In this document: one piece after another, positions 1 to 61,525 of the stretch
Numbering within the stretch: position 1 is the first letter of the stretch
Layout: each line of letters opens with the position of its first letter
Origin: Kiloniellaceae bacterium
GTDB lineage: Bacteria > Pseudomonadota > Alphaproteobacteria > Kiloniellales > J153
Reading direction: 5' to 3'
DNA length: 61,525 nucleotides
Assembly: GCA_021776115.1 (NCBI GenBank)
Contig: JAJFGN010000056.1
Span: forward strand, 1 to 61,525
The notes under the pieces: model-generated
Told to the model about the DNA's origin: nothing
Seen by the model: only the letters and a program-made list of their open reading frames with translations
Databases searched by the model: none
Position numbers and translations under genes: made by a program

Positions 1-16
1 AGGAGCGTGCGGCGTG

Positions 17-172
17 GCGATGCGGGGCATCGCGAGGCGTGCGCGACGCCGTCCGAAAGCCTTGGTAAGCCGCCGTTCCGGTCGCCTAGACGGCCCACCG
101 GAGGGCGTCGGAAAGCCTTGACGATGCCCCGCATCGCCTGCGGCTTCCCTCCTGCCCGGCGGGCCGTCTAGG
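17..172. repeat. nested inverted-repeat cluster upstream of lepA
   Basis: Two small hairpins, at 17-33 (GCGATGC-GGG-GCATCGC) and 122-137, are also exact 16-bp reverse complements of each other. A second inverted pair lies at 85-101 and 156-172 and differs at one base. The words around them (gAAAGCCTTG at about 57-64 and 111-120) repeat directly. This looks like an intergenic palindromic repeat element of the kind scattered through alphaproteobacterial genomes. No gene is visible in 1-259. Confidence 0.6.
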
Positions 173-259
173 CGATCTCTATGGGTCTTTATCAACGCTC
201 CTTGGTATAAGGGCTTTGGCGGTGCCGGTCCCGTCGTTTGACCCGCTTCGGTGCCCCCC

Positions 260-288
260 TTGGCGTCCCATCCGGGCGGTGCTATAGC
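260..288 (+). promoter_or_regulatory. candidate sigma-70-type promoter of lepA
   Basis: TTGGCG (260-265), a 17-bp spacer and TATAGC (283-288) form a reasonable housekeeping promoter. A start site about 7 nt downstream would fall at 294-297, next to the lepA ATG at 298, so the transcript would have almost no leader. No Shine-Dalgarno sequence precedes the ATG, which agrees with that. Confidence 0.45.
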
Positions 289-297
289 CAGCCCGCC

Positions 298-2100
298 ATG
301 ACCGACAGCGCCCATATCCGCAACTTCGCCATCATCGCCCATATCGACCACGGGAAGTCGACCCTGGCCGACCGCATGATCCAGATGTGCGGCGGTCTGA
401 GCAATCGTGAGATGAAGGAGCAGGTGCTCGATTCCATGGATATCGAGCGCGAGCGCGGCATCACCATCAAGGCCCAGACCGTGCGCCTGGACTACACCGC
501 CGAGGATGGCGAGAATTATGTCCTCAACCTGATCGACACCCCCGGCCACGTCGATTTCTCCTACGAGGTCAGCCGTTCCCTGTCGGCCTGCGAGGGCTCG
601 ATCCTGCTGGTCGACGCCTCTCAGGGGGTCGAGGCGCAGACCCTGGCCAATGCCTACCTGGCCATCGAGGCCGATCACGAGGTCATTCCGGTGCTGAACA
701 AGGTCGATCTGCCGGCCGCCGAGCCGGAACGGATCAAGGCCCAGATCGAGGAGGTCATCGGCCTCGACGCCAGCGAGGCCCTGCCCATATCCGCCAAGAC
801 CGGCGCGGGGGTGAAGGCGGTGCTGGAAGCCCTGGTCAAGACTATCCCGCCGCCCCAGGGCGATCCCGAGGCGCCGCTTAAGGCCCTGCTGGTCGATAGC
901 TGGTACGATGCCTACCTGGGCGTGATCACCCTGGTGCGCGTGGTCGATGGTCAGCTTCGTGCCGGTATGAAGATGCGCATGATGGGCACCGGCGCCGCAC
1001 ACCCCATCGACCGGGTCGGGGTGTTCAAGCCCAAGATGACCGACATGAAGGTGCTGGGCCCGGGTGAGATCGGCTTCATTACCGCCAGCATAAAATCGGT
1101 CGCCGATTGCAATGTCGGCGACACCATCACCGAAGACCGGCGCCCGGCAACGGACATGCTGCCCGGTTTCAAGCCCAGTGTGCCGGTGGTCTTCTGCGGC
1201 CTGTTTCCGACCGATGCCGGCGAGTACGAACACCTGCGCGATTCCCTGTCCAAGCTGGCGCTCAACGATTCCAGCTTCGAGTACGAGGCCGAAACCTCGG
1301 CCGCCCTCGGCTTCGGGTTCCGCTGCGGGTTTCTCGGCTTGCTGCACCTGGAGATCGTGCAGGAGCGCCTGGCGCGCGAATTCGACCTCGACCTGGTCGC
1401 GACCGCGCCCAGCGTGGTCTATAAAATCAACCTGACCAAGGGCGCGCCCTTGGAGCTGCACAACCCCGCCGACATGCCCGACCCGGTGCGCATCGCCAGC
1501 ATCGAGGAACCCTGGATCAGGGCGACCATACTGGTGCCCGACGAGTATCTAGGCCCGGTCCTGAAGCTGTGCGAGGACCGGCGCGGGGAGCAGCTCGACC
1601 TGACCTATGCCGGATCCCGCGCCATGCTGGTATATAAATTGCCCCTGGCCGAGGTGGTGTTCGATTTTTACGACCGCCTGAAGTCGGTAACCCGCGGTTA
1701 CGCCAGCTTCGACTATCAGATCGGCGAATACCGCGAGGGCGATCTGGTCAAGGTGTCGATCCTGGTCAATGGCGAGCCGGTCGATTCCCTGTCGATTATC
1801 GTTCACCGGGGCCGTTCCGAATCCCGGGGCCGCATGTTGTGCGAGCGCTTGAAGGATTTGATCCCGCGCCAGCTGTTCAAGATCGCCATACAGGCCGCCA
1901 TCGGCGGTAAGGTCATCGCGCGCGAAACCGTCAGCGCCATGCGCAAGGACGTGACCGCCAAGTGTTACGGCGGCGATATCACGCGCAAGAAAAAGCTGCT
2001 GGAAAAGCAAAAGAAGGGCAAAAAACGCATGCGCCAGATCGGCAATGTGGATATTCCCCAGTCGGCCTTCCTGGCGGCGCTCAAGATGGGCGATGAGTGA
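298..2100 (+). CDS. lepA: elongation factor 4 (LepA), ribosomal back-translocase GTPase
   Basis: A 600-residue translational GTPase that acts on stalled or mistranslocated 70S ribosomes. The G1 loop AHIDHGKST is at residues 14-22, the switch-I/G2 region includes RERGIT near 53, G3 DTPGH is at 80-84 and G4 NKVD is near 135. The EF-G-like domains and the basic LepA-specific C-terminal tail ([15 protein letters not shown]) follow. The length matches the family. A TTG in frame at 238 would add 20 residues, but it lies upstream of the likely promoter and the family begins at the [10 protein letters not shown] segment, so ATG 298 is chosen. The stop overlaps the GTG of the next gene. Confidence 0.97.
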
Positions 2101-2564
2101 CGACGCCCGGCGATTCTCCGGGCGTCGTGGCCCCGCCGCCACTCATCTACGGCGCCTTTCTTTTGTTGGGCTTGACCCTGGAATACCTGTTTCCGTTTTC
2201 CGTGTTGCCGGATTGGATCGGGTATTTTGTCGGCGGCCCCCTGATCGCCGCCGGTTTTACCGTCGCGATTGCCGCCATACGCACCTTTCGCCAGGCCGGC
2301 ACCAACCTCGATGTGCGCAAGCCGGCGACGGCCATCGTCGCGGCCGGGCCCTTCCGCCACTCGCGCAATCCGATCTATCTGGCCGTGACCATGGTGTATC
2401 TGGGGATCGGTCTCGCCGCCGGCAGTCTTTGGGTTTTGGGCCTGGTCCTGCCCTGCCTGGCGGTCATGCGGACCGGTGTCATCGCCCGCGAGGAACGGTA
2501 CCTGGAACGTAAGTTCGGCGAGGAATACCTGGCCTATAAGCGCGCCGTGCGCCGTTGGATCTAG
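2097..2564 (+). CDS. isoprenylcysteine carboxyl methyltransferase-family membrane protein
   Basis: A 155-residue integral membrane protein starting at a GTG that overlaps the lepA stop (GTGA), so it is probably translationally coupled. Hydrophobic segments lie at about 15-35, 40-60 and 90-120. The conserved C-terminal half contains [13 protein letters not shown], an [17 protein letters not shown] stretch and a terminal RRW. In this family those residues form the S-adenosylmethionine pocket of ICMT/phospholipid methyltransferase folds. Bacterial members have mostly unassigned substrates, so only the family is claimed. Confidence 0.85.
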
Positions 2565-2652
2565 AGGCCCCAATCTTAGTGAATTTCTAACTTCCCATGA
2601 GGCATGATTCTCTCCTGCGGGCGGAGCAAGCCGCCGCGATGGGAGGTGTGCC

Positions 2653-3123
2653 ATGGCCGAAGTCTTCCAAGAAACCAGCATGCCGGAGGCCGGCGAGGCC
2701 GAGGGGGACTATTGGCTGGTTTGCCTGCACGAGGTCGCCGGCAGCCCGGCGATACTGCGCCTCATGGCCGAGATTCCCGATGACATCGGCGCCGGCGGTT
2801 TCGGCGACCGGGTCGCCATTATCTGGACCTACGATTCCGAGAACGACGGCCTGCCCACGGAAGCCGATAGCGCCCGAATGGATTTCTTCGAAGACGTTCT
2901 GGTGGAGGCGGTGGAAACGCGCATGAACGCCTGCCTGGCGATTGTCGCGACCGCCAAGGGCGCCAAGGAATGGACGGTCTATGCCGACGACGGCAACGCG
3001 GTCGTCGCCTATGCCATGGAATTGGCGGGCAGGAACAACCTGCCGGTTCAGGTCCACCGCGACATGGACCCCGACTGGGAGGTTTACCGCCGGCTCCTGG
3101 CGGTGGCCGACGAGGCTCTGTAG
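2653..3123 (+). CDS. DUF695 domain protein
   Basis: A 156-residue soluble acidic protein with a strong RBS (GGGAGGTG, 2641-2648) ahead of ATG 2653. The C-terminal half has the DUF695 pattern: a KEWTVYADD strand, a central AYAMEL helix, then PVQVHRDMDPDWEVYR. No catalytic motif is visible and the family has no established function. It converges on the AraC gene with only 5 bp between them. Confidence 0.75.
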   Translation: MAEVFQETSMPEAGEAEGDYWLVCLHEVAGSPAILRLMAEIPDDIGAGGFGDRVAIIWTYDSENDGLPTEADSARMDFFEDVLVEAVETRMNACLAIVATAKGAKEWTVYADDGNAVVAYAMELAGRNNLPVQVHRDMDPDWEVYRRLLAVADEAL

Positions 3124-3128
3124 GTTCC

Positions 3129-4037
3129 CTAATCCGCGCTGTGGCGGTAGGCGTTCGGGTCGATTCCGTACAGCGTCTTGAAGGCATGGGAGAAATTGCT
3201 GCGGCTGCGGTAGCCGATCTTACCGGCGATGGTCTTAACCGGAAGATCAGTGGTTTGCAGGAAATGCGCCGCGCGGCGCAGGCGGCTTTCGATCAGGAAA
3301 CTATGGGGCGAGCGGCCGAAGACGCGCGAGAAGTGGGCGCTGAAGCTCGACCGACTCATGCCCGCGAGCGCCGCCAGTTCCTCGACACTGATTTCCTTTT
3401 CCGGGTGCGTCATCATGGACTCGATGGCGGCGCTCAGGCGCGGGTCTTCCAAGGCGCGCAGCCAGGGCAGGCGGGCATCGCGCCGTTCCGCCAGCCGGCG
3501 GAGCGCGAGAATCAAGCATTGCTTCATCAGGGCCTCCGCCAAGGCGGTAGAGCCCAGGCGTTGCTCCGACATCTCCGACAGCAAGGCTGCGAAGGCGTGC
3601 TGGATCGCATGATCCGGCGGGAAAGATTCGACGATTGGCCGGTTCAGTAGATCGAAAACCCCGGTTCCTTCGCCATAGGTCGCGCGCACCCGGCCACAGG
3701 CCATGACAATATCCGGCGCGCCTTCGCCCGCTTGCAGCCAGCGCAGTCCCTCGGATAGCGATACGCAAGTTGTCTCATCGCCCGTGCAGGACCGCCCGGC
3801 GCCGTGGGTCGCGATGCTCTGGGTCATGGCGCGCGGTATGAGGACGATCGTGTTCGGCTCGAAAGGGACCGGGCCGCCGTCGCCCAGCCGCAAGAGACCG
3901 GCGCCTTGCAGGGCGAAATGCACGGTAACGCAACCTTGGCCCGCCAGATCCAGGCGCCAGCCCTGGCGCACGTCGCAGATGGCGAAGGGATCGACTTCGA
4001 CATCGAAGGCCGACAAGAGTTTTTCGAGTGCCGCCAT
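3129..4037 (-). CDS. AraC-family transcriptional regulator with cupin-type N-terminal domain
   Basis: A 302-residue regulator. The N-terminal half is a cupin-like sensor domain (VTVHFALQGAGLLRL...), and the C-terminal 95 residues carry the two AraC helix-turn-helix motifs (VEELAALAGMSRSSFSAHF, then VKTIAGKIGYRSRSNFSHAFK). ATG 4037 is chosen because GGGAGGAG precedes it at good spacing; the longer reading frame to 4223 has no RBS. Just upstream the segment GAGGAGACCATG occurs twice, a small local duplication that creates a decoy RBS/start. It diverges from the isochorismatase gene and probably regulates it. Confidence 0.88.
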   Translation of the reverse strand: MAALEKLLSAFDVEVDPFAICDVRQGWRLDLAGQGCVTVHFALQGAGLLRLGDGGPVPFEPNTIVLIPRAMTQSIATHGAGRSCTGDETTCVSLSEGLRWLQAGEGAPDIVMACGRVRATYGEGTGVFDLLNRPIVESFPPDHAIQHAFAALLSEMSEQRLGSTALAEALMKQCLILALRRLAERRDARLPWLRALEDPRLSAAIESMMTHPEKEISVEELAALAGMSRSSFSAHFSRVFGRSPHSFLIESRLRRAAHFLQTTDLPVKTIAGKIGYRSRSNFSHAFKTLYGIDPNAYRHSAD

Positions 4038-4193
4038 GGTCTCCTCCCGCAGCGGAGCTGCATGGTCTCCTCGCGCAGCAACGTCAGTCTGCAGCTTAGC
4101 CCATATACCGCCGGTGAAATGCCGGTGTACACGAAACTGTGAGACCCTGTTCGTAAGGGCACCACTCCTGGCGGATTCAGCACCCGCGGACCG

Positions 4194-4217
4194 TGTAAGC
4201 TTGAGGCACGGCTTACA
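4194..4217. promoter_or_regulatory. operator-like inverted repeat in the AraC/isochorismatase divergent region
   Basis: TGTAAGC (4194-4200) and GCTTACA (4211-4217) are perfect complements with a 10-bp spacer. Centre-to-centre spacing is 17 bp. They end 22 bp before the hydrolase ATG. This is a plausible binding site for the divergent AraC regulator or an RNA hairpin in the 5' leader. Confidence 0.4.
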
Positions 4218-4239
4218 ATTCATTCAGGAGCGGATTCCC

Positions 4240-5082
4240 ATGTGTAACCATCATGACCAAGACAATTCCGGCCAAGACGGCGGCAAGCTGGACCGCCGTA
4301 GTCTGCTGCGGGGCGGCCTAGCCGCCGGGGCGGCCGTGGCCGCCGCGACCGCGGGCGCGGGCGGCGCGCGGGCGGCGGCGGACAATCCTTACGCGCCGCC
4401 GGAGAAGGGCGCCCTGCCCGAAACCGGCTTCAAGCTCAACCATAAGCGCGCGGCCCTGGTCGTCACCGATCCGCAGATCGATTTTCTCAGCCCCAAGGGC
4501 GTCACCTGGGGCGTGGTCGGCAAGTCCGTGGAACAGCACGGCACCGTGAACAACATCAAGCGCTTGTTCGCCGCCGCCAAGGAAACGGACATGACCGTCG
4601 CTATCTCGCCGCACTATTACTACCCGTCCGATCACGGCTGGCAGTTCGGCGGGCCGCTGGAAAAGCTCATGCACGGGATCGGCATGTTCGACCGCAAGAG
4701 CCCCTACGACGTCTCCAAATTCGACGGTTCCGGCGCCGACTTCATGCCCGAATACAAGGACTACATCCACGACGGCAAGACCATCATCTGCTCGCCCCAT
4801 AAGGTCTATGGGCCGGAGCAGAACGATCTGGCCCTGCAACTGCGCAAGGCCCACGTCGATCAGGTGATCCTGGCCGGCATGTCGGCGAACCTGTGCGTCG
4901 AATCGCACCTGCGCGAGCTGCTTGAAATGGGCTTCGAGGTCGCGGTGGTCAAGGATGCGACGGCGGCGGCCATGTTGCCGGAGGGCGACGGCTATCTGGC
5001 CGCGCTCATCAACTTCCGCTACATCGCCAATGCGTTGTGGTCGACCGACGAAGCGGTTGCGCAGATCGGCGGCAAGGCCTGA
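4240..5082 (+). CDS. Tat-exported isochorismatase-family cysteine hydrolase
   Basis: 280 residues. ATG 4240 has a CAGGAG box at 4225-4230. A Cys/His-rich leader (MCNHHDQD) is followed by a twin-arginine motif (DRRSLLRGG, R19-R20) and an Ala-rich hydrophobic stretch, predicting Tat export. The alpha/beta hydrolase core shows the family Asp in VVTDPQIDF (D77) and the nucleophile Cys in SANLCVESH (C219). Family members hydrolyse amide or vinyl-ether bonds (isochorismate, nicotinamide, biuret, N-carbamoyl compounds). The substrate is not readable here. Most relatives are cytosolic, so the Tat signal is notable. Confidence 0.85.
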   Translation: MCNHHDQDNSGQDGGKLDRRSLLRGGLAAGAAVAAATAGAGGARAAADNPYAPPEKGALPETGFKLNHKRAALVVTDPQIDFLSPKGVTWGVVGKSVEQHGTVNNIKRLFAAAKETDMTVAISPHYYYPSDHGWQFGGPLEKLMHGIGMFDRKSPYDVSKFDGSGADFMPEYKDYIHDGKTIICSPHKVYGPEQNDLALQLRKAHVDQVILAGMSANLCVESHLRELLEMGFEVAVVKDATAAAMLPEGDGYLAALINFRYIANALWSTDEAVAQIGGKA

Positions 5083-5099
5083 GGGAACAGCCACCTCGA

Positions 5100-5143
5100 G
5101 ACCGGTGCGCCGCCAAATCCCCCAGGCGCGCCGGTCTTTTTTT
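5100..5143 (+). terminator. rho-independent terminator of the isochorismatase gene
   Basis: GACCGGTGCGCC (5100-5111) pairs with GGCGCGCCGGTC (5125-5136) over 12 bp including one G-U, followed by seven T (5137-5143). It sits 18 bp after the stop codon. Confidence 0.9.
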
Positions 5144-5163
5144 CATGGGCCGTCCAGGCGGGA

Positions 5164-5463
5164 TTACTTCTTGCGCCGTTGAAAGTGGCAAAACGCGACC
5201 AGGACCGCCGCCGGAACGGCGAAGACCAGGGCCGCCGGCAACTGCAGCAGGCTGGAGATCCCCGGATCCCAGAGCGGCGGCCAAATATAGCGCTCAACCA
5301 CCGCCTGAACCAAATTCAGGCTGCCCACATGGAGCTTGAACCACAACTCGCCCAGGGGCCGCTGAAGGATGCCGGCCGGGCCGGCGAGGCTCACGGCCCA
5401 GCCCGCCGCCGCCAGGGCGGCAAGAACCAAGCCCCAGCCCAGAATACACAGCACAAATCTCAC
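5164..5463 (-). CDS. small two-segment membrane protein, unknown
   Basis: 99 residues with hydrophobic stretches at about 3-26 and 72-92, a Trp-containing amphipathic middle and a basic tail (HFQRRKK). No recognised domain. It lies between the terminator and the tRNA on the opposite strand. The plausible start (ATG 5463) and membrane pattern argue for a real gene, but nothing in the sequence names a function. Confidence 0.5.
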   Translation of the reverse strand: MRFVLCILGWGLVLAALAAAGWAVSLAGPAGILQRPLGELWFKLHVGSLNLVQAVVERYIWPPLWDPGISSLLQLPAALVFAVPAAVLVAFCHFQRRKK

Positions 5464-5583
5464 GGGGATCGTCCCTCTCCCTTGGTCCTCTAGCGCGGCG
5501 GCCTCATTATAGCGGATTGCGCCGGTAAAACCCCCTTGATATTACCCCACCGCCTCACCGGCCCGCTGTATTGGCCTCTGGCG

Positions 5584-5612
5584 TTGCATCCATCCCTTCG
5601 CTTGGCTATAGG
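5584..5612 (+). promoter_or_regulatory. promoter of tRNA-Ser
   Basis: TTGCAT (5584-5589), a 17-bp spacer and TATAGG (5607-5612). Transcription would start near 5619, about 53 nt before the mature tRNA. Confidence 0.5.
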
Positions 5613-5636
5613 AACCGGGCGCGCGCGGCGGCCAGG

Positions 5637-5656
5637 GCCGGTGTTCAAACACCGGC
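5637..5656 (+). other. hairpin in the tRNA-Ser 5' leader
   Basis: GCCGGTGTT and AACACCGGC form a 9-bp perfect stem around CA, ending 15 nt before the tRNA. It is probably a processing or leader hairpin. Confidence 0.45.
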
Positions 5657-5671
5657 GCCGCCCGCGCTCCT

Positions 5672-5761
5672 GGAGGGGTGGCCGAGTGGCTGAAGGCGCA
5701 CGCTTGGAAAGCGTGTATGCGGGAAACCGTATCGAGGGTTCGAATCCCTCTCCCTCCGCCA
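5672..5761 (+). tRNA. tRNA-Ser (anticodon GGA)
   Basis: A 90-nt class II tRNA with encoded CCA. The acceptor GGAGGGG pairs with TCCCTCC, the discriminator is G5758 and CCA is 5759-5761. The anticodon loop TTGGAAA has GGA at 5706-5708. The long variable arm and the T-arm GAGGG-TTCGAAT-CCCTC are intact. Translated on the opposite strand this gene gives a spurious protein, so no CDS is called there. Confidence 0.97.
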
Positions 5762-5791
5762 GCAAGTCATTGATATCGCACAAAACCGAGC

Positions 5792-5811
5792 GGAATTCGA
5801 ACCCTCGGTAC
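5792..5811 (-). repeat. inverted partial copy of the tRNA-Ser variable/T-arm region
   Basis: The reverse complement of 5792-5811 matches the tRNA segment 5729-5748 at 18 of 20 bases. It stops exactly where the IS6 left end begins (5812). It can pair with the T-arm in an extended transcript. It may be a leftover from recombination involving a second tRNA-Ser copy. Confidence 0.6.
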
Positions 5812-6617
5812 GGCGTTGTCAAAGCAAATCGGGTTGATGCCAGGGAGGCAGGTCCGTAGCATGCTCGGATGAAGAACCCGTTCCGCTATTTCAACAGTTC
5901 GCCGGAGGTAATCCGCCTCACGGTGATGCTGTACATCCGTTACCCGCTGTCGCTGCGCCAGGTCGAGGACATCCTGTTTGAGCGCGGCATCGACATATGC
6001 CACGAGACGGTGCGGCTCTGGTGGAACCGATTCGGCCCGAAATTCGCCGCCGAGATCCGTAAGCGCCGCGTTCAAAGTCACTCATATTCGCGATGGCGCT
6101 GGCATCTGGGCGAAGTTTTTGTCCGCATCAATGGCGAGACCTACTACCTCTGGCGCGCCGTAGATCATGAAGGCGAGGTGCTTGAGGTTTTCGCGACGAA
6201 ACGCAGGAATCGTAAGGCTGCGCTCGCGTTTCTGAAGCGTGCGTTGAAACGATACGGTCGCCCCGAGGCGATAGTAACCGACCGGCTTCGATCATACCGC
6301 GCAGCGATGAATGTCATCGGCATTTCAGATCGCCAGGAATGCGGGCGCTGGCTCAATAATCGAGCGGAAAACTCACACCAGCCGCTCAGGCGACGCGAAG
6401 GAGCGATGGCAAATTTCAGGGACATCAAGACCCTGCAAAAATTCGCCACTGTTCACGCTTCCATCCAGAACCACTTCAACTTCGACCGACACCTGACTGC
6501 CCGCGACGACTTCAAGAAGAACCGCGACGCGGCGATGGCGGAGTGGCGGGAAATCGCCGCATGAGTCCGGCGTATCCGGGCAATTCGGAGACCGGTTCGC
6601 ATTGGACTGACACCACC
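5812..6617 (+). mobile_element. IS6-family insertion sequence
   Basis: The left terminus GGCGTTGTCAAAGCAAATC (5812-5830) is 57 bp from the transposase ATG, the same distance as in the second copy near 23.5 kb. A degenerate right end lies at 6599-6617 (12 of 19 bases match the inverted left end), giving about 806 bp, normal for IS6. No 8-bp target duplication is visible. The right boundary is less certain than the left. Confidence 0.65.
5869..6564 (+). CDS. IS6-family transposase with first catalytic Asp replaced by Gly
   Basis: 231 residues, full length, with the N-terminal HTH region (YPLSLRQVEDILFERG) and RNase H-like DDE core. The second Asp is in VTDRLRSY and the Glu in NRAENSHQP. The first Asp normally sits in a WHLDE motif, but codon GGC gives WHLGE here, a single-base change from GAC. 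IS6 enzymes need all three acidic residues, so this copy is predicted catalytically dead though otherwise uninterrupted. It could still be mobilised in trans. Confidence 0.9.
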   Translation: MKNPFRYFNSSPEVIRLTVMLYIRYPLSLRQVEDILFERGIDICHETVRLWWNRFGPKFAAEIRKRRVQSHSYSRWRWHLGEVFVRINGETYYLWRAVDHEGEVLEVFATKRRNRKAALAFLKRALKRYGRPEAIVTDRLRSYRAAMNVIGISDRQECGRWLNNRAENSHQPLRRREGAMANFRDIKTLQKFATVHASIQNHFNFDRHLTARDDFKKNRDAAMAEWREIAA

Positions 6618-6687
6618 TGTCAAAGACAATTCCCTTCGGCGAACCTGAGCTTGGCCGCTTGGACGATCGCGCGGCGGAGAAAGCGGT

Positions 6688-6703
6688 GTTACCGGACGGT
6701 AAC
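6688..6703. promoter_or_regulatory. candidate enhancer (UAS) for the sigma-54 activator
   Basis: A perfect 16-bp palindrome, GTTACCG-GA-CGGTAAC, about 190 bp upstream of the sigma-54 promoter, at normal enhancer distance. The half-site CGGTAAC recurs at 6801-6807 and, with one change (CGGTGAC), at 6825-6831. A separate palindrome TTCGG-TT-CCGAA lies at 6764-6775. Confidence 0.5.
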
Positions 6704-6800
6704 GTGCGGCCGCTCGTGATTTGAATGTAACTCCTTGACCGCTATCGCAGTTTTTCCGCCGCATTCGGTTCCGAACAAGACCGACGATTTTGTTCCCGAT

Positions 6801-6831
6801 CGGTAACCGTTCGTATCGGCGCATCGGTGAC
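6801..6831. promoter_or_regulatory. repeated CGGTAAC half-sites
   Basis: CGGTAAC at 6801-6807 and CGGTGAC at 6825-6831 are direct repeats 24 bp apart. They share the half-site of the upstream palindrome and lie between it and the promoter. Confidence 0.35.
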
Positions 6832-6882
6832 GGACACAAAGCAAGAAATGCAAGTGCATGATTCTTTTAAGGATTTAGAACC

Positions 6883-6898
6883 TGGCACGACCCTTGCT
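6883..6898 (+). promoter_or_regulatory. sigma-54 promoter of the molybdoenzyme operon
   Basis: TGGCACGACCCTTGCT matches the -24/-12 consensus TGGCACG-N4-TTGCW at every fixed position, with GG at 6884-6885 and GC at 6896-6897. Transcription should start near 6909, leaving a leader of about 100 nt before the first gene. A sigma-54-dependent activator is encoded at the end of the same gene cluster (21968-23350). Confidence 0.88.
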
Positions 6899-7011
6899 TA
6901 GAACTCTTCAGGTTCCGCAACTTCGCGCCGGCACACCGCTGTTATCCGCAACGGCGTCTGAATATGCTCAGCGGGGCCTCGCGGCAGTGAACTTACAGGG
7001 GAGGGTGTCCC

Positions 7012-7737
7012 ATGCCAACACCAGGATTGCAGGCCGAGCCGTCGCTGGGTGTGCCCGGCAAGAAGCGCTGGGCGATGGTGGTTGACCTCAGGCGCTGCAT
7101 CGGCTGTATGGCATGCGTGTCCGCCTGCAAGGCGGAATACGACGTGCCGTTGGGCGTTTGGCGCACCATCGTCAAAGTGAAGGACACGGGAACCTATCCG
7201 AACGTCCGGCGTAACTTCATGCCGCGTCTGTGCAATCACTGCGACAACCCGCCTTGCGTGCGTAACTGCCCGACCGGCGCGACCTACAAGCACGAGGACG
7301 GCTTCGTGCTGCAACGCTACGAGCGCTGCATCGCCTGCCGCACCTGCATCGCCGCCTGCCCGTATAACGCCCGCTTCGTTCTGCCGCGCAACCGCACGCG
7401 GGTCGGCATCAACGGCGTGGTCGACAAATGCACCTTCTGCCAGCACCGAGTCGAGAAAGGCATAGTTCCGGCCTGTGTGCAGACCTGCCTTGGCCGCTCG
7501 CGCATCTTCGGCGACATGAACGACCCGAATAGCGAGGTCGCGCGTCTGGTCGCGACCGAGAAGACTGCGGTCCTCAAGCCCGAGAAGGGCACTCGGCCGC
7601 AGGTCTACTACATCCGGCCGGAGCGTGCGCACACCGAGCAGGTGGCCAGCCGCCCGGCGTCGTACGCCGCGCGGTCCGACGCCGAGGCCTTCTATCGCCA
7701 CAACCGCGGCAGCCGGTTCTTCGCCGGCGTCCTCTAA
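7012..7737 (+). CDS. four-cluster ferredoxin subunit of a molybdopterin oxidoreductase (DmsB/TtrB/PsrB type)
   Basis: 241 residues with a strong RBS (GGGGAGGGTG). Four Cys groups, of the types CxxCxxCxxxC (CIGCMACVSAC, CIACRTCIAAC), CxxCxxxxC (CNHCDNPPC) and a split CxxC...CxxxC, bind four [4Fe-4S] clusters that wire the molybdenum subunit to the membrane subunit. There is no signal peptide of its own, as usual for this subunit, which is co-exported with its Tat-bearing partner. First gene after the sigma-54 promoter; 12 bp to the next gene. The gene order FeS-membrane-catalytic resembles ttrBCA. Confidence 0.92.
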   Translation: MPTPGLQAEPSLGVPGKKRWAMVVDLRRCIGCMACVSACKAEYDVPLGVWRTIVKVKDTGTYPNVRRNFMPRLCNHCDNPPCVRNCPTGATYKHEDGFVLQRYERCIACRTCIAACPYNARFVLPRNRTRVGINGVVDKCTFCQHRVEKGIVPACVQTCLGRSRIFGDMNDPNSEVARLVATEKTAVLKPEKGTRPQVYYIRPERAHTEQVASRPASYAARSDAEAFYRHNRGSRFFAGVL

Positions 7738-7749
7738 GGAGGCAAGCCC

Positions 7750-8625
7750 ATGTTCGAATACACCGACTACACTATCGCGCCGTGGGGCACGGACCTCGCG
7801 ATCTACTTCTTCCTGATCGGCACTGCAGCCATGGTCTTCGTGTTTGCCGCCGCCCCGCAGGTGTTTGGCGGAACCGCGCGGGCCCTGACGCCGCTGCAAA
7901 TGCCCGCGACGATCATCGCCTTGGCGATTACGATCGTTTGCGTGCCGCTGCTGATCATGGACCTGGGCCAGCCGGCGCGGCTCCTCTATCCGATCCTCTA
8001 TTTTCGTTGGACCTCGCCGCTCTCCTGGGGCTCGGTCCTGCTCATCCTCTTCGGCCTGTCGATGCTCGCCTTCGCCTACGGTCTCTATCGCGGCGACGCG
8101 CCCTGGCTGCGCACGATCGGCATCGCTGGTTCGCTGCTGGCGCTCAGCATGCCGCTCTACACCGGGATCGACCTCATGGCGAATCAGGCCCGGGAGGTCT
8201 GGCAGTCGCCGCTGGTCCCGTTACTATTCGTCGTCCTGTCGGTCACCTCCGGGGCGGCGGTCCTGACGGTCGTGGCGCTCATCTGGAAGGGGGCGACGCC
8301 CGAGGCGACCGCCTTCCTGCGGCGAATACTGCTTGCGTCCGTGGCGATCACGCTCGTGATGTTCTTCGTCGAGGTTGTGGCGTTGACCTTCGGGACGCAG
8401 GAGGAACAGACCGCCTGGACCCTGATCAACAGCGAGTTCGGCATACGCTTTTGGCTCTTGACCTTCTTGGTCGGGATCGTCGTGCCCCTCGTCCTGCTGG
8501 TTCTTCCGGCGCTCGCGGCAAACCCCGTGCTGGTTTCCCTGGCCGGCGTCGCAGGCATGGTGGGTGCCTATACGTTCCGCGAGGTGATTCTCTACGCGGG
8601 CCAACTGCCGCAACTCTACTACTGA
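7750..8625 (+). CDS. NrfD/PsrC/TtrC-family membrane subunit
   Basis: 291 residues, preceded by AAGGAGG, with about eight hydrophobic helices across the whole length. It is the polytopic anchor that exchanges electrons with the quinone pool for the FeS and molybdenum subunits. The MDLGQPARLLYP segment near residue 75 is the conserved Gly-Gln-Pro loop of the NrfD family. It lacks b-haem His pairs, as expected for NrfD rather than a NarI-type anchor. 28 bp separates it from the catalytic gene. Confidence 0.9.
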   Translation: MFEYTDYTIAPWGTDLAIYFFLIGTAAMVFVFAAAPQVFGGTARALTPLQMPATIIALAITIVCVPLLIMDLGQPARLLYPILYFRWTSPLSWGSVLLILFGLSMLAFAYGLYRGDAPWLRTIGIAGSLLALSMPLYTGIDLMANQAREVWQSPLVPLLFVVLSVTSGAAVLTVVALIWKGATPEATAFLRRILLASVAITLVMFFVEVVALTFGTQEEQTAWTLINSEFGIRFWLLTFLVGIVVPLVLLVLPALAANPVLVSLAGVAGMVGAYTFREVILYAGQLPQLYY

Positions 8626-8653
8626 GGCACCGTAAGCGGTGAGGAGTTCAACC

Positions 8654-11320
8654 ATGATCACGCGCAACAGCCTGAACTTGACCCGCCGCGGCTTCATGAA
8701 GCTGGGCGGAACCGCGGCGGCGGTGGCCGCCAGCTTGGAAAGCCGGCGCTTGGTCGCGATGGAGCAATCGCTGGGCGGCAAGGATTTCTCCGCCGTCACC
8801 GGCGCCGAACGACAGGCGGTGCCTTATACCTGCTTGGCCTGCAACATTGAGGACGGTGGCGTCGCCTTCGTCGAGAACGGCCGGATCGTGAAGCTTGAAG
8901 GCAACATGGACCACCCGAACACACGTGGGAAGCTGTGTGCTAAGGGCAATGCCGGCTACCTCCACGTCTACGATCCGGACCGGATCATGACACCCTTGCA
9001 GCGCACCGGGAAACGGGGCGAGGGCAAGTGGAAGCGCATCTCCTACGACGAGGCGGCCACCATCTTAGCGGCCAAACTGCGCCAGGTGATCGACCGGTCG
9101 GAGCGCGAGGGCGACCCGGCGATCCGCAACGAGATCGTCTTCAAGTGGGGCAGGAACCGGACCGGCGGGGCCGTTAGCCGGTTCATGCACGCGCTCGGCT
9201 CCAACACCATGGTCAACCATACGAACATCTGCGAGTCCTCGAAAAAGGTCGGGCTAGAGCCGTCGTGGGGCCCCGACATCGAATCCTGCGACTGGGCGAA
9301 CACCAAGTACATCATCAACTTCGGCTCCAACGTTCTGGAGACCGCCTACTTCATGAACCCGAACGCCCAGCGCCTGGTCGACGGCGTGGTCGCGAACAAG
9401 GCGAAGCTGGTGAGCTTCGACGTCCGCCTGTCGAACACGGCCGGCTACTCGGACGAGTGGTACGCGCCCTTCCCGGGCACGGACGGCGCGATCGCGCTGG
9501 CGATGGCGCACGTCATCATGAACGAGGGTTTGTACGACGCCGACTTCGTCCGCGACTGGACCAACGTCACGGCCGAGCAGCTCATCGCGCACCTGAAACC
9601 CTACACGCCGGAGTTCGCCGAGGAGGAGTCCGGTGTGCCGGCCCGAGATATCCGGCGCATCGCGCGCGAGTTCGCGACGACGAAGCCCGCGACAACCTTT
9701 TCATATCGCGGCCCGTGCAAGCATCTCTGGGGCGCCTACCAGGAAGCGGCCATCCACATGCTGAACGTCATCACGGGGAACGTTGAGACCAAGGGCGGCT
9801 ACTGCCTGCCGCGCGGAATGGGCTGGCCGCAGCCCGAGCCCAACCCGCCCGCCGGCAAGGTGCCGAGCGTGCTGGCCAAACCGCCGCTCTATCCCCTGGC
9901 CTCGCACGCCGTGTCGACGAATGTGCCCTACATGATCATGAAGGGCGAGGCCAAGGTGTCGGTTTGGATGAGCTATTACGACAATCCGGTCTACGCCTAT
10001 CCCTCCAGCCATCTCTGGAAGGACTTCCTGACGGACGAGTCGCACGTGCCGTTCTATGTGTCGTTCAGCCCCTACATGTCGGAAACGACGGAGCTGGCCG
10101 ACCTGATCATCCCGGACGTGACCTATCTGGAGCGGCACGATCCCGAGTCCATGCCGAGCGGGCTCTATCCCTGCCTGTCGATCCGCCAGCCGGTGATCAA
10201 GCCGCTCGGCGGGACGCAGGAGTTTCGCCAAACTCTGATCGACGTGATCCGGAAGGTCGATCCGGACGAGGCGCTCGGCGTCCGCAAGTACTTCGCGTTC
10301 GACACGGTCGAGGACTGGATGCGGGCCCACTTCGACAACATCCCGGGCCTCAAGGAAGCCGGCGGCTGGAACGCGCTAAAAGAAAAGGGGGTATGGCCGA
10401 TCTACGGCAAGGTGGACCAGGAAACCGCCAAGCTGGTCGATCGCAACGGCAACGAGGTCGAGGCCGAGTATGGGCTGCACCGCAAGCGTCTGTCCGCCAG
10501 TGAAATCGCGGACGCGGAGATCGACGTGCAGGGCACGATCCGCAAGAACGGTCACGCCATCGGCGTATCCATCAACGGCCGAGGCCACGTCGGGTTCGGC
10601 ACGGGCTCACGCAAGATCGAGATCTACAAGGAAGGATGGCGCGAATACGGCTTCAACCCGATGCCGGTCTACAAGCGCCTCGCCTCACGCGAGAAGAAGC
10701 CGGACGAGCTGGTGCTGACGACCTACAAGGTCAACGTGCACACGCAAAGCCGCACCTCGTCGCTCAAGGTTCTGGCGGAGCTCTATCACAAGAACCCGGC
10801 CTGGATGAACCCGGGCACGGCGGCGGCGCGCGACATCACGGACGGCGACCTGATCCGCGTGACCTCGCCACTGGGATACATCGTCACGCGGGCGCATGTC
10901 ACCGAAGGCATCCATCCAGAGGTGATTGCGATATCCACTGCCTGCGGCCATGACGCCTACGGTCGCCTCGCCCAACTCAAGCATCGCGAGGCCGATCCCG
11001 AGTACGCGCTCGGCGGCGATCCCGATGTGACGCACAACGTGTGGTGGGACGACAAGGGGGTGCATCCCAATCCGATCATTCGCCTGGCAGTCGACCCGAT
11101 CGGCGGATCGCAGGGCTGGTACGACACAGTCGTCAGCGTGACCAAGGCCGAGCCCGGCGACATGTACGGTGACGTGCGGGTCAGCACCGAGCAGGCGATG
11201 AAGGACTACGACGAGACGCTGCGCTACGCCTACACCGGTGACCTGCACCGGGCGGCGCACAAGGAGGTGGACGTCGATTGGGACAACCTACCGAAGCCGG
11301 CGCTGTCGGTTGGCCATTAG
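8654..11320 (+). CDS. Tat-exported molybdopterin-guanine-dinucleotide oxidoreductase, catalytic subunit (TtrA/PsrA/ArrA/ArxA-like), unknown substrate
   Basis: 888 residues. A Tat motif (LTRRGFMKLGG, R11-R12) directs export. The FS0 cluster motif is unusual: Cys60, Cys63, Asp67, Cys95, so the third position that is normally Cys is Asp. Family phrases YDPDRIMTPLQR and GKRGEGKWKRISYDEA follow. NHTNICESS places Cys193 where the molybdenum ligand is expected. The C-terminal third carries the MGD-binding domain (TSPLGYIVTRAHVTEGIHPEVIAIS). It belongs to the complex iron-sulfur molybdoenzyme group that acts on As, S or Se oxyanions. Which substrate, and whether it reduces or oxidises it, cannot be read from the sequence. 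Confidence 0.9.
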   Translation: MITRNSLNLTRRGFMKLGGTAAAVAASLESRRLVAMEQSLGGKDFSAVTGAERQAVPYTCLACNIEDGGVAFVENGRIVKLEGNMDHPNTRGKLCAKGNAGYLHVYDPDRIMTPLQRTGKRGEGKWKRISYDEAATILAAKLRQVIDRSEREGDPAIRNEIVFKWGRNRTGGAVSRFMHALGSNTMVNHTNICESSKKVGLEPSWGPDIESCDWANTKYIINFGSNVLETAYFMNPNAQRLVDGVVANKAKLVSFDVRLSNTAGYSDEWYAPFPGTDGAIALAMAHVIMNEGLYDADFVRDWTNVTAEQLIAHLKPYTPEFAEEESGVPARDIRRIAREFATTKPATTFSYRGPCKHLWGAYQEAAIHMLNVITGNVETKGGYCLPRGMGWPQPEPNPPAGKVPSVLAKPPLYPLASHAVSTNVPYMIMKGEAKVSVWMSYYDNPVYAYPSSHLWKDFLTDESHVPFYVSFSPYMSETTELADLIIPDVTYLERHDPESMPSGLYPCLSIRQPVIKPLGGTQEFRQTLIDVIRKVDPDEALGVRKYFAFDTVEDWMRAHFDNIPGLKEAGGWNALKEKGVWPIYGKVDQETAKLVDRNGNEVEAEYGLHRKRLSASEIADAEIDVQGTIRKNGHAIGVSINGRGHVGFGTGSRKIEIYKEGWREYGFNPMPVYKRLASREKKPDELVLTTYKVNVHTQSRTSSLKVLAELYHKNPAWMNPGTAAARDITDGDLIRVTSPLGYIVTRAHVTEGIHPEVIAISTACGHDAYGRLAQLKHREADPEYALGGDPDVTHNVWWDDKGVHPNPIIRLAVDPIGGSQGWYDTVVSVTKAEPGDMYGDVRVSTEQAMKDYDETLRYAYTGDLHRAAHKEVDVDWDNLPKPALSVGH

Positions 11321-11350
11321 GTCGCTTGTACCGGAGTGAGGAGCCCAGCC

Positions 11351-12136
11351 ATGGATCTTTCGCAGAACACGGTGAGCCCAGCCCGGGGCGGAGCCACGAA
11401 GTGCGAGGAGGCGGCGGTTTCGCCGGCCGGCGGGCACGGCGCACGCGCCGCGGAATGCGATGCGTTGGCCGGGCTCTACCGGTTTCTCGGGCGCTGCCTC
11501 GAGGAGGAGGTGGATGCCGATTTCTTGGCGCTGCTGACGGGGCCGTTGCGTCCGGCGTTGACCGAGATCGGCCTGGTCTTGGATGACTCTCTTGTCCAAT
11601 CCGATGCGGCGGCGTTCCTGGCGAGCACGGCCGAGGAGTTCACCGCGCTGTTCGTGGCGCCGGGCGCGGTCAGCCCATACCGATCCGTATTCGAGAAAGG
11701 CCGCAATTTCCAGGAGCCCTGCGACGAAGCCATCGCCGCGTATCGCCAGGCCGGTCTGGAGTTCCAGAACCGCTATAGCGGCGAGTTTCCCGATCACGTC
11801 GGGGTCATGCTAGGTTTCGTCGGCTGGCTCGCCGAGCGGGAGGCCGAGAGCCTCGGGGTGGCCGATGAGGTCGCCGCCGATGCTTGGCGCGTTCGGCGGG
11901 AGACGTTTCTGCTGGAGCAGCTAGGTCCCTGGGCGCCGGGCTGGTGCCGGCGCGCCCGAATACTGGCGCAGCACGCCTTCTATCGGCAGGTCCTGGAGTT
12001 GACCGAACGGGTCTTGTGGCACGATCTGCAGGCGCTGGCCGATCGTCGGCGGTTCAAGGAGCTGGAGCGACTAAACCGCCGCGCGCCGGTCCGCCTGGAC
12101 TACGACGCCGACTTCCGCAAGGCGTCGGGGCTTTAG
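11351..12136 (+). CDS. TorD/DmsD-family molybdoenzyme maturation chaperone
   Basis: 261 residues, mostly helical. The conserved PDHVGVMLGFVGWL motif near residue 145 is the E/PDH signature of TorD chaperones, preceded by a SPYRSVF/N segment typical of the family. Such proteins hold the apo-enzyme and its Tat peptide until the cofactor is inserted. It sits directly after the catalytic gene (30 bp gap), so its client is almost certainly that enzyme. ATG 11351 is chosen over a GTG at 11336 because GAGTGAGGAG precedes it. Confidence 0.9.
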   Translation: MDLSQNTVSPARGGATKCEEAAVSPAGGHGARAAECDALAGLYRFLGRCLEEEVDADFLALLTGPLRPALTEIGLVLDDSLVQSDAAAFLASTAEEFTALFVAPGAVSPYRSVFEKGRNFQEPCDEAIAAYRQAGLEFQNRYSGEFPDHVGVMLGFVGWLAEREAESLGVADEVAADAWRVRRETFLLEQLGPWAPGWCRRARILAQHAFYRQVLELTERVLWHDLQALADRRRFKELERLNRRAPVRLDYDADFRKASGL

Positions 12137-12144
12137 GGCGCGCG

Positions 12145-13320
12145 ATGACCGCGCCACAGCGCATCCTGTTGATCGAGGGCTCCGGCCGCGGATTCCTCAG
12201 CCATTATGTGCATGCGCTGGCGCTGGGTCTCTACGAGGCGGGGCACACCGTCCGGCTCGTGACCGGTTGCCGCGACGAATTGCACGGATGGCCACTTCCC
12301 TTCGGCAAGGGTGCGTGTCTGGAAAAGGGCGTCGCCGGCTGGGCCTGTCTGGCGCGCGAGGTGCGGGCGTTCCGGCCCGACGTGGTGCATTTCCAGTGGA
12401 TGAACGATCCCTTCGTGGGCCGGCTGTTCATCGCCTGGCTGCATGCCCGCGGCATCGGCGTTGCCTACACGCCGCACAACCTCCTGCCGCACCGCGGCCG
12501 GTGGCTGTCCATGCCGGTGTTTGGCTACTTCTACCGCTGCGTCGACCGCATCGTGGCCCGCGACCCGCACATGGTTTGGGCGGGCGAGGAGCTTCTCGGC
12601 ATCGCGCCCCAGCGGATGGTACAACTTCCGGGCAGCCCGAACCTGATCGCGCATCCCCTGGCCCCACAAAGCGAGCCCCCTGAGCTGGCGGGGCATGCGC
12701 CCGGCGAAGTTCGCGTTCTCTTCTTCGGCCACGGTTGCCGCCGCAAGGGCCTAGCCACGTTGCTCGACGCGCTTGCCGGATCCGACTGGCCGAAGACCGT
12801 TCATGTGGTCCTCGCCGGGGACGGCGTACTTCAAGGCGCCGAGCCGAATACGCTGGCGGCGGCGCAGCATCGGGCGCGGCTGACGGTCATCGACCGGTAC
12901 ATAGAGCCGGACGAGGTTGGTGCTCTGTTTCGCGATGCCGACCTTCTGGTCATGCCTTATCTGAAGCTCTGCAAGAGCCCGATCGTCGATCTGGCCGCCG
13001 CCTTTGGCTTGCCCGTGCTGCGCTCGGACCGCGTCGAGGGCACCCGGTTCCGCGACGGAGCCCATGGCCTGACCGTGCCCCATGGCGATGCACTGGCTCT
13101 CCGCGAAGCCTTGGCGATCCTGACCGCCGAGCCGGGGCGGCTGGCGACCTTCAACGCGGCCCTGGCGCGCGAGGAGCCGGTGACCGCGGCAACGGCTCGC
13201 CTCGCCGCCGGTCACGCGCGGATGTACGCGGACCTGATGACGGAGCGCCGCAGCGGCCGCGCGGCGGCCCGTGCTGTCGATGCGCGCCTGGCCCGGCCGT
13301 CGTCCGGTTTGCTCGGGTAA
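12145..13320 (+). CDS. glycosyltransferase family 4-like protein
   Basis: 391 residues with a GT-B fold: an N-terminal Rossmann domain (LIEGSGRGFLSHYVHALALGL, then RPDVVHFQWMND) and a C-terminal nucleotide-sugar domain (VRVLFFGHGCRRKGLATLLDAL, later RDADLLVMPYLKLCKSPIVDLAAAFGLPVL). In GT4 enzymes the last region contacts the donor sugar; the usual E-x7-E acidic pair reads K-S-P-I-V-D here. It is 8 bp after the chaperone gene and 6 bp before the next, so clearly in the operon. A sugar transferase is an unexpected member of a respiratory operon. Confidence 0.82.
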   Translation: MTAPQRILLIEGSGRGFLSHYVHALALGLYEAGHTVRLVTGCRDELHGWPLPFGKGACLEKGVAGWACLAREVRAFRPDVVHFQWMNDPFVGRLFIAWLHARGIGVAYTPHNLLPHRGRWLSMPVFGYFYRCVDRIVARDPHMVWAGEELLGIAPQRMVQLPGSPNLIAHPLAPQSEPPELAGHAPGEVRVLFFGHGCRRKGLATLLDALAGSDWPKTVHVVLAGDGVLQGAEPNTLAAAQHRARLTVIDRYIEPDEVGALFRDADLLVMPYLKLCKSPIVDLAAAFGLPVLRSDRVEGTRFRDGAHGLTVPHGDALALREALAILTAEPGRLATFNAALAREEPVTAATARLAAGHARMYADLMTERRSGRAAARAVDARLARPSSGLLG

Positions 13321-13326
13321 GACGCC

Positions 13327-13764
13327 ATGCCAGATGTCCGAACGCTGATCCTGATCGCCCACGAGCGGATGACTCCCGGTCTCATCAAGCTGATGCGCCG
13401 GAAGATCGAGGTGTTCCGGCATTACCGCCTGCTGGCAACGACCGAAACCGGCGAGGCGATCGAGCGTGCGCTCGATCTCGAGGTGACGCACCTCTTCTCT
13501 GGTAGGCGCGGCGGCGAGATCCAACTTTGCGGCCTCATTTGTACCAACACGATCGGCGCGGTCTTCTTCCTAAGAGATCCAGTGAATGAGCGCCCCGATG
13601 AGCCGGATATCACACCATTCTACCGGGCCTGCGACTTGAACAACGTTCCTCTGGCGACGAACCTGGTCACCACCGTAGCACTAGCGACTTGGCTCGGACG
13701 CAAGGTGGAGCAGGAGAGCGATGAGCGACCTGCGAGCAACCTCACCCATGTCGCGGCGTCTTAG
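13327..13764 (+). CDS. methylglyoxal synthase-like protein with altered active site
   Basis: 145 residues aligning along the whole MGS fold: LILIAHE, ATTETG, SGRRGGEIQLCGLI, VFFLRDPVNERPDEPDI and NVPLATNLVTT. Compared with E. coli MgsA, His19 and Asp101 are kept. Catalytic Asp71 becomes Glu, His98 becomes Asp, Asp20 becomes Glu, and the phosphate-binding Lys23 and Thr47 are lost. A true dihydroxyacetone-phosphate lyase activity is therefore doubtful. The fold may bind another anion. It overlaps the next gene by 44 bp. Confidence 0.8.
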   Translation: MPDVRTLILIAHERMTPGLIKLMRRKIEVFRHYRLLATTETGEAIERALDLEVTHLFSGRRGGEIQLCGLICTNTIGAVFFLRDPVNERPDEPDITPFYRACDLNNVPLATNLVTTVALATWLGRKVEQESDERPASNLTHVAAS

Positions 13765-14137
13765 CTGGCTTGTGATCGCGGCCGTGACGGCGGGTTGCGG
13801 CCCGGATGTCAAGACCATCGCGGCGCAGGATCTTGCCGCGCATCTGGCCGCGGGCAAGGCCGGTCAGGTGTTTCACCTAGTCGATTTGCGCCCGGCCCAG
13901 GACTTCGCGCGCGCTCACCTTCCGGGGGCGCGGAGCGTGCCGTACGCACTGCTTGCAGCCGACCCGGATCTGTTTGCCGACGGCAAGCCGGTCATCTTCT
14001 ACGACGAGAACGCGGCCGATGCGCGACGGATTGGCAAGGCGCTCGGGCCGCGTGTGCCGCTGAACGTCGTTATTCTCGCGGGCGGCATTCGCGCCTGGAT
14101 TGGCACGGGACTGCCGCTTGATGAGGCGGCACGATGA
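13721..14137 (+). CDS. rhodanese-fold lipoprotein lacking the catalytic Cys
   Basis: 138 residues. ATG 13721 has a GGAG-rich RBS; an internal ATG at 13748 gives a tighter signal peptide. A hydrophobic stretch ends in a lipobox-like TAGC, predicting a lipid-anchored exported protein. The rhodanese domain is clear (VDLRPAQDFARAHLPGARSVP, then VVILAGGIRAWIGTGLPL). Where the persulfide Cys loop should be, the sequence reads VIFYDENAAD, so it cannot be a sulfurtransferase by the usual mechanism. The stop overlaps the next ATG. Confidence 0.82.
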   Translation: MSDLRATSPMSRRLSWLVIAAVTAGCGPDVKTIAAQDLAAHLAAGKAGQVFHLVDLRPAQDFARAHLPGARSVPYALLAADPDLFADGKPVIFYDENAADARRIGKALGPRVPLNVVILAGGIRAWIGTGLPLDEAAR

Positions 14138-15291
14138 CGACCGGCACCTTGGCCCGGATGGTGCAGGCCCTCGATGGGGTGCGCCTAATTGTCGAGGAGG
14201 AGTTCTGCGTCAACCCGCGCGCGAGATACGCATTCTGCGGCCGCTGCGTGAAGGCGTGCCAGTCGGATGCGCTGAAGGTTTCCGCGGACGCCATCGAGTT
14301 GGACGAGGCCGTTTGCACCGCGTGCGGCGCCTGCGTGCCGGCGTGCCCGGCCGGCGCCCTTCACCTGTCGGGCTTCGATCCGGAACGATTCATCGAAAGC
14401 CTCGAGGGCGCCGGGGAGGTTCACCTGCACTGCGCGGCTGGCGGGGACCGGGAAGAGGGCGCGGCGATCCCCTGTCACCTCATGCTCGACCGGCGGCTCG
14501 CCGCCGCCGCGCTTGCCGAGGGAACCCACCGTTTCGTACTTCACGGCATGGAAAAGTGCGCGATGTGTCAAAGGGCCGACGCGCGCGATCATGTGGCGCG
14601 CCTTGGGCGCAGCATGGCCAAGTGGTTCGACGGCCAGGGGCTCGAGATCACGTTCGCGGCGACCGGCAAGGCTCGACGCGCGCCGCGCGGCCGGGCGGGC
14701 GCGACCGGCGCGGATCGGCGCGGCTTCCTGCGGCTCATGGGGCTGCAGGCCGGCGCCGGTGTCGCGGAACTCGTGACGACCGGGACCGGCGACGCGGACG
14801 ACGAACCGCTTGATACAGGTTGTGCGTATCTCGACGGTAAGGCTCTTTCCAAACGTCCGGTTCCGTACCGCGCCGTCCTGGCGCGACGGATCGAGCGCCT
14901 GCCGTGGGCCGAGAATCGGCCGCTGCCCTGGCACACGCGCACGATCGACGAGGCGTGCAGCGCGTGCATGGTGTGCCCCAAGACCTGTCCGACCGGCGCC
15001 CTCGAAGACCATAGCGATCGCGGCGCGCGGCGTATTTCGTTCGACCCGGCTTTCTGCACGAATTGCAGTCTGTGCCAGCAGATCTGTCCGCAGGACGCGA
15101 TCCGGCCGCGCCTCGCACAATCGGTGGCGAAGGCAACGGCGCCGCGGGCCGTGCTCATGCATCGGGCGACCAGACAGTGCGAGGTTTGCCGGAGCGGATT
15201 TGTTCCGTCGGATCCCGCGTCGCGCCTGTGTCCGGTCTGCGCCAACGAACGGGAGATGGATGAAGAGTGGCTGGAGATTCTCTACGACTAG
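14134..15291 (+). CDS. multi-cluster ferredoxin-like protein with internal twin-arginine motif and C-terminal zinc-ribbon-like Cys pairs
   Basis: 385 residues. Two 4Fe-4S motifs lie at about 24-80 (FCGRCVKACQ; CTACGACVPACP) and two near 270-320 (CSACMVCPKTCP; CTNCSLCQQICP). In the middle CAMC lies near 150, followed by a basic linker and an internal DRRGFLRLMGLQAG segment that resembles a Tat motif but is not N-terminal. The C-terminus has CEVC...CPVC, likely a metal site. It is probably an electron carrier or a cluster-transfer hub of the operon. No close named homologue is recognised. Confidence 0.75.
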   Translation: MTTGTLARMVQALDGVRLIVEEEFCVNPRARYAFCGRCVKACQSDALKVSADAIELDEAVCTACGACVPACPAGALHLSGFDPERFIESLEGAGEVHLHCAAGGDREEGAAIPCHLMLDRRLAAAALAEGTHRFVLHGMEKCAMCQRADARDHVARLGRSMAKWFDGQGLEITFAATGKARRAPRGRAGATGADRRGFLRLMGLQAGAGVAELVTTGTGDADDEPLDTGCAYLDGKALSKRPVPYRAVLARRIERLPWAENRPLPWHTRTIDEACSACMVCPKTCPTGALEDHSDRGARRISFDPAFCTNCSLCQQICPQDAIRPRLAQSVAKATAPRAVLMHRATRQCEVCRSGFVPSDPASRLCPVCANEREMDEEWLEILYD

Positions 15292-15550
15292 ACTTATCGT
15301 TGTCGGATTGGTGCTCGTGGTGTCGGCTGGTATCGCCGCATGGTGGTGGTCGAGGCCGCGCACGCCGGAGGCACTCTACCGCGCGCGCTGCGCGGCCTGT
15401 CATGCGCTGCCTGATCTCTCGCGGTTCGCCGCCGCCGACATGGCCAAGATCGTGGCGACCATGCGCGCCAGCAACGGCGCCGACGCCGTGATCGACGAGG
15501 AGGAGGCACAGCTTATCGTGCGGTATCTGGAGCAGGTAATGGCGCAATGA
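15260..15550 (+). CDS. membrane-anchored monohaem cytochrome c
   Basis: 96 residues overlapping the ferredoxin gene by 32 bp. ATG 15260 has GGGAG four bases upstream. An N-terminal transmembrane anchor (LIVVGLVLVVSAGIAAWWW) is followed by CAACH near residue 50, the haem attachment site, and a downstream Met (KIVATMRASNG) suited as sixth ligand. It is the only cytochrome in the island and could carry electrons on the periplasmic side, which would suit an enzyme working in the oxidative direction. The gene is easily missed because a longer reading frame begins upstream. Confidence 0.8.
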   Translation: MKSGWRFSTTRLIVVGLVLVVSAGIAAWWWSRPRTPEALYRARCAACHALPDLSRFAAADMAKIVATMRASNGADAVIDEEEAQLIVRYLEQVMAQ

Positions 15551-16629
15551 CCGGGGCGCTCTTGCACACTGATCAGATCGAAGAGCGCGCCCTCGCCGCG
15601 CTGCGCCGGATCGCGACCTCGCCCGAGGGTCCGGATGTGGTCGCGGCCGGTCACGTCTATGACGTGGTCGGCACGGGCGGCGTCCTGCGTGTCCTATTGG
15701 ATCCCGAGCGTGTGCCGGCCGGTACGGACGAGGCATTGGCGGAGGCCGTGACATCGGTTCTTCGCGATCTGCCGGGCGTTGAGCGAGTCGTCGTCAAACC
15801 GCGCCCCAGGGCCGTGGCGCAGCGCGCGTCGCTGCCCGGCGTGCGCCACGTCCTGGCCGTGCACAGCGGCAAGGGCGGCGTCGGCAAGTCGACCGTCGCC
15901 GTCAACCTGGCGGTCGCGCTCGCGGCGCCACAGCCCGATGGACAGGGGCTTCACGTTGGGCTGCTCGACGCCGACGTCTACGGCCCCTCAGCGCCACTTC
16001 TGCTCGGCCTCGGCGGGCGAGCACGGTCAACCGCCGACGGGGCCCGCATCGCGCCCATGCAGGCGCACGGTGTGACGGTCATGTCGCTCGGCTTCCTGAT
16101 GCCGCAGGGCAAGCCGCTCGCCTGGCGGGGCGCATTGGTCGACGAGGGTTTGCCGCAGCTTCTGATCGAGGTCGACTGGGGCGCTCTCGACGTTCTGATC
16201 GTCGATCTTCCGCCCGGAACCTCGAACGTGCATCTCGCCCTCGCCGAAGGGATCGCCCTGTCCGGCGTGCTGACCGTGACGGCGCCCGGCCAGGTCTCGG
16301 TTCAGGACGTGCGCCGCGGCATGGAGATGTTCGCCGACCTCGCCGTGCCCTGCTTGGGCCTGGTCGAGAATTTCTCCGGTGTCACGTGCCGCCGGTGCGG
16401 CGACACGCGCGACCTCTTCGGAGCCGGCGGCGGCGCGGAACTTGTCGCGAGCACGGGCCTGCCGCTCCTGGCCCGGGTTCCCTTCCTGCCGGACGTTCTG
16501 CGTTCGGGCGAAAGCGGCACGCCGGTCGTCGTTTCGCACCCGGACTCCGAAGCAGGCCGCGCGTTTCGCGCCATGGCGGACACGTTGGTTCGCCGCCTGG
16601 CCGAGCCAGCAACGGGAGTGCGCGCATGA
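15547..16629 (+). CDS. Mrp/ApbC-family P-loop ATPase, copy 1 (with MIP18-like domain)
   Basis: 360 residues. An N-terminal MIP18/DUF59-like region (about 10-80) is followed by the deviant Walker A SGKGGVGKST near 105, DADVYGPS, a Walker B-type VDLPPGTS and a C-terminal CRRC that in this family co-ordinates a bridging [4Fe-4S] cluster between two subunits. Members act as iron-sulfur cluster carriers. It starts at ATGA overlapping the cytochrome gene and ends overlapping copy 2. Confidence 0.9.
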   Translation: MTGALLHTDQIEERALAALRRIATSPEGPDVVAAGHVYDVVGTGGVLRVLLDPERVPAGTDEALAEAVTSVLRDLPGVERVVVKPRPRAVAQRASLPGVRHVLAVHSGKGGVGKSTVAVNLAVALAAPQPDGQGLHVGLLDADVYGPSAPLLLGLGGRARSTADGARIAPMQAHGVTVMSLGFLMPQGKPLAWRGALVDEGLPQLLIEVDWGALDVLIVDLPPGTSNVHLALAEGIALSGVLTVTAPGQVSVQDVRRGMEMFADLAVPCLGLVENFSGVTCRRCGDTRDLFGAGGGAELVASTGLPLLARVPFLPDVLRSGESGTPVVVSHPDSEAGRAFRAMADTLVRRLAEPATGVRA

Positions 16630-17549
16630 CAGCCGTGGCCAAACCGCTCAACGGTGCCGCCGTGTCGTCGCACCAAAACCAACGCGGGGATGCCGATGAG
16701 ACCGCGCTCAAGCCGGTGCCCGGCGCGGGCGAAATCGTGCTGGTCGCCAGCGGCAAGGGGGGCGTCGGCAAGTCCACGGTCGCCGTGAACCTCGCCTGCG
16801 CCCTGCGGCATCTCGGCCTGACGATCGGACTGCTCGACGCGGATATCTTCGGCCCGTCGGTCGCCGGCTTGCTCGGCACTGGCGAGGGGCTGGCAGTTGG
16901 CGAAGACGGCAGGGCGGTGCCGAACGAACGTCATGGTATCCACTCCGTGTCGCTCGCCAATGTTCTGGCCCCCGAAGCGGCGATGCCTTGGAAGGGACCG
17001 CTGGTCGCCCAGGCCGTCACACAGCTGTTTCGCGACGTGGCCTGGCCGGACTTGGACGTCCTCGTCGTCGACCTGCCGCCGGGTACGGGCGACGTACAGC
17101 TGACCATTTTGGAGCAGGTCCCGGTCGCGGGCGCCATCGTGGTCACAACGCCGCAGCGTTTGTCAACGGTCGATGCCGAACGTGGAATCGCCCTGTTCCA
17201 CGAGCATGACATTCCGATCTTCGGCGTGGTGCGGAACATGGGCGAGTATGTCTGCCCATGCTGTGGCGAGCGCCAACCGTTGTTCGACGCAGGCGAGGTC
17301 GCTGCCGTTGCCCGAGGCGCCCACGTGGCGGACCTGGGTCAGATTCCGTTCGATCCGGACGCCAGCGCGCGTGCCGATGCGGGGACGCCGCTCGTCGTCG
17401 CGGAGCCGGACGGCCCGCTTGTAAAGGCCTTTCTTGATCTGGGGCGGCAGGTCATGGCCGCGATCGCACGCGAGCAACGTGGGCGGGCGCGCCGAGAGAG
17501 GCAGGGGGACGATCAGCAGGCGTTCTGGGAACGTCTGCTCGACGATTGA
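16626..17549 (+). CDS. Mrp/ApbC-family P-loop ATPase, copy 2
   Basis: 307 residues, without the N-terminal MIP18 domain. Walker A SGKGGVGKST, DADIFGPSVAG, VDLPPGTGDVQLT and a C-terminal CPCCGERQ cluster site are all intact. ATG 16626 overlaps the stop of copy 1 (ATGA). Reading further upstream in frame would run through copy 1 and is rejected. Two adjacent Mrp paralogues suggest a heterodimer dedicated to loading the many clusters of this island. Confidence 0.9.
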   Translation: MTAVAKPLNGAAVSSHQNQRGDADETALKPVPGAGEIVLVASGKGGVGKSTVAVNLACALRHLGLTIGLLDADIFGPSVAGLLGTGEGLAVGEDGRAVPNERHGIHSVSLANVLAPEAAMPWKGPLVAQAVTQLFRDVAWPDLDVLVVDLPPGTGDVQLTILEQVPVAGAIVVTTPQRLSTVDAERGIALFHEHDIPIFGVVRNMGEYVCPCCGERQPLFDAGEVAAVARGAHVADLGQIPFDPDASARADAGTPLVVAEPDGPLVKAFLDLGRQVMAAIAREQRGRARRERQGDDQQAFWERLLDD

Positions 17550-17563
17550 GGAGTAACCAAGAT

Positions 17564-18304
17564 ATGCCCGGGACCCGTCTTTACCTGAACCTCGAATTGG
17601 GACCGCTCGACGGCATCGCGGAACTGTCGGAGGTCGACGGGTTCGTCATCGGCCCCGGAGTGGCCAAGCCGCCGAGCCAAGACCCGAAGCACGCGTGGAT
17701 CTTACGGGGCGTCACGCCGCTCGATAGCCCGGCCTGGGCCGAGCGCGACGCGACCTGGGTCTGTGCCGAGGGTCTGGAGCGGACCGCGCGGCTGCGTGAT
17801 GGTTGGCCCGAATTGAGATGGGTTCCTCGCGCCGAAATCCATAGCCCATCGGTGCGCTACAACTTTGTCGCCGCCGCGCCCGGCGAGGGCTTCAGCGTCT
17901 ACCGCCCGGATACTTCTACGATCCAGCGGCATAGAATCGCCGATGACGAAGAGGATCTCCACGACTGGCTCGCGCGCGCCAAGAGGCTGGACTTCCGGAC
18001 GGTGTGGCTGCAGGGCCGTGATGCGGCGGAGCGAGGCCGTGGCCTCGACCTCGATCTCCTTGACCGGGCGCGTGGATTTTTTGGCGGCGGGCGCATCTGG
18101 CTGTCCGGCGGGGCAACGGAACCGCGGCATCTCGCGAACCTCGCGGCCGAGGGTGGCGCCGCCGCTGTGGTCCTGCCGAGAGCTTTCGCCGAAAGGTGCG
18201 GTTGTGGGAGCCTGCTAGCGGCGCTCGGGCGGCCCGCGCCAGGTACCGAGCTCGCCGCCCAAGGCACGACGGCACCGCCCGGCGCCGGTACGCCGACTCT
18301 GTGA
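17564..18304 (+). CDS. orphan protein with HisA-like TIM-barrel features
   Basis: 246 residues; ATG 17564 has GAGGAG at 17548-17553. No family is recognised with confidence. Late in the chain GRIWLSGGATEPRHLANLAAEG followed by AAVVLPRAF resembles the phosphate-binding strand-loop-helix ends of HisA/HisF-type barrels, and the first strand (LYLNLELGPLDG) would fit barrel strand 1. The tail is Pro/Ala/Gly-rich and probably disordered. It overlaps the next gene (GTGA). Confidence 0.6.
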   Translation: MPGTRLYLNLELGPLDGIAELSEVDGFVIGPGVAKPPSQDPKHAWILRGVTPLDSPAWAERDATWVCAEGLERTARLRDGWPELRWVPRAEIHSPSVRYNFVAAAPGEGFSVYRPDTSTIQRHRIADDEEDLHDWLARAKRLDFRTVWLQGRDAAERGRGLDLDLLDRARGFFGGGRIWLSGGATEPRHLANLAAEGGAAAVVLPRAFAERCGCGSLLAALGRPAPGTELAAQGTTAPPGAGTPTL

Positions 18305-18843
18305 GACGCCACCTGCCAGAACATAAATACCTTTGGCGATCGGTTCGCGCGGACAAGGTCCGCGGCCTCGGAGTCCTTCTGGGACCTGTCATGGCGGTCG
18401 CATTGTTGCTTGCAGCCGCTGCCCCCTCGTTTGGCGAGCCCATCGGCATTTCGGCGGCGGACTTGGCGGTGTTGCTCGAGCAGGACGGCACGGCACCGCT
18501 GGTCCTCGATGTGCGGGGCCTCGAATCCCACCGGGAGGGAACAATACCGGGGGCGGTTCATGTCGGCACAAACCCGGTGGGGTTCCTGCCGCCCGTATCG
18601 GAGATGCCGGTGGTTCTCGTTCTGCCCGAACCATACGACCCCGCCCATCTACAGGCTTGGGCCCGGCGGCTGGAGGGCGCGGGCCTTTTGGTGCGATGGC
18701 TGGAGGGCGGGATGCCCGCATGGCGCGCCGCCGGATTGTCCGTGGCAAGCCCGGAGCACGCGTATCGCAAGCCCGGGACGGTGCCCTTCGTTGTCCCTCG
18801 CGGCTTGTGCGAGATGGGGGAGCCGGCGCAGGTGTTCAAATGA
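18301..18843 (+). CDS. exported rhodanese-like protein lacking the catalytic Cys
   Basis: 180 residues from GTG 18301, which overlaps the previous stop as do most junctions here; ATG 18391 is the alternative. A basic n-region and an Ala/Leu-rich core ending near SFGEP form a signal peptide. The rhodanese part has LVLDVRGLESHREGTIPGAVHV and WLEGGMPAWRAAGL, but the active loop reads VVLVLPEPYD with no Cys. A conserved tail (VPFVVPRGLCEMGEPAQVFK) holds the only Cys. It is the second Cys-less rhodanese in the operon. Confidence 0.78.
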   Translation: MRRHLPEHKYLWRSVRADKVRGLGVLLGPVMAVALLLAAAAPSFGEPIGISAADLAVLLEQDGTAPLVLDVRGLESHREGTIPGAVHVGTNPVGFLPPVSEMPVVLVLPEPYDPAHLQAWARRLEGAGLLVRWLEGGMPAWRAAGLSVASPEHAYRKPGTVPFVVPRGLCEMGEPAQVFK

Positions 18844-18942
18844 CGTCGCGTAATATCGCGGCCAATTCCATAAACGCCGGGCCGCCTTGGGCCCAGATCC
18901 TGCGATCGCCGAGAGGCAGTCGAGGATGCTCTAACTGGTTGA

Positions 18943-18957
18943 GAGAACGATGTTCTC
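18943..18957. promoter_or_regulatory. 15-bp palindrome upstream of the CBS gene
   Basis: GAGAAC-GAT-GTTCTC, a perfect 6-bp inverted repeat, 34 bp before the FNR box. It could be an operator. The alphaproteobacterial LexA box has a different geometry (GTTC-N7-GTTC), so LexA is not supported. Confidence 0.35.
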
Positions 18958-18990
18958 AAAGCTTTCATGCGAAAGTGCACACCAACGGTG

Positions 18991-19004
18991 TTGATGTGGA
19001 TCAA
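18991..19004. promoter_or_regulatory. FNR/Anr-type box upstream of the CBS-domain gene
   Basis: TTGAT-GTGG-ATCAA matches the FNR-family consensus at all ten specified bases. At class II geometry the start site would be near 19039, about 70 bp before the CBS ATG. A good -10 hexamer is not obvious there. It lies in the only long gap (18844-19110) inside the operon, so it marks a second, oxygen-responsive transcription unit covering the CBS protein and the sensor genes. Confidence 0.65.
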
Positions 19005-19110
19005 TGCGCGGCGCGGACCATTGCTTCGGAATCCAATTTGGAGGCATGTGTCCGAAGCTCGGACGGCGGTTTGTTCGCAATGCGGTGCCCGGTATGTGAA
19101 GGAGGGTGCC

Positions 19111-19551
19111 ATGCAAGTTAGCGAGATTCTGAAAGCCAAAGGCGGGAAGGCCGTGACCGTGGGGCCTGACGGCATCATTGAGACGGCTTCAAGCCGGATA
19201 GCGCAAATGGGGAAAGGGCTCGCTTGTGTGTGCGACGAGAAGGCCGCCCTCATCGGCATTGTATCGGTTATCGATATCAATCGCGCCATCGCCAGGCATG
19301 GCGACCGGGCCCCTGGAATGGCGGTGCGCGATGTAATGACCACGGACATCGCCGTTTGCGCGCCAAGCGACTCCGTCGAGCAGGCCCTTGATACCATGAT
19401 GCGACGAGGTATCCGTCACTTGCCGGTCGTCGCTGAGGGCCGGCTCCAGGGCATCGTCAATGTCCAGGACCTGCTCCAAGCCCGGTTCGATGACGCCCAA
19501 CTCGGGCTCGATGAAATGCGGCGCTATGTGTTTGGCGTAGGATATCATTAG
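19111..19551 (+). CDS. tandem CBS-domain protein
   Basis: 146 residues with a perfect AAGGAGGG RBS at 19099-19106. Two CBS motifs span about 10-65 and 75-135 (VRDVMTTDIAVCAPSDSVEQALDTMMRRGIRHLPVV...GRLQGIVNVQDLL), forming one Bateman module that usually binds adenine nucleotides. There is no attached catalytic domain, so it probably senses energy state for a partner. It is preceded by the FNR box and followed after 49 bp by the sensor trio. Confidence 0.88.
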   Translation: MQVSEILKAKGGKAVTVGPDGIIETASSRIAQMGKGLACVCDEKAALIGIVSVIDINRAIARHGDRAPGMAVRDVMTTDIAVCAPSDSVEQALDTMMRRGIRHLPVVAEGRLQGIVNVQDLLQARFDDAQLGLDEMRRYVFGVGYH

Positions 19552-19600
19552 ATTCTGCGCCATGAGACGAACCGACCCAGGGGCGACGTAAAGGTGCGCA

Positions 19601-20467
19601 ATGCGGCGAATACTGTTGAGTCTGGCGTTCATTGCCGCGGTTATCGGGGCGTCGCCGGCGGCGGGCGGCGAGGACCCATTACGCATTGGGCTGACGGCCG
19701 TTGTCGTGCGCGAAAACCTGCGTTTCTTCGACCGGTGGGGCGAATACCTCAGCGCGCGCCTTGGCCGGCCAGTCAGCTTCGTGCAACGTCGCGCCTATCG
19801 GGACGTCATGGACATGCTCGAGAAGGGTGAACTGGATGTCGCCTGGATTTGCGGTTTCCCGTTTGTTCAGAAGCGCAATCCCGAGTTTCTCGAGCTGCTC
19901 ACCGTGCCGGTCTACCGCGGCACGCCCTTGTACCGCTCCTACGTCATCGTCCACCGCGACAGCCCCTACCTCGGCATGGAGGATCTCGAAGGCCGCGTCT
20001 TCGCCTACTCCGACCCCGATTCCAACTCCGGGTATCTTGTGCCCCGCAAGATGTTTCAGCGGGCCGGTTTGGATCCGGACCGGTTTTTCCGCCTCGCGTT
20101 CTTTACGTTCAGTCATGCCGAAACCGTCCAAGCGGTCGCCGACCGGGTCGCCGACGCGGGCGCGGTCGACTCCTATGTCTGGGAGTTCCTTGTGGAGCGG
20201 CGGCCGGAGCTGGCGGGGCAGACCCGCGTGATCCAACGCTCAGAGACCTTCGGCTTTCCTCCGATCGTCGTGCGCCTTGGACTCGATCCCGCTCTGCGCG
20301 CACGCATCGAGACCGCGCTCGTCGGCATGAAGCACGACCCGGAAGGCCAAGCGCTGCTACGAGATCTCGCGCTTGACGAATTCGCGACCTATCCGCCCGG
20401 CCTCTATGAGCCGATTCGTGTCTTGGCGAAGGCTGGCACCGTCGTGCCGCCACGGGCGTGGCCGTAA
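19601..20467 (+). CDS. PhnD-like periplasmic ligand-binding sensor protein (AioX-type position)
   Basis: 288 residues. An N-terminal signal peptide is cleaved after about residue 22 (SPAAGGEDP). The type II periplasmic binding fold of phosphate/phosphonate proteins follows: LRIGLTAVVVRENL, FVQRRAYRDVMDML, LDVAWICGFPFVQ, SDPDSNSGYLVPRKM. A single Cys (C84) sits in the ligand-cleft motif WICGFP. In arsenite oxidation, AioX is a PhnD-like protein that binds arsenite through a Cys and signals to AioS, and this gene has the same position next to a kinase and sigma-54 activator. No transporter genes accompany it, which supports a sensory role. Confidence 0.85.
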   Translation: MRRILLSLAFIAAVIGASPAAGGEDPLRIGLTAVVVRENLRFFDRWGEYLSARLGRPVSFVQRRAYRDVMDMLEKGELDVAWICGFPFVQKRNPEFLELLTVPVYRGTPLYRSYVIVHRDSPYLGMEDLEGRVFAYSDPDSNSGYLVPRKMFQRAGLDPDRFFRLAFFTFSHAETVQAVADRVADAGAVDSYVWEFLVERRPELAGQTRVIQRSETFGFPPIVVRLGLDPALRARIETALVGMKHDPEGQALLRDLALDEFATYPPGLYEPIRVLAKAGTVVPPRAWP

Positions 20468-20477
20468 GGAGACCAAT

Positions 20478-21971
20478 ATGAAGCCGCTTCACCCTCGCGG
20501 TTGGAGCCTCACGGTCAAGATCCCGCTGACGATTACGGCGGTTGTGGTAGGCGTCGCCGTGACAATCGGGGTCAGCATGATCGCGCACGATCGCGCGCGC
20601 TTCCAGGCGGTGCTGGTGGACAAGGCCCTGTTGAAGGCGCGCGCCGTGGCGGCGACGGCGCCGGAGGCACTCCTGCGCGGTGACTCCTGGTCCCTGTACC
20701 AGAGCTTGAAGCAGGTGGCCGCGCCCGGCACGCCCGGTACTCAGGCATCCACGGTAATCACCGGAATGGTCCTCGATGCGCAGGGGCGCGTAATGGCGCA
20801 CCTCGATCCGGCGAACAATCCGTTGGGCCTGCCGTTCCGCCCCGAAAGCCGTGCCGAGCGGGACCTGCTCGACAACGCGCTGGCGGCGCGGACCCCGACC
20901 GTGCTCGACGGCGCGAAGGCCCTGGACGGATTCCTCGAAGGGGTCGTGCCCATGTTTGCCGACGAGAAGTTTATCGGCACCGTGCGGCTCAGGATGTCCA
21001 CGACCGAGCTGGCCGCCCGCAACCGCGAGGCTGCGATCACTGTCCTTGGGCTGACGCTCGGCTTTGCGGCCGTCGGCAGCCTCTTAGGCGCCTTCATCTC
21101 GCGCCGCATGGTCGAACCCTTGAGGGGCTTGGCACAAGGGCTCGAATCGATCGGTCGGGGCGATCTGGCGAATGTCGCGCCGGTCGCCGTTCGCGAGCAC
21201 GACGAGGTCGGCATGCTGGCCGAGAGTTTCAACCGTATGACGAACGAACTTGCCGAGAAGAAGCGACTTGAACAGCAGGTGATCTTGAATGAAAAGCTGG
21301 CTGGGCTGGGGCGCATCGCGGCCGGCGTGGCGCATGAAGTGAACAATCCGCTCGGTGGCATGCTCAACTGCGTCAACACATTGAAGAAGCGTCCCGACGA
21401 TCCGGATCTGCTGCGCCGCTATCTAAACCTTCTGGAAACCGGCCTCAATCGGATCGCCTCTACGGTCCGTGGCCTGCTCGTGGAGCTGCACGACGAAGCC
21501 GCGCCGAAGCCCTGCAATCTGGCATGCCTATCGGACCTCAAGGATCTGATCGGCGCCGAGATCGATGGCCGCCAGGTGCAGCTCAACTGGGAGAATGCGA
21601 TCGACGGCGAAACCTGCCTGAACTGCAGCTGTCCGAATCTCCAGCAGATCGTTCTGAACCTGACGAAGAATGGGGTCCAGGCGATGCCGGACGGCGGAAC
21701 CCTCGCTTTCCGGTCGCGTCGGGAGGAAAACAAGCTGGTTCTCGAGGTGGAGGACCATGGCGTCGGCATCTCCGAGCAGGATCAGCGCCACCTGTTCGAT
21801 CCTTTTTTTACCAACCGTCCGGATGGCAGCGGCCTGGGACTGTGGATTACCTTCAGATTGGTCCAAAAGATGGGCGGCAGCATCCACGTCGATAGCGCGC
21901 CAGGGCGCGGCAGCCGCTTCGAGGTCCGTCTGCCGCTGACCGAACCTGGCGCTGCGGAGGCCGCGGAATGA
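20478..21971 (+). CDS. membrane sensor histidine kinase (AioS-like role)
   Basis: 497 residues; ATG 20478 has AAGGAG upstream. Transmembrane helix 1 is at about 15-36 and helix 2 at about 185-208, enclosing a periplasmic domain of some 150 residues. A HAMP domain follows, then the H-box AGVAHEVNNPLGG with His286, an HATPase domain with N, G1 (DHGVGIS) and G2 (GSGLGLW) boxes. A Cys-rich patch (CLNCSC) just before the N-box is unusual and could respond to redox or metals. It overlaps the response regulator by 4 bp. Confidence 0.92.
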   Translation: MKPLHPRGWSLTVKIPLTITAVVVGVAVTIGVSMIAHDRARFQAVLVDKALLKARAVAATAPEALLRGDSWSLYQSLKQVAAPGTPGTQASTVITGMVLDAQGRVMAHLDPANNPLGLPFRPESRAERDLLDNALAARTPTVLDGAKALDGFLEGVVPMFADEKFIGTVRLRMSTTELAARNREAAITVLGLTLGFAAVGSLLGAFISRRMVEPLRGLAQGLESIGRGDLANVAPVAVREHDEVGMLAESFNRMTNELAEKKRLEQQVILNEKLAGLGRIAAGVAHEVNNPLGGMLNCVNTLKKRPDDPDLLRRYLNLLETGLNRIASTVRGLLVELHDEAAPKPCNLACLSDLKDLIGAEIDGRQVQLNWENAIDGETCLNCSCPNLQQIVLNLTKNGVQAMPDGGTLAFRSRREENKLVLEVEDHGVGISEQDQRHLFDPFFTNRPDGSGLGLWITFRLVQKMGGSIHVDSAPGRGSRFEVRLPLTEPGAAEAAE

Positions 21972-23350
21972 CTCGCGCCGCAGCGCAGAGCGTAGACGAC
22001 GCCCGGATCCTGCTCGTCGAGGACGACGAGATCATGCGGCAGTCGCTGGAGGACCGGCTGCAGATGGAAGGCATTCCGGCGGTTAGCGTGAGCGATCTGG
22101 CGGCGGCCCGGCGCGAGCTGAGCCGGCGGGCGCTCGACCTCGTGGTCACCGACGTGCGCCTGCCGGACGGCAACGGCCAGGCACTGTTCGAGCAGGTCTG
22201 CCGCGAACACCCGGGCACGCCCGTTGTCCTGATGACCGCCTATGCCTCGGTTCCCGACGCGGTATCGCTGGTCAAGGCCGGTGCTTCAGACTACCTGACC
22301 AAGCCGTTCGACATCGACGCATTCATCACGCTTGTTCGGCGCAATCTCTCCCGTGTCGAGGACGCCCGGCAGGCGGAGCTCGTGGCCCGCGACGGCACCG
22401 CCTTCCGCGCCGGCAGCGGTGTGCTTGGGCACAGCCCCGCGATGCGCCGCATCGAGGAACTGGTTGCCCGCCTGCGCAACGTCGATAGCTCGGTGCTGAT
22501 TACCGGCGAGTCCGGCGTCGGCAAGGAGGTCGTCGCCCACCTGATCCACCGCAACAGCCGGCGTGCCGAGGGCCCGTTCGTCGCGGTCAACTGCGCCGCC
22601 ATTCCGGTCAACCTCGTGGAGAGCGAGCTGTTCGGGCACGAACGCGGCGCCTTCACGGGTGCCGAGCGTCGGCACATCGGTCGATTCGAGATGGCCAAGG
22701 GCGGCACGATTTTCCTGGACGAGATCGCCGAGATCCCGCCGGAGGTTCAGGTCAAGCTGCTTCGAATCCTCCAGGAACGAAAGGTCGAACGCGTCGGCGG
22801 TGGCGAGCCTATATCCCTCGACGTGCGGATCCTGGCGGCAACTCAGGTCGATCTGGAAAAAGCGCTGGAACGGGGCCGCTTCCGACCCGATCTCTATTGG
22901 CGCATCAATGTCATTCACATCGCCGTTTCGCCCCTACGCGACCGGCCCGAGGACGTGGTCTATTTGGCGCGCAAGTTCGTCACCGAGTTTGCGCAAGAGA
23001 TGGGCAAGCCAGTGGCCGGCCTTTCGGCATCCGCCGAGGCACGGCTGCTCGAGATGCCGTTTCCGGGCAATGTGCGCGAATTGAAGAACGTCATCGAACG
23101 CGCCCTGGCGCTTTGTGCCGGGTCCCGGGTGCAGCTCCACGACCTGACTCCATTCGAACCGGAGGAGGAGCCGGAAACCGGGCATCAGCCGTCGCTCAAG
23201 GAAACCGTCGAGGACGCGGAGCGCGCAGCGATTCTCGGCACTCTCGATCAGGCGGACTGGGCGATCGGCGAGGTGGCGGAGATCTTGGGAATCTCGCGCA
23301 AGAACCTCTGGGAAAAGATGAAACGCCACGGCATCGCGCGCGATAGATAG
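21968..23350 (+). CDS. NtrC-family sigma-54-dependent response regulator (AioR-like role)
   Basis: 460 residues with three domains: receiver (about 10-125, phospho-acceptor Asp62 in VVTDVRLPDG, Lys in YLTKPFD), AAA+ (Walker A GESGVGKE, the sigma-54 contact ERGAFTGAE, Walker B GGTIFLDEIAE, GNVRELKN) and a C-terminal Fis-type helix-turn-helix (AIGEVAEILGISRKNLWEKMKRHG). It should activate the sigma-54 promoter at 6883 through the palindromic sites near 6.7 kb. Last gene of the island. Confidence 0.95.
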   Translation: MTRAAAQSVDDARILLVEDDEIMRQSLEDRLQMEGIPAVSVSDLAAARRELSRRALDLVVTDVRLPDGNGQALFEQVCREHPGTPVVLMTAYASVPDAVSLVKAGASDYLTKPFDIDAFITLVRRNLSRVEDARQAELVARDGTAFRAGSGVLGHSPAMRRIEELVARLRNVDSSVLITGESGVGKEVVAHLIHRNSRRAEGPFVAVNCAAIPVNLVESELFGHERGAFTGAERRHIGRFEMAKGGTIFLDEIAEIPPEVQVKLLRILQERKVERVGGGEPISLDVRILAATQVDLEKALERGRFRPDLYWRINVIHIAVSPLRDRPEDVVYLARKFVTEFAQEMGKPVAGLSASAEARLLEMPFPGNVRELKNVIERALALCAGSRVQLHDLTPFEPEEEPETGHQPSLKETVEDAERAAILGTLDQADWAIGEVAEILGISRKNLWEKMKRHGIARDR

Positions 23351-23463
23351 CCAACCCGAACGGTCGACCGCTCAATGGTCTCTGATCACATGTACCAGGC
23401 CTTCCCGGTGAAGTGAAGGGATGGGTATCATCGTCTTCGCACCTTGCGACGTGGGCTGGCGGG

Positions 23464-23728
23464 GGCTTTGTCAGAGCAAATTGGCTTGAAGCGGACGGGG
23501 TCTGCCCATAGCCTCGGCGGATGAAAAATGTGTTCCGCTATTTCAACAGTTCCTCCGAGGTGATCCGCCTCACGGTGATGATGTACATCCGTTATCCGCT
23601 GTCGCTGCGCCAGGTCGAGGATCTGCTGTTCGAACGTGGTTTCGATATCTGCCATGAGACGGTTCGGTTTTGGTGGAACCGATTCAGTCCGATGTTTGCC
23701 GCCGAGATCAGAAAACGGCGCGTTCGTC
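23464..23728 (+). mobile_element. truncated IS6-family element
   Basis: The left end GGCTTTGTCAGAGCAAATTGG (from 23464) is 57 bp before the ATG, as in the copy at 5812. Similarity to that copy stops near 23728, so the catalytic core and right end are missing. Identity over the shared stretch is roughly 85% by eye, so these are two related elements rather than identical copies. Both face the same way and flank the island. Confidence 0.75.
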
Positions 23729-23826
23729 TTCGATCGTCAACTTGCGGCTTGAGCGCCACAGATTGGCACCCTTCGCAAGCCGGTTCAGATTTGTCTGACA
23801 GTGCCCTCCGGCTCACTGGAGAGTAA
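23521..23826 (+). pseudogene. IS6 transposase N-terminal fragment
   Basis: The first 69 or so residues match the N-terminus of the IS6 transposase at 5869 (FRYFNSSSEVIRLTVMMYIRYPLSLRQVEDLLFERG...FAAEIRKRRV). The reading frame then continues for about 32 unrelated residues. All DDE residues are absent. Its 3' end abuts the convergent aldehyde dehydrogenase gene. Confidence 0.85.
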
Positions 23827-25363
23827 ACGGGTTTGAAATGGATGATTTCGGGTTGATGAATACGCTCTTTGTCTCAAGGTATTCGTGGATCGCCGCTGCG
23901 CCATTTTCACGACCAAAGCCGGACTGCCCCATGCCGCCAAAAGGCGCCATATAGCTGACAACACGATATGAATTGACCCATACCGTGCCAGCGCGAATGC
24001 GTTTTGGCAACGACATCGCGCGCGCCAAATCCTGTGTCCAGAACCCGGCGGACAGGCCGAATGGCGTATCATTGGCGATTTCAATCGCTTCGTCGTCGGA
24101 TTCGAACTTCATGATCGAAAGAACTGGACCGAATACTTCTTCGCGTGCGATACGCATATCGTTGGTAACGCCAGTAAAAATCGTCGGCTCGAAAAACCAT
24201 CCCCGACCGCAGTTTAATCCAGTAGCTTTTTTGCCGCCAAGAACGCAGACAGCTCCCTCGGATTTACCAATCTCTACGTAGTCCAGAATTTTCCGAAGCT
24301 GCGCTTCAGTCGCGATCGGGCCGATGTCCGTTGTTTCCTCAAACGGGTCGCCGAGGCGCGCCTGCTCCATGCGCTCAACCAGTTTTTCAACGAACTCATC
24401 GTGGATCGAAGAGTGCAGCAACAAACGCGAACCGGCCATGCAGGTTTGGCCGCATGCGGCGAAAATGCCAGAGATAACACCCTTGATTGCAGCGGGAAGG
24501 TCCGCATCGCCGAAGATGATGTGTGGCGACTTGCCGCCTAGTTCAAGCGAGACTCTTTTGAACTGGTGCGCCGCGGCTTCGGAGATTTTCCGCCCCCCAA
24601 TATTTCCTCCCGTAAACGCAATCCTTTTGACAAGGGGATGCCCGACAAGTGCGCCACCCGCTTCCTGGCCAAACCCGGTGACGACATTGACAACGCCCTT
24701 TGGAAAACCAGCTTCCTCGAACAATTTCGCAAAACCGATCATGGACGCAGATGCAAACTCAGACGGCTTAATGACTACCGTGTTACCGGCAGCCAACGCA
24801 GGTGCGAGTTTCCAGACAGTGAGAAGGAGAGGTGAATTCCAAGGCGTGATCGCCCCGACAACGCCCATCGGCTCATAAGTCACGTAGTGAAACATCCCCG
24901 CCTTGTCGATCGGAGTAACCGCGCCCTCGATTTTGTCTGCCAACCCACCGTAATACTGGAACCAGCGCGGGAGGTATTTCATCTGGCCAAGCATTTCGAC
25001 CATAAGTTTGCCGTTGTCCCTCACTTCAAGCTCGGCGAGGTAACGGGCATTCGCTGCGATGACGTCACCAAGCCGATGGAGTAATAAACCGCGATCGCTG
25101 GGCGTCATTGTCGCCCACGGCCCAGAAGTGAAGGCCCTGTGGGCCGCCTCGACAGCGCGGTTGACGTCCGTCTCATTCGCTTCCGGCAGTTGAGCCCACA
25201 CGTCCCCCGTGTAGGGGTTCTTCGTATCGAACCACCGGCCGGAAGAGGATTCACACCATTCCGCATCGATATACATCGGAAATTTTTCGATCTTGTTTAC
25301 AGCCGCACCAGGCCTTTCAAGATTGGCATCGTTTTCGGGGGCGGAACTTGGTGAACGACTCAC
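23813..25363 (-). CDS. NAD(P)-dependent aldehyde dehydrogenase
   Basis: 516 residues from GTG 25363, which has GGAG eight bases upstream; a longer frame to 25717 overlaps the lyase gene and lacks an RBS. The family core is intact: TPWNSPLL near the NAD site, VVIKPSE, FTGGNIGGRKI, the catalytic Glu in LELGGKSPHI and nucleophile Cys in ACGQTCMAGSR, then EEVFGPVLS. It resembles broad aldehyde/betaine-aldehyde dehydrogenases. It is last in a CoA-transferase / lyase / dehydrogenase operon, so it probably supplies or removes a carboxylic acid of that pathway. Confidence 0.9.
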   Translation of the reverse strand: MSRSPSSAPENDANLERPGAAVNKIEKFPMYIDAEWCESSSGRWFDTKNPYTGDVWAQLPEANETDVNRAVEAAHRAFTSGPWATMTPSDRGLLLHRLGDVIAANARYLAELEVRDNGKLMVEMLGQMKYLPRWFQYYGGLADKIEGAVTPIDKAGMFHYVTYEPMGVVGAITPWNSPLLLTVWKLAPALAAGNTVVIKPSEFASASMIGFAKLFEEAGFPKGVVNVVTGFGQEAGGALVGHPLVKRIAFTGGNIGGRKISEAAAHQFKRVSLELGGKSPHIIFGDADLPAAIKGVISGIFAACGQTCMAGSRLLLHSSIHDEFVEKLVERMEQARLGDPFEETTDIGPIATEAQLRKILDYVEIGKSEGAVCVLGGKKATGLNCGRGWFFEPTIFTGVTNDMRIAREEVFGPVLSIMKFESDDEAIEIANDTPFGLSAGFWTQDLARAMSLPKRIRAGTVWVNSYRVVSYMAPFGGMGQSGFGRENGAAAIHEYLETKSVFINPKSSISNPFTLQ

Positions 25364-25389
25364 TGTGCGGTCTCCGTTTTCTTGTTGGA

Positions 25390-26361
25390 TCAATTGACGC
25401 TTGGCACAGGCACCTCTAATGCGGCAGCGTGTTCCAATAGAGTTGCAATGCGGCTGCTCGTCGTACGCCCGAGCGTGCCTGAAATTTCGCGCCCAACGGC
25501 GGCGAGGCGGGCCAGATCGACTCCCGTCGCCACCCCCATGCCATTGAGCATGTGAACCAGATCCTCTGTCGCCAGATTGCCTGCAGCTCCGGGAGAGTAC
25601 GGGCATCCGCCCAATCCCGACACCGAACTGTCGACCGTGCATACGCCCAACTGAAGACAGACAAGCGTGTTGGCCAACGCCCGACCGTATGTATCGTGAA
25701 AATGGACCGAGACGCATTCGTGTGAGATTGCATCGATTGCCGCCTGGGCCATTGCCGCGGCACGATCCGGCGTTGACGCACCCGTGGTGTCACACATCGA
25801 GACCTCGTAACAACCGAGCTCCATCAACTGCTCAGCGACTCGCGCAGCTACGTCCGGCGCAACCCAGCCTTCATATGGGCAATGAACAGCGCAGGACACG
25901 TAACCGCGGATCCGCATGCCAGAATCGCGCGCCGCGGATGCGACATCGGTGAATCGGGCAAAGCTTTCCACACGCGAGGAATTGAGATTGGCACGTGAGA
26001 ATCCCTCTGTCGCGGCTGCAAAAATTGCAATAGTCCTGGCACCGGCCGCCTTTGCTAGCGCGAGACCGGTAAGATTGGGCACAAGTGCCGGAAGATCGAT
26101 GCCTTGGGGCGTGCCGATCAATTCCATCACTTGCGCGGTATTCGCCATTTGCGGAACCCAGCGCGGCGACACGAAGCTCCCAATTTCAATGGTCTTCAAT
26201 CCGGCTTGGATCAGCCCTTCAACAAAATCGACCTTCGTCTCGAAAGAGAGCGTGGTCTTTTCATTCTGCAAACCATCCCTCGGACCAACTTCGACAATTG
26301 TCACAGAATCCGGGATGCGGTCGAGCAAGTTTCGAACGGTTGCAACGTCGGACGGTTGCAT
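25390..26361 (-). CDS. HMG-CoA lyase-family enzyme (candidate citramalyl-CoA lyase)
   Basis: 323 residues, start ATG 26361 overlapping the CoA-transferase stop by one base, with a GGAGGGG box. The DRE-TIM motif EVGPRDGLQNE, the metal-binding HFHDTYGRALAN and the Cys loop GLGGCPYSPGAAGN are intact. Family enzymes cleave HMG-CoA, and some R-citramalyl-CoA, releasing acetyl-CoA. The neighbouring hydratase and dehydrogenase favour a C5 substrate, but this is inference. Confidence 0.88.
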   Translation of the reverse strand: MQPSDVATVRNLLDRIPDSVTIVEVGPRDGLQNEKTTLSFETKVDFVEGLIQAGLKTIEIGSFVSPRWVPQMANTAQVMELIGTPQGIDLPALVPNLTGLALAKAAGARTIAIFAAATEGFSRANLNSSRVESFARFTDVASAARDSGMRIRGYVSCAVHCPYEGWVAPDVAARVAEQLMELGCYEVSMCDTTGASTPDRAAAMAQAAIDAISHECVSVHFHDTYGRALANTLVCLQLGVCTVDSSVSGLGGCPYSPGAAGNLATEDLVHMLNGMGVATGVDLARLAAVGREISGTLGRTTSSRIATLLEHAAALEVPVPSVN

Positions 26362-27575
26362 CAAACAATCCCCTCCGAACGCAGGCGGCTGATCTCGGTA
26401 TCGGAACAACCAAGCCGTTCGCGTAGAATCTCATCGGTGTGTTCACCCAGATCGCCACCCGCCCAGCGAACCTCCGCCGGCGTACACGACAGTTTCGGGA
26501 ACGCGCCTTGCATGGTGATGCTGCCCAAGTCATTGTGCGGCACTTCGATGACGGCATGGCGCTCGCGGAAATGTGGGTCGGCAGCGACCGACGCCGCATC
26601 GTTTACTGGGCCTGCCGGGATTCCATGCAGCTCCATGAGATCAAGAATCTCGCGAGCCGGCTTCATTGCGGTCCAGTCACCGACAATTTTATCCAGTTTG
26701 TCTTGACGTTCGCCACGAGCGATATGGGTTGCGTAACAAGGGTCTGACGCCAACTCGGGCATTCCCATGACCTCCGCGAGTGTCGCGAACAACCTATCGG
26801 CATTGGCGGCGATGAGTACGTAACCGCCATCCAGCGTGGGGTAGAGGTTGGATGGCGCTATACCGGGAAGAACGGCACCGCTGCGCTGCCTGACGGCGCC
26901 AGTCGCGGCATATTCTGGAATGACACTTTCCATCACGGCGAGAATACTCTCGGTAATCGCCACATCGACTTTCTGGCCGCGGCCGAGATGCCCTTGCCTC
27001 GTAATAAGTGACGACAGAATTCCTATCGTCGCAAACAATCCAGCAAGAGAATCTCCGATTGAGATACCGACGCGTGTCGGCGCACGGTCCGGATAACCGG
27101 TGAGATGACGCAAGCCGGATACGGATTCCGCAACTGCCCCAAATCCGGCTCGGCTGCTGTAGGGACCGTTCTGCCCGAAGCCCGATACTCGAGCTACAAT
27201 GAGTTGATCGTTTTCCTTACACAGCAAGTCCGGAGATAGATTCCAGCGCTCTAGTGTTCCAGGTCGGAAATTCTCCACGAGCACATCGGCCTCGTGAGCC
27301 AAACGGCGAACGAGGTCCTGCCCCTCGGGTCGGCGCAAATCGAGTGTCATGCATCGCTTGTTGCGCGCAATGACCGACCACCAAAGCGAGGTTCCGTTGG
27401 ACGTTTTCGAAGCGCCCCATGTGCGCATCGTATCACCGACACGTGGAGGTTCGATTTTGATGACGTCCGCGCCGAGATCCGCCAACAATTGGCCGCAATA
27501 CGGACCCGCGATGAATGAGCCGAGCTCGATCGCCTTTAGGTGTGCCAATGGCCCCCGCGCAGATCTATGGGACAC
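26361..27575 (-). CDS. family III (CaiB/BaiF) CoA-transferase, copy 1
   Basis: 404 residues from GTG 27575 with a GGGAGGAAGAGGG box. The N-terminal KAIELGSFIAGPYCGQLLADLGADVIKIE is the family signature. The motif normally holding the catalytic Asp reads RAGFGAVAESVSG, with Gly in place of Asp as far as can be aligned by eye. Family III enzymes move CoA between carboxylates and usually form an aspartyl-CoA. First gene of the operon that diverges from the XRE regulator. Confidence 0.88.
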   Translation of the reverse strand: MSHRSARGPLAHLKAIELGSFIAGPYCGQLLADLGADVIKIEPPRVGDTMRTWGASKTSNGTSLWWSVIARNKRCMTLDLRRPEGQDLVRRLAHEADVLVENFRPGTLERWNLSPDLLCKENDQLIVARVSGFGQNGPYSSRAGFGAVAESVSGLRHLTGYPDRAPTRVGISIGDSLAGLFATIGILSSLITRQGHLGRGQKVDVAITESILAVMESVIPEYAATGAVRQRSGAVLPGIAPSNLYPTLDGGYVLIAANADRLFATLAEVMGMPELASDPCYATHIARGERQDKLDKIVGDWTAMKPAREILDLMELHGIPAGPVNDAASVAADPHFRERHAVIEVPHNDLGSITMQGAFPKLSCTPAEVRWAGGDLGEHTDEILRERLGCSDTEISRLRSEGIV

Positions 27576-27993
27576 CCTCTTCCTCCCAGATAATTCTTAA
27601 AAGCAGGCAGTTTTTGAGGCCCACATTGGTTGTATTTACTAACATAGAAATATCTTCTTTAAAAGATTTTTCTTCGTTCGTAGATTTTAATCTCCTATCT
27701 ATGTTGTAAATCCGGAGAAATATCAGCACTATGGTTTTTGATAAAAATGTCAGTGGTGGGTTGGGGTGGAAATCAATACTTTCAGAGAATCGCGATGATT
27801 ATTATCAAGACGTCGGTTATACAGGCCTCTAATCCTCTTCCGATGAATTTTTGAAATTTCTTCTATCGTTGATTTAAGTGAGTTGATCTCTAGCGACACC
27901 CTTGCCCAGCGTCGGAACCTTCCGGATCGGGTGGAAATGAACTACGTTGTGGGGTCGGTATGCAGAAAACACGTGCGGAAATGAGAAACTGAA
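27576..27993. promoter_or_regulatory. AT-rich divergent promoter region (CoA-transferase operon / XRE-cupin regulator)
   Basis: 418 bp without a gene, much richer in A+T than its surroundings. It holds an 8-bp inverted repeat AACATAGA (27641-27648) / TCTATGTT (27698-27705) and between them AGATTTTTCT (27664-27673). The latter 10-mer recurs exactly upstream of the TRAP operon at 32057-32066. Likely carries promoters in both directions and operators for the XRE regulator. Confidence 0.5.
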
Positions 27994-28656
27994 ATGAACG
28001 AAACAACTCGCACAGAAAGTAACGGCGCCCGCAAAGCATCGAAGAGAACGTCCGCCGAGTCGACGTCTTTGGACCACGATGCTGACGCGGATAATGACCC
28101 CACCCTTATCGAACTCGGGACGCGCGTGAAAACACTTCGGCGCGAAAGAAAGTTGACGCTGGAGGCTCTATCGACCCTTTCCGGCGTAAGTCGGGCAATG
28201 CTCTCCAAAGTCGAGCGCGCGGAAAAGAGTCCTACGCTTTCGATTGTGGTGCGCATTGCGCGCGGCTTGGGTATAAATCTTTCGGATTTACTTGGGGCCA
28301 AACCCGATCAATCGGAAGTTTCAATCATCCGAGCTGCCGATCGGCTTGTTTTTCACGACCAGCAAAGTGGTCTCCAACGCGAAATGCTCTCGCCAGTACA
28401 CACCAACAACGGCATCGAAATTCTTATGCACCGTATCCCTCCCGGCAAGTCGTCGGGAATTCTCCCCGCCTATGCGGTTCCCACGGAAAAGTATGTAATG
28501 GTCCAGGAAGGTGAACTCACACTGAAGATGGGGGGTAAATCCTACGTAGTGGGCGAAGGTGACACGATACATTTCGCGATAAAGTCACCCTATAGCTTCG
28601 AAAATTACGGGTCAGTTCTCGTCTCCTACTACGTGGTTCTTGTTCGCAATCGCTGA
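27994..28656 (+). CDS. XRE-family regulator with C-terminal cupin domain
   Basis: 220 residues: a charged, disordered N-terminus (about 1-38), an XRE helix-turn-helix (LGTRVKTLRRERKLTLEALSTLSGVSRAMLSKVERAEKSPTL, spanning about 42-85) and a cupin sensor (about 140-215, EKYVMVQEGELTLKMGGKSYVVGEGDTIHF). Such proteins regulate small catabolic operons in response to a bound metabolite. It diverges from the CoA-transferase operon and is beside the TRAP genes. Confidence 0.9.
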   Translation: MNETTRTESNGARKASKRTSAESTSLDHDADADNDPTLIELGTRVKTLRRERKLTLEALSTLSGVSRAMLSKVERAEKSPTLSIVVRIARGLGINLSDLLGAKPDQSEVSIIRAADRLVFHDQQSGLQREMLSPVHTNNGIEILMHRIPPGKSSGILPAYAVPTEKYVMVQEGELTLKMGGKSYVVGEGDTIHFAIKSPYSFENYGSVLVSYYVVLVRNR

Positions 28657-28685
28657 ATCCCGAGATTCACCGGTGCGGCGACGCA

Positions 28686-29996
28686 TCAGCGCAACATCAT
28701 TTCCGGCAGCCACAACGAAATCTCAGGAAAACTGATGAGGATGCCAAGAACCACGGCTTCCACCATGAGAAAGGGGAGAATGCCACGAAACATTTGAGAG
28801 GACGTGATCTCACCCTGGGCCGAACTCACGACTGCGAAGAGATTCAAGCCGACAGGGGGCGTGAGAACGCCAATCTCAATAATCTTGATCAAAATCACCC
28901 CAAACCAAATTGGATCGAATCCAAGGCTGACGATGATCGGATGTATGAACGGCACCGTCACAACAGTCATGGAAACCGTATCCATGAAACAACCCAGAAC
29001 TAGATACATTGCGATTATGATTATGAACACCAGATGGCGGCTCAAACCCAGGTCTTCAATCGCTGTAACGATCTCATCTACAAAACCGGAATAAACGAAA
29101 AATCGAGATAAGATCAGCCCACCGATGATGATGAAGAAAAGCACCGCCGTCGTTGTCGCCGCAGAGTTCAGCACACCGCCAATTTCACGCCGATGAAGTC
29201 GCCCGCGCATGAGGCTAATGGCGAATGCCCCCGCCGCGCCAACGGCACCCGCCGAAGATGGAAACATCATGCCGGAGTAAATACCGCCAATGATGATTGT
29301 AGCGAGCAGCGCAAAAGGCCATGTTTTCTGAAAGCTTTCGAACTTGTCCTTTAACGTAAACGTTTCTGTAGGCGCTGGCGCCCAAGATGGTTTAACACGC
29401 ACGAAAACCGCTATCGAAATGAGATAAGAAATCGCCGTGAAGAGGCCCGGCACAATGCCGGCGATTAGGAGTGCTCCAATAGACTCGCCACTTATAAGCG
29501 CATAGATCACCATCATGATCGAAGGTGGTATCAAGGCCGCGAACGTTCCAGCAGCGGCGATGCAGCCTGCGGCAATTCCCCGATCGTACCCATATTTGAT
29601 CATTTGCGGCAGCGCCAGGCGCGTAAAGACGACCGCGTTGACCATGGTCGAACCTGATATCGCCGCGAAACCCGCCGAACTGAGTGTCGTGACCATAAGA
29701 AGTCCGCCACGCACGCGCCCCAGAAGCCGATGGAAAAAGGTGTATAAATCTGACGTGATCCCTGAAATTTCAGCGAACCCGCCCATCAGGATAAACATGG
29801 GGATCACGACAAAGCCGTACTGGCTGGCAAAATTATAGGGGAGACTTTCTAGGGTCGTAGCCAAAAGCACCATGCCGCCGACAGCATAAAGCCCACTTAG
29901 CCCAACGAGAGCTATTGCAAACCCAACGGGGATCCGAATAGCGATGAGAAAAAGCATCGCGACTATCCCGAGAAACCCAAGCGCGAGGGGGCTCAT
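28686..29996 (-). CDS. TRAP transporter large permease (DctM type)
   Basis: 436 residues, about 12 hydrophobic segments, DctM family throughout (LSSAGFAAISGSTMVNAVVFTRLALPQMIKYGYD; GIVPGLFTA; PPVGLNLFAV). It forms the ion-coupled translocation channel of a tripartite transporter. It follows the small permease after 9 bp. With DctP and DctQ it would import an organic acid, presumably the substrate of the surrounding CoA pathway. Confidence 0.95.
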   Translation of the reverse strand: MSPLALGFLGIVAMLFLIAIRIPVGFAIALVGLSGLYAVGGMVLLATTLESLPYNFASQYGFVVIPMFILMGGFAEISGITSDLYTFFHRLLGRVRGGLLMVTTLSSAGFAAISGSTMVNAVVFTRLALPQMIKYGYDRGIAAGCIAAAGTFAALIPPSIMMVIYALISGESIGALLIAGIVPGLFTAISYLISIAVFVRVKPSWAPAPTETFTLKDKFESFQKTWPFALLATIIIGGIYSGMMFPSSAGAVGAAGAFAISLMRGRLHRREIGGVLNSAATTTAVLFFIIIGGLILSRFFVYSGFVDEIVTAIEDLGLSRHLVFIIIIAMYLVLGCFMDTVSMTVVTVPFIHPIIVSLGFDPIWFGVILIKIIEIGVLTPPVGLNLFAVVSSAQGEITSSQMFRGILPFLMVEAVVLGILISFPEISLWLPEMMLR

Positions 29997-30005
29997 AAGA
30001 GCTCG

Positions 30006-30536
30006 CTAGTCACGGATTTGTGTCGCGATTTTTTTGGTTTGCTCGATAGAGACAAACATCTCGGTCAGCTGCCGGAGAGCCACAATAAGCGCGAGCGTTG
30101 CACCTGCGGCAAAACTAATCTTTGAAGGCCATATCGGAAATTGAATCGCCGCAACGGCACGTTCGTCGATTGCAAAACTCTTGACCGCGAGCCGCCAAGA
30201 ACCGTAACTCAGACCAGCGAGGACCAGGCATCCAACCCCGTGAGCGATGATGGTTGTCGCCCGCATCATTCGAGGTGAAAAAACCGCGTCGAACAAATCC
30301 ACGCGGATATGGGCCCCGGTGTGTTGGGCACCTCCCATTGCCAGAAAAACGGCGGCCGGCAGCAGAGCTGATGACAGCTCCGCCGCGATGGGAACTGGGT
30401 ATCCGGTGATATTGGATGATACGACATCGACCGCACCAATGATCACCATTGCGGCGATTAACACCGAAGAGAGAAACCCGAATATTCTCCGTAGATAGAT
30501 GATCGCGGCACTAAGTTGATGTGCAGGTTTACGCAT
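30006..30536 (-). CDS. TRAP transporter small permease (DctQ type)
   Basis: 176 residues with four hydrophobic helices. It shows typical DctQ features: a central GAHIRVDLF motif and a short cytosolic end. It couples the binding protein to the large permease. It is separated from the binding-protein gene by a strong hairpin at 30565-30588. Confidence 0.9.
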   Translation of the reverse strand: MRKPAHQLSAAIIYLRRIFGFLSSVLIAAMVIIGAVDVVSSNITGYPVPIAAELSSALLPAAVFLAMGGAQHTGAHIRVDLFDAVFSPRMMRATTIIAHGVGCLVLAGLSYGSWRLAVKSFAIDERAVAAIQFPIWPSKISFAAGATLALIVALRQLTEMFVSIEQTKKIATQIRD

Positions 30537-30564
30537 CTGATGCTCTTTTCATCAGGCAGCGGCT

Positions 30565-30588
30565 GCCGCGCAGCCAAGGCTGCGCGGC
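30565..30588 (-). other. intercistronic hairpin between dctP- and dctQ-type genes
   Basis: GCCGCGCAGCC (30565-30575) and GGCTGCGCGGC (30578-30588) form an 11-bp perfect inverted repeat. No U-tract follows, so partial termination or protection of the upstream binding-protein mRNA is more likely than full termination. Confidence 0.6.
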
Positions 30589-30599
30589 GATGACCGTAA

Positions 30600-31634
30600 T
30601 TAGTTATTGGGATCGGAATGTGCGGTCCAGTAGTCGGCTACATCCTGAGCCTCTTTACCGAGGCTTTTCTCATTCATGTCTGAAAGCCAAACATCAATGA
30701 ATTTCGGAGTCGCCTCTCTCAGCTTTGCCATCTCGGTAAACTCAACAACGGTCACACCATCCTTTTCCATGGCTGCCGTGCTTTCTTCATGCGCAACCGC
30801 AAGGTTACGAAGGCTTCGGTCACTTGCTTCTTGACTCACTTCAAGGATCAATTTCTTTACAGAATCTGGGTACTCGCTGTGCCATTTCTCGTAGTTTACC
30901 CAGATGGGCCAAGTTGGTTGCGGACCGAAATCCGCCGTCGTCAAATACTTCGCCACCTCATAAAGTTTCGTGGCCCGGTAGAGGTCTGTGGAATAGAACC
31001 CACAATCAAGGCGACCTTTTTGAAGCGCTTCATAAATTTCGGCAGGAAGAACCACCGACCCGACAGCACCAAGTGATTCCCATAGTTTCGGTTGATATGG
31101 CCCGTAGCTGCGAATTCGCATTCCGGAAAAATCTGCGATGCTCGCGATCGGTTTGTTACAGAGTGGCTGGTATCCATTTAGCGTGTGGAAAAACAAAGGC
31201 CAAACGTTGTTTGCCTTCAGTTCCCCCCTGATGGCCGGCACATTCTCCACCAGCCCGTTGATAACTTTGATCGCGTTTTCGTTTGATTTGAACGTTAAGG
31301 GCAGCGAGTTCGGCGCGCTTGTTAACGGCAGCTCATTCGGATAGTAGGCCGGCGGCGCGGCACCCATATCAACCGCGCCACTTCCAACTAGGTTCAGAAT
31401 CTCAAGCGGTTTGCCACCGGAACCTGCCCAAAATATCTTGATCTTAATCTTGCCCCCGCTTCTTTTCTCAATCTCGTCCGCCCACCACTGGTCAACCTTG
31501 GTCTGCACCCAGGTGGCGGGAAAGGAATGAGCGAGCCGTAGGGACATACTCGGATATTCCGCGGCGGACACCGGACTCATCGCGAGCACAGCCATACCAA
31601 AGCCGACAACTGCGTTCATAAATTTGGATTTCAT
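30600..31634 (-). CDS. TRAP transporter solute-binding protein (DctP type)
   Basis: 344 residues from ATG 31634 with GGAGG at ideal spacing; the frame extends further upstream without support. The signal peptide (MKSKFMNAVVGFGMAVLAMSPVSA) directs it to the periplasm. The DctP fold is recognisable (LRLAHSFPATW, a DMGAAPPAYYPNELPL loop, GMRIRSYGPYQPKLWESLGA). The ligand cannot be read but the family usually binds organic acids through a conserved Arg, plausibly in MRIRSYG. First gene of the TRAP operon. Confidence 0.92.
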   Translation of the reverse strand: MKSKFMNAVVGFGMAVLAMSPVSAAEYPSMSLRLAHSFPATWVQTKVDQWWADEIEKRSGGKIKIKIFWAGSGGKPLEILNLVGSGAVDMGAAPPAYYPNELPLTSAPNSLPLTFKSNENAIKVINGLVENVPAIRGELKANNVWPLFFHTLNGYQPLCNKPIASIADFSGMRIRSYGPYQPKLWESLGAVGSVVLPAEIYEALQKGRLDCGFYSTDLYRATKLYEVAKYLTTADFGPQPTWPIWVNYEKWHSEYPDSVKKLILEVSQEASDRSLRNLAVAHEESTAAMEKDGVTVVEFTEMAKLREATPKFIDVWLSDMNEKSLGKEAQDVADYWTAHSDPNN

Positions 31635-32180
31635 GTTTTCCTCCGTTTGGTTTTTGTCGTTGTTCCGGCTTCTTCGCGGATAGTTTGTTATCTGTCCACG
31701 CCGGTTCGGTTTACGCTCTCCCCGCCCCAGGTCTTTTATTTGCCGCAATACCCACTCGACCTATCCCGCCGCGCCACGACATCAGCGTCGGCGACAAATC
31801 CTGTCTGTACTCAGTTCGGGCAGAGCCTTCTGAATATTGGCCGGTTGGTGAACGCCGACACCGTCTTCTTGAGTAGATTCACTGCTCGAGTCTCTATATT
31901 TGGGAATCCGACCATCTGGCTAAAAATCAGCCAAAAGATAGGCAAAAACCCATTGCTATACCTGGATAGTCGCGGTCCAGGAGCATAATCGAAACGGTGT
32001 AGTGCAGGTCACCAACTTGATTTGGCGAACGCTAGCATAGTTTATTCTATTATAGAAGATTTTTCTCGGCTAGCTGAATCGATCAACAGATAGACGCGCT
32101 TGGCTTCGCGAAACGCGGGCGACGGCCTTACCGCTATGCTTGGGGAGAGCAGCCAGCACCTACAATTCGATTTCGCTATT
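31635..32180. promoter_or_regulatory. leader/promoter region of the TRAP operon
   Basis: 546 bp with no convincing gene. Contains TTCTAT-T-ATAGAA (32045-32057, perfect), immediately followed by the shared word AGATTTTTCT (32057-32066), and a small hairpin TGGCT...AGCCA (31917-31933). A plus-strand frame at 31647-31988 has no RBS and an improbable composition. Confidence 0.45.
32045..32057. promoter_or_regulatory. palindromic operator-like site upstream of the TRAP genes
   Basis: TTCTATTATAGAA is a perfect 6-1-6 palindrome. Its half-site TTCTA/TAGAA is shared with the LysR-box candidate at 35421-35437 (spacer 5), hinting at a common regulator. Confidence 0.4.
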
Positions 32181-33035
32181 TCACACGAATTGCGCTTCGG
32201 CACGCATGGCAAGGCCCCCAGTGGGAGTTGTTGCCCACAAATCCGTGAAGCCGGATTTGTCCTTGCCGAGAATCCGGAATGATGCGGTATCAAAAAGTGG
32301 GCTCGATGCGCGGAATGAGAATTTGCTCATCCTTCGGGAGCTGTTCATTTGTCCCGCCAGGTCCGCCAACAGGGTTGCAGTTAGTGGCCCATGAAAGACC
32401 AGTCCGGGGTACCCTTCAACAGACGCGCAGTATGTGCGGTCATAGTGAATTCGGTGTCCATTGTACGTAAGCGCTGAATAGCGAAACAACATGACCGGAT
32501 CAGGGGACACCGTTTTTTCGATGTCGTGTGCCTTCGGCGCTGGCGGAGCACCGCGCATAGGCGTTCCTGGCTTTGCAGGTTCGCGATAGACGATGTCGTG
32601 CTCTTCCCGCAGGAAGGTTTCCTCTTCGTCATGCAGAAGGTGCTCGACGGTAACGAAACAAAGTCGGCCATTGTTGCCGTTTTTCACCAAGATATCCTTG
32701 ATGGTTGAGGTTCTGACGACTTGATCGCCGACATGGAGGGGGGAGAAAAACTCCAACCTGCCTCCGGCCCACATACGCCTGGGCAAATCGACCGGCGGCA
32801 GGAATCCTCCAAGTTTAGCATGGCCATCCTGCCCTAGATCACTCTGTCTCGCGTGAGTGTGAAAAAACAGCCAATGCCAAAGTGGCGGCAAGGGAGCCGT
32901 CAAATCATTATTGGGCGGACGATCGAGTAGAGCGGACATCGCGCGGACGGGCTGAATTCCGATGACGTCCGTCGTTTCTTCGGATTTGCCGATCCATTTG
33001 TTCAAGCGTTCAGGATCTAGCGTTAAACCCGTCAC
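32181..33035 (-). CDS. mesaconyl/itaconyl-CoA hydratase-like enzyme (HTD2/MaoC double-hotdog family)
   Basis: 284 residues from GTG 33035 overlapping the CoA-transferase stop (GTGA). The N-terminal FAS1-like dehydratase domain (RMWAGGRLEFFSPLHVGDQV) and C-terminal hotdog motif (YNGHRIHYDRTYCASVEGYPGLVFHGPL) match the family that hydrates mesaconyl-C4-CoA or itaconyl-CoA to citramalyl-CoA. His and Asp/Tyr of the HRIHYD segment are the likely catalytic residues. Assignment to C5 chemistry is inference. Confidence 0.85.
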   Translation of the reverse strand: MTGLTLDPERLNKWIGKSEETTDVIGIQPVRAMSALLDRPPNNDLTAPLPPLWHWLFFHTHARQSDLGQDGHAKLGGFLPPVDLPRRMWAGGRLEFFSPLHVGDQVVRTSTIKDILVKNGNNGRLCFVTVEHLLHDEEETFLREEHDIVYREPAKPGTPMRGAPPAPKAHDIEKTVSPDPVMLFRYSALTYNGHRIHYDRTYCASVEGYPGLVFHGPLTATLLADLAGQMNSSRRMSKFSFRASSPLFDTASFRILGKDKSGFTDLWATTPTGGLAMRAEAQFV

Positions 33036-34174
33036 GTTCGCGCCTCAGAGGATAAAAACTCGGAGCGAATGGCTTCGGTATGCTCTCCGCAAGATGGTGT
33101 CCTCCTTTTCTCCGGTGGCGCGGCATCTTCCCAGCGAAATGGGGATGCTGGAATGGTGAGCCGCTCTCCATCACTTGTGTGGACGGTCTTCACATTCAGG
33201 CCTGGGTGAGACGGTAAATGTTCGACGGAATTGACCTGCCCAAAGGCAATCGACGCCTCGGAAAGCCTCTTTTTCAAGGTCGGCGTATCGATCTGCCCTG
33301 TGATCTCGTTGATCTTGTCGTCCATATAAGCGCGGTTTTTGACCCGGTTGTTGTTCGCGTTTAGGAGCGGGTCCATCGCAAGGTTAGCGGCTTGCAAAAC
33401 ATCTCTACAGAACGTCTCCCATTCCCGTTCGTTCTGGATCGATATCAAGATATTTCCGTCGTCCGAGCAACGGTAGGCGCCATATGGAGCAATTGACGGA
33501 TGGTGTAACCCTTGGCGAACCGGAGCACCTTTTCCATGGAGGTGATGAATAACGGGCACGGTCATCCAGTCGGCCGCCACGTCAAACAGCGAGACTTTCA
33601 ACCCACTGCCCAGACCGGTGGTCCCCCGTTTATAGAGCGCCTCGAGAATTCCAGCATGGGCGGTCACTCCTGTACCAATGTCGCATATGGAAACGCCTAT
33701 TCTGCCGAGCTCTCCCGGTCCTCCGGAGATGCTGATCAACCCACTCTCCGCCTGTACCAGCAAATCGTAGGCCTTCATTCCCTGCAGCTCGCCGCTTTCC
33801 CCATATCCCGATATGTCACAGGTAATTAGTCGAGGATGGTTTTGACGCAAGTAGGCCGATCCGAAACCCGCACGCTCCAACGCGCCCGGTGCGAGGTTTT
33901 GCACAAACACATCGGCTTTCGCGATAAGCGCCTCGAGCAGCAATTTGTCATCGGCCTTCTTGAAGTCGAGAATTACCGATTCCTTGCCTTGATTAATCCA
34001 CGCGAAATAGGAGCTTTCGCCTTTCGCCGCATCGTCATAACCGCGCGCAAAATCCCCCGATGCCCGTTCAATCTTGATCACCCTGGCACCGGAATCGGCG
34101 AGGCGGGACGTACATAAGGGTGCCGCGACTGCCTGCTCGACCGAAACGACGAGAATGCCCTCCAACGTGCCCAC
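33032..34174 (-). CDS. family III (CaiB/BaiF) CoA-transferase, copy 2
   Basis: 380 residues from GTG 34174, overlapping the dehydrogenase stop by one base. N-terminal LVVSVEQAVAAPLCTSRLADSGARVIKIE. The motif KAYDLLVQAESG holds the canonical catalytic Asp, in contrast to copy 1. It probably activates the operon's acid to its CoA ester. Part of a tightly coupled three-gene unit (dehydrogenase, transferase, hydratase). Confidence 0.9.
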   Translation of the reverse strand: MGTLEGILVVSVEQAVAAPLCTSRLADSGARVIKIERASGDFARGYDDAAKGESSYFAWINQGKESVILDFKKADDKLLLEALIAKADVFVQNLAPGALERAGFGSAYLRQNHPRLITCDISGYGESGELQGMKAYDLLVQAESGLISISGGPGELGRIGVSICDIGTGVTAHAGILEALYKRGTTGLGSGLKVSLFDVAADWMTVPVIHHLHGKGAPVRQGLHHPSIAPYGAYRCSDDGNILISIQNEREWETFCRDVLQAANLAMDPLLNANNNRVKNRAYMDDKINEITGQIDTPTLKKRLSEASIAFGQVNSVEHLPSHPGLNVKTVHTSDGERLTIPASPFRWEDAAPPEKRRTPSCGEHTEAIRSEFLSSEART

Positions 34175-35328
34175 TAAAAGCTCCTTGGCATGCCAAGATC
34201 CTTGGTCGCCAGGTGGCTCAGGATCAGGTTTGTCGATATCGGCGCGGTACGGTAAAGCCGTGTTTCCCGGAACTTCCGCTCGATGTGATATTCTTTGGCA
34301 AAGGCGAAGCCGCCAAAAGTCTGCATGGCAATGTCGGCGGCTTTCCAGCTTGCCTCCGCAGCCAGCATCTTTGCCATATTCGCCTCGCTGCCACAGGGTT
34401 GCTCAGCGTCAAATAGCTTTGCCGCGTGCTCTACCATCAATGCAGCGGCACGCATTTGTGCATAGACTTCAGCCAGCGGGAACTGGATCCCCTGATTGGC
34501 CCCGATGGGCCGGCCAAACACCACGCGTTCGTTGGCATAAGAGGTCGCCTTTTCGATGAAATAGCGCGCATCCCCAATGCATTCAGCCGCAATGAGAATG
34601 CGTTCGGCGTTCATCCCGTCCAGCACTACGCGAAACCCCTGATCGAGCACACCCAACAGATTTTGGGCAGGAATTTTCAGATTGTCGAAGAACAGTTCAC
34701 ATGAATGGTGATTAATCATCGCGTCAATTGGTTGAACCGTCAGGCCGTTGCCAATGGCCTTGTCTAGCTCGACGATAAACGCCGACATGCCCTCGGTTTT
34801 CCGGGCGCTCTCTTCTTTAGGCGTCGTACGCGCCAAGAGGAGCATGAGGTCGGAATGCTCAACCCGACTAATCCAGACTTTTTGGCCGTTGATCCGATAT
34901 TGATCGCCATCACGCGTCGCTGTGGTTTTCAGGTTTGTCGTATCCGTGCCGGTGGTGGGCTCGGTAATCGCAAAGCTTTGCAAGCGTAGGACGCCATTCG
35001 CCACTTGCGGAAGGTATGTTTCTTTTTGCGACTTGGAGCCGTGGCGCAGCACAGCACCCATCACGTACATTTGGGCGTGGCAGGCTCCCGGGTGCCCGCC
35101 GCTGCGGCTGACTTCCTCAAGGATTGCGCAAGCCTCTAAAAGACCGAGCCCCGAGCCACCGTATTCTTCCGGTATCAACGCCGCCAGAAACCCAGCCTTC
35201 GTCAAGGCCTGAACAAATTCGGTTGGATAGGCCTGGGTCTTGTCCAGTGCGAGCCAATAGTTCTCGCTGAATTTTCCACAAAGCTGTGTAACAGCCAACC
35301 GGATAGCCTCTATCTCAGAAGACGGCAT
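34174..35328 (-). CDS. acyl-CoA dehydrogenase
   Basis: 384 residues with the three ACAD domains: an N-terminal helical part, a middle beta domain with FAITEPTTGTDTTNLKTTA and a YRINGQKVWIS strand, and a C-terminal four-helix bundle (VFGRPIGANQGIQFPLAEVYAQMRAAALMVEHAA; TFGGFAFAKEYHIERKFRETRL). It oxidises an acyl-CoA to the 2,3-enoyl-CoA with FAD. With the hydratase and lyase it would suit methylsuccinyl-CoA or a similar branched acyl-CoA, though the specificity is not readable. Confidence 0.92.
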   Translation of the reverse strand: MPSSEIEAIRLAVTQLCGKFSENYWLALDKTQAYPTEFVQALTKAGFLAALIPEEYGGSGLGLLEACAILEEVSRSGGHPGACHAQMYVMGAVLRHGSKSQKETYLPQVANGVLRLQSFAITEPTTGTDTTNLKTTATRDGDQYRINGQKVWISRVEHSDLMLLLARTTPKEESARKTEGMSAFIVELDKAIGNGLTVQPIDAMINHHSCELFFDNLKIPAQNLLGVLDQGFRVVLDGMNAERILIAAECIGDARYFIEKATSYANERVVFGRPIGANQGIQFPLAEVYAQMRAAALMVEHAAKLFDAEQPCGSEANMAKMLAAEASWKAADIAMQTFGGFAFAKEYHIERKFRETRLYRTAPISTNLILSHLATKDLGMPRSF

Positions 35329-35420
35329 AATTTGATCCCGGGCTCATCGTCGCTGGTAGCGTTCACGTAAACTCTACGGCAACCCGACCGTTGTGAAAAA
35401 TTCAAAAATTGCGTATTATC

Positions 35421-35437
35421 GTTCTATTAATTAGAAC
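35421..35437. promoter_or_regulatory. LysR-box candidate between acyl-CoA dehydrogenase and LysR genes
   Basis: GTTCTA-TTAAT-TAGAAC, a perfect 6-bp inverted repeat that ends 26 bp before the LysR start and 92 bp from the dehydrogenase start. The geometry fits a LysR autoregulatory site in a divergent promoter. Confidence 0.6.
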
Positions 35438-35463
35438 AATTTTGTTTGAAAGACCAAGCTTTC

Positions 35464-36354
35464 ATGCGCCCCATCCCGCCTCTCAATTCGATCAAAGCCT
35501 TTGAAGTCGCGGCACGCCTGGGTGGTGTGCGTCTGGCCGCCGAAGAGCTGAATGTCAGCCAATCCGCCGTCAGCCGCCATATCAGCAACCTTGAAATCTA
35601 TCTTGAGACCGAGCTGTTTGAACGTCGGGGCAAACGGATCATCCTGACAGAAACTGGGCGCGAATATCTGCAACAGCTCGAACCCGCCCTGGACACAATC
35701 AGCCGCGCGAGCCAAATCGCTGCACGCCACAAACCGCGCGGATACCTGACGATTTCGGCACCTCCGACCTTTGTCTCCAACTGGATAATGCCGCGCCTGC
35801 ACCGGTTTCTGGCCGAGAAACCAGACCTAAACCTACGGTTCTTGGCACACCTGACTATGCCCGAAGACAACGCGGAGATTGATTGCGGCGTTGAGTACCG
35901 GTTCGAACCGTCACCGCGCCTGCTGTCGCACGTCCTGTTGCCTGATGAAATCGTCGTGCTTGCGGCGCCCTCCTACGTGTCGGCCTACGCCATCCAATCG
36001 CTCAAAGATCTGCGGGGTTGCACTCTGATCGAAACCGAACGTCGTCTGGTTTCCTGGAGTGATGTTCTGAAAGTCTATCCTTGGGCACAAAAACAACGGA
36101 TGATCTCAGTCAGCCTATCGTCTCATGCATTCGAAGCCGCACGTCATGGTCTTGGCGTTGCTTTGGCCAACCGTCACAACGCTATGAACCTGATTTTAAC
36201 CGGAGAGCTCACGATTCCCTTTGTAGTGGATGCCGTCGAAATTCCCCCGGTGCCGCGATATTTTTTTAGCGTGACCGAACAGAAGGCGCATGACGCGAAT
36301 GTGCGGGCCTTTGGCGACTGGTTGCATCGTGAAATCGCGACGACCAAGAGGTAA
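35464..36354 (+). CDS. LysR-family regulator (GcvA-like)
   Basis: 296 residues from ATG 35464 (a TTG at 35446 is the alternative). N-terminal winged HTH (PPLNSIKAFEVAARLGGVRLAAEELNVSQSAVSRHISNLE) and a periplasmic-binding-like effector domain. The opening PPLNSLxAFExAAR is typical of the GcvA subgroup. Divergent from the dehydrogenase-transferase-hydratase operon and almost certainly its regulator. Convergent with the next LysR gene. Confidence 0.92.
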   Translation: MRPIPPLNSIKAFEVAARLGGVRLAAEELNVSQSAVSRHISNLEIYLETELFERRGKRIILTETGREYLQQLEPALDTISRASQIAARHKPRGYLTISAPPTFVSNWIMPRLHRFLAEKPDLNLRFLAHLTMPEDNAEIDCGVEYRFEPSPRLLSHVLLPDEIVVLAAPSYVSAYAIQSLKDLRGCTLIETERRLVSWSDVLKVYPWAQKQRMISVSLSSHAFEAARHGLGVALANRHNAMNLILTGELTIPFVVDAVEIPPVPRYFFSVTEQKAHDANVRAFGDWLHREIATTKR

Positions 36355-36371
36355 GGCGGCAGTGCATAAGC

Positions 36372-37241
36372 CTAGAGGTTCTCGATCACCGCGCGTTGTG
36401 TTTTGATATAGCGCACGAAGAAATCGAGAAAGGTTCGGATGCGCCGGACTCGCCGCAAATCAGAGCGAACCAAAAGCCAGATATCACGGCGGCTAACAAC
36501 TTGATTGGGCGTTATCCTTTTCAGGCTCGGATCCTTTTCACCTATAAAGCAGGGCAATATGGTGGCGCCAACGCCCAGCCTTGTAGCCTCTAGCAGCGAG
36601 GATACCGAATCGACCCGCAACCGGCACATCTGGTCCGGTATGTCGGGAGCCAATGCCGGCCAGCTTGGGGTATCCGATCCATCATCCCAGTTCAACCAGA
36701 CCATCTCCTCCAACCTGTCCTTGTGAGCCTCCAGATAGCTTGGGCTGGCATACGACGCGAAAGTCGCTGTTGCTAGCTTGCGGCCGTAGAGGTCCTCCAT
36801 CGGATTGTTGGTCGCCAAAAGCGCGACATCCCCTTCAAGATGTTTCTTATCCAGTTCTTGGGTTCTGACTCTCAGATTGATATCTGGATTTTGCCGTAGG
36901 AATTCGGACGTAACGGACAGCAGAAGGTGATTTGACAGAATGTCGGTCGTCACGACGTGAACCGTGCCACCGCTTTCGCTGCTGTGCGCCGTCACCCTGC
37001 GATCGATTTCCTCGACTTCCCGCTCCAGGCGCAGCGCGCCCTCGAAAATTTCCTGGCCGGATAGGCTGAGCGTGCCTCTCTTTGCCGTGCCAACAAAAAG
37101 GCTTTGCCCGACTTTATCTTCGAATGCCTGCAACCGTCGCGAGATCGTGCTTTGGTCAAGACCAAGACTTCGCGCGCCAGCAGTGATCGATCCATTGCGG
37201 GCCACGGCGAGAAAGATTCGGATATCATCCCAATTTTTCAT
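36372..37241 (-). CDS. LysR-family regulator
   Basis: 289 residues, HTH at about 1-60 (WDDIRIFLAVARNGSITAGARSLGLDQSTISRRLQAFED), then an effector-binding domain with family landmarks (LEATRLGVGATILPCFIGE). Divergent from the DUF1330/hydrolase pair across a 101-bp AT-rich spacer, so those two genes are the likely targets. Related to the subgroup that begins NWDDLRxFLAVAR. Confidence 0.92.
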   Translation of the reverse strand: MKNWDDIRIFLAVARNGSITAGARSLGLDQSTISRRLQAFEDKVGQSLFVGTAKRGTLSLSGQEIFEGALRLEREVEEIDRRVTAHSSESGGTVHVVTTDILSNHLLLSVTSEFLRQNPDINLRVRTQELDKKHLEGDVALLATNNPMEDLYGRKLATATFASYASPSYLEAHKDRLEEMVWLNWDDGSDTPSWPALAPDIPDQMCRLRVDSVSSLLEATRLGVGATILPCFIGEKDPSLKRITPNQVVSRRDIWLLVRSDLRRVRRIRTFLDFFVRYIKTQRAVIENL

Positions 37242-37342
37242 CCATGCAAAATAACATGGAATATATGAAAATCTACTTATTTACAGGAAATTTGCATTTA
37301 TGAAAGAATCCTCGTCTCCGCTTCAGATACAGGAAATCAGTC

Positions 37343-37630
37343 ATGCCCGCATATTTCGTTGCGCGATTTACGGTCAAGGACGGTAGCGCATTAGGCGCTT
37401 ACTCAAAAGCTGCCGCACCGATCATCGCTTCCTTCGGGGGCGAGCTATTGTTCAAGTGCAACGCCGCCGAAACCCTGGCCGGAGAGCCCCCGCATTCGGG
37501 CATCGCCGTGTTTCAGTTCCCGGACCGGAACACGCTGAACGATTTTTACGGCTCGGATGCCTATCAGGCACTGACTGAAGCGCGTCAGGCTGGCGCCGAC
37601 ATGATTCTGTCCGGCCACTTCACAGCTTGA
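37343..37630 (+). CDS. DUF1330 domain protein
   Basis: 95 residues, a dimeric alpha/beta-barrel (ferredoxin-like) fold: MPAYFVARFTVKDGSALGAYSKAA, IVxF-type strand GIAVFQFPDRNTLNDFYGSDAYQAL. No defined reaction is known for most members; some are small monooxygenase-like enzymes. It is 37 bp upstream of the hydrolase and probably acts in the same pathway. Confidence 0.88.
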   Translation: MPAYFVARFTVKDGSALGAYSKAAAPIIASFGGELLFKCNAAETLAGEPPHSGIAVFQFPDRNTLNDFYGSDAYQALTEARQAGADMILSGHFTA

Positions 37631-37667
37631 TTCCGCAGGCTAACCAAACAGCTAAAGGGAGATAGAC

Positions 37668-38429
37668 ATGACAATCGGATACAAAACCAATGGGAATGGC
37701 CCGCAAAAAGTGCTGTTTTTGCACGGCTGGCTCAGCGACTACACGGTCTATAACGAGATCATCCCGTTTTTTGACGGCGATCTCTACACCTCTGTCTTCG
37801 CGGATTACCGTGGCTACGGCCTATCGTCCCACATGGATGGAGACTACTCCATCGACGAAATCGCCAAGGACGTTCTCGATCTTGTCCAGAAACTCGGCTG
37901 GGACAAATTTCACATCATTGGGCACTCGATGGGCGGCATGGTGATGCAAAAAGTTGCCTGCCTGAATGAAGACCTTCTGATCTCTTGTATCGCCGTCACC
38001 CCGGTTCCTGCGTCGGGCCTTCCGCTTGATGCAGACACTGCTGCCTTTTTCAAACAGTCGGCGGAAGACGATGATGTGCTGGTTGGACTGTTTGATGCAC
38101 TCACAGGCAAACAGTACTCAACAACCTTCAACAAGCTTATGGCGGCCCGCGCGCGGCCCGTGCTCTCGAAAGAGGCCATGCTGGGTTATTTCAACGCCTG
38201 GAGCAGCACGGATTTCAGCGCCGATGTCGCGAACTTGAACACGAAAATTCTGGTCATCGCCGGCGAGCATGACGGCGGCGTCGGTCCGGCGTTCCTATCC
38301 GATACTTATTTGAAGCACCTGAAAAACGTGGAGATGAAAGTGATCAATGGTGCGGGTCACTACCCAATGCAAGAAACGCCCGTCCGCCTCTTTACACTCA
38401 TCGAAGAGCATCTCAAGCAGTACGCCTGA
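37668..38429 (+). CDS. alpha/beta hydrolase
   Basis: 253 residues. Oxyanion segment FLHGWLSDYTVYN, nucleophile elbow GHSMGG (Ser near 85), acid Asp in IAGEHDGGVG and His in GAGHYPMQETP form a full Ser-Asp-His triad. Good RBS (AAGGGAGA). Typical of soluble esterases or C-C hydrolases; the substrate is unknown. Confidence 0.92.
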   Translation: MTIGYKTNGNGPQKVLFLHGWLSDYTVYNEIIPFFDGDLYTSVFADYRGYGLSSHMDGDYSIDEIAKDVLDLVQKLGWDKFHIIGHSMGGMVMQKVACLNEDLLISCIAVTPVPASGLPLDADTAAFFKQSAEDDDVLVGLFDALTGKQYSTTFNKLMAARARPVLSKEAMLGYFNAWSSTDFSADVANLNTKILVIAGEHDGGVGPAFLSDTYLKHLKNVEMKVINGAGHYPMQETPVRLFTLIEEHLKQYA

Positions 38430-38456
38430 CTTTTTAGATGGTGGGCGGCCATTTTC

Positions 38457-38492
38457 CGCGAGCGCGGCACCCCTCAGGGAGTCGCGCTCGCG
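38457..38492. terminator. hairpin between convergent genes
   Basis: CGCGAGCGCG (38457-38466) and CGCGCTCGCG (38483-38492), a 10-bp perfect stem between the hydrolase (plus) and alcohol dehydrogenase (minus) stops. No run of T on either side, so it is a weak or rho-assisted bidirectional terminator. Confidence 0.5.
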
Positions 38493-38516
38493 TTCCTTAC
38501 AGGAGGCGACGGCTGT

Positions 38517-39569
38517 TCACATCAGGAACACGCCCTTCCCGCTCGTCTGTTGATCGCACAGCCGATATGCCTCTTCAGCTTGGTCGAGTCTCCAGGTGTC
38601 CGTGAATATCTGATCGACGGGTATGTTGCGGTCGGCGATGAAGCGCGCACACTCCATCAGACCCACGATTGAAAACGTCCACGAGCCGATTAACGTGACT
38701 TGTTTGCGCAGCAGGTCGCCGCTCACGTCCAGCGTGACGTCGCCACCTTCTCCAACGAAACAGACCTTGCCCCACGTGCGCACACATTGAACCGCCTGCC
38801 GGCGCGCCGCCGGCGAGGCAGACGCCTCAAACGAAACGTCGACGCCAAGCCCACGCGTGCACTCCATGATGGCGTCGACGACGTTCTCGGTATCAGCCGC
38901 ATTTATTACGGTGTCGGCGCCCAACTCGCGGGACATCTTCAAGCGATCTTCATTGATATCGAGTGCGATGACCCTTGCGCCCATGCCGACCGCTAGTTGA
39001 GTCGCTGAAAGCCCGACCGGCCCCTGCCCGAATATGGCGATTGTGTGCTGGCCCTGCAGGTTCAGGCGCTGCAGCGCGCCCCATGCCGTGCCGGTCCCGC
39101 AGGAAATGGCCGCACCTGTTGAGAAAGTCAATTCATCGGGCAGCGGGACCAGCGTCCGCGCCGGGCATTTTAGGTAGCGTGTATGCGCGCCGTGGGCGGT
39201 TGCACCGTAAACCTCCGCGCCATCTACGCAAAGTTGCGCCCATCCTGTCGAGCAGTGCGGACAAACGCCGCAACCACGGTAATGGTGCTGCATGACCCGC
39301 ATCCCGACACGCGCCTCCTTGTCGCTCACCCCCGCACCAACGGCGGCAACAATCCCGCAAGGCTCGTGCCCAGCGATCACCGGCTCTTGATTGGCCCGCA
39401 GCCCCAGTGCCGCGGCCCCCGCGCCAGTGGGCGCGCGGTAGTACTTCAGATCGGTTCCACACATTCCGGAAGCCTTGATCTCGATGACAACCTCTCCCGG
39501 ACCGGGAGTTGGATCCGGAAATTCCTGCAACGTCAGACTTCGATCGCCCAAGAATACGATACCCTTCAT
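38517..39569 (-). CDS. zinc-dependent alcohol/polyol dehydrogenase (MDR family)
   Basis: 350 residues from ATG 39569 with AAGGAGG. Catalytic zinc ligands Cys37 (GMCGTD) and His68-Glu69 (GHEP), structural zinc Cys100, Cys103, Cys106 and Cys114, and the NAD motif FGQGPVGLS are present. It resembles sorbitol/threonine dehydrogenase-type enzymes. Last gene of the sugar-type ABC operon, probably oxidising the imported polyol or sugar alcohol. Confidence 0.92.
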   Translation of the reverse strand: MKGIVFLGDRSLTLQEFPDPTPGPGEVVIEIKASGMCGTDLKYYRAPTGAGAAALGLRANQEPVIAGHEPCGIVAAVGAGVSDKEARVGMRVMQHHYRGCGVCPHCSTGWAQLCVDGAEVYGATAHGAHTRYLKCPARTLVPLPDELTFSTGAAISCGTGTAWGALQRLNLQGQHTIAIFGQGPVGLSATQLAVGMGARVIALDINEDRLKMSRELGADTVINAADTENVVDAIMECTRGLGVDVSFEASASPAARRQAVQCVRTWGKVCFVGEGGDVTLDVSGDLLRKQVTLIGSWTFSIVGLMECARFIADRNIPVDQIFTDTWRLDQAEEAYRLCDQQTSGKGVFLM

Positions 39570-39606
39570 TTCGGTTCCTCCTTGTTCCGCCCCAATGTGA
39601 AAGATC

Positions 39607-41103
39607 TCAATGGATAGCCGAGTACATGATCTTCTCTTCGGTCGCCTCGGCAGCGGAAAACTCCTCCACGACCTTTCCCGTCCGAAAGACAAGGATCCGG
39701 TCGGACAGGGACATGATTTCCGGCAGGTACGACGAAATAACCACAACGGGCTTTCCTTGATCGGCAAGCGTATTGATGAGCTTGTGAATTTCTTCGATCG
39801 CACCGACGTCGACCCCGCGCGTTGGTTCGTCGAATATGATTAATTCGGGATCTTGAATTAGTGACTTGGCTATGACGACTTTTTGCTGATTACCGCCAGA
39901 CAGCTCAACCGCCCTCACCTCGGTATTGATCGTTCGTATGTTCAAACGCTTCGCCCAAGTCTGACCAACTTGATCGGCCTCCTTTTTGGAAACCAGTTTT
40001 CGCTTCCCGCGCAACTTCGCGAGAAGACCAAGGTAGATATTTTCCGCTATCGACTTTGTTTCGAAGAAGCCCTCAAGCTTACGATCCTCGGTGATGTAAG
40101 CGATGCCGCCTCGTATAGCAGGCGCCGGCACCACATAGCTCACCGGCCGGTCATTCAGCAGTACGTCTCCGCCATGCCGGAAGTCTCTCTTCATGACGCC
40201 CGCCACGATCTTAAATGTCTCAGTACGACCGGATCCGACCAGACCGAAAATGCCCGTGACCTGTCCGGCGAACACGGACAGGGCACAGCTCTTCACCTGA
40301 CTACCCATGCGCAGGTTGCGCACAGTGAGTACCTTTTTGCCCGCCGGACGCGTGACACTCTTGCGCTGCCCATAGATGGTCTGAGACAGATCGCGGCCCA
40401 CCATGGCCTTGACGACGCGCGCTCGATCGAAGTTGCTGTTTTTGTCAGTGACGATGTGCTTGCCGTCGCGAAGCACCGTAATCCGATCCGAAATCAATAG
40501 TGCTTCCTCGAGCGCGTGCGAAATGAAGATGATTGAGACACCGCGCTCCTTCAGCGCACGAACGAGGTTGAAGAAGTGCAGTTTCTCCTCAGGTGTGAGA
40601 GATGCGGTCGGTTCGTCGAAGATGATCACCTTGGCACTGTTCTTCACCGCCCTCGCGATTTCGATCATCTGCTTCTTCGCGGCTCCGAGAAGGCTCACGA
40701 CCGTGACCGGGTCGACGTCGAATTGCAGGGATTGGAAGAATTGCTGCGCCTCGATATTGATGCGCCTGATCCTATTGAAGGCGTTCTCCTGCCCGAGGAA
40801 GAGATTCTGTGCAGCCGTCATTGTCGGCACCAGGCTATTTTCCTGGAACACCATCGCTATGCCCAGGTTGCGCGCTTCGACGGGCGTCTGCGGACTGATC
40901 TCGGCCCCGTCAAGCAGCATCTTACCGCCGTTGAGCGTCACCACACCTGCCATCACCTTGGTGAGGGTGGACTTTCCTGCCCCGTTCTCACCGACAATCG
41001 AATGGATCTCGCCTCGTTCCAGCGTGAAGTTAATATCCTCGATTGCCGGCACACCAGCGTACTTCTTGGTGGCATCGTGAAGTTCAAGTATATTGTCTGC
41101 CAT
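39607..41103 (-). CDS. sugar-type ABC transporter ATP-binding protein with two nucleotide domains (RbsA/MglA family)
   Basis: 498 residues from ATG 41103. Domain 1 has Walker A GENGAGKST and Walker B VIIFDEPTASLT; domain 2 begins near 255 with a degenerate Walker A (GLVGSGRTE), a signature LSGGNQQKV and LIIFDEPTRGVD. One intact and one degenerate site is usual in this family. Partners are the two permeases and binding protein of the same operon. Confidence 0.95.
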   Translation of the reverse strand: MADNILELHDATKKYAGVPAIEDINFTLERGEIHSIVGENGAGKSTLTKVMAGVVTLNGGKMLLDGAEISPQTPVEARNLGIAMVFQENSLVPTMTAAQNLFLGQENAFNRIRRINIEAQQFFQSLQFDVDPVTVVSLLGAAKKQMIEIARAVKNSAKVIIFDEPTASLTPEEKLHFFNLVRALKERGVSIIFISHALEEALLISDRITVLRDGKHIVTDKNSNFDRARVVKAMVGRDLSQTIYGQRKSVTRPAGKKVLTVRNLRMGSQVKSCALSVFAGQVTGIFGLVGSGRTETFKIVAGVMKRDFRHGGDVLLNDRPVSYVVPAPAIRGGIAYITEDRKLEGFFETKSIAENIYLGLLAKLRGKRKLVSKKEADQVGQTWAKRLNIRTINTEVRAVELSGGNQQKVVIAKSLIQDPELIIFDEPTRGVDVGAIEEIHKLINTLADQGKPVVVISSYLPEIMSLSDRILVFRTGKVVEEFSAAEATEEKIMYSAIH

Positions 41104-41116
41104 TGAAAAATTTCCC

Positions 41117-42220
41117 TTACGCTGCGCTGATCGGCAACTGCAATATCCGACGCGGCCCTTTTGCAAGTACGTAAAGGGCGCCCTGACATTCAATCGCGGC
41201 GACGACGCCATGATTCTTCCCGTCAAGTCGGCTTTGAAATGAATCAATGGGCATGCCGTGTTCATCCAACCGAATCACCAGCCCGTAGGATCGGGGGGGG
41301 GCATAGGGTTTCAGGACACCTCTCATCTTGACCCCTGCACCCTGCAGCGGCTCTAGAAAATCATCCCCTGAACTGAGTGCGGGTGCGATCCAATAGCGCG
41401 GGTCTACTTCCGCGACCATTCGTTTTCTGAAAGCATTTTCGCGCAACACGAATTCAACCAGTTGCGTTCTTCCGGCAAAGGCCGCTAACCAAAACCCGCC
41501 GCCAGGGGCTCTAGTCACCCGACATGGATAACCCGGCAGCCAATCCACGACGATCTCGCCTTGGGCAGACGGGGCAAGCCCATCCTGGACGGGCGGGCTG
41601 CTACGCAACAGGCGATGCTTCCACGTTTCCGAGACCCAGACTGATTTCTCGGACTCGCAACATCCGAATGCATAGTGCAAACCGTTCCTTATCTCCCGGC
41701 TGTCGCCAGTGGATGGATCGAGCTCAATCAAACGCCCGGAATGCGCGCGATCCATCAGGTCGTGACACCAGTCTTCATAAGGATGCACGGATGAACCTTC
41801 TGTCACCAACAGCCGGCCATCCTCCGCGAGCGAAATCGCATTGACCGAAAGCAATGGCCTGTTTTTGACCGTTGACCATTCGTGCCCGTCATGAGGCCCC
41901 CCATAGATCTTCACTTGTCGACCATTCAACGCAATGGCCATACCGCCCGTCGGCATACATGCGAGTGCCGTGATTGTTGCCTCGACCTGCATGACTTCGA
42001 CGGCGACGCCGTGTTCGAATCGCAGCACGCGCCGTCCGTCCGCCGCAAACAACGCTTTTCCGTCGGTAGACAGGTCCTCGGGCGCCTCAAGTGTAGCCAG
42101 AATGTCGGCATCCTCGAGCGCCCGATTCGGCTTAAGGGCTCCATCCAGCGTAGGGATCGCTATTGCCGCCTCGCCGCGGCCGAGAAACTGGTCGCGCCAT
42201 GTCTTCACCGTCTCGATCAT
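41117..42220 (-). CDS. SMP-30/strictosidine-synthase-like beta-propeller protein
   Basis: 367 residues, overlapping the fusion permease by 4 bp. Propeller-like repeats are visible, with the segments NGLHYAFG, VSETWKHRLLR, LPGYPCRV and FRKRM. The same landmarks occur in the C-terminal half of the neighbouring permease fusion, so the two propellers are paralogues. Family members are lactonases or esterases using a metal in the central channel. It could hydrolyse a sugar lactone made by the dehydrogenase. There is no signal peptide. Confidence 0.8.
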   Translation of the reverse strand: MIETVKTWRDQFLGRGEAAIAIPTLDGALKPNRALEDADILATLEAPEDLSTDGKALFAADGRRVLRFEHGVAVEVMQVEATITALACMPTGGMAIALNGRQVKIYGGPHDGHEWSTVKNRPLLSVNAISLAEDGRLLVTEGSSVHPYEDWCHDLMDRAHSGRLIELDPSTGDSREIRNGLHYAFGCCESEKSVWVSETWKHRLLRSSPPVQDGLAPSAQGEIVVDWLPGYPCRVTRAPGGGFWLAAFAGRTQLVEFVLRENAFRKRMVAEVDPRYWIAPALSSGDDFLEPLQGAGVKMRGVLKPYAPPRSYGLVIRLDEHGMPIDSFQSRLDGKNHGVVAAIECQGALYVLAKGPRRILQLPISAA

Positions 42221-44403
42221 GCCTCGACCTTTTTCTTAATTTTATTCTGATTCGTCACCTCGTCACGACTACTGGGGTCAGCAGTGTCTCTTCCCCAACG
42301 GCGGTCGTACTGAACATAATCGGGATCGCATTGACCTTCGGGAATCTTGTAGCGTCCGATTCGATTGTTAGACAGGCCACCGAGGAACAGGTAACCGCGA
42401 TGCTCCCGCATTGAAGTGATCTGCGGATGGTTCTTGGCGCCGAGGTCCCAAAGGATGTCCAACACCTCGCCTTTGTCGTTGAACTTCAGCACACATCCGA
42501 TGTTTACGTTGGGGAAGAGCCACTCGTCTCTCGGGACCCGCTTTGCCATACGTTTTCGAAAGCCAGGCATCTTCCAGGCCAGATCGAGGGCCGGTGACCG
42601 CATGCCGAGAAGCGACATCCAGTAATTTCCATCCGACGCCCAATTGATGTTGTCCGGATAGCCAGGCAGGTTTTCCATGACAATCTCAATCTTCCCCTTG
42701 TTCGGACCATCGAACCAATAACGCTTGACTGTGCATCCCCAAGTTTCGGAAAAGAGGATTGACTGCTTGTTATTGGCGACACAGACGCCATTCGGGAAGA
42801 TCAGGTTACGTATGACGGTGTGCGACTTCTTAGTCTTTGGGTCATAGCAAATGATTCGACCGTTCCCCCGAGCTTCCAGTCCATCGATCGGCCAATCGTG
42901 GATCTCGTAGCGTACCGTGGCCTCGGAGAAAAAGATTCGCCCGTCGTCCACGATGTCGAGATCATCCGCCAAACGCATCCGACTGTCGTCGTTAACGGAA
43001 TAGATACTGCGGTTCGTTTCGTCAGTCACCATCTCCACTTTTCGGTCCGGCGTGATGCGATAGACGCCCATGCCGCCGACGCAAACGTGCAGATTGTCGT
43101 CTCTGTCGAAAGCCATGCCGAGAGGCGCACCCCCGATGTGCGCGAAGATTTCCCAACGTTTGTAATCGGGCGGGAAAAACCGAATGATGTCCCCATGGCG
43201 CGATCCTCCGTAGAGGTTATCGTATCGGTCGAGGATTACGTCCTCTGCACCCTCGATCTCTCCTTCGCCGATAACGTAGACGTCCTTTAGCTTGTCATTA
43301 AGTGCCCAGACAGTTCCGCTGTCGATCTTGGCTGACGGCGCGGGAGGGAGTTCGTGATACGCTGGGCTTACGTAAGCTCGGCTCACGATACGGTGCTTGT
43401 TCTTTACCCAACGGAAGTCGATGGCGGCGGAGATGAGCAGGATCCCCGCGAGAAACATCCGGTTGTATCCACCGGCAAAACCCAGATTGGTCAGGCCGTT
43501 GGTGATCAAAAGTACGATGAAGGTACCCGCCACCGCCTTGGTGGCGTTACCTCTGCCTCCACCCAAGCTGATGCCGCCCAGGACGGCTGCTGTCAGCGCT
43601 GTGACTTCCAAGCCCACGCCGATGTCACCACCCGCCGAGCTCAGGCGGGAGGCGAAGAACACAGCACCCATCGCGGTCAGAACGCCGCTGGCCACATAGC
43701 AAAGGGCGACCGTGCGGCGCACAGCGATGCCGCTGTTGAAAGCCGACCGCCGCGACCCTCCAATAGCGTTGATATGCCACCCCTTGCGCATGCGAGTCAG
43801 AAAGATGTGCCCGAAAAGGGCTATGGCGGCAAAGACGTACGCCACTGTCGGCAAACCCAAGATCGAACCGATGCCAAGAAAGTCCCATATCATCGAGTCA
43901 GGCAGGTTACCCGCGATCTCGGTGGCGTAGCGAAAGATGAGGAGATCGTAGGCTGAACGATAGATAATGAGCGTAATCAGTGTGGTCAGAAATGCTCGCA
44001 GTCGACAGTACCCCACCAGGATGCCGTTTACCGCACCCAGCACAGCCCCGAATGCCAGCGTAAGGACTACCGCCAGACCGACTGGCAGATGCAAGACATG
44101 CATCAGGTAAAGCGCACAGAGATTACTCAACGCGAACATCGATCCGACTGAAAGATCGATACCTCCCACGATCATGACCAGCGATAGGCCCAGCACCACC
44201 AAACCGACTTCACCGGCTTGGCGCAGAATATCGGAGATGCTCGCGAGAGTGAGGAAGCCTGGAATAACGCTCGTCAGCCACAGCACAGTGCAGGTCAGGA
44301 TGATCACCGGCACCGCTGTTTCCATCCACCGCTTGGCGAGGATCTCCCCCAAAAAGTGGTCTGGCCAGTATTTGTAGCGAAATTCGAGAATGTTTTGGAA
44401 CAC
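42217..44403 (-). CDS. fusion: RbsC-type ABC permease plus SMP-30-like beta-propeller
   Basis: 728 residues from GTG 44403. Residues 1 to about 340 are a complete sugar permease (GGIDLSVGSMFALSNL; ILGGISLGGGRGN; about ten helices). Residues about 360-710 form a gluconolactonase/strictosidine-synthase-like propeller (GAEDVILDRYDNLYGG, DDLDIVDDGRIFFSEA, FPNGVCVANN, SETWGCTVKRYW, LPGYPDNINW). The frame is open across the junction with no stop or frameshift, so the fusion is real in this sequence. The propeller should sit on the cytosolic or periplasmic face next to the pore, possibly processing substrate as it enters. Confidence 0.9.
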   Translation of the reverse strand: MFQNILEFRYKYWPDHFLGEILAKRWMETAVPVIILTCTVLWLTSVIPGFLTLASISDILRQAGEVGLVVLGLSLVMIVGGIDLSVGSMFALSNLCALYLMHVLHLPVGLAVVLTLAFGAVLGAVNGILVGYCRLRAFLTTLITLIIYRSAYDLLIFRYATEIAGNLPDSMIWDFLGIGSILGLPTVAYVFAAIALFGHIFLTRMRKGWHINAIGGSRRSAFNSGIAVRRTVALCYVASGVLTAMGAVFFASRLSSAGGDIGVGLEVTALTAAVLGGISLGGGRGNATKAVAGTFIVLLITNGLTNLGFAGGYNRMFLAGILLISAAIDFRWVKNKHRIVSRAYVSPAYHELPPAPSAKIDSGTVWALNDKLKDVYVIGEGEIEGAEDVILDRYDNLYGGSRHGDIIRFFPPDYKRWEIFAHIGGAPLGMAFDRDDNLHVCVGGMGVYRITPDRKVEMVTDETNRSIYSVNDDSRMRLADDLDIVDDGRIFFSEATVRYEIHDWPIDGLEARGNGRIICYDPKTKKSHTVIRNLIFPNGVCVANNKQSILFSETWGCTVKRYWFDGPNKGKIEIVMENLPGYPDNINWASDGNYWMSLLGMRSPALDLAWKMPGFRKRMAKRVPRDEWLFPNVNIGCVLKFNDKGEVLDILWDLGAKNHPQITSMREHRGYLFLGGLSNNRIGRYKIPEGQCDPDYVQYDRRWGRDTADPSSRDEVTNQNKIKKKVEA

Positions 44404-44592
44404 CAGAATCTCCTTGGCGGATCGGTAACGCAGCGACTGCGCTTCTTTGGGTTAGACGCACAACGAACCTGTCAGGGTCACGCCTGACAGTTCATGCTGA
44501 ATGCAGGCGTGGCATCTCAAATTTAGCTGACAGGTTCGACGCGCCGGCGTGGAGTTCTCGATCCCAGCCGGCGCATCGACTTGCACGTCGGT
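44404..44592 (-). other. intercistronic hairpins between binding-protein and permease-fusion genes
   Basis: CTGTCAGG (44469-44476) pairs with CCTGACAG (44483-44490). CGAACCTGTCAG (44464-44475) can instead pair over 12 bp with CTGACAGGTTCG (44527-44538). GCGCCGGC (44541-44548) pairs with GCCGGCGC (44567-44574). The first two are mutually exclusive. Such structures commonly raise expression of the upstream binding-protein cistron. Confidence 0.55.
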
Positions 44593-45627
44593 TTACTTGA
44601 TTTTTCCGAGAGTCCAGCAGGTCCCCGGGATCGCCGCTGTTTCCTTAGTGATCGGCGTAAGTCGGGAATAAAGAAAGCCCTTGGCGTCAACGGGCACTAT
44701 GTCGCCAGCCTGAATCAACCACCGGGCCAACCCAGCCATAGCCTTCGCCTGGCTCGGGACGTCGTAATTCAGGTAATAGTCGTAGCCACCGGCCGCCACC
44801 TGGTCGCACGCCCCTTTCTGTTCGCCGCCGCCCGAAGAAATGACGTAGACTTTTCCCGTCAACCCAGCTTCCTTAACGGCTGCCGCCACGCCAACGCCCT
44901 GCCCATCCCAGAAATCGATTATGGCGCAAAGATCCGGGTGCTGACGAAGTACCGTCTGAGTAATTCCCTTGGCTTTTCCAGCATCCCAGTCAGCCGCTTG
45001 GCTTGAGACGACCTTGAGTTGTGGATTCTTAGTGAGAATGTGTTCGATGCCCTTCAGCGTGTAGGCGCTGGGTGCGGAGGCTGTTGGGCCCTGGACAATG
45101 GCAATCTTGTTGGATTTTCCTTCGCAAGCGCCGAGGGCGGCGGTTGCCGTCTTTTCGCCGACTTCGACCCAATCTGCCCCAACATACCCGGAGGTCATGT
45201 AGACGGATTTCATGTTCACTTGTATGACCTTGATGCCCTCTGCTTCGGCTCTTTTGAAGAGTTTCGCATACGTTTGAACGTCCGGGTTATGGGCAATGAT
45301 AATGTCAGGCTTGTTCGCGATCAGCGTGGTCAACGCCTGAGCCCCGGCGTTAGTGTTCCAGTTGGGATCGCGCACGATGACGTTCACACCCAGAGGTTCC
45401 AACTCCTTCTTGATGCCTTCGAGCCAACCGCGGGTCAGATCGAAGCTCAGGGCAATGGGCAGATAGGCGACGGTCTTGCCTTTCATGGTCTCGATGTACT
45501 CGTCACGACCGGGCTCATCGAGTCCCATGAGTTGCTGCGCGAATGCGCTTTGCGCGCCGCTCAAGGCAAACGCCATCACAAATAATCCGATAATCTTACT
45601 GCGAAAATTTCTGAGTGTATTTGACAT
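44593..45627 (-). CDS. sugar-type ABC transporter periplasmic binding protein (peripla_BP_4 family)
   Basis: 344 residues with an N-terminal signal peptide (LFVMAFALSGAQSAFA). The periplasmic sugar-binding fold shows TVAYLPIALSFDLTRGWLEGIKKEL, VNVIVRDPNWNTNAGAQALTTLI and a CAIIDFWDGQGVG motif. It captures the ligand for the two permeases. The ligand is unknown, but neighbours (lactonase-like propellers and polyol dehydrogenase) point to a sugar or sugar alcohol. Confidence 0.92.
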   Translation of the reverse strand: MSNTLRNFRSKIIGLFVMAFALSGAQSAFAQQLMGLDEPGRDEYIETMKGKTVAYLPIALSFDLTRGWLEGIKKELEPLGVNVIVRDPNWNTNAGAQALTTLIANKPDIIIAHNPDVQTYAKLFKRAEAEGIKVIQVNMKSVYMTSGYVGADWVEVGEKTATAALGACEGKSNKIAIVQGPTASAPSAYTLKGIEHILTKNPQLKVVSSQAADWDAGKAKGITQTVLRQHPDLCAIIDFWDGQGVGVAAAVKEAGLTGKVYVISSGGGEQKGACDQVAAGGYDYYLNYDVPSQAKAMAGLARWLIQAGDIVPVDAKGFLYSRLTPITKETAAIPGTCWTLGKIK

Positions 45628-45671
45628 ATTAGCTTCCTCCCGTTTTCACTTTTTATAAGTTGTCGTCGAGT

Positions 45672-46643
45672 TCAGACATCTCCTTGCTGCGCGGTATCCT
45701 CATTGCGCGGGTTCAGATACGTGTCGAACAGCAGCGCAATCAAAAGCACCGTGCCCTTGACGACGTTTTGCGCTGAATAGGATACGTCGAGAATAGTCAT
45801 TCCATTGAGCAAGATGCCGATCAGAACTGTGCCAACAATGACGTTGGAGACGCGACCACGACCACCGGTCATGCCGATGCCCCCGATAATCACGATCAAA
45901 ATGACATCGTAGATCATGGTCGAATTGTAGATTCGAGTGGGCATGCTGTGGATCGATGCCGCCATCACGAGGCCGGCATAGGTCGCGATCATCGCCGCCA
46001 ATACATACATGAAGACAATGACGGGGCGCGTGGGAATGCCGGTGGTGCGAGCCCCATGGGGGTTGTCGCCGATCGCGTAGACGTAGCTGCCAAGCCTCGT
46101 CTTGCGTAAGAAGAACGTCATGGCCATCGCTGCCAACACGAACATAACGATTGGCTTGGGTATTTGCAGAATCGGCCCGCTACCGATCCATTCCATGCTG
46201 TTCAGTTGAGGACCCCAGGGCACCACATCCAGCGGAAAGAAGACAGCCTGCCCCATGCCCGCCAGGAAGATGCCGGTACCCAATGTCGTGAATAGAGGCG
46301 ATATTTCGACGTAGGCGATCAAGAAGCCATTGATCAGGCCGAAAACCAGGGCCAGCGCAAACGCCGCGGCCAACGCGATCGGGATTGAGTGTCCATCCTG
46401 CACCAACTGCAGCAAGAGTCCCGAAGGCACGACCAGCAGCGCGACCATCGAAAAATCGATACCGCGACCGATAACGATGATCGCCATGCCGAGACTCAGA
46501 ATGCCGAGGATCGCCACATTCTGCAGAAGAGCCACGACGTTCAGTACGGTCAGAAACGCCGGAAGGAATATCGCGAAGCCGGTCGCCATCACCAGACTAA
46601 TCAGAATGACAACGGACTGTTGCGAGAAGACTTGTTTCTTCAA
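45672..46643 (-). CDS. sugar-type ABC transporter permease
   Basis: 323 residues from TTG 46643 with GGGAGGATTAA directly upstream. RbsC-type permease with about ten helices, GRGIDFSMVALLVVPSGLLL early and the EAA-like loop GGIGMTGGRGRVSNVI late. It pairs with the permease half of the fusion protein to form a heterodimeric channel. First gene of the operon. Confidence 0.93.
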   Translation of the reverse strand: MKKQVFSQQSVVILISLVMATGFAIFLPAFLTVLNVVALLQNVAILGILSLGMAIIVIGRGIDFSMVALLVVPSGLLLQLVQDGHSIPIALAAAFALALVFGLINGFLIAYVEISPLFTTLGTGIFLAGMGQAVFFPLDVVPWGPQLNSMEWIGSGPILQIPKPIVMFVLAAMAMTFFLRKTRLGSYVYAIGDNPHGARTTGIPTRPVIVFMYVLAAMIATYAGLVMAASIHSMPTRIYNSTMIYDVILIVIIGGIGMTGGRGRVSNVIVGTVLIGILLNGMTILDVSYSAQNVVKGTVLLIALLFDTYLNPRNEDTAQQGDV

Positions 46644-46738
46644 TTAATCCTCCCTGCGATGCTTCGATTCGCCTTGAGCGAGATCTAGGCAGCGCTCAAT
46701 GTCGCCATTTCGGTGTTCTTCGTTTTGCAACATTTTCG

Positions 46739-46752
46739 TCTACTATCGTAGA
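46739..46752. promoter_or_regulatory. operator-like palindrome upstream of the sugar ABC operon
   Basis: TCTAC-TATC-GTAGA, a perfect 5-bp inverted repeat 96 bp upstream of the first gene. No regulator gene is adjacent, so the cognate protein is probably encoded elsewhere. Confidence 0.4.
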
Positions 46753-46819
46753 TAACGTATGATGCCTCGGTCAGAAGTGTCAAGCACAATTGAGACAGCC
46801 CTACTCCTTACCTGACCTT

Positions 46820-46841
46820 CTATAGGCGGCCTATAGGCGGC
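46820..46841. repeat. tandem duplication of an 11-bp word
   Basis: CTATAGGCGGC occurs twice head to tail with no spacer, just before the recombinase remnant. Confidence 0.7.
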
Positions 46842-46881
46842 GCTCGAGCGTTCGTCGCGGTTCCGCAGCAGAGATTTTGGA

Positions 46882-47346
46882 TTGGCTAACTTCTTCCAAA
46901 GCAGATTCGCTCATGTGCCTGAACAGATCACATTGTGTATTGCCATTACCCGGCACGAGGGAACGCCCCGATACGTCATCACCTTTCCCTGCAAACTGGC
47001 GCGGCGGGGTCAGGACCTGAAGTTCATCCTGCCTCTGCTGGAGGATAGGAACACCTTCAGCCGTCAAGACCCGGCCCTCATTCAGGCCGTCGCCAAGACG
47101 CGCCTTTGGTGGGATTGGATCAAGGATGGCGACGTGAAATCTCTCTCCGAAATCGCCAAGCGCGAAAGGATCGATAAAGCCCAGGTGACCCGGTGGCTGC
47201 GGCTGGCATTCCTCTCGCCAACACTGGTCCGCCAAATCCGGGCCGGCGCTCATCCGACTAGCCTGACCATCGAAGCACTCACGCGCCAGACAGACCTACC
47301 AACAAACTGGCAAGAACAAGGCGCCCTTGTCGCCACCATCGACTAA
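46882..47346 (+). pseudogene. C-terminal remnant of a large serine recombinase
   Basis: 154 codons beginning only at a TTG without RBS. The segment VAKTRLWWDWIKDGDVKSLS... continuing through EIAKRERIDKAQVTRWLRLAFLSP and LTRQTDLPTNWQEQ matches the C-terminal tail found in alphaproteobacterial large resolvase/invertase-type recombinases, including the HTH-like segment. The catalytic N-terminal resolvase domain is absent. It marks an old mobile-element boundary between the sugar ABC operon and the amide locus. Confidence 0.65.
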
Positions 47347-47576
47347 CGCGTTGACGGCAAAATGGCCCGCAGAGACTTTCGGTCATTTGGACCAATTTTG
47401 CTCTGATACCGCTGTCTCCCGTCAACACGCACCCAGCCAAAGCCCGCAGAACCGCAGGGTTTCGCACCGAAGTCTCTGGCACTTTGGGAAAACACGGTCT
47501 GGCTGGTGGTGCTTTTCCCTCACGCCTTTGGCTTATCTGGAAAGCCGCTCGCACAAATTCCCGGCGGCGACCTTTA

Positions 47577-49094
47577 CTATGCGGTCATGTAGGCGTGCCC
47601 CACCTTGAGCACAGTTGCGTCGTTGAACTGGGCGCCGGTTAGCATGAGCCCGATCGGCAGGCCGTCGACATCACGACAAGGTACCGAGATCGAGGGATGG
47701 CCGGTGAGATCGAAGGCCGCCGTGTTGCGCACCATATTGAGCGCTTGCGCGATGTGCTCGGTGCGATCCTCCTCGGCGGAGGCAGGCACCTTGTGCGCGG
47801 TCTGGGGTGTCGTTGGCATGAGCACGACATCGAAATCCGCGAACACCTTGTCGTAGGCCGCGGTGAGCTGGCGCGACAGGTTCTGGGCCCGGCCGTAAAA
47901 CACGCCGTCGTAGTTCTCTCGCATGTAGTGACCGAGCAAGGCACCGAGTTTCGCTGTCGGCGAGAAATCACCGCCGTGAGTCTTGACGGCCCGGCACATC
48001 GCCGACATCAGTCGGGTATTGTACCAACCCTTGGTCTGATACGCGGCATGACCGTGATAGAAACTGTCGATGCCGCCCTCGATCGCGACACAGTTCCAGA
48101 TAGGGACGGTCTGGCGATGCTCGGGTACCGAGACTTTCTTCACCTTGGCCCCTAGTTTCGTTAGGAATTTGGCCGCTTCTCGTACCGCCGTGTCGACCTT
48201 GGGCATGGATTCCGGCGTGCCAAAACCCTCCTCGATCAAGGCAATACGCAGGCCCTTGATATCACCGGTAAGCGCGGCCGAATAACTTGGCACACGCAGG
48301 CTGTCGGGCTGACGTGGGTCGATGCAGTTGTCGTCCTTGCCGGCAATGACTTTCAGCATCAGCGCTACGTCCTCGACGGTCTTGGCCATGGGGCCTATGT
48401 GATCGATGGTCTGATCAAAGCCAACGATCCCCGTATAGGGGACCAAGCCGTGGGTGGGCTTCAGCCCCACGATCCCTGACCAGGACGCTGGAATGCGGAT
48501 CGATCCGCCCTGATCGCCGCCGAGCGCGATATCGACCAGCCCCGTCGCAGGCGCGATAGCCGAGCCACAAGAAGAGCCGCCGGCGGCGTGCTTGGCATTC
48601 CTCGGATTAAGACCGGGCCCATAGGTGCTGGTGTGCCCACCGCCGGAAAACGCAAAGTCGTCGGTGTTCAGGATCGCGGTAATGTGCCCACCGGCCTTGA
48701 GAATCCGCGTCACGACCGTGGCGTCGATATCGGGCACATAGTCATACAGCAGCCGCGACCCGCAGGTCAGTGGAATGCCGGCAACGCAGATCGTATCCTT
48801 CGTGCCGATACGCTTGCCGCTGAGTGCGCCCCTGGCCGCGCCAGTCGCCTTGACGTCACAATACCGCACGATGCCATTCAATGGATCCTCGTCCGGTCCG
48901 GGTCGTGGGCCCGGAATCCTGACAGCCGGGGTTACCTGCCGCACCGGGTCGGGGTACTGATCGAGCTCATCGTAACCTTCCAACACCGCCCGCGTGAGAT
49001 CATAGAAAACCGCCAGCTCGACTTCCGTCAGGTTGAGATGATAGCGGTCGCTGATGTCGATCAGGTCTTCGGATGAGGGTCGTCGCAAAGTCAT
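47577..49094 (-). CDS. amidase-signature family amidase
   Basis: 505 residues from ATG 49094 with GGAGG. The Ser-cisSer-Lys triad region reads GTKDTICVAG for the Lys and GGSSCGSAIAPATGLVDIALGGDQGGSIRIPAS for both Ser. The GDQGGSIRIP form is typical of enantioselective and nitrile-pathway amidases. Its N-terminal helical extension (residues 1-100) also fits that group. It is last in line after the aquaporin with a 267-bp leader carrying a hairpin like the ANTAR target upstream. Confidence 0.92.
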   Translation of the reverse strand: MTLRRPSSEDLIDISDRYHLNLTEVELAVFYDLTRAVLEGYDELDQYPDPVRQVTPAVRIPGPRPGPDEDPLNGIVRYCDVKATGAARGALSGKRIGTKDTICVAGIPLTCGSRLLYDYVPDIDATVVTRILKAGGHITAILNTDDFAFSGGGHTSTYGPGLNPRNAKHAAGGSSCGSAIAPATGLVDIALGGDQGGSIRIPASWSGIVGLKPTHGLVPYTGIVGFDQTIDHIGPMAKTVEDVALMLKVIAGKDDNCIDPRQPDSLRVPSYSAALTGDIKGLRIALIEEGFGTPESMPKVDTAVREAAKFLTKLGAKVKKVSVPEHRQTVPIWNCVAIEGGIDSFYHGHAAYQTKGWYNTRLMSAMCRAVKTHGGDFSPTAKLGALLGHYMRENYDGVFYGRAQNLSRQLTAAYDKVFADFDVVLMPTTPQTAHKVPASAEEDRTEHIAQALNMVRNTAAFDLTGHPSISVPCRDVDGLPIGLMLTGAQFNDATVLKVGHAYMTA

Positions 49095-49195
49095 GGTTGC
49101 CTCCAACAGGTTTGTGCGCAAACGCGAGCCTTCGGCGAGGCCGACGAAGTCGGTCGCGGTGGCATTCTTGGAGAGCTTTAATGCTCAGATCGGAA

Positions 49196-49211
49196 GGAGC
49201 GCCATTGCTCC
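49196..49211 (-). promoter_or_regulatory. second candidate ANTAR-type hairpin upstream of the amidase
   Basis: On the minus strand GGAGC-AATGGC-GCTCC has a 5-bp stem and the same hexaloop AATGGC as the hairpin upstream of urtA; ten bases around the loop (GCAATGGCGC) are identical. A following GAGC-ATTAAA-GCTC hairpin has A1 but not G4. No clear U-rich terminator follows, so the case is weaker than at 59.4 kb. Confidence 0.4.
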
Positions 49212-49256
49212 GAATGGAAGTCCGGGTCGAATTCTAGGACCCGCGCAAGGCTATCG

Positions 49257-49278
49257 CCGCCCGCTATCGCGCGGGCGG
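49257..49278 (-). other. GC-rich hairpin downstream of the aquaporin gene
   Basis: CCGCCCGC (49257-49264) and GCGGGCGG (49271-49278) around a 6-nt loop, between the aquaporin stop and the amidase leader. No U-tract. Confidence 0.5.
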
Positions 49279-49361
49279 TTGCCGACGCGGCAGGGCAAGG
49301 ATGGCTCGCCTACCTCGGAATTTTATGGCGATGTGAGGCGCGAGTCTACCGGTTATCCTGC

Positions 49362-50066
49362 TCACGGAACGGCGCACCCGTCCGGGGATTGGTGCGTGAA
49401 ACGATAGATTGCGGCACCAGCCAGCATTCCCGCCACCGGGCCGACGACATAAATCCAAAAGTGTGTGAAATCCCCGAGCGCGAGATAGGGTCCGAAGGCG
49501 CGCGCCGGATTCATTGCCGCGCCGGCGTAAGGCCCCATGAGCATGACCTCGACCCCCACCGTCGCACCGATCGCCACGCCGGCGAAGGGGATGTTGGTAT
49601 TCTTCTCGTGATAGGCCGCGCCGCAGATCACCCACATAAGAATGAAGGAAAGAATGAGTTCGATAACAAAGGCCTCCCCGGGCGTCACGCCGAGCGCCGT
49701 GTTTGGAAGATTAGCTCCCATGTCGCCATGCCGCCCGACCGTCCGCAGAAGCACAAACCCGGCGGCCGCCGAGCCGGCGAGCTGAGCCACGATATACCCT
49801 GGCGCAAGGCGTTTTTCGAGCTTGCCGAGATAGACCGCCGCAAGCGAGAGCGCCGGGTTCACGTGCGCGCCCGAAACATGGCCGAAACAATAGATGACAA
49901 TGGTGATGACCAGGCCCGAGATCAGCCCAGGACCAATCGCCCCCAGTCCACCCGTCACCGCCCCGACCATCACCGCGCCCGCGGCAAAGAATACGAGCAT
50001 AAAAGAGCCGATGAATTCGCAGCCGTACTTACTCAGATCCTGCGGCCGTATCACCAGCGCCTTCAT
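49362..50066 (-). CDS. MIP-family aquaporin/channel
   Basis: 234 residues, six helices, two NPA half-helices (HVNPALS near 68 and AMNPARAF near 185). The start overlaps the VWA-protein stop by 4 bp, so it is translationally coupled. In other amide operons a small amide channel (AmiS/UreI type) occupies this role, so this protein may pass urea or short amides instead of only water or glycerol. That is inference from position. Confidence 0.9.
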   Translation of the reverse strand: MKALVIRPQDLSKYGCEFIGSFMLVFFAAGAVMVGAVTGGLGAIGPGLISGLVITIVIYCFGHVSGAHVNPALSLAAVYLGKLEKRLAPGYIVAQLAGSAAAGFVLLRTVGRHGDMGANLPNTALGVTPGEAFVIELILSFILMWVICGAAYHEKNTNIPFAGVAIGATVGVEVMLMGPYAGAAMNPARAFGPYLALGDFTHFWIYVVGPVAGMLAGAAIYRFTHQSPDGCAVP

Positions 50067-52351
50067 GAAGTGAGCCGGAAATAGAGCATCGGCAGGCGCT
50101 CGGGCAGGCGCTCCAAGCGGTCGATTTGCACAACGTTTCGGCGCCCGAAGATCCGTGCGAGATAGCTGTCGCCGCCCGAATCCAGCCCAACGCAGAAGGT
50201 ATCGATTCCATCGCCAGCCAAGGACATCACCGCCTTGCGGGCGTCTTCGACGAGATATTTCTTGTCGGTAACATCCACATCGGATGGCTCGCCGTCGGTG
50301 ACGATCAGAAGCAACCGGCGATGGGAACTTTGGCCGGCCAGGTCGGCACCGGCGTGGCGTATCACGGCGCCGATTCGTGTCGACAATCCGCCTTCGAGCC
50401 CTGCGAGCGACGATCGGGCCATGGCGTCGTACGGCGCGGCAAAGTCCTTAATTCGGTAATAGCGCACCTCCTCGCGACGGTTCGAGCAGAAGGCTGCTAT
50501 CGCGAAAGGATCGCCAAGACCGGCCATGGCATGGGCGAGAAGAGCGGTCGCCTGCCGTTCGAGATCGAGGACCGTCGTCGTCGCGCCCAGGACTTTGTCC
50601 TTGGTCGATTCCGAGATGTCTAGGAGAACCAGCACCGAAAGATCGCGGTGCCGACGAGCCATTGTCGCATAAACATGCGGATCGGGGGTTACACCGATCC
50701 TACGGCTCACGACGGCATCGATGCAGGCGTCGATATCCAGACACTCACCCTCGGCCTGACGCTTCAGACGTTCCGTCCGCCCTACGCGCGCCGAGCGGAT
50801 GAGCGCCGTGATCCGGTTCACGATGTCGTGTCGGTCTTCGAGAATACGCTCGACCAGGTTGGCCGGTCCGGGCTTCGGCTGGTACTCGACAATGGTCGTC
50901 CAATCCGCCCGCTCGCGCCCCGTCACGTAGTCGTACTCCGGGTAGCGGGCTACGGGGATTCCCTCATCCTGGTAGGCTTCGCGCGACAGAGCGGCGCGGT
51001 TTACCTGGTCGTCCTCGCCTTCCGCCTTGCGCTCGCGATCGGGCGGGGAGGTAGCATCGTCCTCCTGCTGCTCGAAGCGCACCGCTTCGAAAAGAAGCTC
51101 CGCCTCCTCGAAGTCCGAGGCGTCCGGATCGTTGAAATCCCAAAGCCCCATATTGTCATCGCGGTAAGGCGGCTCGGCGACATACGTCCGAGGATTGAAC
51201 TGGACCCGCATCTGTCCGAGATCGTTACCCAGAAGACCGCCGATTTCGCGGCTGAGTTGAGGGTTTTCCCATTCGTCCTCGCGCGCGAAAAACCTTTCGC
51301 GTCCCTTGCGAACCCAGCCGTCGGCGTCCTCGAAGCCCGGATCGATCAGGGCGCGCGACAAGCGAGCAAGCAGGCTCGGCGCGGTGGACGCCCCCGATGC
51401 CTGAGCTATGTGAAACGGTAGCCAGAGCCGTCTCAGCCCCGGAAATTCCCGCATCGCGAGGTGCTCGACCCGGGCATCCTCGATCAATGAGACGAGCGCC
51501 ACCTGGAGCGGCTTCAAGCTGCGCAGCGGAAATTTCTCTCCCGAATACATGAAATGCGCCGCGACGTGGGCCAGGCCGGCACGGAAAACCTCCTCCGCTT
51601 GCAGGCCGCGATAGCCTGGAAAAGTCGGCGGAAGCAGTATCAAACCGCGATCGAAACTGATCCGCCGGCGCGATTGTTCGGATGCGCTCGGCGACGGTTC
51701 CCGGATCGGAACACGAAGCCGCCAAAGCGCAATGAGATACGCCTTGAGGCGCCGCTCCATATCGGTGAAAAGGACCTCGCCGGATTCGCGCTGCAACCAA
51801 AGCTTCGCTTGTGGATCGGCAAAAGTGAAGAAGCGCAGGCGGCGCTCTGCGTCGCCGCCGCCAGAGCGCACGCCGGCAAGCACCCATGCCTCGAGCCGCG
51901 ACACATTGAGATTGCTCAGGAGCGTTTCCATACTCTCGAGAACGGGCACCACGGACTCGGGCGCCAGCGCCGCGAACCTCTCGATAACGCCCAGCCACGA
52001 TCGAAAGAGCTGCTCGTTCTTCAGCCGCTCGGCCGCCTTGAGCGCCGCCCAGGGCAATAGCTCGCCGGCCTTGCGTTTCGCCTTTATGGTTATGGCGGAA
52101 ACTGAGTCGACCAGTTCGATGGCGACTTCCGGGCCTAGAATCTCCGCGATCGCCGGCGTGCTGCGGACGTAGGCTGTAACGACGGCGTCGCCGTAACCGG
52201 CTTGCACCAATTTACGGCAAGCCCTGAGCCATCGGGCCGCTAGGTCTTCGGGGAAGGCGCGACGAACGGCCGGGGTCAGGAGCCGTTCCTCACCCCCCTC
52301 CCCGCTTGGAGAAACCACTTTCAGGAAATTCGCGGATTTTGTTGTCTTCAT
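50063..52351 (-). CDS. VWA-domain protein of the NorD/CbbO family
   Basis: 762 residues. A long helical N-terminal region is followed by acidic middle segments and a C-terminal von Willebrand A domain with the MIDAS start LVLLDISEST and a VTDGEPSD loop. It partners the MoxR ATPase encoded just upstream (12 bp gap) in remodelling a client enzyme. Related pairs serve nitric oxide reductase (NorQ/NorD) and RuBisCO (CbbQ/CbbO). No such enzyme is present here, so AmiE or another protein of this operon is the likely client. Confidence 0.9.
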   Translation of the reverse strand: MKTTKSANFLKVVSPSGEGGEERLLTPAVRRAFPEDLAARWLRACRKLVQAGYGDAVVTAYVRSTPAIAEILGPEVAIELVDSVSAITIKAKRKAGELLPWAALKAAERLKNEQLFRSWLGVIERFAALAPESVVPVLESMETLLSNLNVSRLEAWVLAGVRSGGGDAERRLRFFTFADPQAKLWLQRESGEVLFTDMERRLKAYLIALWRLRVPIREPSPSASEQSRRRISFDRGLILLPPTFPGYRGLQAEEVFRAGLAHVAAHFMYSGEKFPLRSLKPLQVALVSLIEDARVEHLAMREFPGLRRLWLPFHIAQASGASTAPSLLARLSRALIDPGFEDADGWVRKGRERFFAREDEWENPQLSREIGGLLGNDLGQMRVQFNPRTYVAEPPYRDDNMGLWDFNDPDASDFEEAELLFEAVRFEQQEDDATSPPDRERKAEGEDDQVNRAALSREAYQDEGIPVARYPEYDYVTGRERADWTTIVEYQPKPGPANLVERILEDRHDIVNRITALIRSARVGRTERLKRQAEGECLDIDACIDAVVSRRIGVTPDPHVYATMARRHRDLSVLVLLDISESTKDKVLGATTTVLDLERQATALLAHAMAGLGDPFAIAAFCSNRREEVRYYRIKDFAAPYDAMARSSLAGLEGGLSTRIGAVIRHAGADLAGQSSHRRLLLIVTDGEPSDVDVTDKKYLVEDARKAVMSLAGDGIDTFCVGLDSGGDSYLARIFGRRNVVQIDRLERLPERLPMLYFRLTS

Positions 52352-52363
52352 GATCCGGCAAGC

Positions 52364-53161
52364 TTACGCACATGCGGCGATCGCCGAGGTTAGCGCATCG
52401 CGCATATCCGGATCATCGGTAATCGGCAACACGAGAGCGACCTGACAGGCTTCGCCAAGCGGTATACCGCGCGCGATTAGCTGACCGGCATGAACCAGCA
52501 TTCGGGTCGAGACCCCTTCGTCCAGGCCATGTCCCTTGAGATTGCGGGCGCGCGCCGCAATGTTGACGAGTTGGACCGCCACCTTGTTGTCCACGCCGGA
52601 TTCATGGGCGACGATCTCGGCCTCCAGGTCCGCGGGCGGATAGCTGAAATCGATGGCCCCAAAACGCTGCTTGGTTGATTCCTTAAGGTCCTTCAGAACG
52701 CTCTGGTAGCCCGGGTTGTAGGAGATTACGACCTGGAAGTCTGGGTGCGCCTTGATGACTTCGTTCTTTTTCTCAAGCGGTAGAATACGACGTTCGTCGG
52801 TGAGCGAATGGATAACCACGGTCGTGTCCTGGCGGGCTTCGACAATCTCGTCGAGATAGCAGATTCCTCCATGACGGACGGCCAGCGTCAGCGGCCCGTC
52901 GTTCCATACCGTTCCCTTGGCATCCAGGAGGAAACGGCCCACGAGGTCGGAGGCCGTCATATCCTCGTGGCAGGAAACGGTGAGCAGCGGCTTGCCCAAT
53001 TTCCAGACCATGTATTCGATGAAACGCGTTTTGCCGGAGCCTGTCGGCCCCTTAAGCATCATCGGCATGCGGTCGGCGAACGCTGCCTCAAAGAGAGCAA
53101 CCTCGTTGCCGACCACGCGATAGTAAGGCTCTTCGTCGATCCGGTAGTCGTCCAGGTTCAT
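52364..53161 (-). CDS. MoxR-family AAA+ ATPase (CbbQ/NorQ type)
   Basis: 265 residues from ATG 53161. Walker A GPTGSGKTRFIE, CYLDEIVEARQD as Walker B, and a sensor/arginine-finger region. Length and sequence match CbbQ/NorQ. It drives ATP-dependent activation together with the VWA protein. It lies 140 bp after amiE. In Pseudomonas aeruginosa the amidase operon encodes an unrelated AAA+ protein, AmiB, so this pair may fill that role. Confidence 0.92.
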   Translation of the reverse strand: MNLDDYRIDEEPYYRVVGNEVALFEAAFADRMPMMLKGPTGSGKTRFIEYMVWKLGKPLLTVSCHEDMTASDLVGRFLLDAKGTVWNDGPLTLAVRHGGICYLDEIVEARQDTTVVIHSLTDERRILPLEKKNEVIKAHPDFQVVISYNPGYQSVLKDLKESTKQRFGAIDFSYPPADLEAEIVAHESGVDNKVAVQLVNIAARARNLKGHGLDEGVSTRMLVHAGQLIARGIPLGEACQVALVLPITDDPDMRDALTSAIAACA

Positions 53162-53301
53162 GCGGCGACACTCGACTAGGGTTTGCACCGGCGTGCCGAC
53201 CAGGGCCACCACGCATCTTTCATGCCGGTGGCGGCGTCTCGGTCAGGCACAGGATGAACAAAGACGGGGCGGAATACGCCCGCGCCACAGGTTCAACATG
53301 G

Positions 53302-54342
53302 TCAGCGGTGCGTCGCGGTCTTCTGGTTAGGGAGACCTTCAATCGGACATTCCTCGGTACCGACGGTCTCGCGCGTAATAGCCTCGACCATTTCGCGCGT
53401 GCCCTCGGGATCGGTGATCCATTTCTTGTAAAAATCGTATGGGCAAACCGCTTCGCCCTTTGAGTCCTCACCCGAATTGATCTGGCCCGTGTAGCCGCGG
53501 TGCAGCAGCTTGAACAGGTGGTTCTCGGACTGCATGGTGCGGCGCGCATCGCGGATCAACGAGGTCGAGAGAGCGGCGTACTGAATGCCGTTCTCCTCCT
53601 CGGCGCATTCGCCAAGCGTCCGGCCATCAAAACCGATGATCGCCGAATGGCCGAAATAGGAGTAGACGCCGTCAAAGCCAGCCGCGTTCGCGACGGCGAC
53701 ATAGACGTTGTTGGCCCACGCCATGGCCTTGGCCATGATCACCTGCTGGTCTTTGGATGGGTACATGTATCCCTGGCAGCGGACGATCAACTCCGCGCCC
53801 TTCATGGCGCAGTCGCGCCAAATTTCAGGGTAGTTACCGTCATCGCAGATGATGAGACTGACCTTCAGGCCTTTCGGTCCCTCGGATACATACGTGCAGT
53901 TGCCCGGATACCAGCCCTCGATCGGCACCCAAGGCATGATCTTGCGGTACTTCTGAACGATCTCGCCCTTGTCATTTATCATGATAAGCGTGTTGTAAGG
54001 CGCCTTGTTCGGGTGCTCTTCATGGCGTTCGCCGGTCAAGGAGAATACGCCCCAGACCTTATTTCTTATGCATGCCTCGGCCAATATTTCAGTCTCTTCG
54101 CCCGGACAGGACGAGGCTGTTTCATACATTTCCTTCTCGTCATACATAATCCCGTGGGTGCTGTATTCAGGAAAAATGACGAGATCCATGCCTGGAAGAC
54201 CGACCTTCATGCCGTCGACCATTTTGGCGATGTTTCGCGTGTTCGTGAGCACCTCTTCCCGGGTGTGGAGGCGTGGCATCTTGTAATTGACGACGGCGAC
54301 GCCGACCGTGTCTTTGCTACTCGAAATATCACCGTGGTACAT
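53302..54342 (-). CDS. amiE: aliphatic amidase AmiE
   Basis: 346 residues. It aligns with Pseudomonas AmiE from the first residues ([25 protein letters not shown]). The nitrilase-fold catalytic set is in exact register: Glu59 (FPEY), Lys134 (KYRK), Glu142 and Cys166 (LIICDDGN). It hydrolyses short aliphatic amides such as acetamide and propionamide to the acid and ammonia. The closely related formamidase AmiF shares this framework, so strict substrate range is not proven. It follows urtE by 60 bp in the AmiC/AmiR-controlled operon. Confidence 0.95.
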
Positions 54343-54402
54343 GACTTCCTCCCAGTTGGGGTTGGGGTGTAGATTCTTCGAACTTCACCGCACTGCGTCC
54401 AT

Positions 54403-55098
54403 CTAAACAGCCATATGCCGATGAACGAGGTCGTCCGTCAGTTCGTCGACGGATCCGCCTGCCGCGACGCTGCCGCGGTCCATGAGCACGAACCTATGCG
54501 AGACCCGCCGCGCGAACGCGACGTTTTGCTGGACAAGCACAATCGTCAGGCCGTGCTTCTGATTGAGCCGGACAAGCACTTCCTCAATCTGTTCGACGAT
54601 ATTGGGCTGGATACCCTCGGTCGGCTCGTCGAGCAGGATTACTTTCGGGTCGGTGAGCAATGCGCGGGCGATCGCCAGTTGTTGCTGCTGGCCGCCCGAA
54701 AGGTTCCCGCCGCGCCGGTTCAGAAACTCCTTGAGGATGGGAAACAGCTCGAAGACCCATTCGTTGATTTCGCCATTTCCCTTGGCGGTCGCGAAAGTAC
54801 CCATGAGCAAATTTTCGCGCACGGTGAACTTGGGAAGGATGCCGCGCCCCTGCGGCGCATAGCCAATACCGGCCAGCGCGCGGTCGCTGGTATCCATACC
54901 GTTTATCTCCTGACCGTCGAGCGTGATGCTTCCGGTGACCCGGTCCATGAGCCCCAGAATGGCGCGCATCAACGTGGTCTTGCCGACGCCATTGCGTCCC
55001 AGGACGCTCACGAACTCACCCTTGGCAACCTGCATACTCACGTTCTGGAGTGCCGGGCTGTTGCCGTAGAAGGCGTCTATGTTTTTGATATCAAGCAT
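54403..55098 (-). CDS. urtE: urea/amide ABC transporter ATP-binding protein UrtE
   Basis: 231 residues from ATG 55098; the frame extends upstream into urtD without an RBS. Walker A GRNGVGKTT, signature LSGGQQQQLAIA, Walker B VILLDEPTEGIQP. The opening IDAFYGNSPALQNVSM and the EGIQPNIVEQIE phrase are typical of UrtE. It overlaps urtD by 8 bp. Confidence 0.92.
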   Translation of the reverse strand: MLDIKNIDAFYGNSPALQNVSMQVAKGEFVSVLGRNGVGKTTLMRAILGLMDRVTGSITLDGQEINGMDTSDRALAGIGYAPQGRGILPKFTVRENLLMGTFATAKGNGEINEWVFELFPILKEFLNRRGGNLSGGQQQQLAIARALLTDPKVILLDEPTEGIQPNIVEQIEEVLVRLNQKHGLTIVLVQQNVAFARRVSHRFVLMDRGSVAAGGSVDELTDDLVHRHMAV

Positions 55099-55855
55099 GG
55101 CTGATACCACCGGATCCGAGATAAACGGACCGGACCTCCGGGTGCTGCTCAATCTCGCTGACCATTCCCTCCGCAAGCATCTTTCCCTGGTGCATGACCG
55201 AGATCACCTCGCCGATTTCCTTGACGAAGCCCATATCGTGCTCGACGACGATCAGGGTGTGCTTTCCCTTGAGACGGCTGAACAGATCAACGGTCTGACT
55301 CGTTTCTTGGACCGTCATGCCGGCCGTCGGCTCGTCCATCAGAATGAGCTCGGGGTCCTGGGCGAGCAGAAGCGAAATCTCAAGCCATTGGGTATGCCCA
55401 TGCGAGAGATGCCCTGCCGGGGTGTCCAGGTAATTTTCCAGGCCGACGAGCTCAGCAAGTTTCTCTAACCCGTCCCGATCCGCGCCTCGGCCGAATAGGA
55501 GCGCATTGGCAAATACGCCCGGAGATTTGCTATAGCTGACTTCGAGATTGTCGCGCACAGTGAGCTCATGAAAGACGCTCGGTACCTGGAACTTCCGGCC
55601 AATACCGGCGCGGGCGATTTCGTGCTCCTCGAGTTTGTTAAGGGTCTTGCCCTCGAACGTGATCTGGCCCGACGTGGGCTTGACCTTGCCACAAATCATG
55701 TCCAACGCCGTTGTCTTACCGGCGCCGTTCGGGCCGATGATGCAGCGTAATTCGCCTTGCCCCACGTTGAGGTTAAGCCCCTCTACGGCGTGAAAGCCGT
55801 TGAAAACCACCGAGACGTCGGTCAGGACGAGGTGATCGTGCCGATTTGTCGTCAT
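55091..55855 (-). CDS. urtD: urea/amide ABC transporter ATP-binding protein UrtD
   Basis: 254 residues from ATG 55855, overlapping urtC by 4 bp. Walker A GPNGAGKTT, signature LSHGHTQWLEI (the LSHG variant usual for UrtD), Walker B LILMDEPTAGMT. Branched-chain-amino-acid-type (LivG-like) ATPase. Confidence 0.92.
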   Translation of the reverse strand: MTTNRHDHLVLTDVSVVFNGFHAVEGLNLNVGQGELRCIIGPNGAGKTTALDMICGKVKPTSGQITFEGKTLNKLEEHEIARAGIGRKFQVPSVFHELTVRDNLEVSYSKSPGVFANALLFGRGADRDGLEKLAELVGLENYLDTPAGHLSHGHTQWLEISLLLAQDPELILMDEPTAGMTVQETSQTVDLFSRLKGKHTLIVVEHDMGFVKEIGEVISVMHQGKMLAEGMVSEIEQHPEVRSVYLGSGGISHA

Positions 55856-56982
55856 CGTGGAGCACCGGCCTTGCTCTCGACGCCGCACCGGTCCGCGGCG
55901 ACACTCGATTTGTCCGGCACCGCATCGTCCTTGCGGAAGATGCGGTCGACCAGCATCTCGATCGCGCCCGCAAGACCCTTTGGCAAGAACAGGACGACGA
56001 CCACGAATGTGAAGCCCATGATAAGCGTCCAGGTCTCGAGAAAAATTTCAGATTCGGAAAGAGCGCCCTGCATACCCGTAACGACGATCGCCCCCAGGGC
56101 TGCGCCAAGCAGACTTTGTCGACCGCCCACGGCGCACCAGATGACGACCGAGAGACTGAGCTGCACGCCGAGGAAGGTCGGCGAGGCGAACTCCATCACG
56201 ATGGTGTAAAGCATGCCGGCAAAGCCAGCGATTCCGGCCGAGACCGCGAAGGCAAAGGTCTTGAACCGAGCCACGTCGTATCCGAAGTAGCGGACCCGCT
56301 CCTCGTGATCCCGAATGGCCTGCAGAATGAGGCCCGCCTTGCTCTTGGTAACCGCAAGCGCGAAAAACAAACTCACGGTCAGAGAAATGGCGATCAAGTA
56401 GTATGAGGACATGCTGTAAGCATCGAAGGTCAGTCCGAAGAGTTCGAGTTGTGCGAGGTCTGTGATGCCGTTGAAGCCGCCGGAAAATCGCTGTTGGTCG
56501 ATGATCAGGAGGTTCACCACGACGAGCGCGGCGAGCGTGATGATCGCGACGTAAACACCGGTGACCCGGCCACGAAAAATGAACGAGCCGAGCAGCACGG
56601 CGAAAACTACCGGCACCGCGACGCCCGCGAAGATCGCGAAAGTCAGCGAGTAGAACGGTTCCCAGAACCACGGCAGCGTCTCGACATTGTTCCAGACCAT
56701 GAAATCAGGAAGCCCGGCCTCGCCGGTATGAACCGGGATGGTGCGCAATTTGAGCGCCATCGCCATGGCGTATGAGCCGAGCCCAAAGCTCGCCGCCTGA
56801 CCCAGATTGAGAATGCCGGCGTAACCCCATGACAGACTGAGGGCTATGGCAAGGATACCAAGTACAAGGTAGCGCGCGTATTTATTGAGAATGAAGGCAT
56901 CATCCATGAAGCTGGGAACCAGCAGGATCGCTAGGCAAACGATGCCGTAGGCGGCAATCTGCAGGGCCGTGCGTTTAGACAC
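55852..56982 (-). CDS. urtC: urea/amide ABC transporter permease UrtC
   Basis: 376 residues from GTG 56982 with AGGAAG immediately upstream, which is tight spacing. LivM-like, about ten helices, with SWGYAGILNLGQAASFGLGSYA and RDHEERVRYFGYDVARFKTFAF loops and SLSVVIWCAVGGRQSLLGAALGA. It pairs with UrtB. Confidence 0.92.
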   Translation of the reverse strand: MSKRTALQIAAYGIVCLAILLVPSFMDDAFILNKYARYLVLGILAIALSLSWGYAGILNLGQAASFGLGSYAMAMALKLRTIPVHTGEAGLPDFMVWNNVETLPWFWEPFYSLTFAIFAGVAVPVVFAVLLGSFIFRGRVTGVYVAIITLAALVVVNLLIIDQQRFSGGFNGITDLAQLELFGLTFDAYSMSSYYLIAISLTVSLFFALAVTKSKAGLILQAIRDHEERVRYFGYDVARFKTFAFAVSAGIAGFAGMLYTIVMEFASPTFLGVQLSLSVVIWCAVGGRQSLLGAALGAIVVTGMQGALSESEIFLETWTLIMGFTFVVVVLFLPKGLAGAIEMLVDRIFRKDDAVPDKSSVAADRCGVESKAGAPR

Positions 56983-57029
56983 TTCCTAGCGCCCTCCCAC
57001 TGCGAAACACATCAGCATCGCCTGATCGC

Positions 57030-57899
57030 TCATGTCCTCACCTTGGCAGCGAACAACCCCTGCGGGCGGAAACGGATCAGGACCACAATGGCACAGAACA
57101 CCAGCACCTTCGCCATCGTGTCGTTGCTATAGAACGCGAGAAAACCCGTGAGTTCGCCGAGTATCGCGGAACTGGCAACCGTGCCGACCAGGCTTTGGAC
57201 GCCGCCTAACACGACGACCATGAAGGCATCGACGACATAGGTCGTGCCCATCTCCGGCGATACGCTCTTGAGAGGGGAAACAAGCGCCCCCGCGAGCCCC
57301 GCGAGACCCGCGCCATAGGCGAAGGTGAGACTGTAAATGCGTTTACTCTTGATGCCGAAGCAGCTCGCGATCTCCCGATCCTGTGTAATCGCGCGCAATT
57401 TCATACCGAGGCTGGTCCGGTACATCAGGTACCAGGTGAAGCCAAAGATCAGGGCCGATAGCGCAAGAATGAAAAGGCGAAACGCGGAGATCTCCAACCC
57501 GAGGATCGAAACGCTGCTGCTCATGGCCGACGGCATCTCCACATAGCGAAGCTCGCCGCCCACGGCCAGGCGTATCGCCTGCTGCGCCATCACGCCGATG
57601 CCCCAGGTCGCAAGGATCGTATCCAGCGGCCTTCGGTAGAGATGGCGGATAACCACCTTTTCAATGATCCAACCAAATAGTGCGACCGTAAAAAAGATCA
57701 CCACGAGGCTCTCGATTAAACCGATCCCGACATAGGTTTGCAGCGCCCAAGCGGTATAGGCCCCAATCATGACAAACTCGCCATGCGCTAAGTTGATGAC
57801 ACCTGTGGTGCCATAAATAATCGCCAGCCCTAGCGCCACCAGCAGAAGAATGGACGCAATGCTCAGACCCGTGACGATTTGCGCCAGAATTGTTTCCAT
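57030..57899 (-). CDS. urtB: urea/amide ABC transporter permease UrtB
   Basis: 289 residues, shorter than many UrtB proteins because the N-terminal extension is missing. LivH-like permease: YGTTGVINLAHGEFVMIGAYTAW, RAITQDREIASCFGIKSKRIY, VVDAFMVVVLGGVQSLVGTV. 47 bp before urtC. Confidence 0.92.
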   Translation of the reverse strand: METILAQIVTGLSIASILLLVALGLAIIYGTTGVINLAHGEFVMIGAYTAWALQTYVGIGLIESLVVIFFTVALFGWIIEKVVIRHLYRRPLDTILATWGIGVMAQQAIRLAVGGELRYVEMPSAMSSSVSILGLEISAFRLFILALSALIFGFTWYLMYRTSLGMKLRAITQDREIASCFGIKSKRIYSLTFAYGAGLAGLAGALVSPLKSVSPEMGTTYVVDAFMVVVLGGVQSLVGTVASSAILGELTGFLAFYSNDTMAKVLVFCAIVVLIRFRPQGLFAAKVRT

Positions 57900-57934
57900 G
57901 ACCTCTGTATCTCGCGGTACCCAAGAAACATAGG

Positions 57935-57967
57935 AACCGGCGGGTCGCGTGAGGCTTCCCGCCGGTT
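57935..57967 (-). other. intercistronic hairpin between urtA and urtB
   Basis: AACCGGCGGG (57935-57944) and CCCGCCGGTT (57958-57967) form a perfect 10-bp stem with no U-tract on the minus strand. It probably stabilises the abundant binding-protein message or attenuates into urtB. Confidence 0.6.
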
Positions 57968-58008
57968 TCCCTTGAACGTTGCCGGCGAACGATACCGACG
58001 GTAGTCGA

Positions 58009-59256
58009 TCAGATCTCCTTGAGACCGGCTTCAGTGCAGACCTGATTCTGGTAGGCCTTATAGGGCTCGGGTTTCAGCCACTCCGACGTCGTTTTGAGAA
58101 CTTTGAACTGCCCGTCGGATTGGCTTTGGCCGATTTTCGGCCAGAGATAGGCGTGCAGGTTCTCCGGCTCAATGCGCACCCTACCTTGGGGCGCGATCAT
58201 CTCCTCGCCCTTGATCGCTTCTACGATGGTCTTCGGGCTGATATCCCCAGCCGAGAGTTTCTCCACCGCCTGCTTGAACAGGTGGACCTGGAAGTAGGAC
58301 GGCTCGGAGACGAAGTGCGTGACCTTATCGCCACCCCAGCGCGACCGGTAAGCCTCCACGAACTTCTGGTTCTCAGGCGACTCATGAACCATGAAATACG
58401 GTGCCGAGGTGAAGTGCCCGGCCGCCGCATCGCCGCCCATGGCCGCTACCTCGTTCTCCGAGGTCGTGAGGCTAGCCATAGGCATCTTTTCCGGGTCGAG
58501 GCCGGCCGCGCGGTACTGGCGGTGTAACGCCACGACCGAATCACCGACCACGGTGGAAAAGATTACATCCGGCTTCTCGCTACGGAACTTGTTGATGACC
58601 GACGAGAACTCGGAGTGACCGAGCGGCACATACTCTTCATGGACGACCTCGGCGCCAGCTTCCGCCAAAAGTTTCTTGCAGTAGTTGTTTTCTTCCTTTG
58701 GATAGATGTAGTTGGAGCCGATCAAATACCAGCGCTTACCAAATTTCTCGATAAGCCAGGGAACGAACTCGTCCTGCTGCTGGTTCGGCACCGCGCCAGT
58801 GTAGATCACGTTCTTCGAACATTCGCGCCCCTCGTAGAGGGTCGGGTAGAAATAGAGATTCTTGCGCTTCTCGAAGACGGGCAGCACCGCCTTGCGGCTC
58901 GCCGAGGTGTACGACCCGAACACGCTGACGCACTTGTCGCCAAGCACCAGCTTGCGTGCCTTTTCGGCGAAAGTCGCCGGATCGGACGCCGGGTCCTCGA
59001 CGATCGGCTTGATCTGCATGCCGTTGATACCGCCCGCGGCATTGATCTCCTCAATCGCCAGAATCGTGGCCTTGTGCAAGGATTCCTCTACTATCGCCGT
59101 GGTGCCCGTAAGAGAGAACAAGACACCGACCTTGATCTCACCGCTCGCGGCATAGGCCAGTGAACTATCCTTGATCCAAATGTGCGGGAAACCGGCCGCG
59201 GTAACCGCGCCGGCCGCCACTGTTCCCTTGATGAATGTCCGCCGTCCCAACTTCAT
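58009..59256 (-). CDS. urtA: urea/amide ABC transporter substrate-binding protein (UrtA/FmdD type)
   Basis: 415 residues from ATG 59256 with GGGAGGTGG. A Tat motif (GRRTFIKGT) opens the signal sequence, as in many UrtA proteins. The mature part matches UrtA/FmdD: GVLFSLTGTTAIVEESLHKATILAIEEINAAGG, FGSYTSASRKAVLPV, YPTLYEGRECSKNVIYTGAVPNQ. It is clearly homologous to the AmiC encoded upstream. Whether urea or short amides are preferred cannot be decided. The gene is behind the attenuator at 59.4 kb. Confidence 0.93.
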   Translation of the reverse strand: MKLGRRTFIKGTVAAGAVTAAGFPHIWIKDSSLAYAASGEIKVGVLFSLTGTTAIVEESLHKATILAIEEINAAGGINGMQIKPIVEDPASDPATFAEKARKLVLGDKCVSVFGSYTSASRKAVLPVFEKRKNLYFYPTLYEGRECSKNVIYTGAVPNQQQDEFVPWLIEKFGKRWYLIGSNYIYPKEENNYCKKLLAEAGAEVVHEEYVPLGHSEFSSVINKFRSEKPDVIFSTVVGDSVVALHRQYRAAGLDPEKMPMASLTTSENEVAAMGGDAAAGHFTSAPYFMVHESPENQKFVEAYRSRWGGDKVTHFVSEPSYFQVHLFKQAVEKLSAGDISPKTIVEAIKGEEMIAPQGRVRIEPENLHAYLWPKIGQSQSDGQFKVLKTTSEWLKPEPYKAYQNQVCTEAGLKEI

Positions 59257-59284
59257 TTCCACCTCCCTCGTGTTCGTGAAAGAC

Positions 59285-59323
59285 AAAACCCCAGCGCCGT
59301 CCGCCGAAGCGGTTGCACTGGGG
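59285..59323 (-). terminator. second terminator-like hairpin in the urtA leader
   Basis: On the minus strand CCCCAGTGC pairs with GCGCTGGGG (9 bp, one G-U), followed by TTTTGTCTTTC. It ends 29 bp before the urtA ATG. The U-tract is weaker than at the upstream site. Confidence 0.5.
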
Positions 59324-59405
59324 CATCATTGCCTACTTCTTTTCTTGGCGGCCGCACTGCCGCCCGCATCACACCTTTGCCTGCCCGTTCAGCAAAGCAG
59401 GCCAT

Positions 59406-59446
59406 AAAAAAACCTCACGCACGCGCTGCTCGCGACTTGCGTAAGG
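59406..59446 (-). terminator. attenuator terminator in the urtA leader (AmiR target)
   Basis: On the minus strand CCTTACGCA (complement of 59438-59446) pairs with TGCGTGAGG (complement of 59413-59421) over 9 bp with one G-U, followed directly by seven U (59412-59406). It is a textbook rho-independent terminator located between amiR and the first structural gene. Confidence 0.85.
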
Positions 59447-59457
59447 CTTCCTTGCCC
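59444..59457 (-). promoter_or_regulatory. ANTAR-type hairpin P2 overlapping the attenuator stem
   Basis: Minus strand GGGC-AAGGAA-GCCT: short stem (one G-U) with a six-base loop having A at position 1 and G at position 4. Its 3' arm uses bases of the terminator's 5' arm (59444-59446), so the two structures exclude each other. Confidence 0.6.
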
Positions 59458-59470
59458 AATAAATTTTGAT

Positions 59471-59486
59471 GCGGCGCCATTGCCGC
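59471..59486 (-). promoter_or_regulatory. ANTAR-type hairpin P1
   Basis: Minus strand GCGGC-AATGGC-GCCGC: perfect 5-bp stem and six-base loop with A1 and G4. It precedes P2 by 13 bases, giving the dual-hairpin arrangement recognised by ANTAR proteins. Confidence 0.65.
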
Positions 59487-59534
59487 TCGACCCAGCAACC
59501 GTACACTGAGTTTATTCTAAATAGGATTAAAACG

Positions 59535-60257
59535 TTAGCCGAGTAACTCCTGTGAGTCAACTATGACATTGGCGAGCGCTCCGATCGTCACCCGGCGCTC
59601 CATGGCATGGCACCGGAGATAATGGTAGGCCTCCTCCTCGCTAAGGCTCCGGCTCTGCATGAGGATCGCCTTCGCGCGTTCGACGCTACGCATGGTGCGG
59701 AGATTATCGTCTAGCTTGTCAACGCGGCCACGCAGCCGGCGCTCGTAAAGAAAATGGCACCGACCAAGGAGCAAGCTGGCAAGCACGGCTTGAGCCGTTA
59801 CCGGCTGATGAACGACGGCGTGTGGCGCGCAATTGTGCAAGAGCTCGAGGTCGATCAACGGCGTCGCCGCCGCGATAACGACAAGCGCCGCATCCGGCTT
59901 CCCGGGAAGCCAGGGCAGTCGCTGGGGCAGGTCATTGACCAGATCGCAGTAGATCACATCGAAGGTTATTGGAATCAGCACCGGGATCGGCCAGATGTGT
60001 TGCACTCGGGCGCGAGTTCGCTGAAGCTCACGCAGCAGTTGCTCGCCCGCTTGATCGCGTGCCGTAAGAACCGCGATCTCGAGGTCCCGGAAGTCCTGAG
60101 GGAATGGATGTTCGGAGCTCGACTTCCGCTCAGCAGAACCTGTCATGGCGCCCGCCGAGCCGGACTCGGGCGTAAGCTCATCACGCGCACGCGGCGCGCC
60201 TGAATTCAATTTAAGTGCGGGTTTGGTATTTTTTGACATCCCACGAAGCCTGTTCAC
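59535..60257 (-). CDS. amiR: AmiR-like ANTAR-domain antiterminator
   Basis: 240 residues from GTG 60257, overlapping the amiC stop (GTGA); ATG 60239 is an alternative. The N-terminal pseudo-receiver domain (LEIAVLTARDQAGEQLLRELQRTRARVQHIWP) lacks a standard phospho-acceptor pocket. A coiled-coil linker follows, then a C-terminal ANTAR three-helix domain (SVERAKAILMQSRSLSEEEAYHYLRCHAMERRVTIGALANVIV). It binds leader RNA to prevent termination and is normally held inactive by AmiC without inducer. Confidence 0.93.
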   Translation of the reverse strand: MNRLRGMSKNTKPALKLNSGAPRARDELTPESGSAGAMTGSAERKSSSEHPFPQDFRDLEIAVLTARDQAGEQLLRELQRTRARVQHIWPIPVLIPITFDVIYCDLVNDLPQRLPWLPGKPDAALVVIAAATPLIDLELLHNCAPHAVVHQPVTAQAVLASLLLGRCHFLYERRLRGRVDKLDDNLRTMRSVERAKAILMQSRSLSEEEAYHYLRCHAMERRVTIGALANVIVDSQELLG

Positions 60258-61393
60258 CCAAAAGCAATACTGCGACCATATCCGATGAGATATGGGTCCG
60301 CGCTTACAGGCGCCGGCGACTCGTAGACCAGATCAAACTCGCCAAGTCGATTGGCGCGTCCAATTCGTGTCCACAGATCGGTATGGCCGCACAATGGATT
60401 GACGGATACCTTGCCCTGCGGAGCCTCGATCTCGGAACCGAGGATACTGGGACGGAGTGTTTCCGTGTCCATGGAGTTCGCCTGCTTCAGCGCCTTGGCG
60501 AATATGTGCACTTGGAAATACGCAGCCTCCAGACACATGTTCGTATCTTGGTCATCGCCGTAGCGTTTCTTATAGCGCTGGACGAAGTTCAAGTTGCGCT
60601 CGCTACCTATGCCCTGGAAATAGGACGCAGCGGTGATGTGTCCCTCGCCCACGTCGAAACCCATGGCACGAATTTCGGCTTCCGTGGTTGTAAGGCTCGC
60701 GATGGGCATGCATTTCGGGTCGAGATGCAAGTCGGCATACGTTTGATACAGGTGCACCGTCGAATCTCCGACCACGGTCGAAAATATCACGTCCGGCATC
60801 GCGTTCTTGATATCACGTACCACGGGGAGGAAATCACTGCGTTTAGCGCGTAGGTCGAGATATCGCTCCCCCACAACCTCTCCGCCATTGTGGCGAACGA
60901 GCTCGCGCATGATCCGATTGGATTCGCGGGGATAGACATAGTTTGAGCCGACGAAATAGAACCGCTTGCCGTAGCGTTCCATCAGGAAGCGGCACAGCTC
61001 GACACTGTTCTGGTTCGGTGCCGCACCCGTGTATATGACGTTGGGAGAGAATTCGAACCCTTCATACAGTGTCGGATACCACAGCAGGCCATTCAAGCGC
61101 TCGACGACGGGCAAAACCGCCTTGCGGCTACTGGATGTGTAGCAACCAAAAATCGTCGTAATGCCGTCCTCGACCATCAATCTCTTAGCATAGCGCCCGA
61201 ATGCCAACGCCTCCGAAGCCGGGTCATACAATACGGGTTCAATGGGACGGCCGTTTATACCGCCGGCATCATTAATCTCGTCAATGGCGGTCAACGTACC
61301 ACGCAACTGAGTATCCTCGATAACGGCCATAAAGCCGCTACTCGAAAATAACACGCCGACCCGCCAGGGTTCTGAGGTCGTGGTATCGCGCAC
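60254..61393 (-). CDS. amiC: AmiC-like amide sensor/negative regulator
   Basis: 379 residues. The longest frame begins at GTG 61411, but the next bases are the Shine-Dalgarno GGAGGTGG itself (61408-61401). GTG 61393, seven bases further on, is the better start. It has the type I periplasmic-binding fold without a signal peptide (WRVGVLFSSSGFMAVIEDTQLRGTLTAIDEINDAGG; FGCYTSSSRKAVLPV; YPTLYEGFEFSPNVIYTGAAPNQ), a cytoplasmic relative of UrtA. It binds small amides and releases AmiR. First gene of the amide operon. Confidence 0.92.
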   Translation of the reverse strand: MRDTTTSEPWRVGVLFSSSGFMAVIEDTQLRGTLTAIDEINDAGGINGRPIEPVLYDPASEALAFGRYAKRLMVEDGITTIFGCYTSSSRKAVLPVVERLNGLLWYPTLYEGFEFSPNVIYTGAAPNQNSVELCRFLMERYGKRFYFVGSNYVYPRESNRIMRELVRHNGGEVVGERYLDLRAKRSDFLPVVRDIKNAMPDVIFSTVVGDSTVHLYQTYADLHLDPKCMPIASLTTTEAEIRAMGFDVGEGHITAASYFQGIGSERNLNFVQRYKKRYGDDQDTNMCLEAAYFQVHIFAKALKQANSMDTETLRPSILGSEIEAPQGKVSVNPLCGHTDLWTRIGRANRLGEFDLVYESPAPVSADPYLIGYGRSIAFG

Positions 61394-61502
61394 CAAAGAA
61401 CCACCTCCCACTTCGGTGTTTCCTCGCCACGGGGTCGCTTCGTACCGCCCACGCTCGCCAGGGTCACCAGAAGATTATTGCTCTACCTAAACTCCATCTC
61501 AC

Positions 61503-61517
61503 AAATACTAAGTATTT
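61503..61517. promoter_or_regulatory. 15-bp palindrome upstream of amiC
   Basis: AAATACT-A-AGTATTT, perfect 7-1-7, about 110 bp upstream of the amiC start and close to the window edge. Possible operator. Confidence 0.35.
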
Positions 61518-61525
61518 ATGTTACG

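Follow-up and report, generated by a model that had tools for sequence, protein, structure and literature searches.

How is the expression of amide uptake and amide hydrolysis genes tied to their putative regulators in this Kiloniellaceae bacterium? The window, that is the whole stretch of 61,525 nucleotides that was analysed, carries on its minus strand an amiC-like gene, an amiR-like gene, a leader of about 275 nt, a substrate-binding gene, UrtB-, UrtC-, UrtD- and UrtE-type genes and an aliphatic amidase gene, in this order. A preliminary description, made from the sequence alone, had placed one complete ANTAR attenuator in the leader and a second, weaker terminator behind it. We propose, with a probability of roughly 0.8, that the 275 nt separating amiR from the transporter gene form a tandem ANTAR leader, in which two complete attenuators in series are antiterminated, twice over, by an AmiR held by AmiC. 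The basis of this reading is the presence of both structures in the sequence, their covariation, their recurrence in relatives and the gene context. From these we infer AmiR binding, an amide as the signal, one shared transcript and a multiplicative output.

The first gene (60254-61411) encodes an amiC-like amide sensor with a periplasmic-binding fold (Pfam Peripla_BP_5, E 5.3e-140). In the PDB ranking of its product, 8tg1, an 'extracellular ligand-binding receptor', comes first (1.3e-92) and AmiC 1pea second (9.5e-88), with urea-binding proteins further down, and its identity as AmiC is a putative one assigned by homology. The amiR-like gene (59535-60257, start codon uncertain) overlaps the amiC-like gene by 4 nt, with the open reading frames as listed, and encodes an ANTAR antiterminator by its matches to Pfam ANTAR (E 1.2e-14) and AmiR_N (E 1.4e-13) and to AmiR in the PDB (1qo0, E 1.5e-13). 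The attenuator does adjoin an AmiR-like gene, as had been claimed. EutV (6wsh) also matches the protein, at E 1.3e-6, and one Tyr and one Met are conserved between the two; by our reading of the numbering these would be Tyr164 and Met172 of EutV (PMC8934654). In the EutV-RNA structure, Tyr164 stacks on the G at position 4 of the loop (G4) and Met172 plugs the loop, while the A at position 1 (A1) is described in the available text as being without a specific contact (PMC8934654).

The first gene after the leader (58009-59256) encodes a Tat-type substrate-binding protein of a urea/short-chain-amide type ABC transporter; it matches Pfam Peripla_BP_5, and the UrtA model TIGR03407 stays below its cut-off. 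Genes for a UrtB-type permease (57030-57899, TIGR03409), a UrtC-type permease (55852-56982, TIGR03408), a UrtD-type ATPase (55091-55888, TIGR03411) and a UrtE-type ATPase (54403-55176, TIGR03410) follow, all above the cut-offs of their models. The last is the aliphatic amidase gene amiE (53302-54342; NF009802 705.5 bits, cut-off 427; PDB 2plq, E 1e-189). These family models bear out the transporter and amidase that had been expected downstream. Further 3' on the minus strand lie an AAA-type ATPase-like open reading frame (52364-53212) and a long one (50063-52351) that resembles a VWA-domain partner, both named from reading the sequence. Pseudomonas amiB also is an ATPase. At its gathering thresholds, Rfam reports only a tRNA in the window.

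All elements of the leader lie on the minus strand. In unit 1, the P1 hairpin (59471-59486, GCGGC-AATGGC-GCCGC, loop AATGGC) is followed, after a linker of 13 nt, by the P2 hairpin or putative antiterminator (59444-59457, GGGC-AAGGAA-GCCT, loop AAGGAA). Sequence, covariation, a covariance model and the predicted fold speak for both. The intrinsic terminator (59406-59446), seen in the sequence, in its recurrence in relatives and in covariation, has its stem at 59446-59413 and a T7 tract at 59412-59406. Its 5' arm starts inside P2, and the 3' arm of P2 and the core terminator stem have 3 nt in common. The complete attenuator at 59406-59486 that had been claimed, with A1 and G4 in both loops and with P2 overlapping the terminator stem, can thus be read directly in the sequence at exact positions, just after the amiR-like gene.

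The second terminator belongs to a unit of its own. Unit 2 has a P1 hairpin (59347-59364, GGCGGC-AGTGCG-GCCGCC, loop AGTGCG), a P2 hairpin or putative antiterminator (59322-59333, GGC-AATGAT-GCC, loop AATGAT) and an intrinsic terminator (59285-59323) with a stem at 59323-59289 and a T-rich tract. The order of the elements and the 13-nt linker are those of unit 1, and P2 and the terminator 5' arm have 2 nt in common. P1 is seen in the sequence, in covariation and with covariance models and is weak in the window's own predicted fold; P2 is seen in the sequence, the covariation data, the covariance models and the predicted fold, and the terminator in the sequence, in its recurrence in relatives and in covariation. 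The terminator is thus present where the preliminary description had it. It is not the weaker one by folding energy (-23.8 or -24.7 kcal/mol, vs -18.6 for unit 1), and only its U-tract, TTTTGTCTTT, is poorer than the T7 tract of unit 1. Nor is it plain, as had been assumed, since its own P1, linker and P2 make it a second complete ANTAR-type attenuator. All four loops of the two units are hexanucleotides with A1 and G4, on stems of at least 3 bp. The linkers count somewhat against the tandem reading: eut linkers measure 5-12 nt, and one of 14 nt, close to the 13 nt found here, impaired E. faecalis eutP (PMC3369931), although the eut range may not be that of AmiR.

Can such a pair arise by chance? 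Units were scored as P1-P2 pairs tied to a terminator, with a scheme written after the motif was seen. The two units score 12.6 and 12.8. Among the 24 terminator-linked candidates, counted over both strands of the 61.5-kb window, the next one has 11.6. Dinucleotide shuffles of the 275-nt leader reached a score of at least 11.5 in 0 of 1338 cases, which argues against base composition as the source of the motif. Circularity is reduced with a covariance model (R1) of 43 units of relatives, built without the window and its genus. R1 scores the two units at 38.1 and 37.0 bits and the next match in the window at 16.1. In the 4.3-Mb genome the two rank first and second, followed by a match of 21.8 bits, with 150 of 5280 first-look candidates scored. 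A second model (R2) was trained on first units only, again without the window's genus; E-values of both models are rough. Of the 24 tandem leaders, window included, 18 have their second unit recovered by R2 at E<0.05 and all 24 at E<=0.24, with unit 2 of the window at 1.3e-5. The six weak ones (E 0.12-0.24) are L036, L053, L054, L068, L074 and L077. Outside the leader units and the units before amiC described below, R2 has two matches at E<0.1 in the 27 sources of the leaders, L071 769-816 and L036 3846-3887, the latter on the strand opposite to unit 2 of L036.

Relatives of AmiR were drawn from genomes, plasmids and one scan covering three Kiloniellaceae MAGs and a Mesorhizobium. Two intrinsic terminators lie between amiR and the substrate-binding gene in 24 of 27 non-redundant leaders, the window included; the other three (L007, L009, L011) have one terminator and one unit. 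Near-identical rows (L042-L044, with L041 kept; L067, with L036 kept; L073, with L047 kept) and L033-L035, which duplicate L004-L006, had been dropped before counting. Also excluded were L048 and L075, where the genes after amiR are not those of a transporter (by annotation in L048, by a near-identical leader in L075), and L078 and L079, whose AmiR shares only about 40% identity. All four have a single leader terminator and bring the count to 24/31; in L075 and L078 a second, weaker hairpin follows more than 230 nt further on, probably within the next gene. Single-unit leaders, the 3 of 27 and the four outside the set, are a point against the tandem reading. More distant leaders, surveyed unsystematically, include some with one leader terminator or unit (L013, L038, L049, L050, L055, L056, L058) and others with neither unit nor terminator, for example L039, L051, L052, L061 and L063. 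In an AmiR tree of 38 rows, single and tandem leaders cluster, with 4 changes needed and none of 500 shuffles as low; the tree has long branches and does not settle whether the tandem state was gained or lost. Over the 27 leaders, the median distance from the amiR stop to the start of unit 1 P1 is 15 nt; in the window it is 47 nt. The spacer between the units runs from 24 to 125 nt over the 24 leaders (median 42) and measures 48 nt in the window.

Two observations concern plasmid records. L048, from an Agrobacterium plasmid, and L075, a near-identical genome locus, retain amiC-amiR and a unit before amiC, and their leader has one terminator without a clear P1-P2. L047 is the plasmid record NZ_CP084753.1, labelled Roseateles and flagged UNVERIFIED_ORG; the label may be wrong.

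For the alignments, regions were cut by the position of the terminator, not of P1 or P2, and aligned with MAFFT as 27 first or only units and 24 second units. The preliminary description had named covariation as a check on its attenuator, and covariation is found. In unit 1 (27 sequences, window included), 95.9% of the 270 cells of P1 and P2 are paired and 6 of 10 pairs have changes on both sides, in 33 cells, with a covariation score of 0.380 (0.197 shuffled). The unit 1 terminator is 79.2% paired and scores 0.260 (0.171 shuffled); its 16 two-side changes are equalled by a slide of -1, and its two innermost pairs are mostly unpaired in relatives. In unit 2, P1 and P2 are paired in 93.1% of 216 cells, with two-side changes in 5 of 9 pairs (11 cells) and a score of 0.158 (0.088 shuffled). 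These changes all fall within P1, where 12 of 24 sequences lack the outermost pair, and P2 is uninformative either way because its three pairs hardly vary. The unit 2 terminator is 84.8% paired, with 25 two-side cells and a score of 0.330 (0.148 shuffled). All four scores lie above every slid version and above all 500 shuffles, which ignore kinship. The number of further pair types is unremarkable, being reached by 90 (unit 1 terminator), 135 (unit 2 hairpins) and 412 (unit 2 terminator) of 500 shuffles. A plain terminator as the nature of unit 2 is argued against by its covariation and by its recovery with the model trained on first units only. That unit 2 is a recent copy of unit 1 is not supported, with a mean identity of 0.620 between units within leaders against 0.678 and 0.672 for the same unit across leaders; any duplication, if one occurred, would be old.

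Among relatives, G4 is better kept than A1. In unit 1 (n=27), G4 is present in 26/27 P1 loops and 26/27 P2 loops, and position 1 is A25 G2 in P1 and A19 G8 in P2. In unit 2 (n=24), G4 is present in 23/24 P1 loops and 18/24 P2 loops; position 1 is A6 G12 C3 T2 and one gap in P1, and A14 G10 in P2. Unit 2 is thus looser, with A at position 1 of P1 in only 6/24 and P2 without G4 in 6/24, and this counts against the tandem reading. The drift between A and G at position 1, beside a G4 nearly fixed in three of four loops, fits what the EutV structure paper states of the two positions in its available text (PMC8934654). To judge by these tallies, searches restricted to loops with A1 would overlook many second units. 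P2 loops that begin with U and keep G4 are found in ANTAR-type leaders at L055:1317-1356 (TATGCA), L056:2150-2187 (TAGGAA), L058:1990-2029 (TATGTA) and L060:1320-1359 (TATGTA), each with a terminator.

The predicted folds differ between the units. RNA folding, another check that had been suggested, supports unit 1: in a transcript ending at its T-tract, P1 forms 5/5 pairs (mean probability 0.99) and the terminator 9/9, and in the P1-to-P2 segment alone P2 forms 4/4 (0.94). In unit 2 the terminator forms 9/9 pairs and P2, before the terminator, 3/3 (0.82). For its P1, pairs form with a mean probability of only 0.15-0.23 when the segment is folded by itself and of 0.14 within the full leader, which would either count against this hairpin or mean that it needs AmiR or co-transcriptional folding. 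In the full-leader fold both terminators form and neither P1 does; P1 of unit 1 falls to 0.05, and the two P1 regions pair with each other, with 59479-59469 (the 3' part of unit 1 P1) against 59346-59357 (the unit 2 P1 region). Such pairing is to be expected of two similar stems at equilibrium and may say little about co-transcriptional folding; we nonetheless count this predicted fold against the tandem reading. Predicted energies are -4.4 and -2.8 kcal/mol for P2 of units 1 and 2, vs -18.6 and -24.7 for the terminators.

In the mechanism that we propose, each terminator hairpin would by default outcompete its weak P2; therefore, without induction, transcripts running past amiC-amiR would end at site 1, and what leaks through would be caught at site 2. 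The regulators amiC and amiR lie upstream of both gates and would therefore be made without induction. An amide bound by AmiC would free AmiR, in line with Pseudomonas, where RNA binding by AmiR answers to the amide-binding AmiC (PMC3369936). Freed AmiR would dock on the P1 and P2 hexaloops of each unit during transcription, hold P2 and so break the base of the terminator. The polymerase would have to pass both sites for the transporter and amidase to be expressed, and read-through would be the product of two probabilities, giving low leak and a steeper response. One message probably runs from amiC-amiR into both gates, since the short distance from the amiR stop to P1 leaves little room for a promoter and the spacer in the window has no sigma-70-like site. 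The same double lock is found in related bacteria, which suggests that a single RNA-binding protein exerts tight control of a switch-like kind.

Other arrangements would account for part of these observations. AmiR might regulate unit 1 only, and unit 2 might be either a degenerating copy or a simple backup terminator with enough residual leakage. The more variable loops of unit 2, the six second units that match the unit 1 model only at E 0.12-0.24 and the weakly forming P1 in the window would suit this idea. A plain terminator, however, needs no hexaloop hairpins, yet P1 and P2 of unit 2 are 93.1% paired with two-side changes in 11 cells and retain G4 in 23/24 (P1) and 18/24 (P2) loops, and a strong terminator without regulation should shut the operon down; we consider regulation of unit 1 alone unlikely. 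Somewhat less credible still is a pair of transcripts, where the amiCR message stops at unit 1 and a second one, controlled by unit 2 alone, arises from a promoter between the units. In favour of it, constitutive promoters precede several E. faecalis eut leaders (PMC5821096), and the spacer, at 48 nt in the window, reaches 125 nt in relatives. The sigma-70 pattern, the only promoter type searched for, is absent between the units in the window, and in 9 of 24 leaders the spacer is only 24-35 nt, with best -35/-10 matches of at most 7/12.

The genome also offers another candidate for the RNA-binding protein, since the assembly holds two ANTAR-domain matches in total. On contig 21, a second AmiC/AmiR-like pair (L002, G000:C21:141192-144332) is followed by another substrate-binding protein. 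Its AmiR-like product might bind the leader instead of, or besides, the adjacent AmiR. That gene sits in an AmiC-like/substrate-binding locus of its own where R1 finds no unit at E<=0.5, and adjacency favours the AmiR encoded at 59535-60257, which makes binding by the distant protein very improbable.

In some relatives the tandem leader is joined by a further unit. R1 finds one, with its own terminator, about the length of amiC upstream of amiR in L040, L046, L047, L048, L068, L070, L072, L074 and L075, and by annotation it lies before amiC in L046 (1536-1578), L047 and L048. When more upstream DNA was included, matches at a like distance appeared also in L093, L098, L099, L100 and L101, and those of L040, L068, L072 and L074 recurred; L045 (14.3 bits) and L072 (15.6 bits) are weak. 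With R1, no unit before amiC was found in the window's genus (L033-L035) or in L036, L041, L042, L088-L092, L094-L097, L102 and L103, where L092 barely extends past amiC, and none in the 114 nt left before amiC in the window up to the contig end. A unit before amiC would place the regulators themselves under AmiR control in those relatives. A wider picture, which we offer tentatively and hold to be possible but rather less than even, is that control by a serial ANTAR lock is conserved among alphaproteobacterial amide-uptake operons. Two attenuators in a row, or three in some loci, would have to be antiterminated by the same protein. Where a third precedes amiC, synthesis of the regulators would itself depend on AmiR, as a positive feedback, and unit 2 would have a different threshold owing to its laxer loops and weaker P1. 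Such RNA gates would together act as an ultrasensitive switch that hardly leaks.

Attenuation by dual-hexaloop ANTAR targets is known, also upstream of urea transporters and with several attenuators per transcription unit (PMC3369931). In the open-licence literature, covered incompletely and as text without figures or supplements, we found no description of two complete ANTAR units in one leader. As far as the sources consulted in part go, ANTAR antitermination has been worked out so far on leaders with a single terminator and a single P1-P2 pair. With two units in natural series under the same protein, one could see whether protein-dependent attenuators placed one after the other combine multiplicatively into a digital switch. 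Natural variation in the loops bears on the roles of A1 and G4, with G4 nearly fixed in three of four loops and position 1 usually A or G, or U in one side group.

The amidase operon of P. aeruginosa is alike in AmiC, AmiR, the aliphatic amidase and a dual-hexaloop leader that overlaps a terminator, and unlike in that its leader precedes amiE and its regulators lie downstream, according to the available text of PMC3369936 and PMC3369931. In the window, amiC-amiR comes first, the leader precedes a urt-type transporter and there are two units. The Pseudomonas order, with the leader directly before amiE and the regulators downstream, is not the one seen here, and the window locus is therefore a rearranged relative and not the same operon. 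The EutV/EutW eut locus of E. faecalis shares several ANTAR attenuators, P1/P2 loops with A1 and G4 and a P2 that overlaps the terminator, but has one terminator and one P1-P2 pair before each of eutP, eutG, eutS and eutA (PMC3369936; PMC5821096). The window has two complete units at one junction; the eut regulator is phosphorylated in the accounts available, whereas the one here is presumably held by AmiC. The ANTAR regulon of Desulfotomaculum acetoxidans comprises at least 13 ANTAR attenuators spread over six transcription units, which means that one such unit can have several; back-to-back units in one leader are not stated in the main text available (PMC3369931). Pseudo-cooperative tandem riboswitches, such as those for TPP, are alike in having two independent units in series that answer the same signal with a steeper response (PMC9481103), and unlike in that the sensor is a metabolite-binding RNA where here it would be a protein, AmiR. 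The architecture of the window matches such a tandem regulator in having two complete units in series, and the steeper response that we expect of it is carried over from the riboswitches.
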